Below, one piece after another: positions 1 through 64,000 of a DNA stretch of 64,000 bases. The notes under the pieces are model-generated. The model saw only the letters and a program-made list of their open reading frames with translations. It searched no databases and was not told the DNA's origin. Made by a program: the position numbers and the translations under genes. This stretch comes from Emydura subglobosa (lineage: Eukaryota > Chordata > Testudines > Chelidae): NCBI GenBank assembly GCA_007922225.1, contig ML679966.1, positions 35,468,793 to 35,532,792 of the forward strand, written 5' to 3'. Each line of letters starts with the position of its first letter. The first letter of the stretch is position 1.

Positions 1-1365
1 CCTATAAAATCCAGACCCTCCCCCCTTCATCAAGTAAACAAAACAGACTAACATTAAAGCAAAAACTCCATTTGCCACATACAAACAAACTGAATTAAGT
101 GTATGTTGCACGTGACCTCCAATCAGCATTCCAAGCCAAGTGCTTTCCTCACAGAAATCAAGTCAGATGCTCCTTGCACTAATTCACCTTTTCCTTCGAA
201 AGACTTGCTTCCATGCAGCCCAGCATGACAAAAGGTTAATGACGACGTGAAGAACAAGCCACAGCCATCATTTCTGATACAAGGCAAGATTATTACAAAG
301 CAATAACCTGTAGTTCTTCACCATTGAAGAAGCACAATTAGGGCTAATTTGCCTCTCACCCCGCTCCCAGAATCAACATATACCTGAATCACAAAAATAC
401 CATCATTGGCAGGCCAGACAATGGACTGGCACCGATAGGAACCATTCCCAATCAGTAAAAAGTATCAAAAGACCCTTAATGAAGGCAGCAAAAGGAATTA
501 AGGTTGTCAAGACTCTTTAATTGGTAACAAAGTTAATGATGAGAAAACTCCACAGGGATGCTCAAAATTTGGTCAAGATGGGATTCTTTCAAAGTAAAGT
601 CAACATGGCAGAGAAAAAGAATCCACATAGCCCTAGGGGTTGAGGCCGTCACAGGCCAGTTCACTCACTGTTGGGAATCTCCTTTCAGTGCAGTTTTGGC
701 AATGTGACACTCCTTTCTTTCTCTGTACCCTGGCAGTCTCCTTTAGCCCTCAGCTCCACTGGCTGTACTCCTCCAGCAACGTTTCCCAAAGTGTGGAGGA
801 GACACAGGAGCAGCCAGGGAGCACGGGGAGGCAAAGGTGATGTATAAATTAAGATGGGTAGGCTTTTAAACAACACAAGGTAAGGTTTGAAGGAGGGCAT
901 GATTTCAATTAGTTTCCTGTTCCTGAAAGGGGGTACTCGGCTTTCAGAAGTTTGGGAGACACGGATCCCAAGTCTCTGATGGTATGCTGGAATGGGGAGT
1001 ACAATTCCTTGTCAGTACAGGCCCAGATATCTAAATCTTGGCACGTGAAGAGTCAGATTGTTCCCCTTCTCCCTTCCCTCGGCACCATGCAGGAACAAAA
1101 GTTTGTGGGGGCAAAAGGTTTCGGCTAATGGAAACTGAGTCATCAGGATCCACAGATGGAGTAGCTGAGGCAGTCCTGCCACCTATTTCCCAAACAGTCC
1201 CACTTCATTCCCCACTGATGGCTACTGTCCCCTTCTTGACAAATTAGGGTATAAAACGTACATTACTGACCCTAATTAAGTACTGTAGTGTGAGCTCTAC
1301 CAGCAAACAGCTTATCTGATAAAGCTTGCAAGTGTAAAGTGGCTTGTTTGACACAATTACTAACT
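1..1365. other. Unassigned AT-rich sequence, no gene seen
   Basis: I see no coding exon or clear repeat in most of this stretch. Open frames on both strands are short and of low-complexity composition. A possible short hAT-like element lies at about 777-963 and is listed separately. Confidence 0.5.
777..963. mobile_element. Possible short non-autonomous hAT-like element
   Basis: The left end reads CGTTTCCCAAAGTGTGG and the right end reads AAGTTTGGGAGACACGG. These are roughly inverted and resemble the TTCCCAAAC ends of the clearer hAT elements in this window. The internal CTGAAAGGGGGTAC motif fits the same kind of repeat. I could not find a convincing 8-bp target duplication, so the boundaries and the call are weak. 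Confidence 0.3.
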
Positions 1366-1790
1366 CAGAGGCCTCCAAACTGTGGGGTGGGCTCCTCTGG
1401 GGGGAGCAGAAAGGAACGTTCGGGGGAGGGGTGCAGCAGGTCCCAGGCCACACCCATGCGGAGGTAGGGAAAAAGAGTGCCACCCAGCCTGGCTGTGGCC
1501 CTGCCTCTGGCCACTGGCCCTAGCTGAGGCTTCAGTTCCTGGTGCCCAACCTGGCCATGGCTCTGCACCCAACCGTGGCTCTGCTTCAGGCCCCAGCCTC
1601 GGCCCCAATCATGGCTTGGCCTCAGTTCCGATTTTGGTTCCAGACCTGCCCCCATCTGTAGCCTCGATCCCTGGCCCCGACCACAGTCCTGCTTCCAGCC
1701 CTAGCACCTGCCCTGGCTCCTGGGGAGGTGGGGTGGGGTGCAGATAGCAGCAAGGGTGGAAGCGCGATGGGAAAAATTTGGGGACCACTG
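1366..1790. mobile_element. Non-autonomous hAT-type transposon, 425 bp
   Basis: The element begins CAGAGGCCTCCAAACT and ends AATTTGGGGACCACTG, which are imperfect inverted repeats. It is flanked by TACTAACT (1358-1365) and TACTAGAT (1791-1798), matching at 6 of 8 positions, as expected for an old 8-bp hAT target duplication. The interior is GC-rich and runs in open frames on both strands, but it encodes no transposase and is built of CCCTGGCC/CCAGCC-like subrepeats. The open frames here are compositional. Confidence 0.7.
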
Positions 1791-1798
1791 TACTAGAT

Positions 1799-3828
1799 AA
1801 ACTCCGACAAACAAACAAACAGCTGCAATAAAAACCAAGCATGTCTCATACCTATTCTAAGCGTTCATATAGGATATATCCCTATTGCAACAGAATGGCA
1901 ACGGTGCTTGTAGATGTCAAAAAACACCAACACTCCCCTAATGCCAAAACAAAAAAGTATCATGAAAGTTTACCCCTCTGACTGTTAATAGGTGATTTTT
2001 ACAGAGCTTCTTTGAGGACTCGACTTGTATATTCACAAAGTTGAGCACACAATTGCATGTGCCTGCATTTCCTTGCTGATGCAAACACCAAATGCTGATA
2101 ATCAGGCATGTGCCGGACTATTAAAAGCACGCCCTCAATGGCTGCTCCTGCAAAGGGTGCAGTTTTATGCACATACAGCATCTAAAGATTTGCCTCATGA
2201 TGTACACGTTTTTATTTCAATAAATCAAAGCTCTATGCCAAGCGTAAGATGTGGCCTACGTCTCTTTTCTCCTTTCTGCTGATGCTACATGCTCTCAGTG
2301 TTTCTGTAGATGAGACTCAGTTCCACTTTTTCTAGGAAACAAATTTGTTTCTCCACCTATTTTACTGTCCATTTTCTCACAGGCAATTTCTCCCACTTGG
2401 ACAGTTTTTTCTCTCTCTCTCTTCAACTCTTAGACTAACACCACCCCTCCCTGTATATTTCCGGCATGAAGATCAGGCTCACGCATGTTGAGCGGTTTAC
2501 TTTCAGTAGCCTAGCAGAGCCTCACTTCACAAGGTCATTCCAGAAAACAGACACATTGAAGTGCAGAGCCTCTGAACCTTGATGTGAAAAAGCAGATGAT
2601 GTTTTCAGTGCTCCCGGAAGCACACATCAGAGATGGCTAAGAGTTATGTCAAAGCAACTTATCTAGCTGTGACTCTGCTCCTGTATCAGACATCTTACAT
2701 ACCAGACATGTGACTCTTGACATTACAATATTACAGTCATGAAATATCACATCTTAATCCACAAAATGAGTGCATTTTATGAATGGGGAAGTTTTGCAAT
2801 AGTATTAAAAAAGGGTAGTTTTAATACAATCCCTGTGCTATTCAGGCCCAGTAGTCAGAACGCGTTCCCAAGAGGAGGAAGATAATACAACAATTTCAAA
2901 TTTAATGAGGTTTGGATGTAATCATTGCATAACTGTAAATGCACATTTTACATTGCGCAATTCAGTAAATAATGAAGTATCACCAATATTCACAGATTCT
3001 TTATTTAAATATGCCTCATGAATCATACAAACTGATGCCTTTAAGACACAAACCCATGTCAGGACAGATACTCAACCTTGGGCACATGCTCTTATACTAT
3101 TCTACCTCCATACACGGGCTCTCTCTCATTGAACTATTACTGTAGTTTTACCAACTTTCCATGTAATCCACCAGACCAATAGTTCTTTGCCTTTCATACA
3201 GTGTGTTACTATGGTCACTAATGACCATACCGTATGCCAATAAACCAAGTACATGTGTTTGGATTGGGAAGAGAACAGGAAAAAGTGGAAACAGATTCTG
3301 AGACTTGAGTGTCTTGAAAGACGCAAGCATCAGGATTGTATTTTCCGTTGGTACGTTAAAATATTTCATAAGGGCTGTCATTGCCTTGTGCAAAGAAGGC
3401 ACAACACACTTTTAAGGAGCTTTTAGACAGATCTGTATCACTTTACACAACTCTACAAAATAAGAGAGCAAAAAATATGTTGGAAAGCATAAACCTGATC
3501 TTAGAAGGAATGGGTGGGGGGAAAAAAACCTGAGCAGTGGATGAGCATAGTGGGCCAGCGCCTGGGCTGCTATTGTGATGCACTTTACACACAGCTTGCA
3601 GCACAAAGGGAGAAAAGATGGCTCTAAACCACATTTTTGTGCCCCTGACCCTGTTCAGGCACCAATCCAATCTCCAGTGTTAAGTGGAGCAGCCTCAGGG
3701 CCGCTCTACTTTTCACTTATTGCCAATAGCCTTCAAGGGTTGTTCCAACAATAGCAATGCCCAAACCGCACTCTCCTTCCCATGGCCACACCTATTCTCT
3801 GGACATTGGGGTGGGGGTGAGGGGAATG
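1799..3828. other. Unassigned sequence
   Basis: AT-rich sequence in which I recognise no exon, RNA gene or repeat family. Open frames are short and overlap on opposite strands. Confidence 0.45.
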
Positions 3829-3836
3829 GGGTAGGA

Positions 3837-4365
3837 CAGTGGCTCCCAACCTTTTTGGCTCGAGGGCCACAGATATCATTTTTATAACCAGTCTCTGCCA
3901 GCAGCCCCCACCGTCATCTCCACCCCACTGCAGCCATGCGGAAGGAGGTCAGCGAGGAGACTGTCTCACTCTTCACTGATCTCCCATCCTCCTGGCTGCA
4001 GCAGGAAAACCGCACACGTCCTGTAGCCCCATGCACTCCACCTAGGTCCCTAGGCAGTGGCTCCCTTCTGCAACCAGGGGGACCGGAGATCAGTGCTCCC
4101 CTCCCTCTGGCTCCAGCAGGGACCCAGCGCCTAGGGACCCAGGCAGAGCGCTTTGCCATGTTCCCTGATACAGCCAGGGGGAGGGGAGCACTGATCCCCC
4201 GTCCCCTTGGTTGTTGCAAGGCGCCTGCACCAGTCTTTTAGCCACGCTGCAATGCGCTCTGCCTGGGTCCTTAGGCGGCGGCTCCCTTCTGCAGCCAGCG
4301 GTAGGCCACTTGGAAAGCCCCCAGGGGTCACTTTTGGCCTATGGGCCACGGGTTGGAAATCACTG
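3837..4365. mobile_element. Non-autonomous hAT-type transposon, 529 bp (family A)
   Basis: Ends are CAGTGGCTCCCAACC and GGTTGGAAATCACTG, an imperfect terminal inverted repeat. The flanks are GGGTAGGA (3829-3836) and GTGTAGGA (4366-4373), an 8-bp target duplication matching at 7 positions. The interior holds the GGCTCGAGGGCCAC block next to the left end and repeated GCCAGGGGGAGGGGAGC-type modules. It encodes no transposase. The same ends and interior recur at 46864-47352, so the two are copies of one family. Confidence 0.85.
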
Positions 4366-4373
4366 GTGTAGGA

Positions 4374-7300
4374 GCTGCTGTGATGGCTCTACACTGCTGC
4401 CAGGATGACTTACATGAACTGGCAGTAAACTGGCCCAAAATGGGTGCAGTGCAGCTGAGACTCTGCACCTTTGCAGTCTATACTCAACCTCGGAGTACGA
4501 TGGTTCTGCCCAACATCATCTAACCTCTTAACCTGCCAAACTAGCAATGGGAAGGAAGGCAACATAGCTTGCGGTTAATGGAGGGAGAGAACATTCTTTT
4601 GCAAAGCCCAGGAACTTCACAACATTCTTCATTTTCCCCTCACGGCTACGTAAAATCACCAGCTCTTAGTCAACTTCATGACATTTTCTTTGGACAAGTG
4701 ATTTGATCAGTAGTAAGATCCTCCTGTCCTAAACAGCAGATGATGGGATCATAAAAACACCGGAGCTTGTCAGGATCCTCTCTATACATGGTGCTTCCAT
4801 GGGTGGAGCTGCACGGGTGGTGAATTATATGGACCATTTTTGCCAGTGTAGACAGTGCCTGGGAGACCAGGCATATCATCTTAACAATATGTTTTCACCA
4901 CCTATTCATGTCCAAGCAAGAGTTCCCTGAAATATAGCGAGCTCTCTGCTCCTCAATTCCATTGGATAGCTGTTGAATGGCAACCATAGCAGAATCTAGG
5001 TTTATACCTGGAACTAATGTGACATTGTTGTGGAAATGTTTGAGGAAATTAAGGTTGCTTTCAGTCTGGGGATGAAAATAGGGCTGGATGTAGCAGGAAG
5101 CAGAGGGGCATGACAAATAATCAAGAGTGGGTTTATTGGCTTGTACACTTTATTGTGCCATCATTTCTAAGCCTCTAGTTTCAGATGTCAGCAGCTGGTG
5201 ACTTGCTTGCTGACTGATTATAAAGAATAGTGGAGTTAGTACCACAGGGTAATGCTGTAGAAAGTTAAAATGGCCCTTTCCTCAACATTAAAGCAAATCA
5301 AGCACTGAGAATTGTAACCAGGATGTTTGAGGCAGACAAGCACAGAATGAAACAAGAAACCATAGTGGCTCAGAAGAAGACACTAAACATTTCAGAGGTT
5401 GTGTTTTGTAAGTGAAATGAGGGATGGAGGTGATGACAAACAAGAGTTAAGACAGACCTAATCAACATTCCTTGTAAAGCATATGGCCCAGTAACTTAGT
5501 GTTCATGGACTGATCTTGCCGTATGCCATTGCCCATTATTGTACCAGCATTCTGACTGGCTTGTCAGCAGAGACCACGGAGTCTGCCTAATATGTAATGT
5601 GTTTTACGATATGGATTATAGCCTCCTAAGTCTTGGGCTGGCTTTCCTCAGATTTCACAACCATCAGATCTTGAATCGTTTTCAGTCTGGATCGCCATTA
5701 GAGCAAAACCCAACAGTTTTGACCACAGTCCTCTTGGTTTCTTTAAATTATTTAAGATGAAAGACAGACAATGAAGCTGGAGGGCCTAAATCTGAACCCA
5801 ACGCCATAACACTGTTACATGTGCACCCCCTTGGAAACGTGAAATGCTGAAGGAAAGCAGAGATTGGTGAGGCATTGAGGAAATTACATGAGCCAGGTCC
5901 TGCCAGGATTTGTGGGTCACCACCTTATGTAACTTTGTTCCCACTTCTCTGTCTGCTGATGTGTTTAGTCAGACTACAAAATCTGTTTTGTCAGAGGGAA
6001 TGACTTGCTGTTAGCTGTTCAGAGAGATGTCCAATGAGTTAGCCTCACACAGCAAAAATTAACTTGCTGTTTTCCTGTGATGCTACAGCTTTGTACTTTT
6101 CATTTACTCATATAGCAGTTCATGGATATTGCAATGAAACAAGAAAATACTCAGAATTCAGGAGTATAAGGTATTCAGATGCCAGCTAAGAATCAATAGT
6201 TAAGTCTGGCAGATTCTGTATTTTTCTGTGGGAAGGTCAGCTAAACAAGTGTCCATTTTTAAAAAGAGGCCCCTGTTTTAGTTTTATTATTTTTGACTTG
6301 ATTTATCAGCAGGACAAAACAGCAGCCTGCCATCCAGCAGGGCAGACCCAAATGTGGTAGGTGTCAGTTTCAAGATAAATACGGTAATTTGTTGAAGTAA
6401 AATTGAGTTTACTGGATGAACCCCCTGAGACGCTGCATTTGGGAGACTATTAGCAGCCATGTGGTAGCCATGCCCTGCTGGGACTGGTGGCGATTGAAAT
6501 GTGTTCGCACAATGGCTGAGGGAGGGTAGTGGGGATGAAAGGAGGAGACAGAAATCTTCAATCGAAAAGCTTGTGTCTTACCTAACTGCCTCTGTCCGTG
6601 ACAATTTGCAGCAGCACGGGAAGGGAAAAGGGCCTGTCTCATTTGGAGTCTCTGGCCATCCTTATAGCAGCTAGCACAGTTAGCTATTTTCTCTCGTTTA
6701 TTGTTTAGTTTGCAGCACATCTGTAATTGGACTATGGCCCGCATTTAAGATGAGACAGTTTTAAGGTTTAATGAGCAAAGATCAAAATAAGCATTTAGGA
6801 ATTTATAGCGGTTGGAGGATTCCTAAGAAGTTTTTAAAACCCCACTTGTTTTCATTGCAAGATTAGAGTGGCTTTTTTTTTTCCTGTGCCTAGGGAGATC
6901 TAGGCATGTCTGTGTTTTGCTACCTCTGTGTACTACTGTGTGTTTACAGAAGGAAGCGTAAGGAGGTACATTCCTTATAACATGTATTCTTGCACCCAGT
7001 GGCCAATTGTATACGTTTATTAATGGAAGAATTTCTAGTTCTGTCCCAGCTTGCATAACAGGAATAAAAAGAGGCAATAGAATGTACCAAACAACCAATA
7101 TAGATGCCCTTTCAGAAACTATTCTAATACATTGAAGATAAATGAAATGTGTACACCCTACCCACCTACCTGCACCATCTGGTCTTATTGTCTAGGTGAT
7201 GGAAGATTTAAAATTGCTGGAAATATTATGCGTTTAAACGAGTGATGCTTGATTTTAGCTATCTGGTTTTTTTCTTAGAAACAAAGAAAACAGTCAAGCA

Positions 7301-8270
7301 CAAACAGCAAGGCAGATCTGTTTTCCTTCTTTAATTAATCCCTATCTCAGACCTTGAAGACCTTTCTGCCGACTGTTTTAAGGCAATGTCATTTATCTTG
7401 AGTGCTAGATACCCAGTTAATGGTCTTCACAATCAACCAGCTCTTTTGCAAAGGCTGTATTCGCCACCATTGTTAAATCCTATCAACTGGTGATTTGGCT
7501 GAAATCTGCCAATGTCATCACAAGCGTAACTGCATACTCAAGAGAGGGAAATCAGAGAAAACCCTACAGGGAATCCTGGGACAGCTCCATATAGATTTTT
7601 AAAGACATTTTAGTGGTAAATTGACCCTCATACTTTAACACATATACAGTGGCATATTCCAACCCAACACTGTTTATCATCTTCTGTGTACAGCAGGACT
7701 GAAGGTACCCAGCTTCACTATTATGACCACCTATCTGATGTAACAAGATAAAGCAATCAACAAAATCACTTGCCTTGCGTGTCCTCTTAATAAAAATAGA
7801 AATCCCTTTTCCTGCAAAGCTTTAGCAGGCAGTGTGCTATTAAATGGCAGTATAGCATTCCACATTCAAAAAGAATGGGATTGTTTGATTACATTTGAAA
7901 TCAGTGATTTCAAAGGATGTCCTCAAAACATTATAAACCAAGTGAAATAATGGAACAAGGGATACAATTATTCACAACATAATAAATCAAGAATTAAAAT
8001 ATGTTTCACAAGATAAAAAAAATACATAGGAAACATTTACATTTAGGAAATAACATTGTATCTTTAAATACCCTCTTAGTGTAGACATTTTGCTATTAAA
8101 TTCATACTTCCAGCTGGACAACTGGAAAACTAAGCAAGGAACTGTAGTAACTTGATTTTACAAGATATGTCACAAACCAAGCGGAATCTTTTGTGCTGCA
8201 TCTCATTACATTTCTGTGCAAAGAATCATATTATGATATGTGCAGGATTGTTAAAGTTAGAAAACTAATG
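4374..8270. other. Unassigned AT-rich sequence
   Basis: No exon, RNA gene or confidently recognisable repeat. The longest open frame is about 110 codons on the minus strand near 6.4-6.7 kb. It has no splice or domain evidence and I treat it as chance. Confidence 0.45.
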
Positions 8271-10700
8271 TATTACAAATTATTAGTTACTGGATCCAGA
8301 CAGTAATCAGTCACTGAAATATCAGAAATACCCAAAACACAAGACCTGGTAATATGGAGGACTTTAAACACCCAAACATCTGTTGGAAAATTAATACAGC
8401 AAAACACAAAAATTCCAGTAAATTCTTGGAATGTGTTGGAGACAACTTTTTGTTCCAGAAAGTGGAAGTAGTAACCAGGGTACAGCCATTTTAGATTTGA
8501 TTCTGACCAACAGAGGAATTGGTATTGAATCTGAAGGTGGAAGGCAATCTGGGTGAAAATGATCATGAAGTGATAGATTGCAGGATGCTAGGGAAAGGAA
8601 GGAGTGAGAGTAGCAGAATAAGGACAATGGAATTAAAAAATGCAGACTTTAATAAACTCAGAACTGGTAAGTAAGGTCCCATGGGGGGGAGAGGGGAAAA
8701 TCTAACAGATAAGGGAATTCAGGCAGTTTCTCAAGGAAACAATATTAAAAGCATAACTGCAAACTATCCCAATGGAAAGGCAATATAGGAAGAATATTAA
8801 GAGGCCAATGGTGTCTCCATCAGGAGCTCTTTAATTACCTGAAAATTAAAAAAGGAATCCTACAAAAGTGGAAAACTGGACAAATTGCTAAGGAGGAGTA
8901 CAGAAGAATAGCACAAGCATGTAGGAACAAATTTAGAAAGGCTAAGGCACAGAATGAGTTACACTTGGAAAGGGACATAAAAGGCAACAAGAGGTTCTTT
9001 AAATTCATTAGGAGCAAGAGAAAGTAAAGGAAAGTGTAGGTCCTCTATTTAGTGGGGAGGGAGAGCTAATAATTGATTCTATCAAGAAGGCTGAGGTATT
9101 TAATGCCTATTTTGCTTAAGTCTTCACTAAAAAAGGTTAATGGTGACCAGATACTAAATACAACAAGGGGAAGGAATGCAAGCCAAAACAGAGAAAGAAC
9201 AGGTCTAAGAGTATTTAGATAAGTTAGATGTATTCATGTCTGCAGGGCCTGATGAAATTCATCCTAGGATACTGAAAGAACTAGCTGAAGCAATTGCAGA
9301 ACCATTAGCAATTATCTTGGAGAACTCCGGGAGGACAGGTGAGGACCCAGAAGACTGGACAAGGCCAAACATAGTACCTATCTTTAAGAAATGGAACAAA
9401 GAGGACCCAGCAAATTATAGACCGGTCAACCTAACTTTGATATTTGGAAAGATACTGCAACAAGTGATTAAATCAGTTTGTAAGCACCCAGAGGATAACA
9501 GGGTGATAAGGAATAGCCAGAATGGATGTGTTAAGAGCAACTCATGCTAATCCAATCTAGTTTCCTTCTTTGGACTAGTAGAGGGGGGGGGAAGGGGGGG
9601 AAGCAGTAGATACATCTTGATTTTAGTAAGGCTTTTGATAAGTCCTACATAACATTCTCATAAACAATCTAGGGAAATAAGTTTTAGATGAAATGATGAT
9701 AATGTTGAGGCACAACTAGTTGAAAGATCATACTCAGTGGTTCACTATCAAACTGGGAGGTCTTATCTAGTAGGGTCCTGCAAGGTTCAGTCCTGAGTCT
9801 GGTGCTATTCAATATTTTCATTAATGATTTGGATAATGGAATGAAGAGTGTGCTTATAAAATTTGCAGACTACACCAACTGGGAGAGGTTGCAAGCACTG
9901 TGAAGGACAGGATTAGAATTCTAAAAGACCTTGACAAATTGGAGAATTGGTCTGAATTCAACAAGATGAAATTCAATAAAGGCAAGTGCAAAGTACTGCA
10001 CTTAGGAAGGAAAAATCAAAGACAGCTATAAAATGGGGAATAACTGGCTAGGAAATAGTACTGCTGAAAACAGTCTGGGGGTTATAATGGATCACAAATG
10101 GAATATGAGTCAGCAATGTGATGCATTTGTGAAAAAGGCTAATATCCTGAGATGTACTAACAAGGGTGTTGTATGCAAGATACAGGAGGTATTGTTCCAC
10201 TCTAGTTTACACTTGTGAAGCCTTAGAGTATTGTGTCCACTTCTGGGCACCACACTGTAGGGAGTTGTGGACAAACAGGAGAGAGAGAGTCCAGAGAAGA
10301 GCAACAAAAAATGATCAAAAGATTTAGAAAACCTATAACAAAAGGTTAAAAAACTGGGCACTTTTAATCTTGAGAAGCAATGACGGGGGGTGGGGAGGGA
10401 TAGGGAAGATCTGATTACAGTCTTCAAATATGTTAAGGGCTATTGTAAAGATGACTGATCAATTGTTCTCCATGTCCACAGAAGGTAGGACAAGATGTAA
10501 TGGGCTTAAGCTGCAGCAAAGGAGATTTAGATTAAGCTCCGGAGTAGCCTTCCAGGAAAGTTTTTAAAAACAGATTGGACAAACACTTGTCAAGGATGGT
10601 CTAGGTTTACTCGGTCCTGCCGCAAAGCCAGGGACCAGACTTGACGACTTCTTAAGGTCCCATCCTTCCCTACAGATCTATGATTCTGTGGTTCTAGGAA
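8271..10700 (+). mobile_element. CR1 LINE, 5'-truncated and decayed
   Basis: This is a copy of a chicken-repeat-1 type non-LTR retrotransposon on the plus strand. It starts inside the endonuclease (near 8353 an [14 protein letters not shown] motif replaces the usual GDFN..ICW). The RT region begins near 9240, where GPDEIHPRILKEL and IFKK...NYRPV motifs of CR1 RT are clear. The RT active site is at about 9862-9873 and reads FADY instead of FADD, so it is mutated. Many frameshifts and stops break the frame. The 3' end near 10678-10697 reads TATGATTCTGTGG, close to the short tandem ATTCTATG tail of CR1. About 2.4 kb survives of an expected length near 4.5 kb. It is on the same strand as the other CR1 pieces at 20-25 kb but shows no sign of being continuous with them. 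Confidence 0.9.
9236..9550 (+). pseudogene. CR1 reverse transcriptase fragment (N-terminal RT)
   Basis: This open stretch of 104 codons is the best-preserved piece of the CR1 ORF2 at 8.3-10.7 kb. It covers the RT fingers with the family signature GPDEIHP, the EDW motif and KEDPANYRPV. It ends at a stop well before the catalytic FADD motif. It is a relic of the element's polymerase and not a host gene. The methionine at its start lies inside the domain and is not a natural start. Confidence 0.85.
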
Positions 10701-12190
10701 AACACAGTTCTCAATTCATCCTCAGTAAAACTTTTTAACTTCTATGGAATTACAGCAGGAAAACATTTAGCCCAAGTGAAGATTAGTAAGGTTTTCATTT
10801 TTACTGTCTCTCTCTCTCTCTCCCTGGTAACCCAAAATGCTGATAAAAATAGAATCAAAACTATTTTTCCCTAATAGTTTATTGCTATCATCAAAGAATA
10901 GGTTTCAGAATCACCATTTTAGTGCTTTAACAAAAATAGTTGCCTTGTCTGCAAATTAATGTAAAATATTAATGCTCATAAATGTATCAGTTGTTTCAGA
11001 CATTTGAGTCATATTGAAGTTTTAATTTATAGTATTTTGCTTTGCATCAATCTGATGCTACTAAACGCCAATTTTTTTTTTTTTTAACCCAACACACTTA
11101 TAGCAGCAAAAAACCATAATGGACAAAAGAGGGCGCTGTTTTGCTATGTCTTGTCTCACAGAGGGCAGCTTTGTTTCCACTGAAGTGTAGAGGCTGTTCA
11201 GAGCTGCTTCCAGCATTTCATAACACAGGAAATAGGGATTATGTAGACTGTAGAAGATTAGATATTGAGCTCTACAGTCACCAAAAAACAAAACAAAAAA
11301 TCCAAAAGAGGAAGTTTAAAAAAAAACAACCCTCACCGTTTCATACGAATACGGTTGAAGATTCTCTGTCACTAATTGTACACATTAAAAATTCTTCACC
11401 TTCTTAAAGTTCTTTGTTCATTGTCAGAATAAAATACTTAGAGCAACATTCTTTCCCAACTGTGTGTAAGAGGAACCCATCCACTGGAAGTAATTGGTGT
11501 ACAACTGAGGGCAACATGTGGCCATAAGTAACTATGTAGTCCTTATCCCATCTTTACTCAGGCCAGAGGATATATTGCTTAAATAAGATCTAGGTAAGAA
11601 CTGTACAGTTTAGCACCCCTAGATCTACATTTTAACAACCCAATTACATAGGAAGCATGCGCTTTATATGCCATGTAGGGGAGCTACTTGTATTTATTTA
11701 TACCTAAAACAGACCACATGCAAGCCTAAGTAGTATGTTCCTAGTCCTGGATATGCTGCAGGCCACAGCAAAAGACATGCAACATTTCCACAAGAGTGCT
11801 GTTGTGAGGGTGGGGTTGCAGTAGAAATTGGGGGCAGACAGATAACATGCAGTATGTGGCATGGTTTTCCTGACAGACTATCCTGGCATGGTAACAGAGT
11901 TAGAGGGGTCACAACAACACAACTGGCAGTAGGATTTGCCTAACAGAGGGTAGCCCAGGAACAGTAACTTTCCAGGCTTTTCAGATCTGGTGGGGGGGGG
12001 GGGGGGGGGAGAGGGGAAATCAAACAAACACCCAATGAATAAGTTCTTCTTGTGACGAATAAATGGTGCGAGTTAGAGAATGAATGAGAAGACATCTGAA
12101 ACAACGGATGTGGAGAAAGCCAGTGGATGACACTCCAGATTTTCCACATGTTGACATCTGGGCACACAAGATGCATTACCACCAGTGTGA
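10701..12190. other. Unassigned AT-rich sequence with simple repeats
   Basis: Contains a TC dinucleotide run at about 10806-10822, a T run near 11071 and an 18-base G run at 11992-12009. No gene or named repeat is seen. Confidence 0.5.
11992..12009. repeat. Poly-G homopolymer, 18 bases
   Basis: An uninterrupted run of 18 G residues, likely length-polymorphic and prone to sequencing error. Confidence 0.95.
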
Positions 12191-12199
12191 ACAAAGTGG

Positions 12200-12400
12200 G
12201 TCTGAAAATTTAGAGCCCCATCCTGCACCACTGATGACAGAGAAATTTTTGCCTTTGACTTCAGTGTGTGCGCAAGACGGGGCGCGTCAGGTTTGAGGCC
12301 CCAATTCAGTAATGCAGTTAAACACCTCCTTAAAAATCCACCCTTATGCCGCAGAGCACTTAAGCATGTGCTTAACATCAAGGTTTTACAGTTAAGTACA
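12200..12400. repeat. Possible ancient interspersed repeat
   Basis: The stretch includes GCACTTAAGCATGTGCTTAA, a partly palindromic motif that I recognise as recurrent in reptile and bird intergenic DNA. The family name is uncertain and the ends are not defined. Confidence 0.35.
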
Positions 12401-12719
12401 TATTTAGAGGCTTGGTTTACAGGGATGAACTACTAATTTGGGGCCTAATGGAGAACATGAATTTTGAAAGTAGCAGGCAAAACAAACAGCAGCTGCCCCT
12501 CTCCCTAACAGCCTTCTCCTACTCCCCTCGCAAAAACCAGCACACATGGAGAAGGCAAAAGCCTCAAGAAGCACTTTTGCCTGGACTAAATATATCTAAG
12601 TATCTTTTTAAAATTGCTAATGAGCTCTCCGTGCACAGTCTGGTTTAAACCCCCTCCAGCCTACAAAAATAAACCAATGCACAAAGATTTTGAAGCTATG
12701 TTCTATCTTAGGTACTCAT

Positions 12720-12935
12720 ACATCACCATTGTATCCGAGTACCTCACACTGTTTAATGTGTTTATCCTCAAAACAATCCTGTGAGAGAGAATTAGTATAA
12801 GTCCCCATTTTCTAGATGGGGAAAATTGAGGCACAGAGTGGTTAAATGACTTGCCCAAGTTCACACAGGAAGTCTATGGCACAGCAGGGATTTAAATCCA
12901 AGTCCCAGGCTAGTGCCCTAACCACAGGGCTATCC
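12720..12935 (-). repeat. MIR-type SINE remnant
   Basis: The plus strand carries CCCCATTTTCTAGATGGGG, then GAGGCACAGAGTGGTTAA and TTGCCCAAGTTCACACAGG. These are the reverse complement of the MIR core (CTGTGTGACCTTGGGCAAG...TTAACC...CTGTGCCTCA). The element therefore lies on the minus strand, with the tRNA-like part to the right. Confidence 0.8.
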
Positions 12936-13136
12936 TTCCTCTCTATTGGTGTAGACACAATAGTCAGCTATTTATTTGAATCAAATATTAATGGCAGGTC
13001 TTGCTATTCCATGCTACAAAAGTGGATTGGTAACAATAATCTAATCAGTTTCTCTTCCTCGGCCATAAAATATCCCTCTGACCCCATAAATATTAACTTC
13101 CCTGCAGCCTTTGACTGAAACTTGGCAGTTCAGTTT

Positions 13137-13180
13137 TTAAGCTGTGGAAAAACAAAAAACAAACAAACAAACAAAAAACC
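13137..13180. repeat. AAAC-rich simple repeat
   Basis: A degenerate run of AAAC units (AACAAACAAACAAAC) in an A-rich stretch. Confidence 0.8.
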
Positions 13181-13560
13181 CACTGAGCAGGGATATCCCA
13201 GAACAACATATGGATGCTTATACTAATAATATTCCCTTCCCCTACTAGGGTCTGATCTTTAGTCGTTGTTCAGGCAGAACTATGATCGAAGCCTGAGACA
13301 GGGTGAGGGGGATATTTATTTTTGTCACCAGGCCAATCAGGATAACAGCCCATTGCAATTATGGTCGTTATATTTGGGGGTGGGGAGGGACGGTAGAAGA
13401 TAGGTACATGGGCATGAAGGAGAGGGATTAAAATGGGGACACCAGGACAAAAGAGAAAAAGACAAGTTTTAAAATATTGAAGGTATAGGGGAAAACGTAA
13501 TGAATTCGTTTTCACTCAACCAATATATCACTCATCCCAGTCTTTATAATGTTCCAGGTT

Positions 13561-13574
13561 CCCCCCCCCCCCCC
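13561..13574. repeat. Poly-C homopolymer, 14 bases
   Basis: An uninterrupted run of 14 C residues. Confidence 0.95.
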
Positions 13575-13616
13575 GAGGGGGCCTCATGTTTCCCTTGTTG
13601 GACTATTGTAGGAGGA

Positions 13617-13715
13617 GGAGAGACAAGGTGGATGACTAATATCTTTTATTGGACCAACTTCTGTTGGTGAAAGGGACAAGCTTTCGAGCTTACACAGAGC
13701 TCTTCTTTAGGTCAC
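13617..13715 (+). repeat. Interspersed repeat, copy 1 (partner at 55.99 kb)
   Basis: Contains ACAAGGTGGATGACTAAT, TTATTGGACCAACTTCTG, then CAAGCTTTCGAGC and ACACAGAGCTCTTCTT. The same blocks appear in reverse order and orientation at about 55985-56075, so this is a dispersed repeat present twice here. I recognise the motif as common in turtle DNA but cannot assign it to a transposon class. Confidence 0.75.
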
Positions 13716-14255
13716 TTTCTCTATATGCATTCCTTTACTGAAAGGACCTGTGTTATTTTGACACAGCAGCTTGTGGAAATACCCAAACACACAGACAAAG
13801 AAAGAGCCAACAAAACAGCAGGTTGAAAAACAGAAAAATAAAATTAAAGAGTATCATCCAGAGCCTGGGGAAGACCATGTCAGCAAGGAGGGGGGGAAAA
13901 AGAAAGAAAGAAAAAGAAAAACCAACATGGATAAAAAGGATGTGTACCTCATCACCAGTATTCCCAAAGAGAATCTTTGCTGTGTCAGGACACATACAAA
14001 AACAAAACCTACATATGTAAGAGATTACTACAAACACAAGGGAAGGGTGTGGATCACAGCAAGCAAACGCCAAAGATATACGATGCCTCAAGCTAACATA
14101 GAACAACAACACTTAGCACACACATCCAACCTTTTGCATGAGGAGATTATTATTTTGATCATTTGTTAAGGGCTGACAATGTGCTCATACAAAGCATAAA
14201 TTAAGTTCCTTCCCCTTCAGAGACAACCTTCCAAAAACAGCTGTCCAAAACCAGG
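13716..14255. other. A-rich sequence with spurious open frame
   Basis: An A-rich block on the plus strand gives a lysine-rich open frame of 132 codons (13771-14169). The composition (AAAG and AAAC runs) explains it. No domain or splice evidence supports a gene. Confidence 0.5.
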
Positions 14256-14259
14256 CAGC

Positions 14260-14545
14260 CAGGTCTACACTGCAAACTTACCTTAGTATAACTATGTCAC
14301 TCAGGGGTGTGAAAAATCCACACCCAGAGTGATTTAGTTATACCAACCTTAATCTCCCACACCTCACATGTAGATAGCACTATGTTGGTGGAGAACTTCT
14401 CCCACCAACATAACTCCATCTCCGTGAGAGGTGGTAGCTAAGCAGAAGGGAGAGCTCTCTCCCATCGGCTTAAGCCTTAGAGCGTCTTCACCAGAAGCGA
14501 TATAGTGGCACAGCTGTTCTGATGCAAGTTTATAGTGTAGACCTA
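14260..14545. mobile_element. MITE with GTCTACACT inverted ends (family B)
   Basis: The left end reads CCAGGTCTACACTGCAAACT and the right end reads AGTTTATAGTGTAGACCT, which are near-perfect inverted repeats. The interior contains a second inverted pair around GTTGGTGGAGAA/TTCTCCCACCAAC. It encodes nothing. The ends match those at 17387-17675, so they are related non-autonomous DNA transposons. The target duplication could not be fixed, so the superfamily is open. Confidence 0.65.
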
Positions 14546-14635
14546 AGTTTCACTATTTTTTTAATGAGGTCACAAAATAGTATTTCCTTCTATAAAATGA
14601 GCAAGACTAATACATTAAATACCAATACATTAAAT

Positions 14636-14831
14636 CAGTGGTTCCCAACCTGTGATCCACAGACCCTTGGTGGTCCACGAGGCTACTACAAGGGTCTGTG
14701 GAAAAGAAAAAAAATAACATTCTCACAAAGGAAATGTACAATTTCAAACAAAACTAGTGGCATGTGGTGGTCCGCGAAATGTTTGGAGGTTGAAAAGGGG
14801 TCTACACACACTAAAAGGTTGGGAACCGCTG
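14636..14831. mobile_element. Non-autonomous hAT-type transposon, 196 bp
   Basis: Ends CAGTGGTTCCCAACCTGTG and AAAGGTTGGGAACCGCTG are inverted repeats. The flanking CATTAAAT (14628-14635) and TATTAAAT (14832-14839) form an 8-bp target duplication with one mismatch. The interior (GATCCACAGACCC...GTGGTCCGCGAAATG) is non-coding. Confidence 0.88.
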
Positions 14832-14839
14832 TATTAAAT

Positions 14840-17310
14840 GATTTATCCAAAGTACTACAAAAAGCTGGCACCACATATGGAACACAGGGCTCTAAGCTTC
14901 ATGTTCTAGCTACAGGAAAAAGCTACCCATTTAGAAATTGAAAGACACAGTCTACCATATCTATCTGAATTTAGTGGGGTTTAAGGATTTAAGTGAGGCC
15001 AGAATTTGGCTGTGGGAAACTGTATTTTTCTAGTTAGTGAACTACAATGCTTTTGAGGCATTGTGGATTTGAAAAACAAAACAAAAACCCCCCAGCATCT
15101 CGAAGGCACTTAGCAGGTCTAAAACTCCATAAATATTGCCGATTGCTCCCCCTTCCCCCCCATCCCAACTCCACAAGCTGGTGCAGAGTGGGATAGGATC
15201 ATGATCTTGTCTTCTCCCCACCCAGTTCTTAGCATCCTATTCCCCAGAGTGCAGGAACTGCTATCCTGAGTGCCCCCTATAGCCAGACAAGGGAATGGCA
15301 GTGGCAACCTTTTTTCTTGCCTCTTCACAGCTGCACATGGCCGTGAGCAATCTGAATCTATATGTTTCTAAAGTGTCCAACATAATGAGGCCCTAATCCT
15401 GACTGTGTGCTCTTGCAACACAAATAAAAGACAGCCATCGCCAGCTTATATTTGAAAGAGTGGCTCTGCCTGAAGTTGAGAGAGCGAACCATGTGTGGCA
15501 AGCCTTAGAGAGAAACATATAAAAACTCTTCTTCCTACCCATCCTTTCCCTCTCTCTTCAAAATCAGCTACAAACAAAGGCATTGAATATTGTCAGCGAT
15601 GTCCCTCATAGGCAGGTCTTGGACACGGGGAGGCATCCCTCTTCCATAAAGTACAGGATGAAACTCAAAGCAAATGATGAGATCCATATGAGAGCATCAG
15701 ATGTTTCTATGCACTGTTTATGGGGAACAGCAAACATTAAATTACTAGTGTTTGAAAACTGGGGACAGCCTTGGAGAAAGCCTAGGGGAAAGTAGCAGCT
15801 ACTATTCTGTATGCAGGGACAGATAGGAAAGCCTCACAATGGGGGTTAAAGTAGTGCAAAAATCCCCAAACTGTAGACAAACCCACACTGGGGAGTCCAT
15901 GGGCCCTCAGCAAACAGATCCTACTGTAACACTGAGAGGAACAGATTACTAAACTGTGACCCAGGGGTTTTCAAACTGAGATTTGGATATACTCCAGAAG
16001 CTTGAAACTGATTTTTTTTGATGCCATCAACCCAGTGATGTTTAGGAATGTGCTAATAATTCCCCAAAGAAATTGGCCAAGTTTACCTCAAATGACTAAT
16101 GAAACTCTCATACACCATTTCTTCCTGCAGTTTGAGAACGTTTTCAAAAGAGCCTTTTATGAAGATGAATAGTATTGTAATGCTGCAGCTGAGGAACTGG
16201 TACTCTGTCAAAGAAAACAGAGCCAGTTTACTGTGCATGGCTCTGTATTTTTCTTTATACTTCACATTAGCTTTTATTAAATGAAAATGAATTAACCACT
16301 AGGGACTAGATATTATTTAACAACAGTTCTGTCGTAATGTTCTACAACTTCTTTCCCCCCTCTCACCCCCAGTAGTCAGATTACATGATAGCAGCAATGT
16401 ATACGTGCTACTCTGGATATGGTTGTGTCAGCATTTGATAGATCCTGAATTCTAGGGGGTTATAATATAGCTATAAAAACAGATTTGGTTGGAAAAACAT
16501 TTCCACTCTTGATCCCTTTCTTTCCCATATCAATTTCCTCAAGGATTTCAAGTGTACAGATATTGCATGAGGATGGCGATTGGACTGACTTCATGGCCTT
16601 AAAATGACTAAACAAGTAGAGATGGGTGCAATCTGCAACACTCAGATCCAGATTTGAACTTCTCCTAAGTGAACATGGTGATCAGATCCAGGGTTATAAG
16701 ATAAATACACAATCTCAGAAATTCCTAGCATGACTCGTCTTCTCTGGTAAATACTTGTTTAGATTGGAGCAAATACTACAGCTGTGAGAAATAGCCATGT
16801 CAAACCTCAACCGTTGCTTGCAAAAGTTTGATGACTGTAGAATGGGGTTGTTCACACAGCTGGAGAATGGCCAAACCTCCCCAGCTCCACAGATGGCTCC
16901 AGCCTTGAACTAAGTTAACAGCCCTACAAGAGAACCTGGAATTCTTGGGAGCCCTATTATATCAGCAACTCCTTTCAGCCCACAACTACTCCTTCTTATT
17001 CTTGCTGCAATCCCTCCCGCATTGAAAGCTGAGTCTGACCTTCAAGGCTCATCTATTACTGCTCATGGATGAGCAACATAATGCACCCCCCCAGCAGCTG
17101 CTCTTACCTCACTTCCCAATGAAAAGCATCTTGATCCCTTGCCCAGTTGCCAATCTACAGGTCTCCAACCAGAGCCTCAAAGTCAATCTTGAGTTCTGAA
17201 TTTGCTATAGGTTGCGACTTTTTTTCCCCTCATCTACACACAATGTGCTTTCAGAAGCAGCAGCAGGAAAAGCTTGCTGAGTCGTGCTCAGGGTCAGCTT
17301 GACCTGTGTC
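14840..17310. other. Unassigned AT-rich sequence
   Basis: No exon or clear repeat is seen. Near 15962 a CCAGGGGTTTTCAAACTG motif resembles one end of a hAT-type element, but I could not find the other end. Confidence 0.4.
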
Positions 17311-17386
17311 TGTGGAATTGGTTTAGCTGGTCTTAACTTTCCCGAGTGTCCCCATGTGGATGAGCCCTTAAGATAAAGTAACTAAG

Positions 17387-17675
17387 ACCATGTCTACACT
17401 ACAGGGACTATAGCAGCATAGCTACAGTAGCCACAGTCATAGCTATGCCAGCAAAACCCTGTAGCATGGGCACAGCCTACAGCAATGGAATGCTGTAGGA
17501 CCACCACCTCTCTGAGTGATGACAGCTAGGTCAACAGAAGCATTTTTCCATCAACCTAGCTGCATCCCTGCCAGGGGTTAGGTTGGCACAGCTGTGACAC
17601 TCCAGAGTTTTTTCCACAACCATGAGCACTGTAGCTACAATTACACAAAATTTAAGTGTAGACTGGGCCTCAAAG
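17387..17675. mobile_element. MITE with GTCTACACT inverted ends (family B)
   Basis: The left end reads AGACCATGTCTACACTACAG and the right end reads AAGTGTAGACTGGGCCTC, inverted relative to each other. The element is about 290 bp, non-coding, and related at its ends to the copy at 14260-14545. It lies between two fragments of an older repeat: the motif AACTTTCC.GAG..TCCCCATGT occurs at about 17335-17360 and again at about 17788-17813. Confidence 0.65.
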
Positions 17676-18699
17676 GGTGAAGGGAATGAAAGTTACAATG
17701 AACTAAGCCCCCTTTACTTCTGAATGTGTGTCTCCACATAGGGGTTTAATGTACTTTAACTTTACATCTTTAGTTACTTCATCTCAACTTTCCTGAGCAT
17801 CCCCATGTAAACACTCTAAATACACCGTATAGATGTGCCCTAACTCCCACTTCTTCCTGCATCTGGCAATCCCACAACCCAGGGCATTACATGTAAAGTT
17901 CTCCCTCCAGACTCCACTGTGCCCTGCCCGAAAGATCCCTTAGATCAACTGATTTGTAAAGCTATGGCAAAGAGACTCAGATGTCCATTTCAGAAGAAAT
18001 TTGGCACAAATCAAGCCACCTAGCATTACACTGCATTATTCAGGGTTAGAATGACCGTGGTTCTAGATTTTCATACTATGGTCTTATATACCACAATAAA
18101 TAACTGCCCACTATTCCCCTCCCAAAAATGTGGCCATTTCTGTAGGAACATCAAACCAGTCTTCATCCTTGCATTAACTGGTTTATACTTTCCTCAGTAT
18201 GATTTGTATGAACCCTCTCCTCATCTTCACAGATGTTTGTCTGTCTGATCGTTTAAGCATAACTAAAGGATTAGGAATAATGCGAACACTTAGCCCTGCT
18301 TACCATTTTGGTGAGAGCCATGAAACATTCTGGACAAAGAGGTGGGTGTCAGCAACCCCACATTATAGGTCTAGTTTGAGACAGTGTTAAAACTATTCTT
18401 CAAGCTGAAACATTCAGCATAATGCTTGGCTTTCATCATCATACCATAGATTTTGAATGAAATAACCAGAGTGAATTCCTATCCATAAATAATTCAATGT
18501 AAAGTAGATCCTTTAATGAAAAGGAAAAAAAAAAAAAAGTATTGCTTTCTTTTCCTCCATCTAAAGTTTACAACCCCTCAAAACCTATCATCATCAGAGT
18601 TGCCATCTGCCCAGCTGGTGCAGAATTATTGGGAGCCCTGTCAGGATTCCTTGGTGTCAGTACTACTAGTTAGGGCTTACTGTACATTGCATTGTTCAA

Positions 18700-18790
18700 C
18701 CACAGATCTCCAAGAACTTTATAAAATGATAGGTAAGCAGCAAAATCTCCATTTCACAGAGAAGGAAATGGAGGCCTATAGAGGTTAAGT
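18700..18790 (-). repeat. MIR-type SINE fragment
   Basis: CTCCATTTCACAGAGAAGGAAATGGAGGC followed by AGAGGTTAAG is the reverse complement of the MIR 3' half (CTTAACCTCT...CCATTTT...). Only the central part survives. Confidence 0.6.
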
Positions 18791-19354
18791 CCCACATTAT
18801 CAAAAGCGTGTCCCCTAATTTTATGTTGTATGCCCATCTTAAAACACCTGAGGTTTGATTTTTTCAGAGAGCTACTGAGCCCATGCAGCTCCCATGGATT
18901 TCCTCTGGTGTTATGGGTTCTCTGAAAATGTGGCCATCAGCGCTTCAAGTTGGGCACACAGCACCTGAAGCAAACGTGTGAGAAACTGGATCTAAGCAAC
19001 TTTTTCAAGTTTGTGCTTGAGTCAGTGGCAGAGCCAGAAATAGAATCCGGGGTGAAGTACTGGCCTCAGTGAAGTCAATGGGGGGTTCATCATTGACTTC
19101 AGAGGAGCCAGGATTTCACCCCAAGTCTCCTACCCACTGCCCACTCCTCTAGGCCGTGCTTCAAATTGTGATAATTGTTGAGACCAATGTCAAACTGTAG
19201 GAGATTCTTTCATCTCCTAAAACTAGGGGCTGTGCATGTTTTCTTTCAGTCTTCAGTCAGAAAGGTTTAGAACATAAAGTACAGTCTGCTGTACTTTAGT
19301 AGAAAGATTAAGCTTCTTCTCTGGCATACATTTATCAGTACATAAGCCATACCC

Positions 19355-19440
19355 CCAAGTGGCGTAAACTGGCTTTGCTCCATTGTCTTCAATGAAGCTA
19401 TGCCACTTTATACCAGCTGAAGACCTGCCTCATTACTGCT
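19355..19440. repeat. Short palindromic interspersed repeat
   Basis: The sequence runs AGTGGCGTAAACTGGCTTTG, CTCCATTGTCTTCAATGAAG, CTATGCCACTTTATACCAGC. The two halves are inverted around CCATTG.CTTCAATG. The motif (GTAAAC..AGCTCCATTGAAGTCAATGGAGCT..) is recurrent in reptile and bird DNA. I cannot name the family. Confidence 0.5.
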
Positions 19441-20089
19441 AATAAAGTGATTATATGTATTGGTCCTAATCACATTCGCCAGCTTTTATTTGTACAGTTA
19501 AGTTTGTTTTCTCACTAAGAGCATTGTGTGTTTATTTTTTTTTCCCCTCTGGGAAATCACTGCTCTCAACTTTAGACCTTCCTAATCCCTTGACAGAAGC
19601 TTTAACCACAAGTTTGCTTCTGTGCCGCAAAAACATGCAAGTGACCAATTTCAGCTTCATCGCTAGCACTTACATTGTGGGCTTTTTGCCCACCACTTAA
19701 AAACTGACTGACATTTGGATAAAATCAACTCCAGTGACTTCAGTAGTTAGCAAGTCTTCAATACTTCTTCAGTCTACCAATTCACAATGGATCACAAACC
19801 CCTTGGATTTTATGCCCTGTATGCTACTTGTTTGTTTAATGTGTATTCTGCATTCTTCTCCAGATGAACAAAAGACAACTAATATAATTAATGCTGAGAA
19901 GCCTATTGTGGCCTGTTGATGTTACACCAAAAAAAGTTGCTCTTTTTAAATCTTAGAGACTTGAGGTGGCTTAAACATTATTCATGAACCTGGATTGCAA
20001 CAACTATGTCAAAGTGATACTTCCTGCTTCAGAGTCACCGACAATACGGAAGCAAATTGTCTTGAGTGATTATGGATTAAGGTGTTACC

Positions 20090-20560
20090 CCATGTTGTGC
20101 TGCATCAGTTATTAGCTGGTGTCTGCTATGGATCACCAAATCACACTAGAGAATGTGAAAACCAGCTCCTTAAGCACCTATTTATAATGTGTAAGGGGAA
20201 AAAAAGCAGTATTACCATTGGGGGGGTGGGGAAACGGGACTTCAAGTGATATATGATGGAAGTTTCATGTTGCCAGTACTAAAAAGTTCCTGGAATTTTT
20301 TAAAATTATTGACAAATTTGTAACTCAAAATGTTGCATCCAACATAAGGGACTTAGGTCTCATCTTGACAGATAGAGAGGAAGTGATCACCAAACTAAAA
20401 ACTAGCGGTAGCATAGGTACAAGCAATCGTGACTTGCAAACAGAATAAAGTCAAAACCGTAATATATTTATACTTGATGCTTTAAAAAGGCCGATTTCAA
20501 AAAGATGAAAACAATTAGGAGCTAAACCAGTTGCAAAATCTAAGTACCCCAAAAGCCACA
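20090..20560 (+). mobile_element. CR1 LINE fragment (endonuclease region)
   Basis: Translated pieces on + match the CR1 endonuclease: YRPPNHTRECENQLL-like sequence near 20130 (with frame breaks), then LTDREEVITKLKTSGSIGTS near 20365-20430. That last stretch corresponds to the conserved D-R-E-E...LGTSDHD segment, here with the catalytic histidine codon changed (NRD). It probably belongs to the same decayed CR1 as the pieces at 21.2-25.1 kb. Confidence 0.75.
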
Positions 20561-20793
20561 ATCCTTTTTCTCCTCTTCCTCACCATTTTGTGTAGAGGTA
20601 GGCAGGTGCCTACGCCATTCTCACAAGAAATGGATTAGGAGCCTATGGCACCTGACTCCATGAGAGGGGTTCCCAGATGTGGATTACCTAAGTCCCTTTT
20701 TGGATCCAGGCCTAAAGTACTCCCATGGGGAAGATAAATGTGATACCAGATGGCTCTTCAGTCTAGCAGACAAAGATATAAGTGATTCTAGTG

Positions 20794-21195
20794 TAGGGGT
20801 GGGCAAACCCTTTGGCCTGAGGGCCACATCTGTGTATAGAAATTGTATGGTGGGCCATACAGAGGGGCGGGGCTGCACGGGGGGAGCAGCTGCCATGCAG
20901 TGCTGCTTGGGGCCGGGAGTAGCTCCAATCAGGGTGTCACTGGGCCCACGTGGTGGGAGAAGGATGGGGGGGAAGGGGCAAGGCCAGGAGGGGGGCAACA
21001 GCTGCCACGCTCTGGCCAAGGCGCCACTGGGCCTACGTGGTGGGAGAGGGGCAGGGGGAAGGGGTGGGACCAGGAGGGGGAGTGGCTGCTGACACGCCAC
21101 ACAGCTTGTTTCAGACTACTGGTTGAACTGGAGGGCCTGATGCAAAGATTAAACAGGCTGTATGTGGCCCACTAGCCATAGTTTGCCCACCACTG
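20794..21195. mobile_element. Non-autonomous hAT-type transposon, 402 bp
   Basis: Begins TAGGGGTGGGCAAAC and ends GTTTGCCCACCACTG, near-perfect inverted repeats. Flanks TTCTAGTG (20786-20793) and CTCTAGTG (21196-21203) are an 8-bp target duplication with one mismatch. The ends also carry GGCCTGAGGGCCACATCTG and TGTATGTGGCCCACTAGCC. The interior is GC-rich, with GGCCCACGTGGTGGGAGA and GGGCCTACGTGGTGGGAGAG as an imperfect direct repeat, and yields compositional open frames on both strands. No transposase is encoded. Confidence 0.9.
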
Positions 21196-21202
21196 CTCTA
21201 GT

Positions 21203-21465
21203 GGCTGGGAGTTGAAACTAGACTAATTCAGACTATAAAAAGGTGCACATTTTTAACAGTGAAGGTAATTACCCATTGGAACAATTTACCAAGGGTTGTG
21301 GTGGATTCTCCATCACTGGCAATTTTGAAATCAAGATTAGATGTTTTTCCTAAGAGATCAGCCCTAGTTCAAATAGGAAATATTCCAGGGAAGTTTTTCC
21401 ATTTGTGTTTTACTGGAGATCAGACTAGATGATCACAATGGTCCCTCGTGGCTTTTATAATTTAT
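21203..21465 (+). mobile_element. CR1-like LINE 3' end fragment
   Basis: Shows the CR1 3' UTR series: GGTTGTGGTGGATTCTCCAT, AAATCAAGATTAGATGTTTTT and AGACTAGATGATCACAATGG. It abuts the right flank of the hAT element. Confidence 0.8.
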
Positions 21466-21539
21466 TAACTGGTCTCCTAAAATATAAGGATCAATCACAA
21501 AGAGAGAGATGGACTTGAACCAAACCCTTGGATTGAATG

Positions 21540-22505
21540 ACCCAACATTGTTTATTTAAGCTGTTCATTTTCACTGCTTTTCAAACGACCCCCATGAGGA
21601 ATACAGAGGGATATCATCAATGTAATAAGTCATTTATGAAGAAAATAGGTCTACATTGCTTCTCTAAACTATCCAATAACAAAAGTGACATAACCAAGGG
21701 CATTAGAGTATACTGGAGGTCACAGTCACCATTCGTCTTCACCATACCGCATCAGTCTTCAGAGGATGTTGGAGAGACACCTACTCCAGACCTATTTTAT
21801 TTGGAGAATTGTAAGGAATAATAATAGACTGAGGTATCAAAAGAAAGGAGTTTGGGATTAACTGATAAAAGCGCCATCTCAAACTGTTATTCATCCAAAT
21901 GCTCTAAAAGAACTTAAAGCTGTAGCTGAGTTGCATGCAGTCTAATTAAAAGTCTAGTTCTCCAGCATAGAAGCTGAAAGTATCAAAAGTTGTCTATCTT
22001 TGCCAGAATTGCTCCTCTTGAATTTTTCAATTACAGGTAAGTAAACCTTACTTCAGTACAAGAAACTTATTTAAATAATTAAAATAGAATTATAAAACAT
22101 CTAGATGAACATGACTAGATGAAAAAGCCAAATTGATTTTAAAAGAGAAAATCTCACCTCTCGAGTCTATTAGAATTCTTTGACTATGTCAGCAAAATAC
22201 TGGATGGAAGAGAACTAGCTGACATTTGATCAGTAAAGAAAGCCTTTGACAATGTCTCTCACAAGAAAGGAAGTCAAGTAATCAAGGAATGAGAAGTAAA
22301 GTTCCTCCAGAGTTTAGAAAATAAGAGGCAGAAAACTGTGTAAAAATAAATGGTCAATTTTCAACATGACAGAAAGTTAATAGCAGGATACCTTCTGCAG
22401 TGTTGTTTAACATGCTTACTAATAATCTGGAAAATGGGTGGTGGGGAATACAGTCAGGTGTCAAAATATGAAGAGAACACAAAATTTAGCTAATGATGCC
22501 TGCAG
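21540..22505 (+). mobile_element. CR1 LINE fragment (linker and RT), interrupted
   Basis: Plus-strand pieces match CR1 ORF2: ETPTPDLFYL just upstream of RT near 21770-21810, HPNALKELKAVAEL near 21890-21930, and the later RT part with KKAFDNVSHKK near 22230-22270 and FNMLTNNLENG near 22400-22440. Frames are heavily broken. The next expected CR1 segment resumes near 24290, so the intervening 1.8 kb is best read as inserted DNA. Confidence 0.78.
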
Positions 22506-22920
22506 TGCTTCTCCTCACCAACACAGGATACCATGAGCATATCAAACCTGTCCTCCACTCAGAATATTGAGTCAAGATCAAGGACTCGGTCCTTATCTTC
22601 ATGGTGCTTAATGGGCTTTGACCCAAGGTATCATCTAAAAGGTTGCTTAGAGCTCTGGGATGAAGACTAGTGTTCAACAACTTTGCTTCTCTGGCTTAAT
22701 GGAACTCTCTCCAATAAAGGACAAAGCTCATCTGTAAAGGAGACAGAACTTTCTCATGGCCGGACTGTGAAAGGAGTGACCCAACTAAAAGGACCATCAC
22801 AAAGCTCATCATTTTGTCCCTCCCCCCCACATACAAGTAGCTCTTCTTCAACCTGCCCTCCTTAATAAACACAGAGGAACATGTTCAGAGAACCCCCCCC
22901 CCAAAACCCCAAAACACCCC
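22505..22920. other. Unassigned insert next to LTR block
   Basis: Interrupts the CR1 copy. It contains CTTCATGGTGCTTAATGGGC and similar pieces suggestive of another old LINE or coding relic, but I cannot place it. It ends in a C/A-rich tract near 22905-22920. Confidence 0.35.
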
Positions 22921-24130
22921 ATCCCATTTTGTGGTGCAGTCCATATGAGGGAGCGGTTAAGGTCATTGACTGCCCTGTAATCCTGGGTACCTTAAAAGTT
23001 CTGTTTTGGGCTCACTGTTTATTTTCAGTGTCCAGGCAAACAAGCATCTGTATGATAAGCAGATCTGAGCCAGCAATTCTGGTTCCAACAGGCTGCTTGC
23101 TATGCCTCAGCCACACTCTGGTATACACCAACTCTGGTTGCACCTGGCAAGCTAATCCCAACACAACCCAGTCCCATATTTTCCCAAAACCACACGCTCT
23201 GCAATGGCCAGCCCTTTCCTGAACTATTCAAAGTAATCATAAGGTTTGTTTGCTCCACTAAAGAGAGGAAATGCACAGCTTATCACTAATGAGTTAGCCA
23301 TCGCTTCATATTAAACACAGCACTGGGTTGGTTTAGATTGAAAGTAAAAAAGTTTATTAACAAAAGGAGATGGGCTTTTAAATGAATTTAAGTATAAAAA
23401 GTGTTAGAAATGGTTAAAAGTGAAAAACACTGTGTAGGGGTTAAAACTTAAGACAACAAGCTACATACAGCTTTTGCTCAAGGTAGTTTCCTTACCAGTC
23501 TGCCTTCCAACAAGATGGCTGACCAACCCTCTAGTCAGGCTTTCCACAAAGTCTAAAGCGCTGGGTTTCTTTGGCTTCTTGGGTAAAAGATCCCTTGGGG
23601 TTCTTTGCCCCTCTCTTTTATAGTCTAGTGAACCTTTAAAATGGATTCTTCTGTAGATTGAATGAACTTTTCTTGAGGGGTGGAAGGTAAATTGTTAGGA
23701 AAGAGATATGGAGTCTGCTGATGAAGGAAATTTTTCCCCTGCTGGTTTTTTTTAAAAGGCAAATGAATGGCCACTTGCCATGTGATTGCTAATAGACTCT
23801 GCTGACACCTCGCTAGAGGCTTTAGCCTGTCCTTTGTCTGGGAGAAACCTGTTTACCCACTCACCAAACTCATCTGGTAAACATCTTTTAATTCCACATT
23901 TCCTTCATATTTGTATGGTCCCTTGGGCACTTACCATATATACACCAGGCAAGAATATTAAATGATCAGTGTGTTATTACTTGTCCAACAATACCTTACA
24001 TGACTCTCATCAGATACAGTGTGACATTAATGAATTGGTGCACACCAAACTGGTCAAGTCAGCTAAAACTCACTACTAGATGCCGGTGAACCCCTTGCCT
24101 TCTTGCACTAGGATGTTGTTAGAGTTACAA
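22920..24130 (-). mobile_element. LTR-like block (solo LTR), minus strand
   Basis: Read on the minus strand, this about 1.2-kb block has the layout of an LTR: a TATA-like CTATAAAAG (complement of about 23615-23623), a GC-richer stretch with GCCATCTTGTTGG, and a TTAATAAAC polyadenylation-like signal (complement of about 23350-23358) in a T-rich context. It has no internal gag or pol. It sits inside the CR1 copy whose halves are at 21.5-22.5 and 24.3-25.1 kb. Exact ends and target duplication were not determined. The class (endogenous retrovirus or Gypsy-like) is open. Confidence 0.55.
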
Positions 24131-24289
24131 CCTTCCCCCTTCCCCCCCAAAAAAACAGAAGCACAAATCTATCCGTAGAGAGATGGTGAGAGAACAAACC
24201 ACATGTGATGGATGTTGCTTATAATGCAGTACTGAAATGTGCTCAGGGTGCTATGGTGAGAAGTGTGGTATAAAAAACTATATAGAATA

Positions 24290-25110
24290 CAATCAGGATT
24301 ACAGAAAACTGTGAGAAACTGCTGATCAGTCTATGAAAACTAATAAATGGGCAGCATGATGACTGATGATAATCTCTTTTGGTAAATGGAAATTAATGCA
24401 CATTAGAAAGAATAATTTAAACTGTACGTACCCACGATTTCTTTTTACATTAGCTGTGATGACTAAAAAAATTCTGGTTGTCACTGTGGGTCACAAAATG
24501 CAGACTTCTGCTGAATGTGCAGCAGTGATAAAAAAAAGCAAATAAAGTGTTAGGATATATAAGGAATGGGGTAAAAACCATTAGAAAAATCATTTGTACA
24601 CCCTCACCTTTAATAGTCTAAATATCTCTTAAAAAGTTAGAACAGAAAGAGGTAGAGTCCAGATACAAGCAACAAATTTGAGTGAATGTAAACAAAAGGT
24701 TTCCATTTGAGAAGAGATAAAAAAGATTGGGACTATTTAGTTTAAAGAGGAGATGAATAAAGGAGGACATGACAGAGAGATATCTAATACGGAGTGGTAC
24801 AAAGAAGGTAAATTTGCGGCTCCTATTTATCCTTTTCCCTAATATAAGGGCAAGGGGACAGCAAACAACATTGAAAGGCAATAAAGTTGAAATATATATT
24901 TTTTTAAATATTTAAAAAAAAGTTAACATATGAGCCACCTATAACACATCATCATGATATAGAATCCAAGGTTTTAACAGGATTAAAAAATGCACATGTA
25001 TAGGGAACAACATAAATAAAATGTATCCTAAGGGATATAAACTCTTTTGTTTTAATAGATGGTTTATACCCTAACTGATGAGAATTACAAGGAAACTTCC
25101 TCTATAGAAG
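24290..25110 (+). mobile_element. CR1 LINE 3' part, continuing after insertion
   Basis: Resumes CR1 after the RT: AAATGGAAATTAATGCACAT and AGAATAATTTAAACTGTACG, then TCTGCTGAATGTGCAGCAGTG, and near 24715 GAGAAGAGATAAAAAAGATTGG and ACTATTTAGTTTAAAGAGG. These follow the CR1 order GDWATKWQM..FN..KCKVMHIG, QCAAAVKKA and GLFSLEKRR. All are on +. Confidence 0.8.
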
Positions 25111-25324
25111 GTTATTCCACAGTTATCCATTAGAGGGTTCTCAATGAAGTGAATTAAACATGTTTTCCTTCCTGGCAGCTATGCTAATTTTAGGAGTTGT
25201 TTTGTGACTGGAATTACCTTAGCTTCATATTTGTAAGACCAGAGGACAGATCTCATGGGACATCAAGTCCAGGATAATTGAAATCTTCAAACTATTTCTT
25301 CATAATAAATGATAATACCACCTA

Positions 25325-25710
25325 GCACTTCCATAACACCATCTACGTGTGGAGTTCAAAGTATTAATTTAATCTCAGACACCCTGATAGCCTGTGTTAC
25401 AGATGGGGAAACTCAGGCACAGAGAAATTAAAGGTGAAAAGCATCTAGGCCAGAGGGCTTCACAAAGCCATGGGCATCAAGGGTTCATTCAGTGTCAATG
25501 GCTAGAGGGCCTGATTCTATCAATAACTGGTGCAGGGACTCCACACTTCACAGGAGATGCCTAGGAGCAACCTCAGTTCCGGGGCAATCAGCACCTCACA
25601 AGAGATTCTCAGCACTTTTCATCCCCATTGACTTGCCCAATGTCACAAGGAGAGTCTGTGACACAGGTGGGAACTTAGAATACAAATTACCTGACTCCTA
25701 GTCCTGTGTC
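25325..25710 (-). repeat. MIR-type SINE split by about 170 bp
   Basis: The MIR 3' half (TACAGATGGGGAAACTCAGGC, near 25395-25430) and 5' half (CTTGCCCAATGTCACAAGG and CTGACTCCTAGTCCTGTG, near 25632-25705) lie in the right order on the minus strand. Unrelated sequence of about 170-180 bp (about 25455-25630) separates them, so the SINE is either interrupted by an insertion or consists of two copies. Confidence 0.6.
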
Positions 25711-25739
25711 TGAACTAAAAGAGAATCCCACCCTTCAGC

Positions 25740-26126
25740 TTGTTATTCATTATCAGCCTGATCCTGCTTCCAGCTGAAGTTAATGGAAAAACTTCAACAG
25801 AAGCAGTGTTGGAGTCTACAGGTCTTATTACCTTAGTGACTTTTAGTGTCGTGTTTCCAGTCCAGTGGTTTGTTTCTTTAGAAGTTTTTAAGCTGTCAGG
25901 GGATGATATTCAGTACTGTTATTCAGATAAAATTGGAATGAATTTTAGAGAAGAAACTGTTAAAAGTTATTTGAACCCTCTTAAAGGAAAACTGCAGGGA
26001 ATTGTAAATTTAGGACTTAAAGGACATCATTTGCCTGCCTTATTATCTCATTTTTCAGTGGAGCTGACAGAACAGCTGCCTGTTATTACAGTGCACACCA
26101 GGAAATGCTTAACCGACAAACAGTAA
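25740..26126 (+). other. Open frame of 128 codons, probably not a gene
   Basis: An open plus-strand frame starting with a hydrophobic stretch, in AT-rich DNA. I recognise no domain. The first part overlaps the AGCCTGATCCTGC...AAGTTAATGG motif, which is itself a recurrent intergenic motif. No promoter, splice or polyadenylation context supports it. It is noted only because it is longer than most frames nearby. Confidence 0.2.
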
Positions 26127-26904
26127 ATAGCTAGTGAAGGATTAGCACACAAATAGAATTCTTGCACCTGGTAGTCATGCAGTTAGATTTATCATCTTTG
26201 TAGGATATGTTACTTAAATCCTATTTACAAAGAAACAAAACATAAAAAGCCTTAATGTCATTGTAATTATGATAAAGTATTTAGAAACAGTTGACAGTTT
26301 TTAGGCTAGATTACATTAATTGGTAGTGATTTTCATTTAATTGCAGTAATCTTTTATGGGGTTTATATAACTCTGTAATAAATTTAGTATTCTCAGTTGC
26401 ATGTTTAAACTGTTTCTAAAAGTGTCAGATCAATACATTTTAATTGTCCAGAAGGCTGTTGCTGTCATTAGACATATTACGTAACAATAGAGATCACTTT
26501 TGGATGTTGATAAACTCTACTTGTTTTACAAGATAGTAAATCTTCTCTTCCAGTTGTAGCTCAGTTTGTGATGAAGAGGAATAAAACTACACTATCTTAA
26601 TATAAAATTAAAATTCAGGTAGGTTGCTGGTGAATGAAGGGTTCATATTATGGTTATGTAGATTTAATGCATATATTAAACATTACAACATATACAAAAT
26701 ATATTTTAAACTTAACTGAGACATTAAGCAACATTAACTGAAAGTCAATAAGTTACCCAGGAAAAGTTAGTGAGAACCAGATTATCCCCTACCTATGTGG
26801 GACATTAAACTGTAGGAAGTTTCATACTTGGAAAGGATTGTCCTTTTTCCCCCTCTACTATTGCAAAATACCTACTTCACAGACCTTGCTTTTTCACCCC
26901 AGAA
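26127..26904. other. Unassigned AT-rich sequence
   Basis: No repeat or exon recognised. It forms the left flank of the DIRS insertion. Confidence 0.45.
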
Positions 26905-27120
26905 AAAACAGGGTTACTTATCAGTAACTGTTGTTCTTCGAGATGTGTTGCTCATATCCATTCCATGTAGGTGAGTGCGTGCCCCGTGCACGAGCCTGCG
27001 GAAAACTTTTCTGCCCTAGCAACCCAGCGGTCGGTCTCGGCGCCCCCTGGAGTGGCGCGCGCATAGCGCGGTACATAGGGCGCCACCGACCGCGCGGGTC
27101 CCCAGTCCCTTCTTTCTGCC
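26905..27120. repeat. DIRS inverted terminal repeat, left (3' end of element)
   Basis: The reverse complement recurs at 33366-33552. The shared core runs from CCATGTAGGTGAGTGCG to CCCAGTCCCTTCTTTC, with a few transitions. The outer tips differ: this side starts AAAACAGGGTTACTTATCAG and is about 20-25 bases longer than the other tip. Unequal tips are normal for DIRS. Confidence 0.93.
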
Positions 27121-27150
27121 GACTCCGACAGCGGGGACGGAGGGTGGGTT

Positions 27151-27250
27151 TGGAATGGATATGAGCAACACATCTCGAAGAACAACAGTTACTGGTAAGT
27201 AACCCTGTTTTCTCTCTTCGAGAGTTGCTCATATGCATTCCATGTAGGTG
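27151..27250. repeat. DIRS internal complementary region (ICR)
   Basis: Positions 27151-27211 are the reverse complement of the left tip 26905-26965 with one mismatch (GGTAA for GATAA). Positions 27210-27250 are the reverse complement of the right tip 33512-33552. The two parts abut and share only a TT. In the accepted DIRS model this region templates the joining of the two ends into a circle, so it should read as the head-to-tail junction of the circle. Confidence 0.95.
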
Positions 27251-27284
27251 ATTACGTAGCCATACCTTTGGCGGTGGGAAGGAG

Positions 27285-30167
27285 TCAGTGGCGTGAAGCC
27301 CTTCTCAGCACGGCTCTGCCAACTGCTGCATCCTCTCTTGCTTGTTGCACGATGGCATAGTGAGAGGTGAAGGTATGGACCGATGACCAGGTTGCAGCTC
27401 TGCAGATATCCTGTAGGGGCACTCGTTCCAGAAAAGCCGCCGAGGTGGCTTGGGCCCTGGTGGAGTGCGCTGTAATCGGTCCCGGGAGTGGTACCTTCGC
27501 CATCTTATAACAGGTGCGGATGCAGGTGGTGATCCAGGAGGAGATGCACTGGGTAGAGACAGGTGAGCCTTTCATGCGGTCCGCCACTGCGACAAAGAGC
27601 TGCGTGGACTTCCGGAACGGCTTGGTCCGGTCTATGTAGAAGGCTAAGGCTCGCCTGACATCCAGTGAGTGCCATCTCCGCTCCTCCTCCGATCCGTGTG
27701 GTTTGGGAAAGAACACGGGGAGGAAAATATCCTGATTATAATGAAACTGGGACACCACCTTAGGCAGGAAGGCCGGGTGGGGTCTCAGTCGCACTTTATC
27801 TTTGAAAAATACTGTGTAAGGAGGGTCTGAGGTTAGGGCTCTTAGCTCGGAGACCCTCCTAGCCGATGTAATGGCTATGAGGAAAGCTACCTTCCATGAT
27901 AGGACTAGAAGAGGGCATGTAGCCATAGGCTCAAAGGGGGGACCTATGAGGATAGTGAGAACTAGGTTTAAGTCCCAGAGAGGCAAGGGATCACGAACTT
28001 GTGGGAACAGCCTCTCTATTCCCTTGAGAAACCTGATGGACATCGGGTGGGAGAATATAGACCTCCCCTTCACTGGGCAATGGAAGGCCGAGATGTCTGC
28101 CAGATGCACCCTTAGGGAGGCCAGGGCAAGGCTCTGCATCTTTAAATGTAGGAGGTAGTCCAAGATGGCCTGGATAGTTGAGTCCAGAGGCACGATGCCC
28201 TGTGACTGTGCCCAGTAGGTGAAGCGTTTCCACTTCGCCCGGTATACTACCTGGGTTGAAGGTTTCCTGCTCCCCAGCAGGACGTTTTGGACTTGTGCGG
28301 AACAAGCCCTCTCTCCTTCCGTTAGCCATGGAGCCTCCACGCCGTCAGGTGGAGGGAGTCCAGGTCTGGGTGGAGCAGGCGACCCTGCTCCTGGGATGGG
28401 AGATCGTATCGTCTCGGGAGCGGGATCGGCGTAGCGATGGAGAGGTCGAGCAGCATACTGTACCAGTGCTGTCTCGGCCATGCCGGTGCGATCAGGATGA
28501 TGTCCGCTCTGTCTCTCTTGACTTTCAAGAGCACCTTGGGGAGCAGTGGGGTTGATGGAAACGCATAGAGAAGTGGCCCCGACCAGTCTATCAGGAACGC
28601 GTCCGAAATGGAGTTCTGTTCTCGCCCGCGCAGGGAGCAGAATAGTGGGCATTTTGCGTTCTGTAGCGTGGCAAAGAGGTCCAGATGGGGAACTCCCCAC
28701 TTGCGGAAGAGAAACGCTGTAACCTCCCCATGAAGTGACCATTCGTGGTGGGGAAAGAACGATCTGCTGAGGCGGTCTGCCTTGTCGTTCCTCACCCCTG
28801 GGAGGTGAGATGCCACCAAGTGAAAGTCGTTTCTCACCGCGAGGTCCCATAGCTGTAGCGCCTCGCGACACAGGGTCGAGGAGCGCGGCCAGCCTTGTCT
28901 GTTGATGTAAAACATCGTGGCGGTGTTGTCCGTAAGGACTTGTATCACCCGCCCCCTGAGAAAGCGGAGAAAAACCTTGCAAGCGAGAAGGACTGCTCGG
29001 AGTTCCCGAATGTTTATAGGGAGCAGTCTGTCTTGCAGCGACCACTGACCTTGGGTACTCAGGTTGTGTGTAATGTGCGCCCCCCACCCGATATCGGAGG
29101 CATCTGTGATTAGAGTTACAGAGGGAACCAAGTCTGCGAAGGGGACTCCTTCCATTACTTGTCTCTGGTCTGTCCACCAGATCAGTGACGCTAAGACCTG
29201 GGGTGGGACGGTGACTACCCTGCCCAGAGAGTGTCTGGCTGGGGCATATACTGACGCTAACCAGCCCTGCAGAGGCCTGAGTCTGAGGCGAGCCAGCCTG
29301 ACCACGTATGTGCATGCCGCCATATGCCCCAACAGCTGCAGGCAGCATCTGGCTGTTGTTGTGGGGAACGTCTGTAGCTCGCGTATGATGGCGGTCATGG
29401 CTTGGAAACGAGGTAGTGGGAGGAAGGCCCTGGCCTGTACTGCGTCCAGAGTGGCCCCAATAAATTCTATGCGCTGGACTGGGGTCAGTGTGGATTTCTG
29501 CTCGTTTATGAGCAGCCCCAGTCTGTTGCACGTCTCGCACGTTAGGGCTAAACTGTTTGCCACATGGAGTCTGGATCTTCCCCGAAGTAACCAATCGTCC
29601 AAGTAGGGGAAGATCTGGACCCCTTTGAGCCTCAGGTAGGCCGCCACCACCGCTATACACTTGGTGAAGACCCGGGGCGCTGAAGAGAGGCCAAAGGGGA
29701 GGGCCGTAAACTGGTAGTGGCCACCAGCTACCGTGAACCGTAGGAAACGTCTGTGGCCAGGGAGGATAGACACGTGGAAATATGCGTCTTTCAAGTCGAG
29801 AGCGGCATACCAATCTCCAGGATCCAATGTGGGAATGATGGAGGCTAGGGAGACCATGTGGAACTTTAGCCGCCTGATGAATCTGTTGAGGCGGCGGAGG
29901 TCCAGAATGGGCCGGAGGCCTCCCTTTGCCTTGGGAATAAGGAAATACCGGGAGTAAAACCCCCTGCCCCTTTCCATAGGTGGGACTTCCTCTACTGCTC
30001 CTAGGCGGAGCAGGGAGCGGACCTCCTGAAGGAGGAGTTGATCGTGAGAGGGGTCCCTGAAGAGGGACGGGGTAGGGGGAGAGTCCGGTGGGAAAGCCGA
30101 GAGCTGTAAGGCGTAACCCCTCCGCACCACGCTTAACACCCAGCGGTCTGAGGTTATGCCTCGCCAC
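27285..30167 (-). CDS. DIRS tyrosine recombinase (C-terminal third of a long overlapping frame)
   Basis: The recombinase is expected to cut and join the circular DNA copy into the genome. The frame is open for 960 codons, but recognisable recombinase begins only around residue 616, where the overlapping RT frame ends (28322). From there an N-terminal core-binding-like segment (STQVVYRAKWKRF near residues 640-660) leads to the catalytic domain. Catalytic residues in order are Arg in SARRVSEL (about 770-771), HSTR (His901, Arg904), Trp927 in ATWSS, and the nucleophile Tyr937 in TFTSHY. This gives the R-H-x-x-R-W-Y set. The C-terminus at 960 is complete, followed closely by the ICR. The real start is unknown. 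In DIRS the YR is commonly read from a frame overlapping RT-RNase H, and an internal Met or a frameshift from pol is plausible. The upstream 600 codons look Pro/Ser-rich and non-homologous, as expected for the alternative frame of pol. Confidence 0.88.
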   Translation of the reverse strand: MARHNLRPLGVKRGAEGLRLTALGFPTGLSPYPVPLQGPLSRSTPPSGGPLPAPPRSSRGSPTYGKGQGVLLPVFPYSQGKGRPPAHSGPPPPQQIHQAAKVPHGLPSLHHSHIGSWRLVCRSRLERRIFPRVYPPWPQTFPTVHGSWWPLPVYGPPLWPLFSAPGLHQVYSGGGGLPEAQRGPDLPLLGRLVTSGKIQTPCGKQFSPNVRDVQQTGAAHKRAEIHTDPSPAHRIYWGHSGRSTGQGLPPTTSFPSHDRHHTRATDVPHNNSQMLPAAVGAYGGMHIRGQAGSPQTQASAGLVSVSICPSQTLSGQGSHRPTPGLSVTDLVDRPETSNGRSPLRRLGSLCNSNHRCLRYRVGGAHYTQPEYPRSVVAARQTAPYKHSGTPSSPSRLQGFSPLSQGAGDTSPYGQHRHDVLHQQTRLAALLDPVSRGATAMGPRGEKRLSLGGISPPRGEERQGRPPQQIVLSPPRMVTSWGGYSVSLPQVGSSPSGPLCHATERKMPTILLPARARTELHFGRVPDRLVGATSLCVSINPTAPQGALESQERQSGHHPDRTGMAETALVQYAARPLHRYADPAPETIRSPIPGAGSPAPPRPGLPPPDGVEAPWLTEGERACSAQVQNVLLGSRKPSTQVVYRAKWKRFTYWAQSQGIVPLDSTIQAILDYLLHLKMQSLALASLRVHLADISAFHCPVKGRSIFSHPMSIRFLKGIERLFPQVRDPLPLWDLNLVLTILIGPPFEPMATCPLLVLSWKVAFLIAITSARRVSELRALTSDPPYTVFFKDKVRLRPHPAFLPKVVSQFHYNQDIFLPVFFPKPHGSEEERRWHSLDVRRALAFYIDRTKPFRKSTQLFVAVADRMKGSPVSTQCISSWITTCIRTCYKMAKVPLPGPITAHSTRAQATSAAFLERVPLQDICRAATWSSVHTFTSHYAIVQQAREDAAVGRAVLRRASRH

Positions 30168-30289
30168 TCTCGGAGGAAGGGGCGAAGTCTGTGTTTGAAG
30201 GGTAGGGTGAGATCCTGGTCGACCCTCGGGGTCGTTAGAATGGCAGAGGTGCCGCTCCCGAGCGTCCCATCAAAAAGGGCGCTTGCCAT
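28322..30289 (-). CDS. DIRS reverse transcriptase - RNase H - methyltransferase-like protein
   Basis: Intact frame of 655 codons. It copies element RNA to DNA and degrades the RNA. RT motifs are motif A LDLKDAYFHV (164-173, Asp165/Asp168), motif B LPFGLSSAP (197-205) and motif C YLDDW (229-233) with both catalytic aspartates. RNase H follows: TDAS (Asp396), REL (Glu429), TDN (Asp454) and KADRLSR (Asp505), a full D-E-D-D set. The last part (about 531-615), with HLDLFA, ISDAFLIDW and LIAPAWPRQHW, corresponds to the methyltransferase-like domain described in DIRS pol. The ATG at 30289 overlaps the end of gag (stop 30270-30272) by about 20 bases in another frame, which is usual for these elements. 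No stop or frameshift is seen, so the polymerase may be functional. Confidence 0.93.
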   Translation of the reverse strand: MASALFDGTLGSGTSAILTTPRVDQDLTLPFKHRLRPFLREWRGITSDRWVLSVVRRGYALQLSAFPPDSPPTPSLFRDPSHDQLLLQEVRSLLRLGAVEEVPPMERGRGFYSRYFLIPKAKGGLRPILDLRRLNRFIRRLKFHMVSLASIIPTLDPGDWYAALDLKDAYFHVSILPGHRRFLRFTVAGGHYQFTALPFGLSSAPRVFTKCIAVVAAYLRLKGVQIFPYLDDWLLRGRSRLHVANSLALTCETCNRLGLLINEQKSTLTPVQRIEFIGATLDAVQARAFLPLPRFQAMTAIIRELQTFPTTTARCCLQLLGHMAACTYVVRLARLRLRPLQGWLASVYAPARHSLGRVVTVPPQVLASLIWWTDQRQVMEGVPFADLVPSVTLITDASDIGWGAHITHNLSTQGQWSLQDRLLPINIRELRAVLLACKVFLRFLRGRVIQVLTDNTATMFYINRQGWPRSSTLCREALQLWDLAVRNDFHLVASHLPGVRNDKADRLSRSFFPHHEWSLHGEVTAFLFRKWGVPHLDLFATLQNAKCPLFCSLRGREQNSISDAFLIDWSGPLLYAFPSTPLLPKVLLKVKRDRADIILIAPAWPRQHWYSMLLDLSIATPIPLPRRYDLPSQEQGRLLHPDLDSLHLTAWRLHG

Positions 30290-33209
30290 TCTTGCGCGGC
30301 CCGGATTGGGGGCCCATGGCAGGCCCGGAGCGGTTCCGGCGGTTGTTCTGCCGGAAACGGTCCCCTGTTCTTCTGGGCTGGGTCTGGCGGGGGGGTAGCC
30401 TAGGAGCGGGCTGCTGCTGTTGTTGTCTCTGGGGCTGCTGTCTGCCCTGGCGCCTCGCTGTCTGCGGTACGTAAAGCCCCAAGGATCGCAGAGTGGCGCG
30501 AGAATCTTTTAGGGCGTGCAGCTTATCATCTGTCTTGGCGGAGAACAGGCCTGTGCCGTCAAAGGGCAGATCTTGAATGGCCTGTTGCGCCTCAGTGGAG
30601 AGGCCAGATGATTGTAGCCAGGACGACCGGCGCATCACAATGCCGGACGCCATGGCCCTACCCGCCGCGTCGGTCGCGTCACTGGCCGACTGGATAGTAG
30701 CTCCCCCTACAGTTGACCCTTCCTGGAGGACGGTGGTGAAGTCCTGTGCTAGATCTGGAGGAAGGGCCGACGTAAATCTCTGGAGTGAGGCTCAGAGATT
30801 CAAATTATAGCGCCGCAAGAGAGCTTAGTGGTTTGCTATGCGGAGCTGAAGGGCCGCGGTGGAGTATACCTTTCTCCCAAAAAGGTCTAGCTTCTTATAG
30901 TCTTTATTTTTGGGAGTATTGGCCTGGGCACCTTGGCGCTCCCTCTGATTGACAGCGTCCACCACTAAGGTACCGGGGGCTGGGTGGTTGTACAAGTACT
31001 CAAACCCCTGCTGCGGCACATAGTATTTACGCTCCGCGGTCTTAGAGGTTGGAGCTACCGAGGCAGGGGTCTCCCATATGGGTTTCACCCGTTTGAGTAC
31101 CTGGTCATGAACTGGGAGTGCCACCCTAGAGGGGCCCGCAGAGGCTGGAATACCAAATATGGGGTCCTCCTCCTCCGAGAGCTCCCTGAGATCTAACTTA
31201 AGGTTGTCCGCTAGCCGCTTAAGGAGCTCCTGATGAGCCTTAAAATCAGGCAAAGGGGTCCTCTGGTCCCTAGATGTTGTATCGGGTGGGGAGGAGGAGG
31301 AGGACTGTAACAGTGGGCCTGTAGAGGGCCCTTCCAGAGGATCAGACTCGTAGTCCGACGAATAATCCCCCTCTTGGGGGCGCTCCTCCTGCTGTCCACC
31401 CTGTGGTGGGGGGGGGGTGGCTGAGGTTTGGAGGAGGAGGGGAGTGACCCTGTGCCCTGGATTGTCTGAGGGGGCCAGGGTCCCCAATAAGGCCACTGCC
31501 AAGGGCCTTGCCCCCACGCCGGTACCGGGCCCGGTGCCGGGTACGTAGGCGCAGATGGATGAGCCGGGCTGGGAGATCTGTGACTCCTCTTGCGATGCCC
31601 TTTACTCGGAGATGGGCTGCGGGATCTAGACGAGCGGTGGTGGCGCCTGCTGCGTCGAGGAGACGAGCTGGACGAGGAGGAGTACCTCCGTGATTTATAA
31701 CGGCGCTTGGCGTGGGCCTTAGGGCTTCTTGAGCGCCGCTCCCCGGTGGAAAGGTGCGGTACCGTAGAGGCGTCCGGTGCCGAGGCGTACAGTACTGAGG
31801 GTCGCTTAGGGGTGCGGGAACGAGATTTAGAGCGTTCCCGGTGCTGATGGCTGTACGCCGGGCTATGAGAGCGGCCCCGTGCGGTTTGATGGTACCGGCT
31901 CCCCCGCGGTACCGAGCTCCCAGAATGCCTCTGATGCTCTGCGTCCTGTCTCGGTGCCGCACGCCGCGCCGGGGAGGGAGCTGGCGACCTCGATCTGGTC
32001 CGGTACCGCATGGTATCTGTCGGTACCGGGGATCGGGAGGTGTGGTAGGGGCGAGATGTCTGCCCTGGCGCCTTCGAACGCACCGGGCTAGCAGAGCGCC
32101 GGTACCGTTCTTGAGTCCTCGGTGCCCTTGAAGCCGGGGCGTCGTGTGAGGAATGGCGGGATGGGCTTGGAGTGCGGGTGGGCGAGCGAGCCCGGCGTGG
32201 TGTGTCCCGCTGCCTCTCTGGACGTAATGCCGGGGATCGAGACCGGTGCCGTGGCTGGGGCGCCGGGATCCGCACCGGACTGTGTTCCGATGACCGGGAA
32301 CGCTCAGCCGCACGTCTCGGCACCGGGGATGGTGAAGAGCGGTGCCGAGAGCCCGAAGACAAGCAGGAGCGGTGCCGTGGCTCTGACGTCCGGGACTTAT
32401 CCCGCCTTGTTGAGCGGCGCCGGGGCTCCGAAGGTCCCACCTCGGTTACGGAGCTTTCCCGGGAACTTCCCGAACAGCTACGGTGCCGTTCTTTGGAAGA
32501 GCTCAACGACTCGCGGTCGGAGCTGGGGGGGGGGGGAGGATGTTGCTCTCCCTCTCCCCGACCGTCTGGGGGGAGACACCGAGTCCCGTCTCGACCTCCC
32601 ACCGGAGTAGCCCAGCACGGGCTTACCCCGAGACGCTATCCCCGATGCCCTCGGCCGAGGGGGGGACGGAGGCGTGGGCAGGGCCATGAGGGCTCGTGCC
32701 GCTGTGAACGCCTCCGGCGTCGACGGCCCTTGTAGAGGCGCTCCCCCACCCCTTGGAGTCGGGGGAGGCTCTCTACGAGGAGATGCCGGTGCCGGGACAG
32801 ATTCAACGGCACGTGGCTGGGGCATCTCCTGTATCACTCCCTGCTGTACCGGTCGCAGGGAGGAGTCCATAGGTGCGGCCGCTGGCCGTTTCTTTTTCTT
32901 CGGTACCGGTTTAGACGGTACCGATGGTGTTGGTGTCGGTACCGGTGGTGCGCTCCGGATCAACGAGACGCTCGGTGCTGTGGGTGATCTGGACGGCTCG
33001 GAGTCGGGACGAAATGCCGTCTCCATCAAGATCGCCCGGAGGCGAGCGTCTCTGTCCTTTTGAGTCCGCGGCTTGAAAGCCTTACATATGCGGCACTTGT
33101 CCTTGCGGTGTTGTTCTCCGAGGCACCGAAGGCAGTGGTCATGGGGGTCGCTGACGGAGAACACCTTACCGCAAGCCGCACAAGGTTTAAACCCGGTGGA
33201 GCCAGGCAT
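30270..33209 (-). pseudogene. DIRS gag, interrupted by two frame changes and two stops
   Basis: Gag would package element RNA. Part 1 runs from ATG 33209 and begins MPGSTGFKPCAACGK, with a Cys/His cluster (CAAC, HDHCLRC, CRIC) that could bind zinc. It continues until a 12-base G run (plus-strand 32525-32536). Beyond it the frame shifts and runs on as an Arg/Ser-rich middle (SRSR, RSRSPSPS) to a second G run of 10 (31408-31417), where the first frame resumes with acidic sequence (LRELSEEEDPIFG). In-frame stops follow at 30825-30827 (TAA) and 30792-30794 (TGA). The same frame then runs open to 30270 with a Gln-rich and Arg-rich tail (RRQGRQQPQRQQQQQ). The two run-length changes cancel out in frame. 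Either could be a sequencing error, but the two stop codons lie in ordinary sequence. Confidence 0.85.
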
Positions 33210-33365
33210 GGCTCCTAAGGGAGCCCCTTAGGGGCTAACTATATACACTATCTTATACTACACTAACTATATACTATAAAACAATAAAGAAGTTATATAC
33301 AATACTAAAGTAGGTTGCTACTTGCTGATAAAGGCAAGGGGCAGACTTTCCACTGACCGTCACGG
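33210..33365 (-). promoter_or_regulatory. DIRS 5' untranslated leader
   Basis: This stretch between the gag ATG and the 5' terminal repeat is AT-rich (ATATACTATAAAACAATAAAG near 33270-33290), unlike the GC-rich body. No confident promoter can be named. In DIRS, transcription is thought to start within or near the terminal repeat. Confidence 0.4.
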
Positions 33366-33552
33366 GCGGAAAGAAGGAACTGGGGACCCGCGCGGTCGGT
33401 GGCGCCCTATATACCGCGCTATGAGCGCGCCACTCCAGGGGGCGCCGAGACCGACCGCTGAGTTGCTAGGGCAGAAAAGTTTTCCGCAGGCTCGTGCATG
33501 GGGCGCGCACTCACCTACATGGAATGCATATGAGCAACTCTCGAAGAGAGAA
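33366..33552. repeat. DIRS inverted terminal repeat, right (5' end of element)
   Basis: Inverted copy of 26905-27120. Differences are mostly transitions (for example GCGCGCCCCAT against GCGTGCCCCGT). The tip ends GCAACTCTCGAAGAGAGAA and lacks the extra bases found at the left tip. Confidence 0.93.
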
Positions 33553-34430
33553 CTAGCCTTTCAGCTACACAGGAATCAGACCTAAGTAATTCACAATGTA
33601 AATAGCAACATTAAGAGCATAAAGTTTTTGTTGTACTACTGCAGAGTGAAGAGCCAATTAGGGGGAAATGAGCTTAATTATTTATTCCACTTTCTGTGAT
33701 GAACTACTTTCTTAAAAGTTAAGCTGTGGCACATCACAAATTGCTTCATGGAATTCCAGGTGAGTGAATAGATCAAGAGAGGCTCATTTTGCTGATTTTC
33801 TTTGATATACACATTCAAGCTTCTAACATCAAGCACTTACTATGCCCAGAAACATGGGTTTGGACAAGAGTAAGTGAAAGCAATTTGATAAAGAAACCTT
33901 GCCGATTTAAAAGGATTATTAATCACCACTGTTAAGATATTTCAATGCTTTTTTTAGGATAAACTTTTCAGCAAGTCAGAGGCAGAAAAACAAAAATGTT
34001 AGTACTAACATCTAACAAACTTCTTGAGCCAAACACTTTACACTGAAGTACTTACAGAAGAGCTATCTGCTAGGAAACTAGAACAGAGGAAATGATAAGA
34101 AAAGAAAGCCCAATATTTACCCTCTTGCACATGGGAAAGGTTAGATTTCAAAATAAAATGGATAGCAACCTGCTATACCATCCACAAATAGGTCAGTCAT
34201 CCAGGAGGAACCCAAGACATCTAAACAAAGCCACAAAGGACATAACCTCTGTTTCTTGAGAGTATCCAGAATGCTGTCAACATTTCTTTTAACTGAAGTA
34301 AGATATATTCATCCACTCACTGACAATACAAGATACCAGAAAACACAAGCTCCAAGGGTCGAAGCTGCCTCTGCAGAAACAACTCTTTTGAGAACAAAAA
34401 GAGGTTCAAAAACGAGAGTTACTCACTATC
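33553..34430. other. Unassigned AT-rich sequence
   Basis: Right flank of the DIRS insertion. No exon or repeat recognised. Confidence 0.45.
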
Positions 34431-34920
34431 AGGAATAAGGGCCTGCAGCTGCTCTGACCGTGGGCAGCCAAGGAGAGCAGATGGGCTACAGCAGAACCAC
34501 CTTATTGGCTAAGGCAGTCAGCGGCTTGCTTTTTAGTCCAGCAGCTGCAGAAGATCAGTGGCTGAGCAGTGTCCATGCTTATGAATTCTATCTCCCTGTG
34601 CTTGCCTCACTCCAAGCCCTATGGCTGCTAGACTCTCTCTGCCTTGCAAAAAGCCTCACTCTAGTCTGGACCCTGCCTTCACCCAGCCTTGCTCTAGGAG
34701 TCTCTCTTTGACTCCAAGTGATATAAACCTGTATTTCCAGAGCTGAAGACCAGCAGTTCTAACCCCTCGTCCCAGCCTTGCTCCTGCCTTCCCTGATCCT
34801 AGGTAATGTGATTCTGACCCTTCACTCTGATTGCTGCCTCTGTTGCTGCCCTTGGTGCTGACCACTAGGCCTGACCTCCTATGACCTGACAACTGTCCAA
34901 TACATTTCATTGCATCCTGG
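34430..34920 (+). repeat. Possible LTR-derived repeat
   Basis: A GC-richer block with runs such as CTTGCTCCTGCCTTCC, CTGACCCTTCACTCTG and CTGACCACTAGGCCTGACC, the cytosine- and thymine-rich style of some turtle LTR remnants. No ends, TATA or polyadenylation site were fixed, so the call is tentative. Confidence 0.3.
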
Positions 34921-34929
34921 ATGTTTCTG

Positions 34930-36770
34930 TTTGTATTTTTATTAATTAGTATATGAATTTGTGGTAGTTATATTTGCATTCTTTTTTAAAAAGGAAAAAA
35001 TGTAACCAGCCACTGGAATTAGTGGATACTACTATTTTGTGACATGAATATTATTTTTTTAAATGGGGGTGGAGAGAGAGAGCTCTACCCCATGTCATGT
35101 GACCAGTCACAAAATAAATCTCTCTCTCTTCCTGGGTGCCACACTTTTATTGTTCAGTCCCTTGTGAGAGAGACTTCCTTTATAGATCCTGGTTAGGGGG
35201 AAAAAATTAATCCAGGGGTTAGTATGATTCATCAGTATTTTCAGAGTATCCTACTACAGTTTCAGGCCTTTTGATAGGGTTCTTCAAGCCAGGAACTGTT
35301 ATTTTCCCACTGTAACTTTCCTTATGCAGTTTAGCATGAATAAAGCAAATGCACTTTCTCTGTTTATAGGTAAATTAATTAGTTGAAAATACTTGCTCAT
35401 AATTAGGACATGGATTCACTGTTTCCCCATTTACCTACTCTATGCTTATTAAACACACAAATAAGCATAAGAAAGAAAAGTCATTTGAACATTTTGCAGA
35501 AAGTACAGGTGCTTTCAATAAAATCATACCAAAAAAAAAGTCACACTCCATTATTTTTTGTTCTGTAGTAGATTTGAACAGACTTTTATATAAAGCCATC
35601 ATACCAAATGTCCTTTTGTCCATTTTTAAAGTATAAACATGAACCATCCATCAACCATCACCTGATTGGACATTGGCTGATGTGTGTATTTTTAAGTAAT
35701 TTTTTTCCCATTTGTTTTGTCACATTTGTGTCCTCCTCAAGAAGCCTCAGCAGAAAGACTTTAAGAAATCCAAAGCTTGTTTAAAAAATCATCTTAAGTC
35801 CTTGGAGTCATATCTAGGTGGTATTTATAGGATATCCATCAGCCTACTAATCTGCTACTGAATTTGCCCTTCTCTGCATCAATTCTTATATTTATGTGAT
35901 TTATGTACATGACTCCAGTCTGCATAAGTCTTTTGGTCTTCCTAACAACATGATGATGATGATGATGATTTCTACCTTCTCATTCCTTTTCTGACCTATT
36001 CACTACCATGAATTGCCTGGGATGGAAGGATCCTAGAGAAAAAAGATAAGAAAATTGCATAAATCCCACTAAGCCAAGCCATGGGACATATGTTAAATAA
36101 GGGATTATCCTACTGATGCAGAAAGGAGAGATGGAGTTGAGGAAGAGCACATTGATTCTCTACCTCCATAACTACTTCTTGGGAATCTTCCTACAATTCC
36201 TGGCTTTCAGAACTGCCTTCAGAGAATCTCCAGCTGTGCAGTGGAGGCTGAGAAGTTAAGCACATTGCCGCCTCTTGACTGCTCTTCTGGGCTCCAGCAG
36301 TGGCTAGTCCTCATGAGGCTGGAGTGGAAGTCTACAGCTCGTTCTACAGAACAGGCCCAGTTTGGGTGGTTCACATCCATATAGGACACATTCTCTCTAC
36401 TTTTTGTTTATCTTTTTTGCTGCTTTTGCTCTGTATTAATTCAGAGAGTGAAACAGTAGAGACAGACAGTCTTCCAACTGCTGCTACTTCCAAAAGAGTC
36501 TGGAAGCAACTGGGAGAAAGTCCAGCTAAAGAGGGACAAATGAAGACACTGGCTACCACCTACCTGCACTTGTGCCAGGCCTAGCTCAGAACAGGAGTGG
36601 GATAAGAGCCATGTTTCTATTCTGTGTTTTCATTTTCTATGTATTTTCCTCAGCAAGGGGTTAAGAACTTTTTAGGAGAGGCTCGATGCGCTGGTGAATT
36701 AGATTTTTGACACTAAATAAATACTAACTTTAGGTAGTATGGCCTAGATTTAAAAAAAAAAAAAAAAACA
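34930..36770. other. Unassigned sequence with simple repeats
   Basis: AT-rich. Contains a GA run near 35072-35080, a GAT microsatellite at 35950-35970 and an A run near 36752-36768. No exon seen. Confidence 0.45.
35950..35970. repeat. ATG/GAT trinucleotide microsatellite
   Basis: About six tandem TGA/GAT units. Confidence 0.9.
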
Positions 36771-36779
36771 CCACACAAA

Positions 36780-36850
36780 ACCCAAGGTCCCTGCCCTAAG
36801 GAGCTTACAATCAACATAAGACAAACTCAGAAAATGAAGATAATGTCTCA
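36780..36850. repeat. Possible LINE 3' remnant
   Basis: CCCTGCCCTAAGGAGCTTACAATC is a motif found in old L2/CR1-type 3' regions. Too short for a firm call. Confidence 0.35.
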
Positions 36851-37194
36851 AGGAAGCAGTAGGGGAAAAAGTGACCAGGGTTTAAAACAAAAAGTATGGA
36901 GTTCATTATAATATAAGATTCAAATATTTCTTTAGTTTAGAAAAAGTGAGCCACGCAGAGCACAGGACTGAAGCACAAGGTGAAAGGAATGGGTTTGGAA
37001 GGGGGTTGGGTGCATGGAGAGAAGGATGTAATTTCAGGGAACTGCAAAAAGGCAAGGGTGGAAAGAGACAAAGTGAACAAGGCAGGAAGAGTGGGGCAGA
37101 CTGTAGAGCACAGGATTAGGAGTAACAGGAGGCAACGTAGAAGGAAGGCAAAGCCTTCAAAGTGAAAATAGAAGCTACTCAAGTTAGACATTTT

Positions 37195-37425
37195 TTAAAC
37201 AGCAAATCCCAGTAAATTCCATCCAAGAGTTTAAAAAGAGCTGGATAAGGAACACACCGGACCATTAATGCTGATTTTCTTGGAGCACTAGAGAAGTTCC
37301 AGAAAACGGGGAGGAAACTAATGTTATGCCTATTTTTAAAAAGGGTAAATGGGATGACTACTGTAATTGTAGACCTGTCAACCAGACATCAATCCTAGGC
37401 ACGAAAATGGGGTGGCATAAGGACG
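37195..37425 (+). mobile_element. CR1 LINE fragment (RT region)
   Basis: Plus-strand pieces correspond to CR1 RT: a block encoding KELDKEHTGPLMLIFLEH-like residues with breaks, then the stretch GAAGTTCCAGAAAACGGGG, CCTATTTTTAAAAAGGGTAA and TGTAGACCTGTCAACC. These match the EVPEDW, PIFKKG and NYRPVNLTS order of the RT fingers. Confidence 0.75.
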
Positions 37426-37439
37426 TGGTCATTCTGTTC

Positions 37440-37790
37440 TGTACTGTGATTTGGAGTTCTGTAACAGATTCCAACTAGTTCCCCATCTCGTGCTTTATCT
37501 GTTAGGAAGTGTTCCATAAGCATTCGATTTCTTTCAAGTTATCTGTGACTTGGAAACAGATAATGCCATTTTTTATATAGATTGCCATTCCCCCCTTCTT
37601 TTGTGGCCACTTATTCCTTTCTAAATAGGTTATAATCACAGATTTTAACATTCCAGTTGTGTGAATCATCCCAACAGGTTTCAGTAATACCAACTAGATT
37701 GAAATTATGCTCATAAATGAACAATTCCAGTTCCTCTTGTTAATTATGCATGCTACTAGCATTGGTGTATAATTCTCATTTAGCTGTTGG
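37440..37790 (-). mobile_element. LINE endonuclease fragment (CR1/L2 type), minus strand
   Basis: Read on the minus strand, NLVGITETCWDDS is followed by KICDYNLFRKE and, after a frame break, GGMAIYIKNGI. These are the TETWLD.S and GG(V/M)AIY(I/V)K motifs of LINE apurinic-type endonucleases. The orientation is opposite to the adjacent RT fragment, so the two come from different copies or a rearranged one. Confidence 0.7.
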
Positions 37791-37799
37791 TGGTGGTTT

Positions 37800-39240
37800 T
37801 TTCTAGAGGAAAGAAACCCTTTTATTTCTGGCAGATTGACTTATGCAGATGCATGGGAGAGCAGGTGGTAAATTGTGCTAGAGCATTCCTTCCTAAGGAT
37901 TGTCTTTTTTGCATATGCTAACAGGTAGGAGGAATCATATTTAATTAACATTATTTTCTGTAGTATTACTGCACGGTTTGAATATTTTGCCTTGCTTAGC
38001 AGTTGCCAGGAGTGAAACAAAGGACCAGTAAACACACACTTTAAAGTAGTAATCCATGAGTTTTTGAATTGTTTATGGTGTTTATACAGCACCAATCAGA
38101 AGAGCAGCTTGTGTGCTGAACTATGCTGGAAGGATCTGATCTAGGTACATAGCATATTGTACTGAAATTGCCATATACCTACACTAAGTTAAAGTCATGA
38201 AGTGAAGGGAATTTTGTATTTAATTCAACATGTATACAGAAGAAAGTTGTCCAAAGGGTTATAGTTCCATTATTTGGTGTAGACGTCACTTAACCATTAC
38301 AAGATTTTATTACTTTTCTCATCTCTTCAAATATCACACACAAATTTTTGTCAGAAAGAAATTTTATTTATACAACAGTTAAAAAAATCATTAAATAAAG
38401 ACCACATGACATTTAAAATGATTGGGGACAGCAGCATGAGTTACAAAGGGGAGGAGGGGGAAGAAACCTTATCTATGCTATGTTACTGGTTCCTCGGGGG
38501 AGCAGGACAGAGGAGGATACCTGGCCAGACCACTTATTCCCTTTTGTACCTAACAATTAGTTCAGGAAGATCCCAGTGTACACAATCGCTGGATCACTTT
38601 TGGAAAGAGCTAGTGACTAAGTTATGGAAGTGCTTGCTTGCAGAGACAGCATCTCCACAGGTGCCCATAGTTTAGCATCTGCTATTCTATACTCACAACT
38701 CCACAAACAGTCCAAAAAAAGCCCTCCACCATGAACATATAATACAGTTGCTCAGTTATGGATATAGAGAAAAGTCTCATTCCTAATCCCAGATAAGTGT
38801 ATACACTGAAGAATAAAGATGGCAAGCTCCATGGCATTTTTAATGCTAGCTAATGTAACTGCAGATTCTCTTTATACAAACATTTAATTCTGTATTGAAT
38901 ATTAAGTAAGCTATTTGTTTTAGCAATATAGTGTGGTACTACTGAATCTCTTTGGGTTTGAACCTGTGAGCTCAGCACCCTCAACTCTCAATGAAGCCAT
39001 TGGGAGAAGGAGGGGAAATTTAAACTAAAATGGTTATGCTGCTTCCGAGAATGAGGCTAGAGAAAAATACATTGATCTTGCCTATATTAAAAAAAATTCT
39101 GGCAACCTTTTCTCTGAGCTGTAGTGTCCCCATACATTGGGGCAGGGGTATGGGGGTGGCCTTTGTGTCAGATTGCCATCCTTGGGAAAATCCACCAAAC
39201 TCTGGCTGAACTATAAGCCTTTGAAAAATTGCAGCTTGCA
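37800..39240. other. Unassigned AT-rich sequence
   Basis: No exon or repeat recognised. Confidence 0.45.
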
Positions 39241-39249
39241 CATGCTGAG

Positions 39250-40240
39250 TAGAAATTTGCTGGAGTTTTGCAGCTCAATTCCCTGAAGATTTTGTCTGGG
39301 TACAGAGCACTTTCCCCACACAGCTGCAGTTCTGGGCTGCTGTGGGCCTGGCACCGGAACTCACAGCAGGATGCCTGTGTCTCCTGTGCTCTGAATGTCC
39401 CCATTCCAGGCCCAGGCACCATGGAGAAAGCTGCCCAGTTTGAATGTAGAGGGGACAAGAGCTGCACTGGGAGGGGTGGAGCAATGTGGGAGTAGATTGA
39501 AACAGGGAGTCTGCGGGGGGGCAGGCACGACGGACGGACTAGGCCTGGGGTTGTAGGACAGAGACGAAGACTTACTACTGGTAAGTGTGTATTCAACATC
39601 TTTAGTAGTCCAGATACATTGTTGTAAGTAGAATCAGTCTTTATAGAGCCATCTAACATTGTAGGTGACAATGAGGCAAACTCTTCAGTGAAAGGTAAAG
39701 GAAAAACAATTTTCTCAGTATCAGATGGATGATGAAAAACTGTCTTATAGCCAACAGCTGGATAGAAGAAAACCTCTGCTTGCCCTGATGATTTATTCTT
39801 TAGGGTGATCAATGGAGCAGTAGTCTCATTCTGACCTATAGGTCACTCATCCATAAGCATGTTAGGTTTTGCATCAGTTGTAGTGTCAAGACAGCCAAGC
39901 AATGCTTTTCCATGCTCCCACCAGGAAGCCAGAAGCTGAAGTAATTCCACCCTTTTCTGGAATGCATTAGTTTCACAACAGGTAAGCAGGGAATGAAGAT
40001 GCTGAGTAGACTTAGGAGAAATGCAGTACTTCTTGCTGCTGTGTGGGATGTCTAGGTCTGATTGAGAAAATTCTGCACCTCTGGTGGAAAGTGGGTCCAC
40101 AAAATGTATTGAATGTACACCAATCACTTTCGAGGGAGAGTGGCTCTAGAGACAGTTTCAAATATCTCATGATAACAGTGCAATACAGATAGGGAAGAGA
40201 AAGCTGAAGGCCAAATGCAGTTATAGGTAGCTTTCCCATC
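39250..40240 (-). other. Minus-strand open frames of unknown origin
   Basis: Minus-strand frames of 214 codons (39168-39812), 94 codons (39843-40127) and 75 codons (40012-40239) follow one another. Those right of 39590 have ordinary protein-like composition (for example KYCISPKSTQHLHSLL). The part at 39260-39590 is GC-rich and looks like inserted repeat DNA. It may be the same decayed element as the broken protein copy at 41.3-41.8 kb, about 1.3 kb to the right on the same strand. I recognise no domain here. Confidence 0.3.
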
Positions 40241-41269
40241 CTTTACCCTCAGAGAATATTCCTTTCTCCAAAACTCCAAGTATTAATATCTGTTTGATGG
40301 TATTTCATTGCTATGTGCTTCAAAAATTCATGGTTGTGGATATATTGTAGTTAATGCACATTCTGTGAAGTGAGAGCAAAGTGCCTGTCAATCTGGGAGC
40401 TTTAACTTGAAGTTGAAGTTATATGTGTAGGATCCTCTAGAGCATTCAATACAGCCTCATATTTTCATCTTAATTTGTGTTCACTGATAAGACTAAAATC
40501 CCCCACCAACATGTCACTGCACATCATTCAGGTTATATAAAGTGAAAATTGAAACTATTAAAAAATAAGTTTCAAAATTAATGTGGTACAGAAAATTACC
40601 TAAAGTGGTGGAGCTGTCCAATTCCTTCCAGATATATCTATACCAGTTCTTGCTGATCACTGATCATTTCCTTACAAGCAATAAAAAGCTCCCACTTCAT
40701 GTTAATATGAAGAACATATTCTCAAATTGTAGTCTAAGTTTTTCAATACATTATATTGGCACAGCAAAATGGTGACATGTGACATTGTTCTTGACTGCAC
40801 TTATTTCATTTATGTTGTTTATCCAGCGTAACATCTATGTATTATCTAAACTGCAGCCCATTGTCTCTTTAAATATTTCCATAATAGTCCATCATCTCTG
40901 CCGTCTCACTCCACACAAAAGCAAATAATATTGCTCTTACCATGCCAAAGTTGTCCTGAATCATGATCTGATAGAGGGGAAAAACCTGTATTCATTTACT
41001 TTGTACATCCCCTCAATAAACAGAATTTCAGGATAGGCATCAGACAAAGACTTTAAGTGAATATCAAACATTGCCTTTTTTGTCTACATCTATGCCAACT
41101 TGTCCAGAATCTGCTAGCTGCTCCAGCACAGAACGTAGATCATTCATTCCAGCCTCTTGAGCTTTGCCTTTATGTTTCTGATACCGTGCAATGTTGCAAC
41201 CGTGTTGAATTGCTGCTTAATGTACTCGTTTAGCTGCTGGTCTTCAGGTTGCAGCTTGGCCATCTCTTG

Positions 41270-41790
41270 TCAATCACGGTGCGTGCGCCAACGGGGGAAC
41301 ATATTTTACAGAACAGTCTGCAATGTGTAATTTTACAGCCTTTGTTTATATCTCAGAAATCGAGTTGCAGAAATAAGGAGTGAGTATGTCACAAATTGCA
41401 TGCACAGATATGAAGTGATGCTGGTCAGTCACGCTGGTAATGGCAACTGTTTCAATCCACACATTATCCGTGTCCCATTTTTGGAAATTTGTGAATAGCA
41501 AGGACCAAAACATCTATATCAGGTGACCTAATTGCTATGGTTCCTTTGACGCCAAGACTCCAAAACCATCTTGACACATAAAATGTGCAGAAGCATCCTT
41601 CTGTCTGGTTTGTTTTGAAGAAGCCCAAGAGGAATCCATCTGGATAATACCTCCAGAAGAACCAGTTACGGTAAGGTAAATAACCATTCTTTCCCTGCCC
41701 CCTGTAGCCTTTGCAAGCAACCATTTGCCCTGTGGTACCCCTCCAACAGTATCTGTTACTGCATTCAACCGTCATGGATAAGAACATTAT
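41270..41790 (-). pseudogene. Broken copy of a repeat-encoded protein with SPDTDVLVLA motif
   Basis: Minus-strand translation in pieces gives DASAHFMCQDGFGVLAS, then after a frame break KGTIAIRSPDIDVLVLAIHK, then after another break NVWIETVAITSVTDQHHF and ISVHAIC. This order (EADTR-like start, ..SPDTDVLVLA.., then R/HHFI.VHEI) is one I recognise from large uncharacterised proteins, probably transposon-encoded, found in many animal genomes. I cannot name the family or its activity. At least two frameshifts and several stops show it is dead. It lies to the right of the minus-strand frames at 39.3-40.2 kb. Confidence 0.5.
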
Positions 41791-41809
41791 CTATATATTT
41801 CTGCTAAAA

Positions 41810-44800
41810 TGATCAGTAGTTTGAAATGACATTTAAATCATCATTACTGTGTTTCAGACTTAATACCCCCTGCAGAAAAATGGGGCAGTTGACATCTCCC
41901 AAATATATCATTTAGCTACATGTCTGGAAAGTTATGTGCAATGCTCAACATCTTATATTTAGAAGGTGTTTTTCACAAATACAGGGCCTAGAAACTGTTT
42001 AGAGGAAGCTTTGATTCTGTATCCTAATTCTGTGGTATGGCATGGATTGCCTGGCAGATTTTGTAAGATTGCAGAAAAAACACGGGTACTTGGGCTAGAC
42101 TTTGCTCCCAGATAGAGTGAATATAGTGTATTTTCCTTTAAGTCAGTGGAGTTACTCCTGACTGTTGTAACATCAGAATGTAGCCCCCTCCCTTTAGCTT
42201 TCAATATCACCATCTCAGATGCAAGAAAGCGCTTGGAAATTGAATAACTAATATATTTGAATATTCAATTCAAAACCAGGATATTTGTCCCTGGTTTTCA
42301 TTTGTTTTGTTTTTAAGACAAAAAACAAACTATTCAAATAGCAGTATAGTGAAGTATATATTTTTTAAAACCCCAAGAGAGTACAGTTTGGGGAAAGGAC
42401 ACAAATCAAAAGATCAATACATATTGTGTGCAAATCTACACTCATCCTGCAGTTAAACGCAAATAAAGAGACCCTTTGCATGCACATGGAACCCCATAGT
42501 CAATAGGACGGTGCCGGCCCAAGGACTAGTAACATGGATCCAGATGGCGGATGGGGTGATATGCAGTAACTTATTAAATACCTACAGTGTGAAAATTGAG
42601 TGACAATGGTAGGTTATTACACTGGGTCATATTCCTTATGTTGGAGTTCTTAAGGTTTAAATACAAGTTTAAATACAATATATCCTTAGTGAAACTCCAT
42701 TAGTTTTAATGGTGTTAGAACAGGGATGATTTTTGCCCTTATAAACTAAATGGCATTTAGCCCTGATACCTGAACATGCTATCTGTGTTCTTTGCTTCCA
42801 AGATATGCAACTGGATTGGAATCTGACTCAAATAAAGTAGTTATTATAGACATCTTTTCTTTCGTTTACTAAAACAAGTGAAAGTAACTGTCTGTGAAAG
42901 GATGCAACAGCCACTTTCTGCTTTATCATAAATCACATGACAAGAAAAATCAGCAAGAGTGAAAGCAGATATCCTCCACATGAATTTTAAAAGCATCTCT
43001 CTTGGCAATTGCTGATAGGACTGGAATCTGAGACTGTACTGGACAGAATTTGAATGATGAGCTGAACAGCAGAGTGTTTGTGTGGATGTGTAGTATAGGG
43101 AAAGTTGAGCATAGTGTTGAGTTTTAAATAAGAACTGTTACATAAACAGAGCCAAGATACTGAAAGCCATCATTAAAAAAACAAATCAAACATTTGGTTA
43201 ACCTTTGTGAAGTGGAAGTGCTCATTGCTGACTGTTTTCTGAATAATCTTAAATTTTGATTAACTAAGATTTCAAAGCAATTGGCAGACAGTCAGAATTT
43301 GAAACTGATTAAGTACAATTGGTCTGTTCACAGGAAATGTGAAAAGGAAAATAAAGATCTACCAGGCAATAAAACAGTCAGGATGGAGCTAAGCCATCAT
43401 GTCAACACATAAGAAAGCAAACTGAATTGGTTGGAGCAAACAACATTTGAAAGAAGATTTTCTGTTGGAGGAGATCTGGTAGGTTTAGAAGTTTATGCAT
43501 TTGCTGACTTTCAGCAAGTCACAACCAGGTCATTTATACCAGGGCTGTCAATTCAGGGATATATTGGCAATATGCCAAAGACAAATGGCCATACCTAATT
43601 TCCATAAATTGGAGCAGCTATTTTAATCCAGTGGCATTGTCATGGAAACTACAGTTCATAGCATGCAATGCTCCATGTTGCTCACGAGAGGCCAACATTT
43701 AGACTGTCTGCTGCATTTATCTTGTGGACTTCACTTAGCTACCTGTGTTTCTGACGTAAATAAAATAATGCATCAAGCTCTCCCTCCCCATATGCTTTGA
43801 AGTTCTAATATAAAGTAATTTACACTAAATAAAATGTAAGGTTTTGTATATTGAAAATCAATGATACTATACATAATTAGCTGAAACATAATTCATATCT
43901 GTATGCACCCAAAAAAAAAAAGCAATATTACCATGTATGCATGATCGCAGTTTGTAGAAAAGTTTGATGGAACAGTTTTCCTTTGGAAAATGCCGATTCC
44001 ATGGGATTTAAAACATTTTATGGGAACATGTCAATTCCATCAAAAGTTTAGAGGGAAACCAAGTTTAGAGGCAGGCAAGCTAACTGGTGGACTAGAAGGT
44101 TGCTGATATAATATGTGCTTTGAATCCATTCAAGAGCAGCACAAGGATTTTTCACTGAAATAGACTATTATAAAGGAAGTGAAAAAGGCAGCGAGGCAAC
44201 AAATCTTCCTGCAGAGACTAGACATATAAGAGATTCGGAGTTGGGACAATGTGAGTACTGCTGCTACTCCACCTACTTATGAGAAGGTACCAAGCAGGTA
44301 CCAACTTCTCCTGCTGCTTGTCTTGCCTAATGAGTTCTCTCTTGACCAGCCAGTGAAAAAGCAGGAAGAGGGGCATTCTCCCTCTGCTTTTAGTGGAAGA
44401 AAAGGGCAGTACATCCCCCTGCTCCCTCTTCCCCCTGTAACTAATGCCTGTCCATATTTGTTCATAGAAAACTAAGTTCCATTTCAGGTGGCAAACAGCT
44501 GGACGTGGCAGTTGGTGAATACTAAGAAAAATATAAAAAGCAGAACCAATTGTTATACCTCCTTTAAATTAAGTTAAGGGCTCCTGCTCCAGGACACCTC
44601 CTTTTATTGCCTCATCGTGGCTTTGAGATATAGCTTCCAGAAGATATGGAGTATTCAACTGTATCTCACCCCAAATCTGTGAAGGACTTTTGTTTGCCTT
44701 CAAAACACAGTAGATGAAACTGACAAGAAAGCTGTTCATAGTGCATTGAAAGATGGCTGTTAAAAATGCAGAAAGCTAGTGGATGAAGAAACTTATTTGT

Positions 44801-46030
44801 TTATAGTAGGAACAAGATACAGTACTAAGGGATAGGATTTTCTTAACACAGACTAAAAATGGTAAAGAATGAAACTGCTGCAAAACCTGAAAAACTCCTT
44901 TGTCATGAGCGGGCATAACTTTTGAAATTTCAGTCAAAAGGGATATCCCATGAATCGAAGATGAGGATTTTCAGACTTTTTAGTTCCCTAAAGTCCTCTT
45001 TTGTTTTACATTGAGAGTAGTGGTGTCTCTTACCAGGGAAGCACAGGCAGGCAGTAGATTAGTACTTATTTAGATGGTAAATTCTAGCCTATTTGAATTC
45101 TATTAAGCATTCTCCTTAGTTCTGTGGGATTTGTCATAAATCTTGAGTAAATATACTTAGCACAATCTCAAAGACTGAAGTTTTGATTTCTCAGAGGGCT
45201 CAAATCTTTAAGCCTTAAAACTTCTCTTGTTTGAGAGAGATAAAGCAAAGGAATCTACTTGTCAAAACAAATATAGCAAAAAACCTGACGAAAATCCTAG
45301 ACATTATCTCAATGGGAAGTGGCACTCATGCTAGGCTTTTCGGTACCATTCTTTGCCCAGGAGTGAAATCTATTATAGGAATTAGTACAGCCTCTTAAAA
45401 TGATAGCATCACTAAGAAGCAAATGAATCCTATTCTCTTTTCCTCTTTTAAATAGTCTTCAAAGTTTTCTTCAAAGGTCTCCATCCTATCTTTGTTGCCA
45501 TGGTCTCTCACAGAGTTGAATCAACATTTTCAAAAGTAGTGACTGCCCTAAATGCTTTGTTATTGGAGCTACTGAATCAGTTCTGTGCTGACTAGAGAAA
45601 CAGAAGAGAAGTCTTTTTAAAATCAAGTTTACCCTGCACATTAAACTAATCTGAAGGGAAGAAGAAACCATGTATTTGCCATTGGCAGGAATGAGGATGT
45701 CCCCTTGTCCTGGTTGCAAATTGGAGAAAAACAAAGGCTTAAGAAGATACAGCTCTTCTATATCATCTAAAGAAGTTTTACTCCCTCTTTTTAGTCAGAG
45801 GGAAACTTAGAAAGACAGCCGCCTCGTTGAAAGGAAGGAGAGTCAGGAAATATGAAGTCTTCTGGGAATTTAAAAAATATCTGACTTCCTCCCACACAAG
45901 TGAGCAGGCTGGAATAAAGGTGACAAGTTTGGTCAGCAATGGTGGAAGGGGCTGGCTGGGCCAGACCTAGACAATGGCTGTAGGAAGAACTCTGGGGCAG
46001 CTTTTTTTTTTAAAAAAAACAAAAATGTAA
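41810..46030. other. Unassigned AT-rich sequence
   Basis: About 4.2 kb with no exon, RNA gene or repeat that I can name. Short open frames only. Confidence 0.45.
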
Positions 46031-46039
46031 CTAACAAGA

Positions 46040-46410
46040 TACGTGCCTTTTGACATTTTGCTTGAATGGAGCTTCTCTTGTCCACAAAGCCACTTCATTG
46101 CTCTCCTTCAAATCTCTTCTGAAAACTTTCCTTTGCCAGCATGCAGACAAAACCCAGGACAATGTTTAGTCTGCTGGTGTGCTGAGGCCATTGCCTGTTA
46201 TGCTGACCAATATTGTTTCCTTGTTTCCTTGTATGCCCCCATCTGCCTGTATCCATCTGTTGTTTCTTGCCTTGTACTGGGGTTGTAAACTCTGTGGGGC
46301 AGGAACCATCTTTTTGCTCTGTGTTTGTACAGGACCTAGCACAATGGGCTCTTGGTCCACAATTAGGGCTCCTAAGTGCTATGGCAATATATGATAAATT
46401 AAGTGTGTAT
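46040..46410 (+). mobile_element. L2-like LINE 3' end
   Basis: Plus-strand order AAATCTCTTCTGAAAACTTTC, then TTGTAAACTCTGTGGGGCAGG, ACCATCTTTTTGCTCTGTG, TTTGTACAGGACCTAGCAC and AATGGGCTCTTGG matches the conserved 3' end of L2-type LINEs. The open frames across it are incidental. Confidence 0.75.
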
Positions 46411-46863
46411 TTGTCTTTCTTCTGAGAGGAGATGGGGCAGAGAGGAACATTTCATCTCTTCTGTCTTCATTTGACTTTCTTTCCACGGCAGTCTCCTTTC
46501 CCCATGTCTGTTTTCCACTCAGATAAATCTATTTCCCATTTATCCTTTACTAGTTTTCTGTCTCTGCCATTTGCCTTCCACCAGCTCTCTTTTTAGTCAT
46601 CCTTCCCACATTATCTGTTTTCTCTTGCTAGTAATCTTCTGACTTCCGCTTATATTTACTCTCCCATGTTCTCTCCAATCTATGCCCCACGCCAGCAGTG
46701 GCTTCCCTATGTTCTGCTAACCTGCTCCTACAACTTCCCTATATTCTATTCTCTTTTCTCAAGTTTCTATAATCTATTTCTCTCTTACCATCCACTGTTC
46801 ATGGGCTCCCATAGCCTTCTTGCCCTGTTCCACCCTTTATTTTCATTCACTCTTCATCTGCTT

Positions 46864-47352
46864 CAGTGGTTCCCAAACTTTTTGGCTCGAGGGCCACAAA
46901 TATAATTTTTACAACTCTGAAGGGCCACCAGTCTCCACCAGCAGCCCCCACTCCTTCCCCACTGCAGCCAGAGGGAAGGAGTTCAGTGAGGAGGATCTCC
47001 CTCCCCCCTGGCTGCAGCAGGGAAACCCTGCGCTCCACCTGGGCCCCTAGGCAGCAGCTCCCTTCTGCAGCCAGTGGATGGGAGATCAGGGCTCCCCTCC
47101 CTCTGGCTCCAGCAGGGATTCCAGAGCCTAGGGACCCAGGCACAGTACTTTGCCATGCTCCCTGCTACAGCCAGGGGGAGGGGAGCACCGATCTCCCATC
47201 TCCTTGGCTGCAGCAAGGAGCCTGCACCAGCAACACGCTCTGCCTGGGTTACTTAGGCAGCGGCTCCCTTCTGGAGGGAGGGGAGCCGCGAGCCACTCTG
47301 AAAGACCCCGCTGGCCACTTTTGGCCCATGGGTCATGGGCTGGGAACCACTG
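46864..47352. mobile_element. Non-autonomous hAT-type transposon, 489 bp (family A)
   Basis: Ends CAGTGGTTCCCAAAC and GGGCTGGGAACCACTG are inverted repeats. Flanks ATCTGCTT (46856-46863) and ATCTACAT (47353-47360) match at 6 of 8. The interior shares GGCTCGAGGGCCAC, CACCAGCAGCCCCCA and GCCAGGGGGAGGGGAGCACC with 3837-4365, so both belong to one family. The 208-codon plus frame starting at 46866 is produced by the GC-rich interior and reads out of the element, so it is not a gene. Confidence 0.85.
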
Positions 47353-47599
47353 ATCTACATCAGTTCATCGAGCCTGTTGTTCCTACAGCCTTATCAGTCC
47401 TGTGTCCCTGGTTTCCAATCAATCCGTCCTCTGTCCTGCAGACCTTCCCTCCAGCCAATTGCTTTTCTGACCCCAGTCCCCTACCTATTTAAATTGATTC
47501 TCCGACTTCACACCCCCTCCCCCCCAAACAAACCTTACCAATCCAACGTCCTTTAGTACCCAATGCCCTTTTCCCAGCAAATGACTCTTACGAGCCACA

Positions 47600-48385
47600 G
47601 CGCCTCACGTGCTAATGCAGCCATTTGATTGGCCACCATTCCCATCCCTTAGCTCCCGTTGGGCCCATTCATTCTCTGCTTCCCCTGTCATAGGGTTCCC
47701 CACTCACCACTGGTCTGGCACCTCCTCCTGGTCACTCAGGAATTAGCTCTTGAGGTTGACGCCCCCTTCACAGCTTGCCTGCCGTCGCTGTCTCTCTCAC
47801 AGGTCTGCTGCCCTTTTCTTGTCCCGGGAACAACAGTGTCCCCTTCATGACTCAGCCTCCAGCTAGGTCACTCAGTGTTCCCCCTTCTGGGACAGTCGCA
47901 TCCCTTCTCCCTAGCAGTTCTAGGTAACTGTCCCTCCCACTGCCTTCCACTGCCATTCCCTCAAGGGCTGATAGGGGAACAGGGCCAGCCCTCAACTGTG
48001 GGTTCCAGTCCAGGGACCCTCAGCTCAGCAGTTCTGGGACTTTCCTCTCTTAGCCCTCACTGCTTCTTTCCTGGGCTGCTTCCTACCACACCTGGTTCCC
48101 CATCTCTCTCTGAGTGTATTAGCTCCAAAACCACCTTCCCAAGGAGTGACAGCTGCCTGCTTTCCTGCAGCCTTCCCCCAGCAGCCCCCATCTCTTGCCA
48201 GTTACCTGGTTTTATTCAGGCTCCCTTCCCCCTTGTTCCTGCACAGCTGAATCCGCTTCTAATTGGTTCCCTGCTCCCTGGCTCTTTCTCCAGGTGCAGC
48301 CTGTGGAGTTAATTGGCCTGGCTTGGCCACCTTAAATCTTTTCAGTCCTGTGTAGGGTGGTCAACCCACCACACCCCCACGAAAG
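47600..48385 (-). repeat. Possible LTR-derived repeat, minus strand
   Basis: On the minus strand it starts near GTGGTGGGTTGACCACCC and carries AATTAACTCCACAGGCTGC, a CTGAATAAAACC signal-like motif and long purine-rich GGAAAGCAGGCAGCTG stretches. This layout resembles LTR or leader remnants common in turtles. GC content is above its surroundings. Ends are undefined. Confidence 0.4.
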
Positions 48386-48389
48386 AAGA

Positions 48390-50770
48390 ACAGTGCTTTG
48401 TAAACCAAATCCCCCTTTACAGTAACTTCGCCAAGATCAGTTTGCTTCACTTGATCTCAACACAGGCAGAATCATCAACAAGATTCCCTCTGCAGGCAGT
48501 GTCTTCGGCTGTCACCCAGGTCTTCGAAGTCACTTTCTAATGAGCTGGCTAACATAAAAAAGAAAATCCCTTTGTCATGTTTGTTTACACGACTGCCAAA
48601 TCAAAAACTAAATGTGTACTGTCAGGCCTTTAAGCAAGAAGTGTCAACAAAAGGAGGAATGGAAGGCAGAGAGAAGGAGCTGCTACAATGGATTAGATGG
48701 TTATGTCCCCTGGGGAGGGAGATATAACAGGTGAAACAGTACAAGTCTCAACCTCTTTTCTACAACATTTTTAACAATGGGTTAGATCCTGCTCTCCTTA
48801 CCAAAGCAAAGTCATTAAATGCAATGGGTCTACCTGTGTGAAAAAGCCAAGCGGAATTTGGCCCAATATCAGATTTCACCAGTTCGTCACAATGTAGAAT
48901 GGGTGACAGTTTCCGCTTAGGAGGGATCCACGGATTGAAATAGCAGGGGTATTTCAGGTCAAGACTGAGGTGATTTACCTGTCATGTTGTGAAGCTTACA
49001 CAACATATGGCTACATTGTGTGTGGCTCCAGCAAGCACTAATAGCCTGTCACCGAGCACCATGTTTAAACAATTTGAGCAAACAGCAAACACAGAAGGTG
49101 GGAGGAAAAAAAGCCTTGGAGGGATGAGAAAGAATATATTATTCAGCATACCAGGTGCTCCGATATTACAGTGAGGGTGACACACAAACCTGGATAGATA
49201 GCGGTGGATATTAACATGATCTTATGGTAAAATAATGTGAAACCAGGTTTCAGATGCATAAGTTTGTCTAATTTTAAAATCTACTCACCCAGCAATTTTT
49301 AGAATTACATAGACAATCGTCCTTGGTTTATACTTTGTCTGATCGTGTGAGATTCTTAAGAGAAAATGTTTTTGGTTTAGTGGAAAGGAAGCCAAAAAAA
49401 AAAAAAAAAGGATATGAAAGGAAAAATAAGTTTTAGCAACAACAAAAAACAAAGTAAACCACATCCACATAAATAACATGGACTCAAGTGTTGGAAATAT
49501 ATAAAAAAAAAAAACCCAACATTTTAAAATAGAAAACTTTAAAATCATATTGCACTAGTTAGTATGAAAATAATAGGCTTTAGAATCTGTGCTAATAGAG
49601 AATGTATTTAATCTGATGCAGAGTTGGAGATGAAGCAATCCAATCTACCATGGGAATGCTTAGCTCTGTGTCTGGTAGGTTGCCAACCATTTAAAATGTT
49701 TTTGTGTTGGTTTAATGATTGCTCCCATGAGCCTTGATGGTAAGGGTTGACATTAATTAAAGTACTAAGTCATCAGAGCTTGTATTGTGGAGTGCGGGAG
49801 AAGGGGTTGGATCCAATTGTCTTCAAGGTTTCTTTGGCCTTCCACATTTTTCTTTTAGATGCATTGTACATGCCAAGTATCCTCTTAGCTGAGGTGCAAC
49901 AATGTAAACAGACATTCTCTGCAGATACGAAGTAACTCTGCAGGTTTTCCACATATTTTCATTTAGCCGATTAGAGGACACTCATTAAAATCCGCTAAAC
50001 ATGTAACTGGGTTGCATTCTGAATGTTAAATATATAAACAACAAAGAGGATTTAAAAAGATTGTCTATCCTTCTCTCCCTTCATTTGTGTGTACTCTATG
50101 CTCAATGGAACACAGTACAGTAGGAGCTTTGGTCCTCGTTCTGCATCCACTGACGTAATGGAAAAACTCTCATTGTCTTCTCTGGGAGCAGGATTTACCT
50201 AGAGCATGTTGTAAAGGTACATCTTCAAAGTATGTGAGGGACTTTACATACCATGCATTTCATACCCAGGCACAGACTTGTGAATATTCATTGCAGGGTT
50301 TAATTTGAGAGAGTCATAAAGTTACTGTAAAATAGTATAACATGCTGCGAATAAGGTCTACTGGTAAAATGATATTGGCAACATTTTTAATGAAAGATTT
50401 ACCTTCTTGTCTTTAAGTACCTGAGTCATTAAAATGAATACCTACACATTTTAAAAATTGCTAAATGTGTTTATATTACAAACACGAGGTCCAACTCTGT
50501 GAGGCATCCCATTGACTTCTGTCAGCATTTCCACTGCATTGCAGAGAATGCACTGGAGAAAGTAGTGGGCGAAGAGAGAAGCTGCAATATGTCCAGCTGT
50601 CATTAAACCTTAGAATGAAATTATCTGAACAGTCTGGAACAAACTGAAAACCAAAACAAGTTTAATTTACAATAACTTCTATAATGCCTTATATGAGTGA
50701 GAATGGTTTGAGGTCCAGCCACAAAAAACTTTCTTGAGCATTCATGATACAAGAGATGAACAGCCCTCTG
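48390..50770. other. Unassigned AT-rich sequence
   Basis: No exon or repeat recognised. Contains an A run near 49393-49408. Confidence 0.45.
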
Positions 50771-50779
50771 TTATATGAG

Positions 50780-51330
50780 AATATAGGGCTAGCCTGCCAG
50801 CTAAGGCAGCCCCCTGGGAGTAAGTATCGTCTCCCCAGCCAAGGGAGACTGCAGAGAAGACCTAGGAGCCTCCTGCACCTGAGGAACTGGGTGAGTGAAG
50901 CCCAGAGACATTATGGGATTCGGCCTCACCCAACTCATGGCTGCCCTGCCTGAAGGCGCCTAGGAACATGGCAGGGCACCACCCAAGATCTATGACAGGC
51001 CACTATGGGAGGCAAGACACCCAGTGAATTGGACTAGAGGGGCCACATCCCAAAACGAAGAGACAGCAGTAGGAAGAAGCCCAGGGCAGTGGACTTAGGA
51101 TCTCTGCTGGGAGAACCCCGTCCCCCCCACCTTCATCTTCATTCAAGGATGGACATACACAGGGCTCTGGGCTGGGACCCAGTGGAGAGGGATGGTCTGG
51201 GTCCCCCTAACTCCCTGCCTTAAAGACTGAGGCTCCTCAACCAAGCAGGAAGCTGAAAGTCATACACTCCAACTACTAGGCTGCCCAGCCCTCCAAACCC
51301 ACTGCTACAGCAACCCTGATGAAAAACCCG
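50780..51330 (+). repeat. Possible LTR-derived repeat, plus strand
   Basis: A GC-rich block with GGGTGAGTGAAGCCCAGAG, TGGACTAGAGGGGCCACATC, CTGCTGGGAGAACCCCGTCC and GGGTCCCCCTAACTCCC. These phrases recur in turtle LTR remnants. No internal genes. Ends not determined. Confidence 0.45.
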
Positions 51331-51902
51331 ATGAAGATCATTTGCCTGTAATCTCTATAGACTGGATCTACTGGAAAACCAGATCTCAGCCAAAATATTT
51401 AAATAAGTGGTGTACGATCAGATAAAGAACACCAGGATCTGAAGGAATATATGAAAACAGATATTCTTGGATTTGTTCATCCGTGTTGAAAATCCCAATG
51501 AATGTTCACAGATCCAGGAATGCCATCACTGAGCCTTTCCAAACTGTAAAATAGACTGCTCTCTATCTCAGGGATCAAATCTCTCTCACTCACAGTTTGA
51601 CTTACAAAAGGTACAGAATAAAGATCTTTGCCCAGTTACGTAATCAAGATTAACACCTCTCTCCCAGCTTATGCATGTATAGATGAAAATTTATTGGTGT
51701 GTACACTGGTGGCTATTTGCATTAGTCCATGAGAATTGCTCTTGGTCTTTCATGTATATTGTATAGCTGTAGGCAGTATAAGCACAAGTTAAATATATAG
51801 CTAGTACGAAGTTCTTTTAACTGTCTTCTTGACTTTAAAAGGGGAATTTCCCAGTTTCCCCTTTTTTGAAAAAAATGAGTTTTACTCACTGTACTTTGAC
51901 AG

Positions 51903-52194
51903 GTCTCAAAAATCCATAAGACCTTTTGGCAATCACAGAACAAACTATGTAAATGGAATAAACAATATATCTGGAAAGCACTCCAGTGCACTACAAATGC
52001 AAGTTTTAAAAGAAACCAAATTCTCCAGTTGTTCTCTTTATTTCCTGTTTGGCACAACATACAGATCACAGATGACTCACTTGATGGGTAAAACTGTACA
52101 TGAACTACACACAACTTATATTGGAAAAATTCACATTTGTTATGACTGCACGGATTTTAAGCTTCTTAACTGGGTTTTAGCTCAAATTAAGTGA
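51903..52194 (+). CDS. Candidate terminal coding exon, unidentified
   Basis: A good acceptor precedes it: a pyrimidine-rich stretch ending CACTGTACTTTGACAG at 51902. From there the frame is open for 96 codons to a TGA at 52192-52194, starting SQKSIRPFGNHRTN and ending LLNWVLAQIK. The composition is protein-like and hydrophilic, with few low-complexity runs. I recognise no domain, and I found no matching upstream exon in the window. The opposite strand is also open (51722-52114), so chance is a real alternative. Confidence 0.25.
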
Positions 52195-52264
52195 CAATTG
52201 TTGGATGTGTTATAAAATATTTAGTAAGCTTAAAAACAGAAAAATAGCTCGTCTAAATTATATT

Positions 52265-52490
52265 GGGGAGGAATTGATCTAGTCATTAGAATATGGGACT
52301 AAGATTCAGGAGAGCTGTGTTCTCTTTCTTGGCTCTGCTATTGATGTTCTTTGTGACCAGAAGTCACTTACCATCACTACTTCAGCCTAACCCAAGAATA
52401 TATTGGGCATCACAGAATTGAAGTGAGGCGTCATTCACATTTGTGAAGTGTTTTGACTTGTTCGATGAAGGTGCAAAATATCGTTCAATA
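52265..52490 (+). repeat. MIR-type SINE remnant
   Basis: Plus-strand blocks ATCTAGTCATTAGAATATGG, ATTCAGGAGAGCTGTGTTC, TCTTGGCTCTGCTATTGATG and TGTGACCAGAAGTCACTTA follow the order of a MIR (tRNA-like head, GGCTCTGCCACTGA, GTGACC.TGGGCAAGTCACTTA). The 3' part near 52445 reads TGTGAAGTGTTTTGA. Confidence 0.7.
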
Positions 52491-52949
52491 GCCACTAATG
52501 GGGAGTCTGTTAAAGGAGTTATCACAGTGCTACCTCTATACAGACACTACCATTTCCACTTTTGAACCTTTGCCTTGAATAGTGTAGAAAGGCACGAGTC
52601 ATTGTAAAGGTTTCCTGTGCTATAAGGGATAGGTAAGAAGAAAACATATTTTGACTATTATATAGCATGCTGTAACGTCTATTACTAACCTCGGCTACTG
52701 GATTTCTTAATTCAGGAATGTAATGCGCCTGTTCCAAAAACGTCATCAGTTTAGTAGTTGAAGATCTGATGCATTAGCACCAAATCTTCAAAAGGAGGTT
52801 ACATTTTATTTTTAATCCTTACAACAGCCTCCGGGAAAGGTGGGATACATGGGAAAGGTGCGGACTGCCCGCTCTTTAAATAGACACTTCTTAGACACCG
52901 TAGCCTGCATACGGAAATGAAAGGCAATGAAGGCAGTCAGCCAGCACGT

Positions 52950-54950
52950 ATTTACTGCTTTCTTACATCGACGAGGGGACGGATTGCTATTCCCGGTGGC
53001 TCTGCGGTGACAATGCTCGGGGGTTTCGGCTTGTAGGGCATCGGCCCCACGGAAACCGTTTTCCATTTTAAAAGACGCTGGCGTTTTCCTAGCCCAGCGT
53101 GAGTTACCGAGCGGGGTATTGACTCTGGTTCCCCGATCACCCCGTTCTCTGCTCCGGCTGTATCAAACTCCTGGGGGCGGGAGGGTTACTGGAAACTCGG
53201 GCGGCTCGTGCTCTCGGAGAGCGGGGCTAGGTTTTGCAAACTTCCTCTGAACGCTTCTCCCGGCCACACAACACAATAAATCAAAACCTAACTGGAGCCT
53301 GGGACTTGCAGCGCCGGTTGCAGAGCGAACGGTTTGCAGGGGAATGTTTGCAGACCGGATTGGCTAACTCACTACATCTTTGCACGAATTCCTCGGCAGG
53401 AGCAAAGGCAGGGAGATACTCGCTGCTGACAGCCCAGGGTCGCACCAAAGAACCAAGCAACTGTGCGGGTCAGATCTGTAAAGGGCCAGCTCGCTCCTCG
53501 CTTGTGCATCTGCAGGAAGAAGGAAGAAAACCAACCGACCAAGCAGGTGGATGTGACGTGGGGAGAGGAAGGCCCGGTGCCCACATGCCTGTAGACCTAA
53601 CGGGACGAACAGAATCCGCATCAATACCCAGAGTATCTAGACTCAGCCTCTGGTTGCATCGCGGTAGCCTTAGGCCCTGATGAGGTTTCCACTGGGAGGG
53701 CTCCGATGACAAAGCTCTGACACCTACCCACACGCGGCGTTTCCTGTCTTAGCTCTCAGAGGAGCCCGGCCCCATCACCTCCCCCCGCCTAAATCTCCTT
53801 GGCCCAGCGCCTATTTTAAGACCCACTGGAAAGCCGAAGGGTGGAACCGCTCTGCCCCCGATGCGCTCAGCTCCTGCCGGCGCGCAATGCCCTACCCTGG
53901 GCCCTGCTCCCGCTCGAGCGGAGATCGCCATTTCTTCCCCCCGACTGACTCTCCTGGGGGCGGAGGTTGATGGTTTGGTGCGAGGTCACCAGCCTTAAAC
54001 TTCTCGCAGTTCGCCATTTGCCGATGAGCAGCACTTGCCTTAGACCTGCTCCCGTCCCTGGCAAAGCTCCTGGTGGGAGGAAAGGGAGCAGGTGAGGTGT
54101 GGGGGGCGGGCCCTTCCTCAGCTCCTGCCGGTGCAGGAGGCAGAGTGGCTATTTCAGGGCGGGCCGCACTGCCACACGTGCTGCGGGGGGGTTGATCCCT
54201 TGCCAGGGCGCCAAAGACCACCCCACGGCCGGACGGTCTCCGGTTACTGTGCTATAGCGAGTCAGCTCTCCATTGACCAGTCCCGGCCCAGAGGGGTTTG
54301 GCTTGAAAGGGGGATCGGGTGTGAACTCATGTTTTCCAGAGGAAAGGTTTCCTACGCACCGGGCCGCAGGGGTAACAGCGCTCTCCGTTTGCCTTCTGCC
54401 TCGCTATTCACTACAGGGGCCAGACCATGCCGCCCCCTAGGCGATCATTTGCGCCGCCACCCACGTTTGAATTGCATGCACCACAGCCGCAGAAAGCTGC
54501 CTGCAAGGTCCCCGCAGCCCTTAGCGCGGCGGGGTCCGATGGGGGAGCGCTCCAGGGCCAGGTCACGCACGCCGGGCTGAGCCAAGAAAAACGCCCGGCC
54601 TAAGGCAACGTTCAGGGTCAGTTTCCAGTGACAGCCCGGCGAGCAGAGCGGCCTGGCTGGGATCCCGTGGGGGAAGCTACGGCGCGGAGCGGTGGGACAG
54701 CCTCCCCCGGCAGCGCTTTGTGAGCGCCCCGTATTAATCAGTGAGGTAATCCCCGCAGAGCCGGCGCTGCAGCGACTGGGTGGTCTTTGCGGAGGGAGGC
54801 GCTCGCTCTTCTCCTCTGCCTCTCCCTCTGGCCTGAGCCAGTTCCTGCAGCTGGGCCGAAGGCGGCCCGCAGACTGCACTCGGCACATTTCTTCATTTCT
54901 CACTTGAGTGCCCTTCTTTAGTTCCCTTTCAACTGCCCACTTTATATCGG
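52950..54950. promoter_or_regulatory. CpG-island-like region
   Basis: About 2 kb that is markedly richer in GC and CpG than the AT-rich DNA on both sides (for example CTCGGGCGGCTCGTGCTCTC near 53195-53215 and GCGGGGTCCGATGGGGGAGCG near 54528-54548). No transposon ends or repeat families are seen in it, so it may be the promoter and first exon of a host gene or non-coding RNA. Open frames run on both strands (plus 53234-53680 and 54092-54580; minus 54445-54972), but high GC alone explains them and I recognise no protein. Direction of transcription is not clear. Confidence 0.6.
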
Positions 54951-54989
54951 CTTCATTACACCACCGCTCCATTTGTAATGTAAATCGGG

Positions 54990-55980
54990 AAACTCGGGGA
55001 AGTTTTTCTTTTGGCCTTGTCTACGGAAGAATACCGAGAGGTATTCAAAACGTATTAACACAAATCAATGGCACCAATAAAAGCAAAATCTCCTTAGCAA
55101 CATAATCTTGATTGCAAAAGGAGAACTGAGAGCATTTAGCAGAACAGTGGCCCACATGGAATACGCATTTGTCTAGAAGAATGCAGCACAAAGCCTAAAA
55201 GAGAGCTGCTGAAAAAATCCAAAATTAACTCACACTGAACAGTTACTCTTTTTTTCAAAAGTACACAATTGGCTACATTAAATCTATCGTGCGCTTTTCT
55301 GCTCAGCAACATTGTATCATACCGCTTTGCAAGCTGAAATTACAACACCCTGCATGCTTCAGAGCAGTTCCAGGGCGTTTTTTTTTTTTTAAATATAGCT
55401 AAAAAGAGGCTGTTAGGATTTCCTAAGCAGAGTAACTGGAAGAGGATAAAGTGTTTCATACATAAAGAAATAAAAAGTTGGTTGATTAAATTCACTACTC
55501 GCCTTACAGCACTGGATAGAACTAAATATACTATATAGTATTGCTTATTGAGGTTCTGGTTAACAAACTAGGTTTTGTAAGAAAGTCTGGTAGATTTACC
55601 TAATTAAACAGTAATGATTCTTATGGGAATAACCTGGTGACTGTCAATTGGATGGAAATTACATATTAACTGTGTGTGATAGGATAGGTATGTAATATAT
55701 AAAACAAACTTGAAACACAGCCTTAACTATGGTGTTATTACTCCACCATAATGGGAATAGATGTCTCTAAGTCATACCAATACCACTCTGATATGCAATG
55801 CTTAAGAACTCCAGACAGCGTTAAATAAAAGCTAGTTTTGAAAAATTCAGAGTAGGCAAGACTACCCAGTTTGAATAATGCAGAGAATTCTAGAGAGTTC
55901 ATGAACAGTAAGTCACCCAAAATTGATTTTTCATTCTTTCTAAATCAGATTTAAAGTATTAACTTGATATGATTTAAAAC
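54990..55980. other. Unassigned AT-rich sequence
   Basis: No exon or repeat recognised. A T run lies at about 55380-55390. Confidence 0.45.
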
Positions 55981-55984
55981 AGAC

Positions 55985-56075
55985 CTGAAGAGGAGCTCTG
56001 TGTAAGAAGGAAAGCTTGTGTTTCAGGACAGAAATTGGTCCAACAAAAGATCTTCTCTCACCCACCTTGTCTCTC
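55985..56075 (-). repeat. Interspersed repeat, copy 2 (partner at 13.6 kb)
   Basis: Carries ACCTGAAGAGGAGCTCTGTG, AAATTGGTCCAACAAAAGAT and CACCCACCTTGTCTCTC, the reverse complement, in order, of the copy at 13617-13715. Confidence 0.75.
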
Positions 56076-59000
56076 AAGACTTAAAATGGACAATTATGCC
56101 ACAAATCAGCTTTCACATATTTTATAATAGAAAACAATAAGCCTTAGTAGATAGCTTCACAATTATTTTATTAGTTTGTAATACACACAATTTAAATGCT
56201 TTAAAAAGGTTTTATATTGGAATCCATTCCAATCCTGGGTCAGGTCAGAAAAAACAGAAGGTTTATGCATTAAATAAAGTTATAAAATTCAACAATAGAT
56301 TAATTTCAGTAATTGTAGCAGAGTGGTTAAATACTGTTAAATATGCATATTTACAATTGCGTTGTTTTTAAACTATCCTCTCCTCACTCATTTCCCTCTC
56401 CTCCTCCATTAACATAGTACTGGCCTTTAAGCTTTCAATCACTCATCCTGGATTTTAAATATCTGAAGAGTAATGTTAAAATAATCAAGTCACAGAAATC
56501 CAATCCTTCTAATATTCTTAACTGTTTATCACCAGTATATTCTTAAGTGACATGATTATTTTTGAAACTAGGTATTTCAGAGGCTACTACTAAATCTTAA
56601 TGTAAAGTACATTTATTGCTTTGGCTTTTCCCCCCCAAGGGCTCCTTTGTGTAGCATTAACACAGACTGATGCAGTGTGGTTATTTTAACGAGTTTATTT
56701 GGCCAGTTTGATAGATCTCATAATCTCTTAGGTCATTTTTAGAATTACTGCTTTATTGTGTTTAACAGGATTTTACTAACCATATACAGCCAAAGGTGTG
56801 TCTTTGTAATTTCACTTAATCAGTTGAGTTACACAAGGATTAGTTTAGCCCATGCCATCTACAGTAAATGATTTAATTCAACCTGAAAACAGTATTTTAA
56901 AGGTCATTATTTTCACTGCAAAATTCAGATCTTTTAGGAAAACTGAATCAATTACATATTTTAATGCTGAAATACACTACCTTACTTATGGATTCCTTGA
57001 AAGCATTTACTCACTGAAAAATTCTTCTATTTTAAAATATATACAAAACATATCCTGATGAATTAGGAAGTCTGTTGCAACCATAAGAGATCAGAAACTA
57101 ACTTTTAAAGCTCATTAAGAAAGTTACTCCATACAGAGACCCATTTTAAAATATTTTAGGATTACACTGCACCAGCATATTTTGATTTATAAAGGCAGCT
57201 AAAGCATAGTCTACAAAATGGATTAACAATCCCATTTTAAAAAAATAAAATGATTGAAACAAAATTCTTAGATTACAATAACTGATCCAAGTTCTTGACA
57301 TTTGAGGCAAAGTAATTTTCAATACTTGTTACATAGAGAAAAAAACTGTAAAGGACATTACAAATGTAATATCTGCCCTTTAAAGGTGAACATTTAACAG
57401 TTTCTTCTCAATAAGACAGCTAACTACAAAATCTACTTAATTTACCTGAACTTAAGTTATCTTCACTAGATCCTAACTCTTGGGTCTTATCTATGTTATC
57501 ACATGACAGGAGCTGTATGGACAAGTCAAGAATTTTCTTTGGAAACAATTAACCTTGCATTTCAGGCTCTATCTTTTGAAGAGATTGGTGTGTGCTTAAA
57601 GCTGTGCAGCTATCATCCATTATTCCTTTTTGAACTAAATATCTTAAAAGTTTTAAACTAAAGATACCCAGTGAATACAAAAGGTAAAAGATACCTTATA
57701 TTTAAGGTGGGAGCCTCTCTCATAAGCAAGATAGCTGGAGAAATCTCTATCACTTAGGGCACAACCAAAAAGGTTAATGAGGCACTTGCTTGAGACCCAA
57801 AATGTAGTGGGAATTAGAACACTGCCTACAAAAGCTCAGGAAAGGGATTCAATTAGCCTTGACATAACCTTCATCCTTCAATACCGTTTGATACAGAAAG
57901 AAACCCATTTTGAAGTACACTCAGAGTTCTGTTACCAATCTCTATGTTCAGCCTTTTGCACCTTGCCTTCCTACTAAAATTTGTTACAATTACCTTGATT
58001 GCACCATTGCCTCATTGTAACTTTCCCAAATGCTTGACTCCTGAGTGTAAATGGGAAAGTGTAACTTCATTTTCTCCAAGACAAATGAAGCAATATCAAA
58101 GGAAATAAGCCTGGATGAACTTTTAAAAGAGTGCCTTCCAATTCAACAAAACAATCTAGGTTATAAAAAAAAATGTTTTATCCAGGTGTGATGTGGTGGG
58201 GATATACACTGATAAAAGTAAATTTAAAACACCTAACTCCCTTAGAGGATTCTTTTTTAACAACTAGTCTCAAAAGTACCAAACTACACGGACTACTATT
58301 TTTCCAGGAGATTCTAGGGGTAAAGAATGATGCTGTATCAGTGGGCAATAACAACATCCAAAGTTTGACATGCTGTTACTAACAAAACTTAACATATTAA
58401 TCTGGTGGTGAACTAAAGCACTACATTAACTGAGGATATGGCACACATGAGCCACATCACACAAGAGCATTTGCTTCTACAGCACTTTTTTCCACTGGCA
58501 CCCACTAATTAAATCTCCCAGCAAAAAGAACCTTTGGTTTTATCATTGTCAGAAAATCCTGACTCACCCAGTTTGCAGACACACCTGTCATAGAAAGGGA
58601 AAGCATATGTAAAGCATTTGAATGTGGAACTAGTCATCCTTGGAAATACTTAGGTTCCACATTTTAGGGCTGTCCAATACAGCAAGGGAATTCATCTCTC
58701 CTTATCTGCTGATCTAAAATGCTCATTGTGTCCCACATCCTGACACCACATAAAAAGCGGTCTATCTTGGCCACAGGCTCATTACATTCTAAATGGTCTG
58801 CATGCTAAAGTCCAAGTAACCTTCTGGGAAGCAATTTGTAAAATAAGCCTTCATATAGACAGGCCCATTCAGCTTATTAGCTCTGTTTTCATCTTTCCTA
58901 ATAATTCCTCAGGAATTAATATTTTCACCTAAGCATAGCTAACAAAATCATTATACACTGCACATATAAAAGGCTGGGAAGGATGGTTTTGGGAAAAGAA

Positions 59001-60382
59001 TCTCAGAAATTAGAGAGTAATGATGATAAATACAGATTTCTCTTCTGAAACATTGTCCTTTCAATAGCAAATTATCTAAACAAGAACTTAGTTTTAGTTA
59101 TGGATCCAAAGCCAGCCAGGCTGAGGCACCACCCATGCTACTATGTTGCTACAATGAATCCAAGACATCTTTTGAGACTAGGATGCATCCCTGATTGATT
59201 TTAAGTATCATACATATTCAAATTATGACCTAAGATAGAGAGAAGGCCTTTATCTACAATAATGAGGCGCTTTGAGGTGTAGACTTGAGCCACCAATATT
59301 TCTTTACTAAAGTCCTTCCCCTCATTGTTTTTTAATGCAGGCACACGCTCTCTGACTTCAGAGGTATATGTCCCATTTATGTCTCTCTTTAAATTGTTCA
59401 GTATTTAGCTTTCTGGATCAGCAATCTGCAGTATTACCAACTCAAATATTCAAAAATCATGAGTCACCCCCAATTAGATTTGTTTAAATGTCTCTTGATT
59501 TAAAAAAGAAAAAAAGGGGGGGGGGGTCCATTTCTTTCAGTTTTTGAGCCTTTAGGGCTCATGTATTTAAGCTTTTACCTGCAAACACGAGGGATAGAAA
59601 TTCACTTTAAAAAAAAAAAAAAGCTAAAATTCTAATCTAATCACATGCCTCCAGGAGAGCTTGTGATAAAAGTCATGAGTTAGCAACATTGAATTTGATA
59701 ACTATTTGGGAAAAACAGTTTTAACCCTTTCCTATATTTACAACTCAACTACTACAACATATGGTAATGAAAAGTTCTGTTATTCTGATGGGTATAACTG
59801 GGACTCTTGGATTTACTTGTAAATGTATTTAAAAAGCACCCTTACCCAAGGGATTTTGAAATCCTTACTAGCTTTATGTAACTTTTTTCCACAAAGTTTC
59901 TCTCCTCTGATTAACAGCTCACTGTGTCAACTTTGTAAATCCCACTGGAAGCTTCTAACCTTAACCAATGGCCAACACTTAAGAGTTCTTTCTTTTAGAT
60001 ATATTACACCATCAAGACTCCTTATGTAGGACCTGATCCAAAGCACTCTGGAGTGGAGCCTTTCCCAGGACTCAGCTGTATCCATCATCAAAATATGTAC
60101 TTTATTTTCTTTGTTTATAATATGGAAAGAAAGAGAAAGCCTGGCCAACCAATTAAAGGCAACTGTACTTACAATCAACTATCTAAAATAACTTTCAAAT
60201 ACAGTAATTGATGCCCTTAACACCAGTTTTTCAAGCTAAAGTGAAATAGGCAAAACTAGATACTGTGTTAATTAAAAAGAATACAAATGAGAACTCTCAA
60301 GTGGGTATCCAGCCTTCACAGTTCAACCAAAGACTGACAAGTGGATAAAGTTAACTAGTTAAAGGGAATTTAAAAAACTAAT

Positions 60383-60508
60383 TTATTTTATAGGATGTTT
60401 TCAGGCTATACTTTATAATTGTAAAACAGTTAACACACACACTAGTCTAGTGTGTTAACTGCTTTACAATTATAAAGGACAGCCTGGAAAATGTCCTGCA
60501 AAATAAAG
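60383..60508. repeat. Long inverted repeat (hairpin), arms about 60 bp
   Basis: The left arm (60383-60443) and the reverse complement of the right arm (60445-60508) share TTATTTTA/GCAGGATGTTTTC-like outer parts and an identical CTTTATAATTGTAAA followed by CAGTTAACAC next to the centre ACTAGTCTAGT. They differ at only a few positions plus a 4-base bulge (ACAC) and one extra base. It could fold as a stable RNA or DNA hairpin. It may be a small palindromic transposon relic or a microRNA-like precursor. Confidence 0.85.
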
Positions 60509-60689
60509 TAGTGTTTTGATTCCCTTTTCTTCCTACCATTGTCTTGTGGCCTTCCCAAACTATACATTGTTCTTATTTTGGTAGTTAGACTCATAGGAAA
60601 TGAAACCACTGTTAAGAGACATGTAAAACTATTGCATATTAGACAAAACACTAGAAATTATGTTAAAAAAATCCCTACTGTTTGTTACA

Positions 60690-60745
60690 GAGATTAACTT
60701 GATGATTTATTAAGGTCTTTTCCATCTCCAATTTCTATGATTTTT
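60690..60745 (+). repeat. Possible CR1 3' tip
   Basis: TTGATGATTTATTAAGGTC, then TTTTCCATCTCCAATTTC and TATGATT resemble the last 50 bases of CR1 (GATGACCTCCTGAGGTCCCTTCC...TATGATTCT). Confidence 0.4.
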
Positions 60746-62887
60746 GTTCAGAGGCTAGGGGATTTGTGTAAAGAAGTTTTATAACTACTACTGGATGAAT
60801 GGTCTATTTTGACTGGAGAAACCATAAGGATTGAAGAATCTTGGTCACCCATAACTGCCTCAATAATCCCAAACTCCTGAGTCTCTCTGGATGCCATCCC
60901 AAGTCAGAGACATTGAGTCTGATGAGAAGTTGACACATTGAACAGAAATGTCAAGGATAGTACCACATATAGGAACTTTACAAGGGATATGTCCCTAGTG
61001 AAAATCTTTAAGCCACTCACAGCCACTTCTTCATTAATGAAATACCAATGGGGAACTGGAAGGGATAACAGATATCCAACATTATGGCCATGAAACAGCT
61101 ATTTTATACAGTCCGTTGAGAACTTTGATAATAAAAGAACATACCTGAAGCTTACACAAAAAGGACAGGCAGAGCTCCTTTCTTCAAAGTAGAGAGTGGG
61201 AATCAAGAGATAAAAGCTGAGTAATGGAAGATCTCTATTTTGGGGTACATACGGAGAACATAGATCAAGGTAACTCAGAGAAAACACCCTTGACCTTTCT
61301 AGACAGCTCCTGATATCAAACAATGAATATAACATTCACTTGTGAAGATTTATAGAGAATAACTATTTTGAAGAAGTATACAAAAATAGTTCATAACATC
61401 CAGATACCTGTATATATTAATGAGAAATTAAACTTGTATTTAAAACATTAAAAAGAGAAAGGTATTCTTGTAGTGGCATCAACTTATCATTCATACAAAT
61501 ATTAAGCGGAGTGTATTTGTTTGTCATAGTTATTCACATTATTGCTTGCTACCACAGCTGTATGAAGGACTGGTTCTTAGCATACATTAATGTTCATGTG
61601 CAGTAATTCCAGACATATAAAGAACATATTTAAAAATAAGATTACTGAGTAAAATCAAACATGTATGATGATATGTACAACCAAGTGAGATAAGTAACAG
61701 AATGAAATAGGACTGGCCTGACCCAAGCATACATTACAATCCAGGTTTTTTTAAATCATATTTGTGCAGAAAATAAACATTGTAAACCTAAATGGGAAGA
61801 AACCAAGGTGCAATAAATATTTATCCAGTACATTTCTTAAGTTCTCACTATTGGCCAGTGTTCTCTGCTTTTACTGATTTTGTGACACATGGCACCTATC
61901 TGCATTGTGTCTGGAATTGTATTTTTCCAGATTTCTCTCAAATTGCCTCTGTGATGTTATAAACAAAAATTTTTTAAACCCACCCCCCAAAAAAAAGATT
62001 TTCTTGGACAATACATTTACTGAAACAAATATTTTTGCACCCTTGTGTACAAGATCTGGTAAACAATAAATAAAATCATTACATGGCATGTGCCTGAATT
62101 AAGATATATACATTATAAGTTGCAATACTAATGTATTTTTGTGATCCTGAGCTCTAGTAATCATCAGATGCATGCAAACCTTTCAGTGATTTTTTTAGTC
62201 TGAGTAAAATACTTCAAATTCTGGTTTATTAACCCTTAAGGTAAAATTTCTTCAGAACCAGCTGACAGGATTTTTTCACAAAAGAGCACAGAGACTTCTA
62301 AAGGTGCAGTGACATTTGGATTCCAAAATGGACAGTTGCAAAGAAGCAAAGCTCCTTATCCCAGTAGAAGTGGCTGGTTGATATTCCCTCCCTCTTATGG
62401 CCCAAAAAGAGGAGGGAAAATAAAAATATACAACTAGAATGTCACTGGCAAAATCTGGAGAGTGTCATAGAAGTTACTTAGGTATACAAGTTAATGATTA
62501 AAAGAACTTCCAAAGTTTACAGTCCACTCATTATGTATTTTATGGGGTTAAAAAAAAAAACCCGCTCATTTGTAGGCTATTTTCAGCTGTATATTTATAG
62601 TTATGTATATATACACAGATATAAACGACTTTCTGAAAATCAAGATACATTAACAAACAGAATAAGTACAAGTAATAACTTAAGTAGTACATAACATTTG
62701 CATGAAATGACTTTTGCAAAGTTTGACAAAATGCACTTAAAGCATGCTGTTATTAAAAAACAAAAAGAACAAAAAACCACCACAATAATCTGTAGAACCA
62801 ATGCTATGTCACCACCAGGAGAGCACCAAGCAAGGCACCATTGGAAAGACAACATACTTGGATAAGTCTCTATAAATAAAGCAAATG

Positions 62888-62938
62888 CTAATCTGGTCGA
62901 AAAATAGGTGTCTTTGGTAAAAATTCTATCAGGATGAC
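62888..62938 (-). CDS. Candidate last coding exon of unidentified minus-strand gene
   Basis: On the minus strand a strong acceptor (pyrimidine tract TTTTTTTTTCTTTTTATACAG, ending at 62939) is followed by GTC ATC CTG in phase 0. The exon encodes VILIEFLPKTPIFRPD and stops at TAG (62888-62890). It joins in frame to the exon at 63795-63877 across an 856-bp intron with GT...AG ends. The joined C-terminus reads ...ESAFCLFQ then VILIEF..., a plausible helical end. I do not recognise the protein. A different frame is also open past this point (to 62640), so the true frame depends on the upstream exon, which supports phase 0. Confidence 0.5.
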   Translation of the reverse strand, partial: VILIEFLPKTPIFRPD

Positions 62939-63269
62939 CTGTATAAAAAGAAAAAAAAAGTAAAACTTTGCATCAGTCCTAGCCATTAACTGAAGTTCAT
63001 CACAGCAATCACTCACAAAATTTGTTCACATTTTTAAAAATGTGGGAAGAGAGGAACCATCAATGGCCATGCTACCCTAGACATGTCAAAGTAAGTCACC
63101 AGCTAATTATTTTTGACAAACTCAGCTACCTGTCTCATAAAGCTTTTCTAACAAAACATGAAGACATGAATGTTAAAAAGAGAAGATGAATACACGTAAG
63201 AATAACTTTATAACCAAACTATCAATAGTTACTCTCAGTTCAAATCTGTTTTGCAATTAAAAAACATGC

Positions 63270-63353
63270 TTACAGTTTCAAAGATTTTCCATAAGAAGTT
63301 CTAATTGCTGTTCCACTAAAATTTTCTGTCTTACATATTTCAAGGTTGCCCAT
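63270..63353 (-). CDS. Possible alternative last exon
   Basis: Within the intron between the two candidate exons, a minus-strand segment after TTTCTTTGATATGGAG opens in phase 0 with MGNLEICKTENFSGTAIRTS and ends YGKSLKL before TAA (63270-63272). It has protein-like composition and a phase compatible with the exon at 63795-63877. The acceptor's pyrimidine tract is mediocre. A GTAAGC donor also overlaps its stop, so it could instead be an internal or chance sequence. Confidence 0.25.
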   Translation of the reverse strand: MGNLEICKTENFSGTAIRTSYGKSLKL

Positions 63354-63794
63354 CTCCATATCAAAGAAATTGTCATGTAGGTAACAAGAAACTTGACTCA
63401 TATTTCAGCATGAATATTCAGAGCTAGATTCTAGCATGTGAGCCATCTTGCTGTTTTGATAAAGAAGGCCATCAAAAGAACATATCTGAATATAATCTAC
63501 CCCTTAGTGTGTGTTGAAGGGCATCTTAAGAAAAACTACCCTTTCAAAACTTTCCTCCTCCATAAAATTGTCCATAAAATTACTGACACATCAGTAAGAT
63601 TGGGACTCCTAACACTCTACTCTGTTCAACAAAGGAATGTAATTGAATTTTATTGGTTTCTAACTGTGCAATTCAAAGCACTCTGGTAAAAGGAGGTAGC
63701 CTTTATTCTAATCAATTAAAATTGCATTCCTAAAAGTTTTTGAAACAACAGAATGTTTCATCATCAAAAACATATAATATAAAAATCCTATTAC

Positions 63795-63877
63795 CTGAAA
63801 CAGACAAAAAGCAGACTCTCTGCACATCTGCAGCATCTCAGTGAGTATATTTGGGAGTATAGGAGAAAACCAGCTGG
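63795..63877 (-). CDS. Candidate penultimate coding exon of unidentified minus-strand gene
   Basis: An 83-base exon on the minus strand. The acceptor is ATCCTTTAAACAG (AG at 63878-63879) and the donor is CAG|GTAATAG (GT at 63793-63794). The frame gives two leftover bases, then SWFSPILPNILTEMLQMCRE and SAFCLFQ. It ends on a codon boundary, matching phase 0 of the next exon at 62938. The peptide is amphipathic and helix-like. The gene must continue to the right of the window. I cannot name it. Confidence 0.5.
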
Positions 63878-63917
63878 CTGTTTAAAGGATAAATGCCTAG
63901 TTTATCTTTTATAAAAA

Positions 63918-63960
63918 GGTGTGTGTGAGAGTGTGTATGTGTGGGGTGGAGGGAGGGGGT
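63918..63960. repeat. GT-rich simple repeat
   Basis: An imperfect GTGTGTGTGAGAGTGTGTATGTG run followed by G-rich sequence. Confidence 0.85.
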
Positions 63961-64000
63961 GTTTTATGCATGGATTTGATCACTGAGGTCAAGATTTTCA

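Follow-up and report, generated by a model that had tools for sequence, protein, structure and literature searches.

Does the 100-nt stretch at positions 27151–27250 of the window, the 64,000-nucleotide stretch of Emydura subglobosa DNA analysed here, supply the template from which a DIRS element restores its own ends, and where do those ends lie? We consider it very probable that this stretch is an internal complementary region (ICR, or 'internal circle junction') and that it belongs to a DIRS1-like retrotransposon, young and present in many copies, that would work via a scheme of template copying, circle and recombinase.

Architecture of the element and its internal complementary region

In the window's copy, positions 27151–27211 match the reverse complement of the 3' tip (rTer, 26905–26965, minus strand) at 60 of 61 positions, with the single mismatch at 26921, and positions 27210–27250 match the reverse complement of the 5' tip (lTer, 33512–33552, minus strand) at 41 of 41. 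The two ICR halves (rICR, 27151–27211, and lICR, 27210–27250, both on the minus strand) overlap only by the TT at 27210–27211, which belongs to the circle-junction joint at 27208–27211 (TTTT on the plus strand of this minus-strand feature). Alignment thus bore out the sequence-only reading, which had described abutting complements of 61 and 41 bases with one mismatch and a common TT, and a repeat search also recovered both pairs (I2 and I3). The mismatch at 26921 was private to the window's copy, being absent from 39/39 other copies among the best 40 of 4821 candidates. It is exceedingly improbable that this arrangement reflects chance complementarity or a one-off rearrangement in the window's copy: inverted matches with one mismatch or none reached no more than 23 nt in 100 random sequences that kept the element's dinucleotide statistics, which excludes chance, and the structure was present in 40/40 fetched copies and in sister families. 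On the plus strand, antisense to the element, positions 27194–27201 (TGGTAAGT) inside the ICR resemble a 5' splice site.

The element occupies 26907–33552 on the minus strand (6646 bp), with its 5' end at 33552, on the right in window coordinates, and its 3' end at 26907. The conserved parts of its inverted terminal repeats (ITRs), at 26947–27120 (right ITR) and 33365–33538 (left ITR), both on the minus strand, agree at 166 of 174 positions, and both ITRs and both ICR halves contain a common core of 19 nt in which one C/G difference occurs. A tyrosine recombinase domain (27285–28274, minus strand) forms the end of the open frame 27285–30167; its structural model had a Cre-like fold (pLDDT 89.8), and its profile matched Cre chains with E values from 1e-5 to 8e-7, whereas the match of the single sequence to Pfam Phage_integrase fell below the cut-off (E 0.0098). 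A 655-aa frame at 28322–30289 (minus strand) encodes reverse transcriptase (RT; RVT_1, E 7.7e-19) and RNase H (RT_RNaseH, E 0.00059, below its cut-off). The gag region (30270–33209, minus strand) consists of several overlapping or separate open frames (243, 463, 230, and 127 aa), for which Pfam gave no match of note.

With ITRs, an ICR near the 3' end, a short joint, RT/RNase H, a tyrosine recombinase, and no target-site duplication, the element has the features of the DIRS1-like group; its ends are inverted repeats rather than the split direct repeats of Ngaro/PAT-type elements. A Pfam search of the window's frame for a methyltransferase domain after RNase H gave no match; one protein relative (P0105) carries PF05869. 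A search for relatives of the element in viral contigs found none, and the frame that reads through the ICR and ITR, used as a protein query, returned eight candidates, none at E ≤ 10. Elsewhere in the window, a direct repeat pair at 3837–4365 and 46864–47352 is 73% identical over 550 columns, and the frame at 46866–47492 had no Pfam match.

Element ends, insertion sites and empty sites

We searched the 1.93-Gb genome with positions 26905–27400, which yielded 4821 candidates, and took both ends for the best 40, which scored at 98–100% identity and included the window's own copy. The right (5') tip of one copy (L054) was not found at the expected place, leaving 39 copies with both ends. Among these best 40 of 4821 candidates, the joint CCCTGTTTTCTCTC was present in 40/40 ICRs, and the switch from element to flank fell at the same place in 39/39 copies with both ends, with differing flanks. 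The refuting conditions set in the sequence-only reading, ends lying beyond the claimed boundaries or ICRs unmatched to their tips, thus did not overturn it in these copies.

The window-left end of the element sits in a run of six A's (26903–26908), and the window's copy alone therefore cannot fix this end to the base. The comparison of copies supplied the missing information. At the window-right end, the tip read GAGAG-AA in 39/39 copies, and the next base was C in 31, G in 4, T in 3, and A in 1. At the left, the four bases before CAGGG were AAAA in 36/39 copies, with AAAC, GAAA, and ATAA once each. Of 30 left junctions in a sister family, 29 could be located, and the four bases before CAAGG were A in 28, 29, 28, and 29 of the 29. 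Because the switch falls after an AA in 39 copies, the best reading assigns positions 26905–26906 to the target DNA and gives the element the span 26907–33552. With AAAA contributed by the circle and R-A-AA-C by the target, the bases balance: the right junction receives AA-C and the left junction RA-AA-AA, a result that places the exchange at AA, assigns the C to the target, and leaves no base gained or lost. By this accounting, the base after the element's right end is target DNA. Insertion sites read R-A-AA|C, and their logo shows R at −2, A at −1, C at +1, and weaker T's at +8 and +9. We also considered, and rejected, a joint of 3 bp (GTT) to which the ICR of the window's copy had added two T's; four T's were present in 40/40 ICRs, and the target supplies the third base.

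Unoccupied sites were available for comparison. Copy L048 lies in a repeat; among the 40 matches listed for its site, two were its own flanks, and we fetched 16 unoccupied paralogs. Eleven of these 16 ran through the joint without a nearby gap. Two others (L148 and L150) were one base short just after the joint, L152 was short of one A just before it, and L140 and L153 had one extra base before it. The joined flanks of copy L059 aligned over 240 bases, gap-free at the joint, to an empty paralog in L019. Less clean were two weaker matches in the window, one gap-free at the joint (L063, 73%) and one with a one-base gap there (L066, 79%). Judged by the base accounting in 39 copies and by the empty paralogs, the insertions carry no target-site duplication. 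This part of the claim that the ends can be defined to the base without a target duplication therefore stands, whereas the left boundary had to be taken from the other copies and moved to 26907.

Agreement among tips, ICR and terminal repeats

Among the best 40 of 4821 candidates, the 3' tip was identical to the copy's own rICR, over 59 nt, in 35/40 copies and the 5' tip to its own lICR in 33/39. Differences between tips and their own ICRs affected 13 of 3959 sites in the 40 copies; 11 of these were found in one copy each, and the other two represent one change at 33527, in copies L010 and L057. Both of these copies have the right ITR's letter at 33527 in the 5' tip, in place of the letter of their own ICR, as would be expected if the template change had occurred slightly further out than usual. 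As no variant in the 40-copy sample was common to tip and ICR, this sample cannot test co-inheritance.

The sister family allows that test, as its 5' tip carries a variant, GAAGA[T/G]AG. We used exact 22-mers and worked among the first matches listed (100 of 825 and 100 of 1174), whose shared coverage is C1, and C2 to 78.6 Mb. Of 156 sister-family matches listed, 100 formed 50 facing pairs 1.1–7.6 kb apart, and 56 were unpaired. Among these pairs, tip and own ICR agreed in 50/50 (20 T/T, 30 G/G, and none mixed). None of 100,000 label permutations was as extreme, and the fewest mixed pairs in any permutation was 10, although these copies share ancestry and the figure is no strict probability. 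The question of whether a copy's ICR follows its own tip or a family consensus was thus answered in favor of the own tip at this variant, among the matches listed.

Might a full-length or read-through RNA instead carry tip and ICR along as a unit, with the ICR retained as a site for the recombinase or for regulation rather than serving as a template every cycle? Lineages that inherit both would show the same allele agreement, and the joint region differs little among the genome's DIRS families, as expected of a protein-binding site. However, a passage from T/T to G/G by separate mutations leads via mixed copies, and the finding of 0/50 mixed pairs among the matches listed counts against it; moreover, alleles found on both ITRs of a copy need copying, and this sharing stops before 27107. 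We therefore regard joint carriage as improbable, at roughly the level of an outside chance, and prefer the reading of the ICR as a template. In the genome's DIRS families compared (window positions 27170–27223 and the same stretch in L088–L137), the near-identity of the joint region is accompanied by one difference between the window's family and its sisters, the 5' tip of the former being 3 nt shorter; at one of 20 loci (L129), the sister-family search picked another structure.

The ITRs gave evidence of a different kind. In the 39 copies, minor ITR alleles occurred on both sides of one copy eight times (once at 27039, in 4/4 carriers at 27062, once at 27080, and twice at 27092), compared to at most six two-sided alleles in 2000 permutations of partners. 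Counting against copying between the ITRs, one-sided variants were far more numerous (22 on the left and 28 on the right, with fixed sites left out), mostly in one copy each, and we read most of these as later mutations; at 26980, 27058, and 27074, the variant occurred in two copies on one side. At 27038, a CpG, four copies (L022, L027, L052, and L065) had a T on the right ITR and not on the left, a pattern that speaks against ITR copying unless this site mutated four times. At 26958, inside the tip covered by the ICR, the left side had C in 39 copies and the right side G in 37, and positions 27107 and 27117 differed between the ITR sides in 39/39. This pattern suggests that the tips follow the ICR, that the outer ITR follows its partner, and that the innermost stretch keeps its own letters. 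Because the limit of sharing lies between 27092 and 27107, corresponding to element nt 160–175, we infer that the RNA starts near there (33378–33393, minus strand). A TATATAG at element nt 140–146 (33407–33413, minus strand) would be at a suitable distance from such a start; three further TATA-like sites are present at element nt 254–308.

A proposed replication scheme, a possible folded joint and known systems

These observations fit a scheme in which the element's RNA would start inside the left ITR, at about nt 160–175, and so lack the outer left end. In reverse transcription, the right ITR would then serve as template for the outer left ITR, and the ICR for the tips together with the joint between them, with the template change occurring within the 19-nt core common to both ITRs and both ICR halves. 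This would yield a circle with CCCTG-TTTT-CTCTC as its sense-strand joint sequence, and the tyrosine recombinase would insert this circle at R-A-AA|C by an exchange at AA that is neutral for the target in base count. The GTTTTC junction forecast from the window alone is compatible with the four T's in 40/40 ICRs, with the qualification that it reads so on the element's sense (minus) strand. Our comparison of copies agrees with what a replication scheme of 1985 predicts; Cappello et al., 1985, use the term 'internal circle junction sequence' in their title. The circular-template model, for which the sequence-only reading had claimed support, is thus supported by the copy tests but not proven by them, as they compare genomic copies, in which RNA, cDNA, and circle do not appear.

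As stand-ins for circles, we looked for genomic head-to-tail joints; an exact match to a 71-nt sequence comprising the joint and the right ITR occurred at two places, neither of them head-to-tail. The first (L154, G000:C4:15578700-15579600) is a 307-bp stretch from the ICR joint to the 3' end, inverted, and the second (L155, G000:C250:5800-6700, on a contig of 11135 bp) is a tail-to-tail inverted dimer. In both, the ICR's first half runs into an inverted right end, an arrangement explained by recombination, or by a template switch, inside the 61-bp inverted repeat.

Piednoel et al., 2011 (PMC3266345) describe two Anolis elements, AcDIRS1 and AcDIRS2, with ICR halves of 40–58 and 39–60 and right extensions (rE) of 26 and 28. 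Like the window's element, they have inverted ITRs, an rE on the 3' side, two abutting ICR halves, gag, overlapping recombinase and RT/RNase H frames, and no target duplication; the window's values (ICR 41–61, rE about 27) are close to theirs, and the 41–61 size is therefore ordinary. The abutting-half geometry is real, but the sequence-only reading overstated it, since it is ordinary for the DIRS1-like group. The same paper describes a 3-bp joint common to both ends, and its Table 3 includes two elements with 2-bp joints (AA and CG); by our own count, 10 of the 28 elements in that table have unlike start and end triplets. Here, in contrast, 2 bp are common, and the third base (C in 31/39) is target DNA.

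For DIRS-1 of Dictyostelium, a 2017 review (PMC5633606) cites RNA that lacks part of the left repeat, the proposal that the ends are completed from the ICR, and circular cDNA in one mutant strain, and calls the DIRS replication mechanism proposed and not fully proven. The window's element shares with DIRS-1 an internal circle junction, but host and sequence differ, and our data consist of genomic copies only. DIRS elements are known from turtles (PMC4495291), and the best protein relatives came from Chrysemys, Chelydra, Gopherus, and other turtles. Compared as proteins, these were 61% identical to the window's element over 99% of pol (63% over 54%) and 71% over the whole length of the recombinase (77% over 66%), identities that mark another family.

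Integron integrases exchange one strand on folded attC. Integron attC sites resemble the element's joint in the use of a tyrosine recombinase, the absence of target duplication, and a very short common sequence; attC is used as a single strand, whereas one-strand use is a candidate reading for the element. By analogy, the recombinase may act on the joint of the first cDNA strand while it is single-stranded and folded. The ICR strand folded at −44.8 kcal/mol (z −7.9), and the joint strand folded as a long hairpin with the AA unpaired. Four unrelated DIRS contigs (L001, L004, L005, and L006) folded alike, at z −8.4 to −10.2 compared to −6.1 for the window stretch; an ICR-type pair was sought in L002, L003, and L007 but not found, and these three were left out of the folding. 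Inside the basal stem, z was −3.6 to −5.2 for the four contigs and the window, and −2.4 in another turtle family. One-strand exchange is also consistent with the single switch point in 39/39 copies with 2 bp of target identity, as a longer mismatched tract should leave mixed points. The stems come largely from the inverted repeats, however, and the rE (26907–26932, minus strand), which can fold as a small hairpin, is not significant alone (78/500 shuffles were as low), so that we discarded it as a hairpin in its own right. Moreover, Cre and Xer, to which the recombinase is similar, work on duplex DNA, and duplex exchange of 2 bp fits the junctions as well. We therefore hold one-strand exchange to be unlikely, though worth stating, and a search of literature available in part found nothing on a folded or integron-like DIRS joint. 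The contigs L001–L007 are DIRS elements in bacterial genome records (a mussel symbiont, Breoghania, Yoonia, a delta proteobacterium, and Micromonospora) and most likely represent contamination by eukaryotic DNA.

If one-strand exchange were true, the ICR hairpin would show the real substrate: the rE would form the apical stem, and the crossover AA would be left unpaired on the hairpin's shoulder. This would account for the 2 bp of identity, for the switch at one point, and for published elements whose start and end triplets are unlike. The structure itself is of a known kind; what is new are the copy-to-copy tests, the predicted RNA start, and the 2-bp exchange site. The predictions of the model are open to bench checks, and a family that is young and abundant within a single genome is a test bed in which the DIRS mechanism can be studied by comparison of copies.
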